Assembly (NCBI GenBank): GCA_937897085.1
Contig: CALCOR010000033.1
Location: 1-5,134, forward strand
Direction of reading: 5' to 3'
Source: an uncultured euryarchaeote
GTDB lineage: Archaea; Thermoplasmatota; Poseidoniia; Poseidoniales; Thalassarchaeaceae
Length of the DNA stretch: 5,134 nucleotides
Part shown: positions 1 through 5,134 of the stretch, in pieces
How positions within the stretch are numbered: the stretch's first letter is position 1
Layout: every line of letters begins with the position of its first letter
Program-made: the position numbers and the translations under genes
Notes under the pieces: model-generated
Databases searched by the model: none
The model's input: only the letters and a program-made list of their open reading frames with translations
What the model was told of the DNA's origin: nothing

Positions 1-903
1 ATCCAATGCCCATGAGCCGGCGAAGTCGCCCGGTCGCATCAGCCAGTTCCGGTCGCGCTGACCCCTGCCCTCAGTCTGGGACTTGGTGAACAGGCGTTCT
101 CCGGCCCCCGCTCCGCTACTGAGCAGTCGAGTATTGGTCGAGTCGACCTTCTCGGTCCACTCGGGCGTTCGTCCACCCCACGGAATCCAAGCTGCGAACG
201 CGGTCAGCCGTTCGTCCCCACCGAGCCTCGCGCACGCGAGCGTGCGTGTTGCGAATCCCATCCGGCGCCAGCGGGTCTGTGCGAGTTCCCCGCGCGCCGT
301 GTCAGCGTGCACGAGCAGCACCACCCCTCCTTCGGCGAGCACATCCGGGCGGGCAACGAGCGCGGCGAGCAGCATACCTGTCCAACCCGACTCTCCAGCA
401 AGATCGAGCAAGCCAGCATCTTCGAGAGGCCCCAGCCTGCCCGACTCCGTGACCCCAGGGCTTCCCCTCGACTCGCCGCCGTCGAGATAGGGGGTGTTCC
501 AGCAGATGACGTCGAACGGTCCGGCCACGCCGTCTGGCCAGGAACCATCCTCGCCTATTCCCGCTTCGACCACGTCGACTCTCTCTTCGACCCCGGCACG
601 TGCCGCGTTTCCTCGACTCGCTGCAACCGCCAGCGGGTTGACGTCGCAGGCGACCACGCGCATTCCGCGCAGCGCGGCGGCGATGGCTGCCGCTCCGCAA
701 CCGCAACCGATCTCGAGCAGGCGCGCTTCAGGGCGGATTCTCAGTTCAGCGAGCGCCGCGTCGAGCAGTTCAGTGTCCTCTCGCGGCGGGTACACTGTCG
801 CTGGAACAGCCACTCGGCAAGGTGGAGCGTCGGCCCCTCTGAAAACCAACTCAATTGCAGCACGGCTCTGCAATTCCAGTTCACGGGATTGCTGGTCGCC
901 CAT
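1..903 (-). CDS. HemK/PrmC-like methyltransferase fused to biotin-protein ligase domain (C-terminus beyond window)
   Basis: This reading frame is open from the ATG at 903 to the window edge (301 codons, no stop). Residues about 37-235 form a class I SAM-dependent methyltransferase of the HemK/PrmC/Mtq2 type. They show an N-terminal VYPPREDTELL, like the V/M-YEPAEDSxLL of archaeal HemK-related proteins, the SAM-binding loop EIGCGCG at 64-70, the acidic ACDVNP at 85-90, and the catalytic-type motif NTPY at 136-139. Known family members methylate the glutamine of the GGQ motif in release factors; here that substrate is inferred. After a linker, residues 252-301 read as the start of a BirA-type catalytic domain: VDSTN at 253-257 and QTEGRGQRDRNW at 276-287, matching the STN and QxxGRGRRGRxW signatures of enzymes that make biotinyl-AMP and load biotin on carboxylase carrier proteins. 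No ATG, GTG or TTG codon lies in frame between Met215 and Met289, so the ligase is unlikely to be separately started. The frame is open further upstream, with a possible GTG at 1089, but the family alignment favours the ATG at 903. No good Shine-Dalgarno precedes it, so the start is not certain. Confidence 0.85.
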   Translation of the reverse strand, partial: MGDQQSRELELQSRAAIELVFRGADAPPCRVAVPATVYPPREDTELLDAALAELRIRPEARLLEIGCGCGAAAIAAALRGMRVVACDVNPLAVAASRGNAARAGVEERVDVVEAGIGEDGSWPDGVAGPFDVICWNTPYLDGGESRGSPGVTESGRLGPLEDAGLLDLAGESGWTGMLLAALVARPDVLAEGGVVLLVHADTARGELAQTRWRRMGFATRTLACARLGGDERLTAFAAWIPWGGRTPEWTEKVDSTNTRLLSSGAGAGERLFTKSQTEGRGQRDRNWLMRPGDFAGSWALD

Positions 904-960
904 GCTTCTTCGCGGGCCGTTGCTTCGATTAGAGCATTCCCTGCAAGATTTTCCCGCTAC

Positions 961-967
961 CTTTATG
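961..967 (-). promoter_or_regulatory. Weak candidate TATA box for the minus-strand fusion gene
   Basis: The minus strand reads CATAAAG here, in an otherwise GC-rich stretch. An archaeal TATA box centred near 964 would place the transcription start around 938-940, about 35 bases before the ATG at 903. There is no clear purine-rich BRE immediately upstream, so this is only the best available candidate. Confidence 0.2.
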
Positions 968-1062
968 CTGAAGTCGGCAGAACGGCCACTTGGGAACTCG
1001 TCCCCCAACCCTCGGATGAGACGGCGCCAATCGAGCGCCAGCCATGCCGGAGTGTTTTTGAA

Positions 1063-1084
1063 CCACCCCCCGGTCCGCGGGTGG
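1063..1084. repeat. Short inverted repeat upstream of tRNA-Lys
   Basis: CCACCC at 1063-1068 is complementary to GGGTGG at 1079-1084, giving a 6-bp stem with a 10-base loop that ends 14 bases before the tRNA. It has no T-run after it on either strand, so it does not look like a terminator. It may be a leader hairpin of the tRNA precursor or chance in GC-rich DNA. Confidence 0.3.
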
Positions 1085-1098
1085 CCCACACCAACTAT

Positions 1099-1172
1099 GG
1101 GCCTGTAGCTCAGCCAGGTAGAGCGGCCGGCTTTTAACCGGCATGTCGCGGGTTCGAACCCTGCCGGGCCCG
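1099..1172 (+). tRNA. tRNA-Lys (anticodon UUU)
   Basis: A complete cloverleaf can be folded by hand. The acceptor stem is GGGCCTG at 1099-1105 with CGGGCCC at 1165-1171 (one T-G pair), and the discriminator base is G1172. The D stem is GCTC/GAGC at 1108-1111 and 1121-1124, with GG in the loop. The anticodon stem is GCCGG/CCGGC at 1126-1130 and 1138-1142, with loop CTTTTAA carrying TTT at 1133-1135. The variable loop has five bases. The T stem is GCGGG/CCTGC around TTCGAAC at 1153-1159. No intron is present. CCA is not fully encoded: CC then T follows the discriminator, so CCA would be added after transcription, as is common in archaea. The gene lies 54 bases before rpoH on the same strand with no visible promoter between, so co-transcription with the RNA polymerase operon is possible. 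Confidence 0.96.
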
Positions 1173-1186
1173 CCTACCCAGGCGGG
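1169..1186 (+). repeat. Perfect hairpin overlapping the tRNA 3' end
   Basis: CCCGCC at 1169-1174 pairs perfectly with GGCGGG at 1181-1186 around the loop TACCCA. The left arm includes the last three acceptor-stem bases and the discriminator of the tRNA, so in a precursor RNA this hairpin and the mature acceptor stem cannot form completely at the same time. There is no T-tract after it. It could affect 3' processing or read-through into rpoH, or be incidental. Confidence 0.4.
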
Positions 1187-1226
1187 ATACAGGTCCATGG
1201 AAGGAGGGGGCCGGGGGGGTTCCAGC

Positions 1227-1814
1227 ATGGCCATCAAATCATCAACGAAAAGACGTCTGATCGACCTCGGTGTCGACGCCGACATCGCGAGCAAGTTGGC
1301 AGACGATGCCAACATGGACCAGATCAAGATGATGAGTACCAAGGAGATCGCCGCGAAGTCCGAACTCAAAGAGGGTAGTGATGGGTTCGAACACTTGATG
1401 GGCATCATTCGAGAGCAATCCGCCTCCAAGAAACGCAGTCGTTCGAAGCGTGTCACCCTTCCCACCAAGGTGACTGACGACGACGACATCCCCATGGGTG
1501 ACACCAGATTCAACGTCCTGAACCACGAGTTGGTTCCTCATCACGAGCTTGTTCCCGAGGATGAGGAAAAGGAAGCCCTGGCACCTTGGAATCTAACACA
1601 GGAGGACGCTTACGGAGATGAACGACTGGCAAAGGAACTGCTGCCGAAGATTCTGATCACCGACCCCGCGGTGCAGGTGCTCAAGGAGGTCCACGAACAG
1701 GAAGACGAGGAACTCAGAGCCGGCTGGCTGGCCAACCGTGTTGTCCGCATCATCAGGCGAAGCCCGTCAGCGGGCAAACATCTCGCTTATCGGTTGGTGG
1801 TCGAGGGGACCTGA
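1227..1814 (+). CDS. rpoH: DNA-directed RNA polymerase subunit H (Rpo5), with N-terminal extension
   Basis: This encodes the archaeal homologue of the C-terminal domain of eukaryotic RPB5, a subunit of the polymerase jaw on the downstream-DNA side. From the ATG at 1227 the protein has 195 residues. The conserved core is residues 95-193: FNVLNHELVPHHELVPEDE at 95-113, ELLPKILITDPAVQVL at 137-152, and RVVRIIRRSPSAGKHLAYRLVV at 171-192 (family pattern LPxIxxxDPvv...IxRxSxTAGxxxxYRlv). A typical archaeal RpoH is only about 80 residues and begins near this core. Here residues 1-94 form an extra region: a helical part (about 5-63, including LIDLGVDADIASKLADD), a basic patch SKKRSRSKR at 67-75, then an acidic DDDD. 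The core also has two small insertions, around 126-136 and 153-170. An in-frame ATG at 1197 would add ten glycine-rich residues and is less likely; the frame also runs back into the tRNA. A G-rich tract just before 1227 may act as a Shine-Dalgarno. It is first in an operon with rpoB. Confidence 0.93.
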   Translation: MAIKSSTKRRLIDLGVDADIASKLADDANMDQIKMMSTKEIAAKSELKEGSDGFEHLMGIIREQSASKKRSRSKRVTLPTKVTDDDDIPMGDTRFNVLNHELVPHHELVPEDEEKEALAPWNLTQEDAYGDERLAKELLPKILITDPAVQVLKEVHEQEDEELRAGWLANRVVRIIRRSPSAGKHLAYRLVVEGT

Positions 1815-1820
1815 AGGAGG
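1814..1820 (+). promoter_or_regulatory. Strong Shine-Dalgarno site for rpoB
   Basis: AAGGAGG begins on the last base of the rpoH stop codon and is seven bases before the rpoB ATG at 1828. It is a near-perfect complement to the 16S rRNA 3' end. It fixes the rpoB start and supports translation of rpoH and rpoB from one message. Confidence 0.85.
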
Positions 1821-1827
1821 AGATTGC

Positions 1828-4800
1828 ATGAAGGAGATTATCGAGACATTCTTTCGCGAGCGAAGTCTGGTGAATCACCAGATTGCATCATACGATGACT
1901 GCGTACCTAACGGGGACAACAAGATGGCACGCACTGAACAGATTGTGCGCAACATCCGCATCGGAACGGACGAGTTGGTCGAGGACGATGAGGGTGGGCT
2001 AATCAAATTGGACGTTCTAGACAATGAGATCACCATCCGCATGAAGAACATCGAAGTCGGCAACCCGACAATCCGTGAGGCAAATGGGGCAGAGCATCCG
2101 GCCAGTCCGATGGAGTGCCGCCTGCGAAAACTGACCTACATGAGCCCGGTCTTCCTAGACTTCACCATTCATCGTGACGACCACTTCGACGCTTCTGGTG
2201 AGCTAATCCCGATCTTTGAGGATAGGGTGCAGGTCGGCAACCTCCCGATCATGGTGCGCAGCCGTCGCTGCAACATGCACCCCTCGCACATCGACCTGAA
2301 GCGCAACCTCTCACCTAGCACCAGCGAAGAGGACCGCGAGCACTACATGCGGATGCTGCAGTCCAAGGGCGAGGATCAGTATGACCCCGGTGGTTACTTC
2401 ATCATCAACGGGACTGAGCGCGTCCTCATATCGATGGAGGATCTTGCTCCGAACCGTGTCACCGTCGAGATGAACAAGCGCTACACGCGCAAGACCGAGG
2501 TAGCCAAGATCTTCAGCCAGCGAGACGGTGTGCGCAAGCCCCTCACCGTGGAGAAGCGCAAGGATGGCCTGCTGATGGTCAAGATCAGCAGTGCCGGTGC
2601 CCAGGTGATTCCCGTCGTGCTGCTCATGCGAGCGCTTGGAATCGACACTGATGAGAAGATATTCTCCGCCATTTCGGCTCACACTGACGCGTTCAAGTAT
2701 GTCGTTGCCAACATCAACCATGTTCGCGATCCGGACACCAAGGACGCTTACGGAGTCGAGACGCAGGAAGAGGCGCTCAACTGGCTGGAGAAGAAGTTCG
2801 CGGCCGGACAACAGAAGGAATACCGACAGCAGCGAGTTCAGAACCTGCTCGACAAGGAGTTGCTGCCGCACCTCGGGACACTTGAGGAGAACCGCAACAA
2901 GAAGGCGATCTTCCTTGGCCGCATCGTGCGCCAGGTGCTCGAGATGGCCACCACTGACAAGGATCCCAACGACAAGGATCACTATGCAAACAAGCGCGTG
3001 CGCCTTGCAGGCGACCTCATCGAGGATTTGTTCCGGGTCAGCCTGCAGCAACTCGCCCGCGACCTCAAGTACCAACTGGAGCGGCATCACAACCGCAAGC
3101 GGGAGTTGAAGATCGGTAGTTGTCTACGACCTGATGTCCTGACTTCGAAGATCATGCACGCACTCGCCACAGGGAACTGGGTCGGCGGGAGAACCGGCGT
3201 GAGCCAGTTGCTCGATCGCACCACGTTCATCTCCGCACTCTCGCACATGCGCCGCGTCACCAGCCCACTGGTACGCAGCCAGCCGCACTTCGAAGCTCGT
3301 GACCTCCACCCGACGCAGTGGGGGCGCCTCTGCCCCAACGAGACGCCTGAAGGGCAGAACTGCGGTCTGGTGAAGAACGCCGCCCAGATGATCGACGTAT
3401 CCGAGGCCGTGTCCGAGGATGATGTCAAGCAACTGCTCGAAGAAACTGGTGTGGTGGAACCCGAGGACTGGTCCGAGGGCGCACGCGTGCACGTGAACGG
3501 CGACATCTTCGGACTCCACAAGGATCCACATAAGCTGGTTGCTCACTTCAAGCGTAGTCGCAGGCGTGGTCGAATTCGACCCGAGGTCACCATCCGCCAC
3601 GACGTCATCAACCGTGACATCTTCATCAACACAGACAAGGGACGCATCCTGCGCCCCCTGCTGGTGATTGACAACGGCAGCCTCGTCCTCACCAAGGAAC
3701 ATCTCGAGGGTCTGCGTGCCCGCGAGGTCACTTTCCGTGATCTGCTCAACGACGGTGTCGTCGAATGGGTCGACGCCGAGGAGGAGGAGGATCTACTCAT
3801 CGCGCCGCGGCCGTACGTGCTGCCGCGCCGCTCACCGAAATTCAATCGGCCAATCAACCCCGACAATGTCGAGTGGCTCAATCTCGGTAAGGAGGATATC
3901 AAGAAGGCCGATCTTCGCGTACGCGTCCAGATGCCGAACGGCGAGTGGAAAGAGGAACGCTTCAAAGAGCCGCTGTCCTACTATCAGGAGGATTTCGACG
4001 TGTTGCGTCGCACGGAGAAGCGCGCTAAAGACGTCCTCGTCTACACCCACGTCGAGATTGACCCCCAACTCATCTTGGGCGTGTGCGCCAGCCTGGTTCC
4101 CTACCCGGAGCACAACTCGACTCCGAGAGTCACTGGTGGCACTGCCATGGTCAAGCAGAGCCTCGGCCTGAGTTCCTCCAACTACCGCCTGCGCCCGGAC
4201 ACTCGTTCTCACATGCTGCACTACTCGCAACGCTCGGTGGTCGGCACACAGTCGATGTCCACTACCAACTCAATCCATCGCCCCGGTGGGCAGAACTACA
4301 TCGTCGCGGTTCTCACTCATCAGGGCTACAACATGCAGGATGCGGTCATCATGAATCGCGCTTCTGTAGAACGTGCTCTCGGCCGCTCGACATTCACTCG
4401 CACCTACACTGCTGAGCGCCGCCGCTATCCCGGCGGGCAGGTAGAGGAGATCGAGATTCCTGGAACCGGTCCTGACGAGGTGAAGGGGCGCAAGGAGAAT
4501 TACGAGTATGACCATCTGGAGTTCGATGGCCTGCCCATTCCTGAGACATTCCTGACGGGCTCCCCCGATGACCACGCCAGCGTGATGGTGGGCAAGACCA
4601 GTCCGCCTCGCTTCCTGGAAGAAGGCCATGGTGCCTTCATGATGGGACAGTATCGCCAAGAGTCGAGCATGAACGTCCGTCATGGGGAACGGGGTCACAT
4701 CGACCACGTGTTCGTCACCGAGAGCCTCGACTCGGGCAGGTTGGTGCGCATCACTCTGCGAACAGATCGTATTCCCGAACTCGGAGACAAGTTCGCCAGT

Positions 4801-5134
4801 CGCCACGGTCAGAAGGGCGTCGTCGGCCGCTTGGTAGCGACCGAGGACATGCCGTTCACCGTAGACGGCGTGGTCCCGGATCTGATAATCAATCCACACG
4901 CGATTCCCAGCCGCATGACTGTCGCCCACGTCCTCGAGATGATCGGTGGCAAGGTCGGCTCGATGGAGGGCCGTATCGTCGACGGCACCGCATTCTCAGG
5001 GGAGAAGGAAGAGTCACTGCGCGAAGGTCTGCTGCGCGGGGGTTTCAACCACACCGGCAGGGAGCAGATGATCAACGGCGAGACCGGCGAGACCTATCCT
5101 GCGAACATCTTCGTCGGCTGCATCTACTACCAGA
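1828..5134 (+). CDS. rpoB: DNA-directed RNA polymerase subunit B (Rpo2), unsplit, C-terminus beyond window
   Basis: This is the second-largest, catalytic subunit of archaeal RNA polymerase, homologous to RPB2 and bacterial beta. The window holds 1102 codons plus one base, with no stop. Landmarks in order: EDQYDPGGYFIINGTERVL at about 184-202; WVGGRTGVSQLLDR at 451-464 and LSHMRRVTSPLVRSQPHFEARDL near 471-493; CPNETPEGQNCGLVKN at 502-517; VHVNGDIFG at 554-562; VDAEEEED at 648-655; THVEIDPQLILGV at 740-752; HNSTPRVTGGTAMVKQSLG at 762-780; GYNMQDAVI at 833-841; ELGDKFASRHGQKGVVGR near 984-1001; and PDLIINPHAIPSRMTVAH near 1017-1034. The frame ends at IYYQ, which in relatives begins the hybrid-binding/clamp part, so perhaps 90-120 residues including the usual zinc site are missing. 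The chain is continuous where many euryarchaea split it into B'' and B' (near 555). Oddities are an extra ~70 residues between 660 and 738 and substitutions in two active-site motifs. It follows rpoH by 13 bases; rpoA1 would be expected next. Confidence 0.98.
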   Translation, partial: MKEIIETFFRERSLVNHQIASYDDCVPNGDNKMARTEQIVRNIRIGTDELVEDDEGGLIKLDVLDNEITIRMKNIEVGNPTIREANGAEHPASPMECRLRKLTYMSPVFLDFTIHRDDHFDASGELIPIFEDRVQVGNLPIMVRSRRCNMHPSHIDLKRNLSPSTSEEDREHYMRMLQSKGEDQYDPGGYFIINGTERVLISMEDLAPNRVTVEMNKRYTRKTEVAKIFSQRDGVRKPLTVEKRKDGLLMVKISSAGAQVIPVVLLMRALGIDTDEKIFSAISAHTDAFKYVVANINHVRDPDTKDAYGVETQEEALNWLEKKFAAGQQKEYRQQRVQNLLDKELLPHLGTLEENRNKKAIFLGRIVRQVLEMATTDKDPNDKDHYANKRVRLAGDLIEDLFRVSLQQLARDLKYQLERHHNRKRELKIGSCLRPDVLTSKIMHALATGNWVGGRTGVSQLLDRTTFISALSHMRRVTSPLVRSQPHFEARDLHPTQWGRLCPNETPEGQNCGLVKNAAQMIDVSEAVSEDDVKQLLEETGVVEPEDWSEGARVHVNGDIFGLHKDPHKLVAHFKRSRRRGRIRPEVTIRHDVINRDIFINTDKGRILRPLLVIDNGSLVLTKEHLEGLRAREVTFRDLLNDGVVEWVDAEEEEDLLIAPRPYVLPRRSPKFNRPINPDNVEWLNLGKEDIKKADLRVRVQMPNGEWKEERFKEPLSYYQEDFDVLRRTEKRAKDVLVYTHVEIDPQLILGVCASLVPYPEHNSTPRVTGGTAMVKQSLGLSSSNYRLRPDTRSHMLHYSQRSVVGTQSMSTTNSIHRPGGQNYIVAVLTHQGYNMQDAVIMNRASVERALGRSTFTRTYTAERRRYPGGQVEEIEIPGTGPDEVKGRKENYEYDHLEFDGLPIPETFLTGSPDDHASVMVGKTSPPRFLEEGHGAFMMGQYRQESSMNVRHGERGHIDHVFVTESLDSGRLVRITLRTDRIPELGDKFASRHGQKGVVGRLVATEDMPFTVDGVVPDLIINPHAIPSRMTVAHVLEMIGGKVGSMEGRIVDGTAFSGEKEESLREGLLRGGFNHTGREQMINGETGETYPANIFVGCIYYQ

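What the first reader, a model, noticed from the sequence alone, without database searches (positions are those of the whole stretch)
1..903. Release-factor-type methyltransferase fused to a biotin-protein ligase domain
One uninterrupted frame encodes a HemK/Mtq2-like methyltransferase (EIGCGCG, NTPY) and, after a short linker, the opening of a BirA-type ligase (VDSTN, QTEGRGQRDRNW). No in-frame ATG, GTG or TTG lies between codons 215 and 289, so separate translation is unlikely. I know these as separate proteins; a fusion would couple translation-termination maturation with biotin loading, or simply reflect two adjacent genes that fused. This is the strongest candidate for something undescribed here.
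Basis: partly seen in the sequence, partly recalled or inferred. Interest (0 to 1): 0.7.

Follow-up and report, generated by a model that had tools for sequence, protein, structure and literature searches.

The report
Release-factor methylase fused to biotin ligase
In ocean-dwelling Poseidoniales archaea one gene encodes a protein that joins a release-factor-type methyltransferase domain to a biotin-protein ligase domain, and this protein likely does both housekeeping jobs, preparing the protein that ends translation and loading biotin onto carboxylases.

Summary
The window is a contig (G000:C33) of a Ca. Poseidoniales genome. Its minus-strand frame 903..1 is a HemK2/PrmC-type methyltransferase that runs straight into a biotin-protein ligase and off the contig. 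The rest of the ligase starts contig C25 of the same assembly: 34 of 35 overlapping bases agree, and the two-contig frame (502 aa) aligns over 502 residues without a gap to two full-length relatives. The fusion is no artefact: 127 of 143 other sampled genomes of two families carry both domains in one frame; of the 8 without any match, 6 also lack the neighbouring rpoH and 2 have it near a contig end. None of 23 genomes of other families examined is fused. Catalytic motifs of both halves are conserved and both halves are under purifying selection. Most likely it is one bifunctional housekeeping enzyme, predicted to methylate aRF1's GGQ and to biotinylate carboxylase carriers; coupling of the two is unshown. 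Two twists: Trm112, the usual HemK2 partner, was not detected in these genomes, and the ligase's 'GRGR' loop reads GRGQ here. Ten paper searches found no description of it, though one source's name for relatives already lists both halves.

The parts
1..903 (-). Fusion gene, codons 1-301 of 502; start ATG 903, runs off the contig at base 1 and continues at G000:C25 base 36 (locus L001 36-641)
   Evidence: open frame, contig overlap 34 of 35 and 502-residue ungapped match to relatives
184..903 (-). HemK2/PrmC-type SAM methyltransferase domain, codons 1-240
799..903 (-). N-terminal extension (helix and two strands), codons 1-35; the separate relatives read have a short N-terminus here
   Evidence: DSSP of the model; about 42 residues (median of 88) before the VY motif in fused proteins against frames of separate genes printed
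694..714 (-). SAM-binding motif EIGCGCG, codons 64-70
   Evidence: E, first G and second G invariant in 89 fused proteins
487..498 (-). Catalytic motif N-T-P-Y, codons 136-139
   Evidence: N, P and Y invariant in 89 of 89; second place L 62, T 23, P 2, I 1, M 1
1..183 (-). Start of the biotin-protein ligase domain, codons 241-301
   Evidence: ligase match of the model from residue 239 or 241 on; VDSTN at 133-147
43..69 (-). Ligase ATP/biotin loop GRGQRDRNW, codons 279-287; Q where E. coli BirA has R118
   Evidence: numbering of BirA recalled
1099..1174 (+). tRNA-Lys (TTT) between the fusion and rpoH, divergent from the fusion
1227..1814 (+). rpoH, conserved neighbour
   Evidence: PF01191 E 4.8e-16; same order in G025
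1828..5134 (+). rpoB (open at the window end)
   Evidence: six RNA_pol_Rpb2 domains

Best explanation
This gene of a Ca. Poseidoniales archaeon encodes one 502-residue protein in which a HemK2/PrmC-type methyltransferase domain runs directly into a biotin-protein ligase domain, and it likely works as a bifunctional housekeeping enzyme. Predicted mechanism: the N-terminal domain binds SAM and would use its N-x-P-Y motif to methylate the glutamine of the GGQ motif of archaeal release factor aRF1; the C-terminal domain would make biotinyl-5'-AMP and pass biotin to the lysine of EAMKM in carboxylase carrier proteins. Shown by sequence: one frame, conserved active-site motifs in both halves, purifying selection on both halves, presence through two families, and both presumed substrates in the same genome. 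Inferred: both activities, their substrates, and the rigid packing of the domains. The fusion probably arose once in the stem of the order, and is kept for co-expression, fixed stoichiometry or mutual stabilisation rather than for coupled catalysis.
Against: No activity was measured. The methyltransferase half scores below the TIGR00537 cut-off in 40 of 40 genomes searched, own included, and its second motif residue is mostly L or T, not P. Trm112, needed by eukaryotic HEMK2, was not detected. P0122 and P0121 score under the TIGR00121 cut-off (54.2 and 59.9 against 83.1), and the window's ligase loop reads GRGQRDR. One relative, G022, has a second weak PF03099 match in another frame, not examined. 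The trees are unrooted with few outgroup rows.
Confidence: 0.72

Rival explanations
1. The ligase domain, perhaps with the N-terminal helix and hairpin, has taken over the part of Trm112: it would cover the hydrophobic face of the HemK2 domain and hold it in a SAM-binding shape, while keeping its own ligase activity.
For: [quoted passage not shown] No Trm112 was detected in the Poseidoniales examined: 6 of 40 genomes (own included) gave weak hits, four of which were read: three TFB-like proteins and one membrane protein. Genuine 55-80 aa Trm112 genes occur in other families. The whole-chain model predicts fixed packing (pTM 0.92).
Against: Families f3 and f15 also show no genuine Trm112 among the rows listed, although their methyltransferases are unfused, and some other archaeal orders lack Trm112 too (PMC5372719), so its loss does not require a substitute. 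The site of packing was not examined, as no coordinates were available.
Confidence: 0.1
2. The methyltransferase half has left release-factor work and now serves biotin metabolism, for example by methylating the carrier protein or acting as a SAM sensor for the ligase.
For: The half scores below the HemK2 cut-off in every genome searched; the partner domain is a ligase of biotin metabolism.
Against: N-x-P-Y and the SAM motif are invariant in 89 of 89. In the 39 genomes with a TIGR00537 hit (own included) the fused frame is the best in 36; the other 3 (G007, G013, G039) are assemblies that lack or cut the locus. So, if it left, no other HemK2 candidate is visible while aRF1 keeps GGQ.
Confidence: 0.1
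3. A neutral fusion: the joining of two genes fixed once by chance and merely tolerated, with no gain from being one chain.
For: No functional link between the two reactions is known to me; streamlined genomes fuse genes readily (recalled).
Against: No clear split was found in 143 sampled genomes of two families; the 8 with pieces were not all examined. The genes are not neighbours in the 15 other-family genomes with both. Almost no linker in the model.
Confidence: 0.07
4. Assembly artefact: a chimeric contig or a missed stop.
For: The window ends inside the gene and the overlap with C25 has one mismatch.
Against: One frame in 127 of 143 genomes, including G025, which is one contig, and in P0121-P0123.
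Confidence: 0.01

Closest known systems
HemK2 / Mtq2 / N6AMT1 (KMT9) methyltransferase with Trm112
   Different: Below the TIGR00537 cut-off; N-terminal extension; no Trm112 detected; fused to a ligase; N-T-P-Y instead of N-P-P-Y
Bacterial PrmC (HemK) release-factor glutamine methyltransferase
   Different: 55-62 bits to TIGR03534 against a cut-off of 199; the substrate here would be aRF1
Monofunctional archaeal biotin-protein ligase (P. horikoshii BPL)
   Different: Carried behind a methyltransferase; GRGQRDR loop instead of GRGRRGR in the window's protein
BirA (ligase behind a DNA-binding regulator) and the PycA-BPL fusion of Methanocella
   Same: A BPL domain joined to another domain in one chain (PMC3199775 and PMC11237513, passages)
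   Different: Those partners belong to biotin biology; here the partner is a translation-type methyltransferase

Membership tests
HemK2/Mtq2 methyltransferase (TIGR00537) | Score over the curated cut-off of 87 bits | tested here: not met
   66.5 bits for the window, 65.4 and 66.2 for P0122 and P0121; 0 of 40 genomes over the cut-off, own included. Of 14 control genomes 14 ring but only 4 pass. So it is filed as HemK2/PrmC-like, not as a member of this model
HemK2/Mtq2 methyltransferase (TIGR00537) | SAM motif and catalytic N-P-P-Y | tested here: inconclusive
   E-x-G-x-G and N-x-P-Y invariant in 89 of 89, but only 2 of 89 have N-P-P-Y; unfused relatives of family f15 also read N-L-P-Y
HemK2/Mtq2 methyltransferase (TIGR00537) | Trm112 partner encoded in the genome | tested here: not met
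   only weak zinc-ribbon hits; the own genome's is TFB-like. The own genome is 85% complete, but 22 of the 40 searched are at least 90% complete
HemK2/Mtq2 methyltransferase (TIGR00537) | Methylates the Gln of GGQ in the release factor | not testable with these tools
   aRF1 with GGQ is present; no activity data
Biotin-protein ligase (PF03099, TIGR00121) | Pfam gathering score of 21 bits | tested here: met
   P0122 35.8 and P0121 32.9 bits; the own C25 piece 22.4 bits and 20.3 bits
Biotin-protein ligase (PF03099, TIGR00121) | TIGR00121 equivalog-domain cut-off of 83.1 bits | tested here: inconclusive
   over in L004, L010 and L024 (85-90 bits), under in L008 and L012 and in the same-genus P0122 and P0121 (54.2, 59.9)
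Biotin-protein ligase (PF03099, TIGR00121) | GRGRRGR-type loop, WPND and the catalytic-type lysine | tested here: inconclusive
   WPND 89 of 89, Lys 88 of 89; the R of BirA R118 is kept in 57 of 89 and is Q in the window's protein
Biotin-protein ligase (PF03099, TIGR00121) | BPL fold | tested here: met
BirA-type bifunctional ligase/repressor | N-terminal DNA-binding helix-turn-helix domain | tested here: not met
   the N-terminal 240 residues are a methyltransferase fold; no helix-turn-helix family among the Pfam hits of P0122 and P0121

The most novel reading that the evidence does not exclude
The biotin ligase has become the built-in Trm112 of an order of marine archaea: with Trm112 gone, fusion to the ligase gave the release-factor methyltransferase the partner it needs to fold and bind SAM, making a metabolic enzyme an obligatory structural part of the translation-termination machinery.
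Probability: 0.1. Interest if true: 0.7.

Novelty: new variant of a known kind. Interest (0 to 1): 0.45.

Why it matters
Two widespread but seemingly unrelated protein-modifying enzymes have been kept as one polypeptide through two families of ocean archaea. Each such cell would then express release-factor maturation and biotin loading together. It offers a clean system to ask what stands in for Trm112 in archaea without it, and whether fusion can hold two unconnected housekeeping activities together without catalytic coupling. It also bears on annotations that name the gene for one half only (sources call relatives a BirA-like protein, a release factor glutamine methyltransferase or a ribosomal protein L11 methyltransferase).

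Tried and rejected
Assembly artefact: rejected. Gene loss in the 8 genomes with no match: not the simplest reading, because rpoH next door is missing in 6 and near a contig end in 2. Fission in G039: its ligase piece runs to the end of the contig. Fusion from a conserved gene pair: no support, since the genes lie apart in the 15 other-family genomes with both. Trm112 hits in Poseidoniales: of 6 places, four were read and are three TFB-like proteins and one membrane protein; the two others (G013, G023) lie at the same model positions in frames of like length but were not read. PADLOC gave one methyltransferase-region similarity (mad2, E 9.4e-14), not followed. Where the ligase packs on the methyltransferase could not be examined: no coordinates in the Python box. 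VIA-align on the whole chain listed ligases only, so the methyltransferase was folded and searched alone. dN/dS failed for one of five pairs, with N bases. Searches for HemK + biotin protein ligase + fusion, Marine Group II + gene fusion + methyltransferase + biotin and release factor methyltransferase + biotin ligase + fused found 0 papers. The archaeal fusion survey PMC11237513 shows no HemK or release-factor passage in its main text; its supplements were not available, so it may list this fusion there.

Full report
WHAT IS THERE. The window is the whole of contig C33 of an assembly in 376 contigs (contig length). On the minus strand a frame starts with ATG at 903 and is still open at base 1, 301 codons. 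In the same-genus relative G001 the frame has a stop 16 codons before the same ATG and no start codon between, which supports ATG 903. Codons 64-70 are EIGCGCG, 136-139 NTPY, 253-257 VDSTN, 279-287 GRGQRDRNW. The other genes are tRNA-Lys, rpoH and rpoB.

THE MISSING END. Contig C25 of the same assembly begins with the rest of the ligase. Its first 35 bases match the reverse complement of window bases 35..1 at 34 positions; the combined frame is 502 aa and aligns over 502 residues without a gap to P0121 and P0122 (84% each) and with two gap openings to P0123 (78%). Behind the ligase C25 has a convergent gene with a protein that begins MTARRAMAGGG; in the single-contig genome G025 a gene for a protein that begins MAGGG stands convergent in the same place, in the order that gene, fusion, rpoH, rpoB (similarity judged by eye). 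L164, 97% identical to P0122 over residues 1-305, is titled Candidatus Poseidoniales archaeon, which places the genus in that order.

HOW WIDESPREAD. With the window's protein, 37 of 40 genomes match (own genome and 39 relatives). With a full-length relative (L010), 391 genomes of the phylum were searched; 143 of them, besides the own, belong to families f1 and f2. Of these, 127 have one frame of at least 400 aa matched across both domains, 8 have other matches (G039, G191, G235, G237, G285, G311, G388, G392; only G039's was looked into) and 8 have no match (ranges retyped). The 8 without a match have no ligase family match either, yet G013, G126, G204, G217 and G384 keep an EAMKM biotin carrier (in G007, G264 and G282 the one locus read is of the lipoyl type). 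Six of the 8 also lack rpoH, and in two it lies near a contig end (G007 from base 121; G282 about 0.5 kb from the end), so I read these as gaps in the assemblies. Among 80 named loci, 76 hold both motifs in one frame; L164 is cut by its contig, and L189, L241 and L242 do not pass the motif test. Four of the 76 (L184, L221, L222, L233) bear AG-numbers, which I recall as single-cell genomes. In 23 genomes of other families none is fused: 15 have both domains as separate genes (14 on different contigs, G164 about 257 kb apart on one), 6 of family f15 show the methyltransferase only, G046 the ligase with weak methyltransferase hits, G335 weak methyltransferase hits only. For the rest of the phylum the list of matches was cut, so I make no count there. 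A protein search with L010 gave 712 matches, of which the best 120 were listed and carry PF03099.

ONE ORIGIN. Quick trees of 34 of the 89 fused proteins, with 16 separate methyltransferases and with 7 separate ligases, put all fused domains on one side of a branch (SH-aLRT 100 and 98). The trees are unrooted, with few outgroup rows and some long branches: one origin is consistent, not proven.

SUBSTRATES AND PARTNERS. aRF1 with GGQ is present in the own genome (C126) and in 12 of 12 relatives read. A carrier with EAMKM is on C157 of the own genome. The own genome has one PF03099 and one TIGR00537 match. In the 39 genomes with a TIGR00537 hit the fused frame is the best in 36; the other three (G007, G013, G039) are assemblies that lack or cut the locus. 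Trm112, without which HEMK2 neither binds SAM nor is active (PMC5372719, passages), was not detected: 6 of 40 genomes, own included, gave weak hits. Four were read: the own one, L032 and L035 are TFB-like proteins, L037 a membrane protein (names by my reading of the sequence). Other families of the phylum have genuine Trm112 genes of about 55-80 aa. Families f3 and f15 show none among the rows listed although they are unfused, so loss of Trm112 alone does not explain the fusion. Unfused f15 enzymes share N-L-P-Y with the fusion.

MECHANISM. The most economical reading is a bifunctional enzyme with two independent predicted activities. Nothing here shows that one activity controls the other. 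That the ligase replaces Trm112 is the boldest reading the data allow; it needs the geometry of the model, which could not be inspected.

NOVELTY. BPL domains are known alone, behind a DNA-binding domain (BirA), behind diverse eukaryotic N-termini (PMC3199775, passages) and joined to PycA in Methanocella (PMC11237513, passages). Ten searches of an open-licence library (listings, and passages of PMC11237513, PMC5372719, PMC8825456 and PMC3199775) showed no paper on a HemK-BPL fusion; subscription journals are not covered. One source's name for relatives already lists both activities. I file it as a new variant: a new domain architecture of two known kinds of enzyme.

Noticed in passing
window 43-69; alignment A2; loci L164-L243: The ligase loop 'GRGR' of BirA (R118, whose R118G mutant is the promiscuous BioID enzyme, PMC8825456 passage) reads GRGQ here; in 89 fused proteins the place is R 57, Q 23, Y 7, H 2 and in 76 named loci R 68, Q 5, Y 2, M 1, while 7 of 7 separate ligases read have R. 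A natural leaky ligase is conceivable, untested.
   Followed up: partly
window 799-903; alignment A2: Fused proteins have about 42 residues (median of 88) before the VY motif, predicted as a helix and two strands; the separate genes read have a short N-terminus there.
   Followed up: partly
L169 (JAOMAZ010000008.1): A record titled Deltaproteobacteria bacterium AH-558-G13 holds the Poseidoniales-type fusion; perhaps a mislabelled or mixed genome.
   Followed up: no
G000 C33/C25 and G007, G039, G282: Assemblies break repeatedly in or near this locus.
   Followed up: no
G235:C2:134180-135514 (L057): This relative's fusion match passes 6 TGA and 1 TAG; a decayed or frameshifted copy or sequence errors, not examined.
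   Followed up: no
G022:C15:2297-2620: A second, weak PF03099 match in a 556 aa frame (22.2 bits), perhaps a lipoate-type ligase.
   Followed up: no
e.g. L036, L032, L035: The PF03966 (Trm112) model rings weakly on TFB-like zinc ribbons in archaea, a source of false Trm112 calls.
   Followed up: yes
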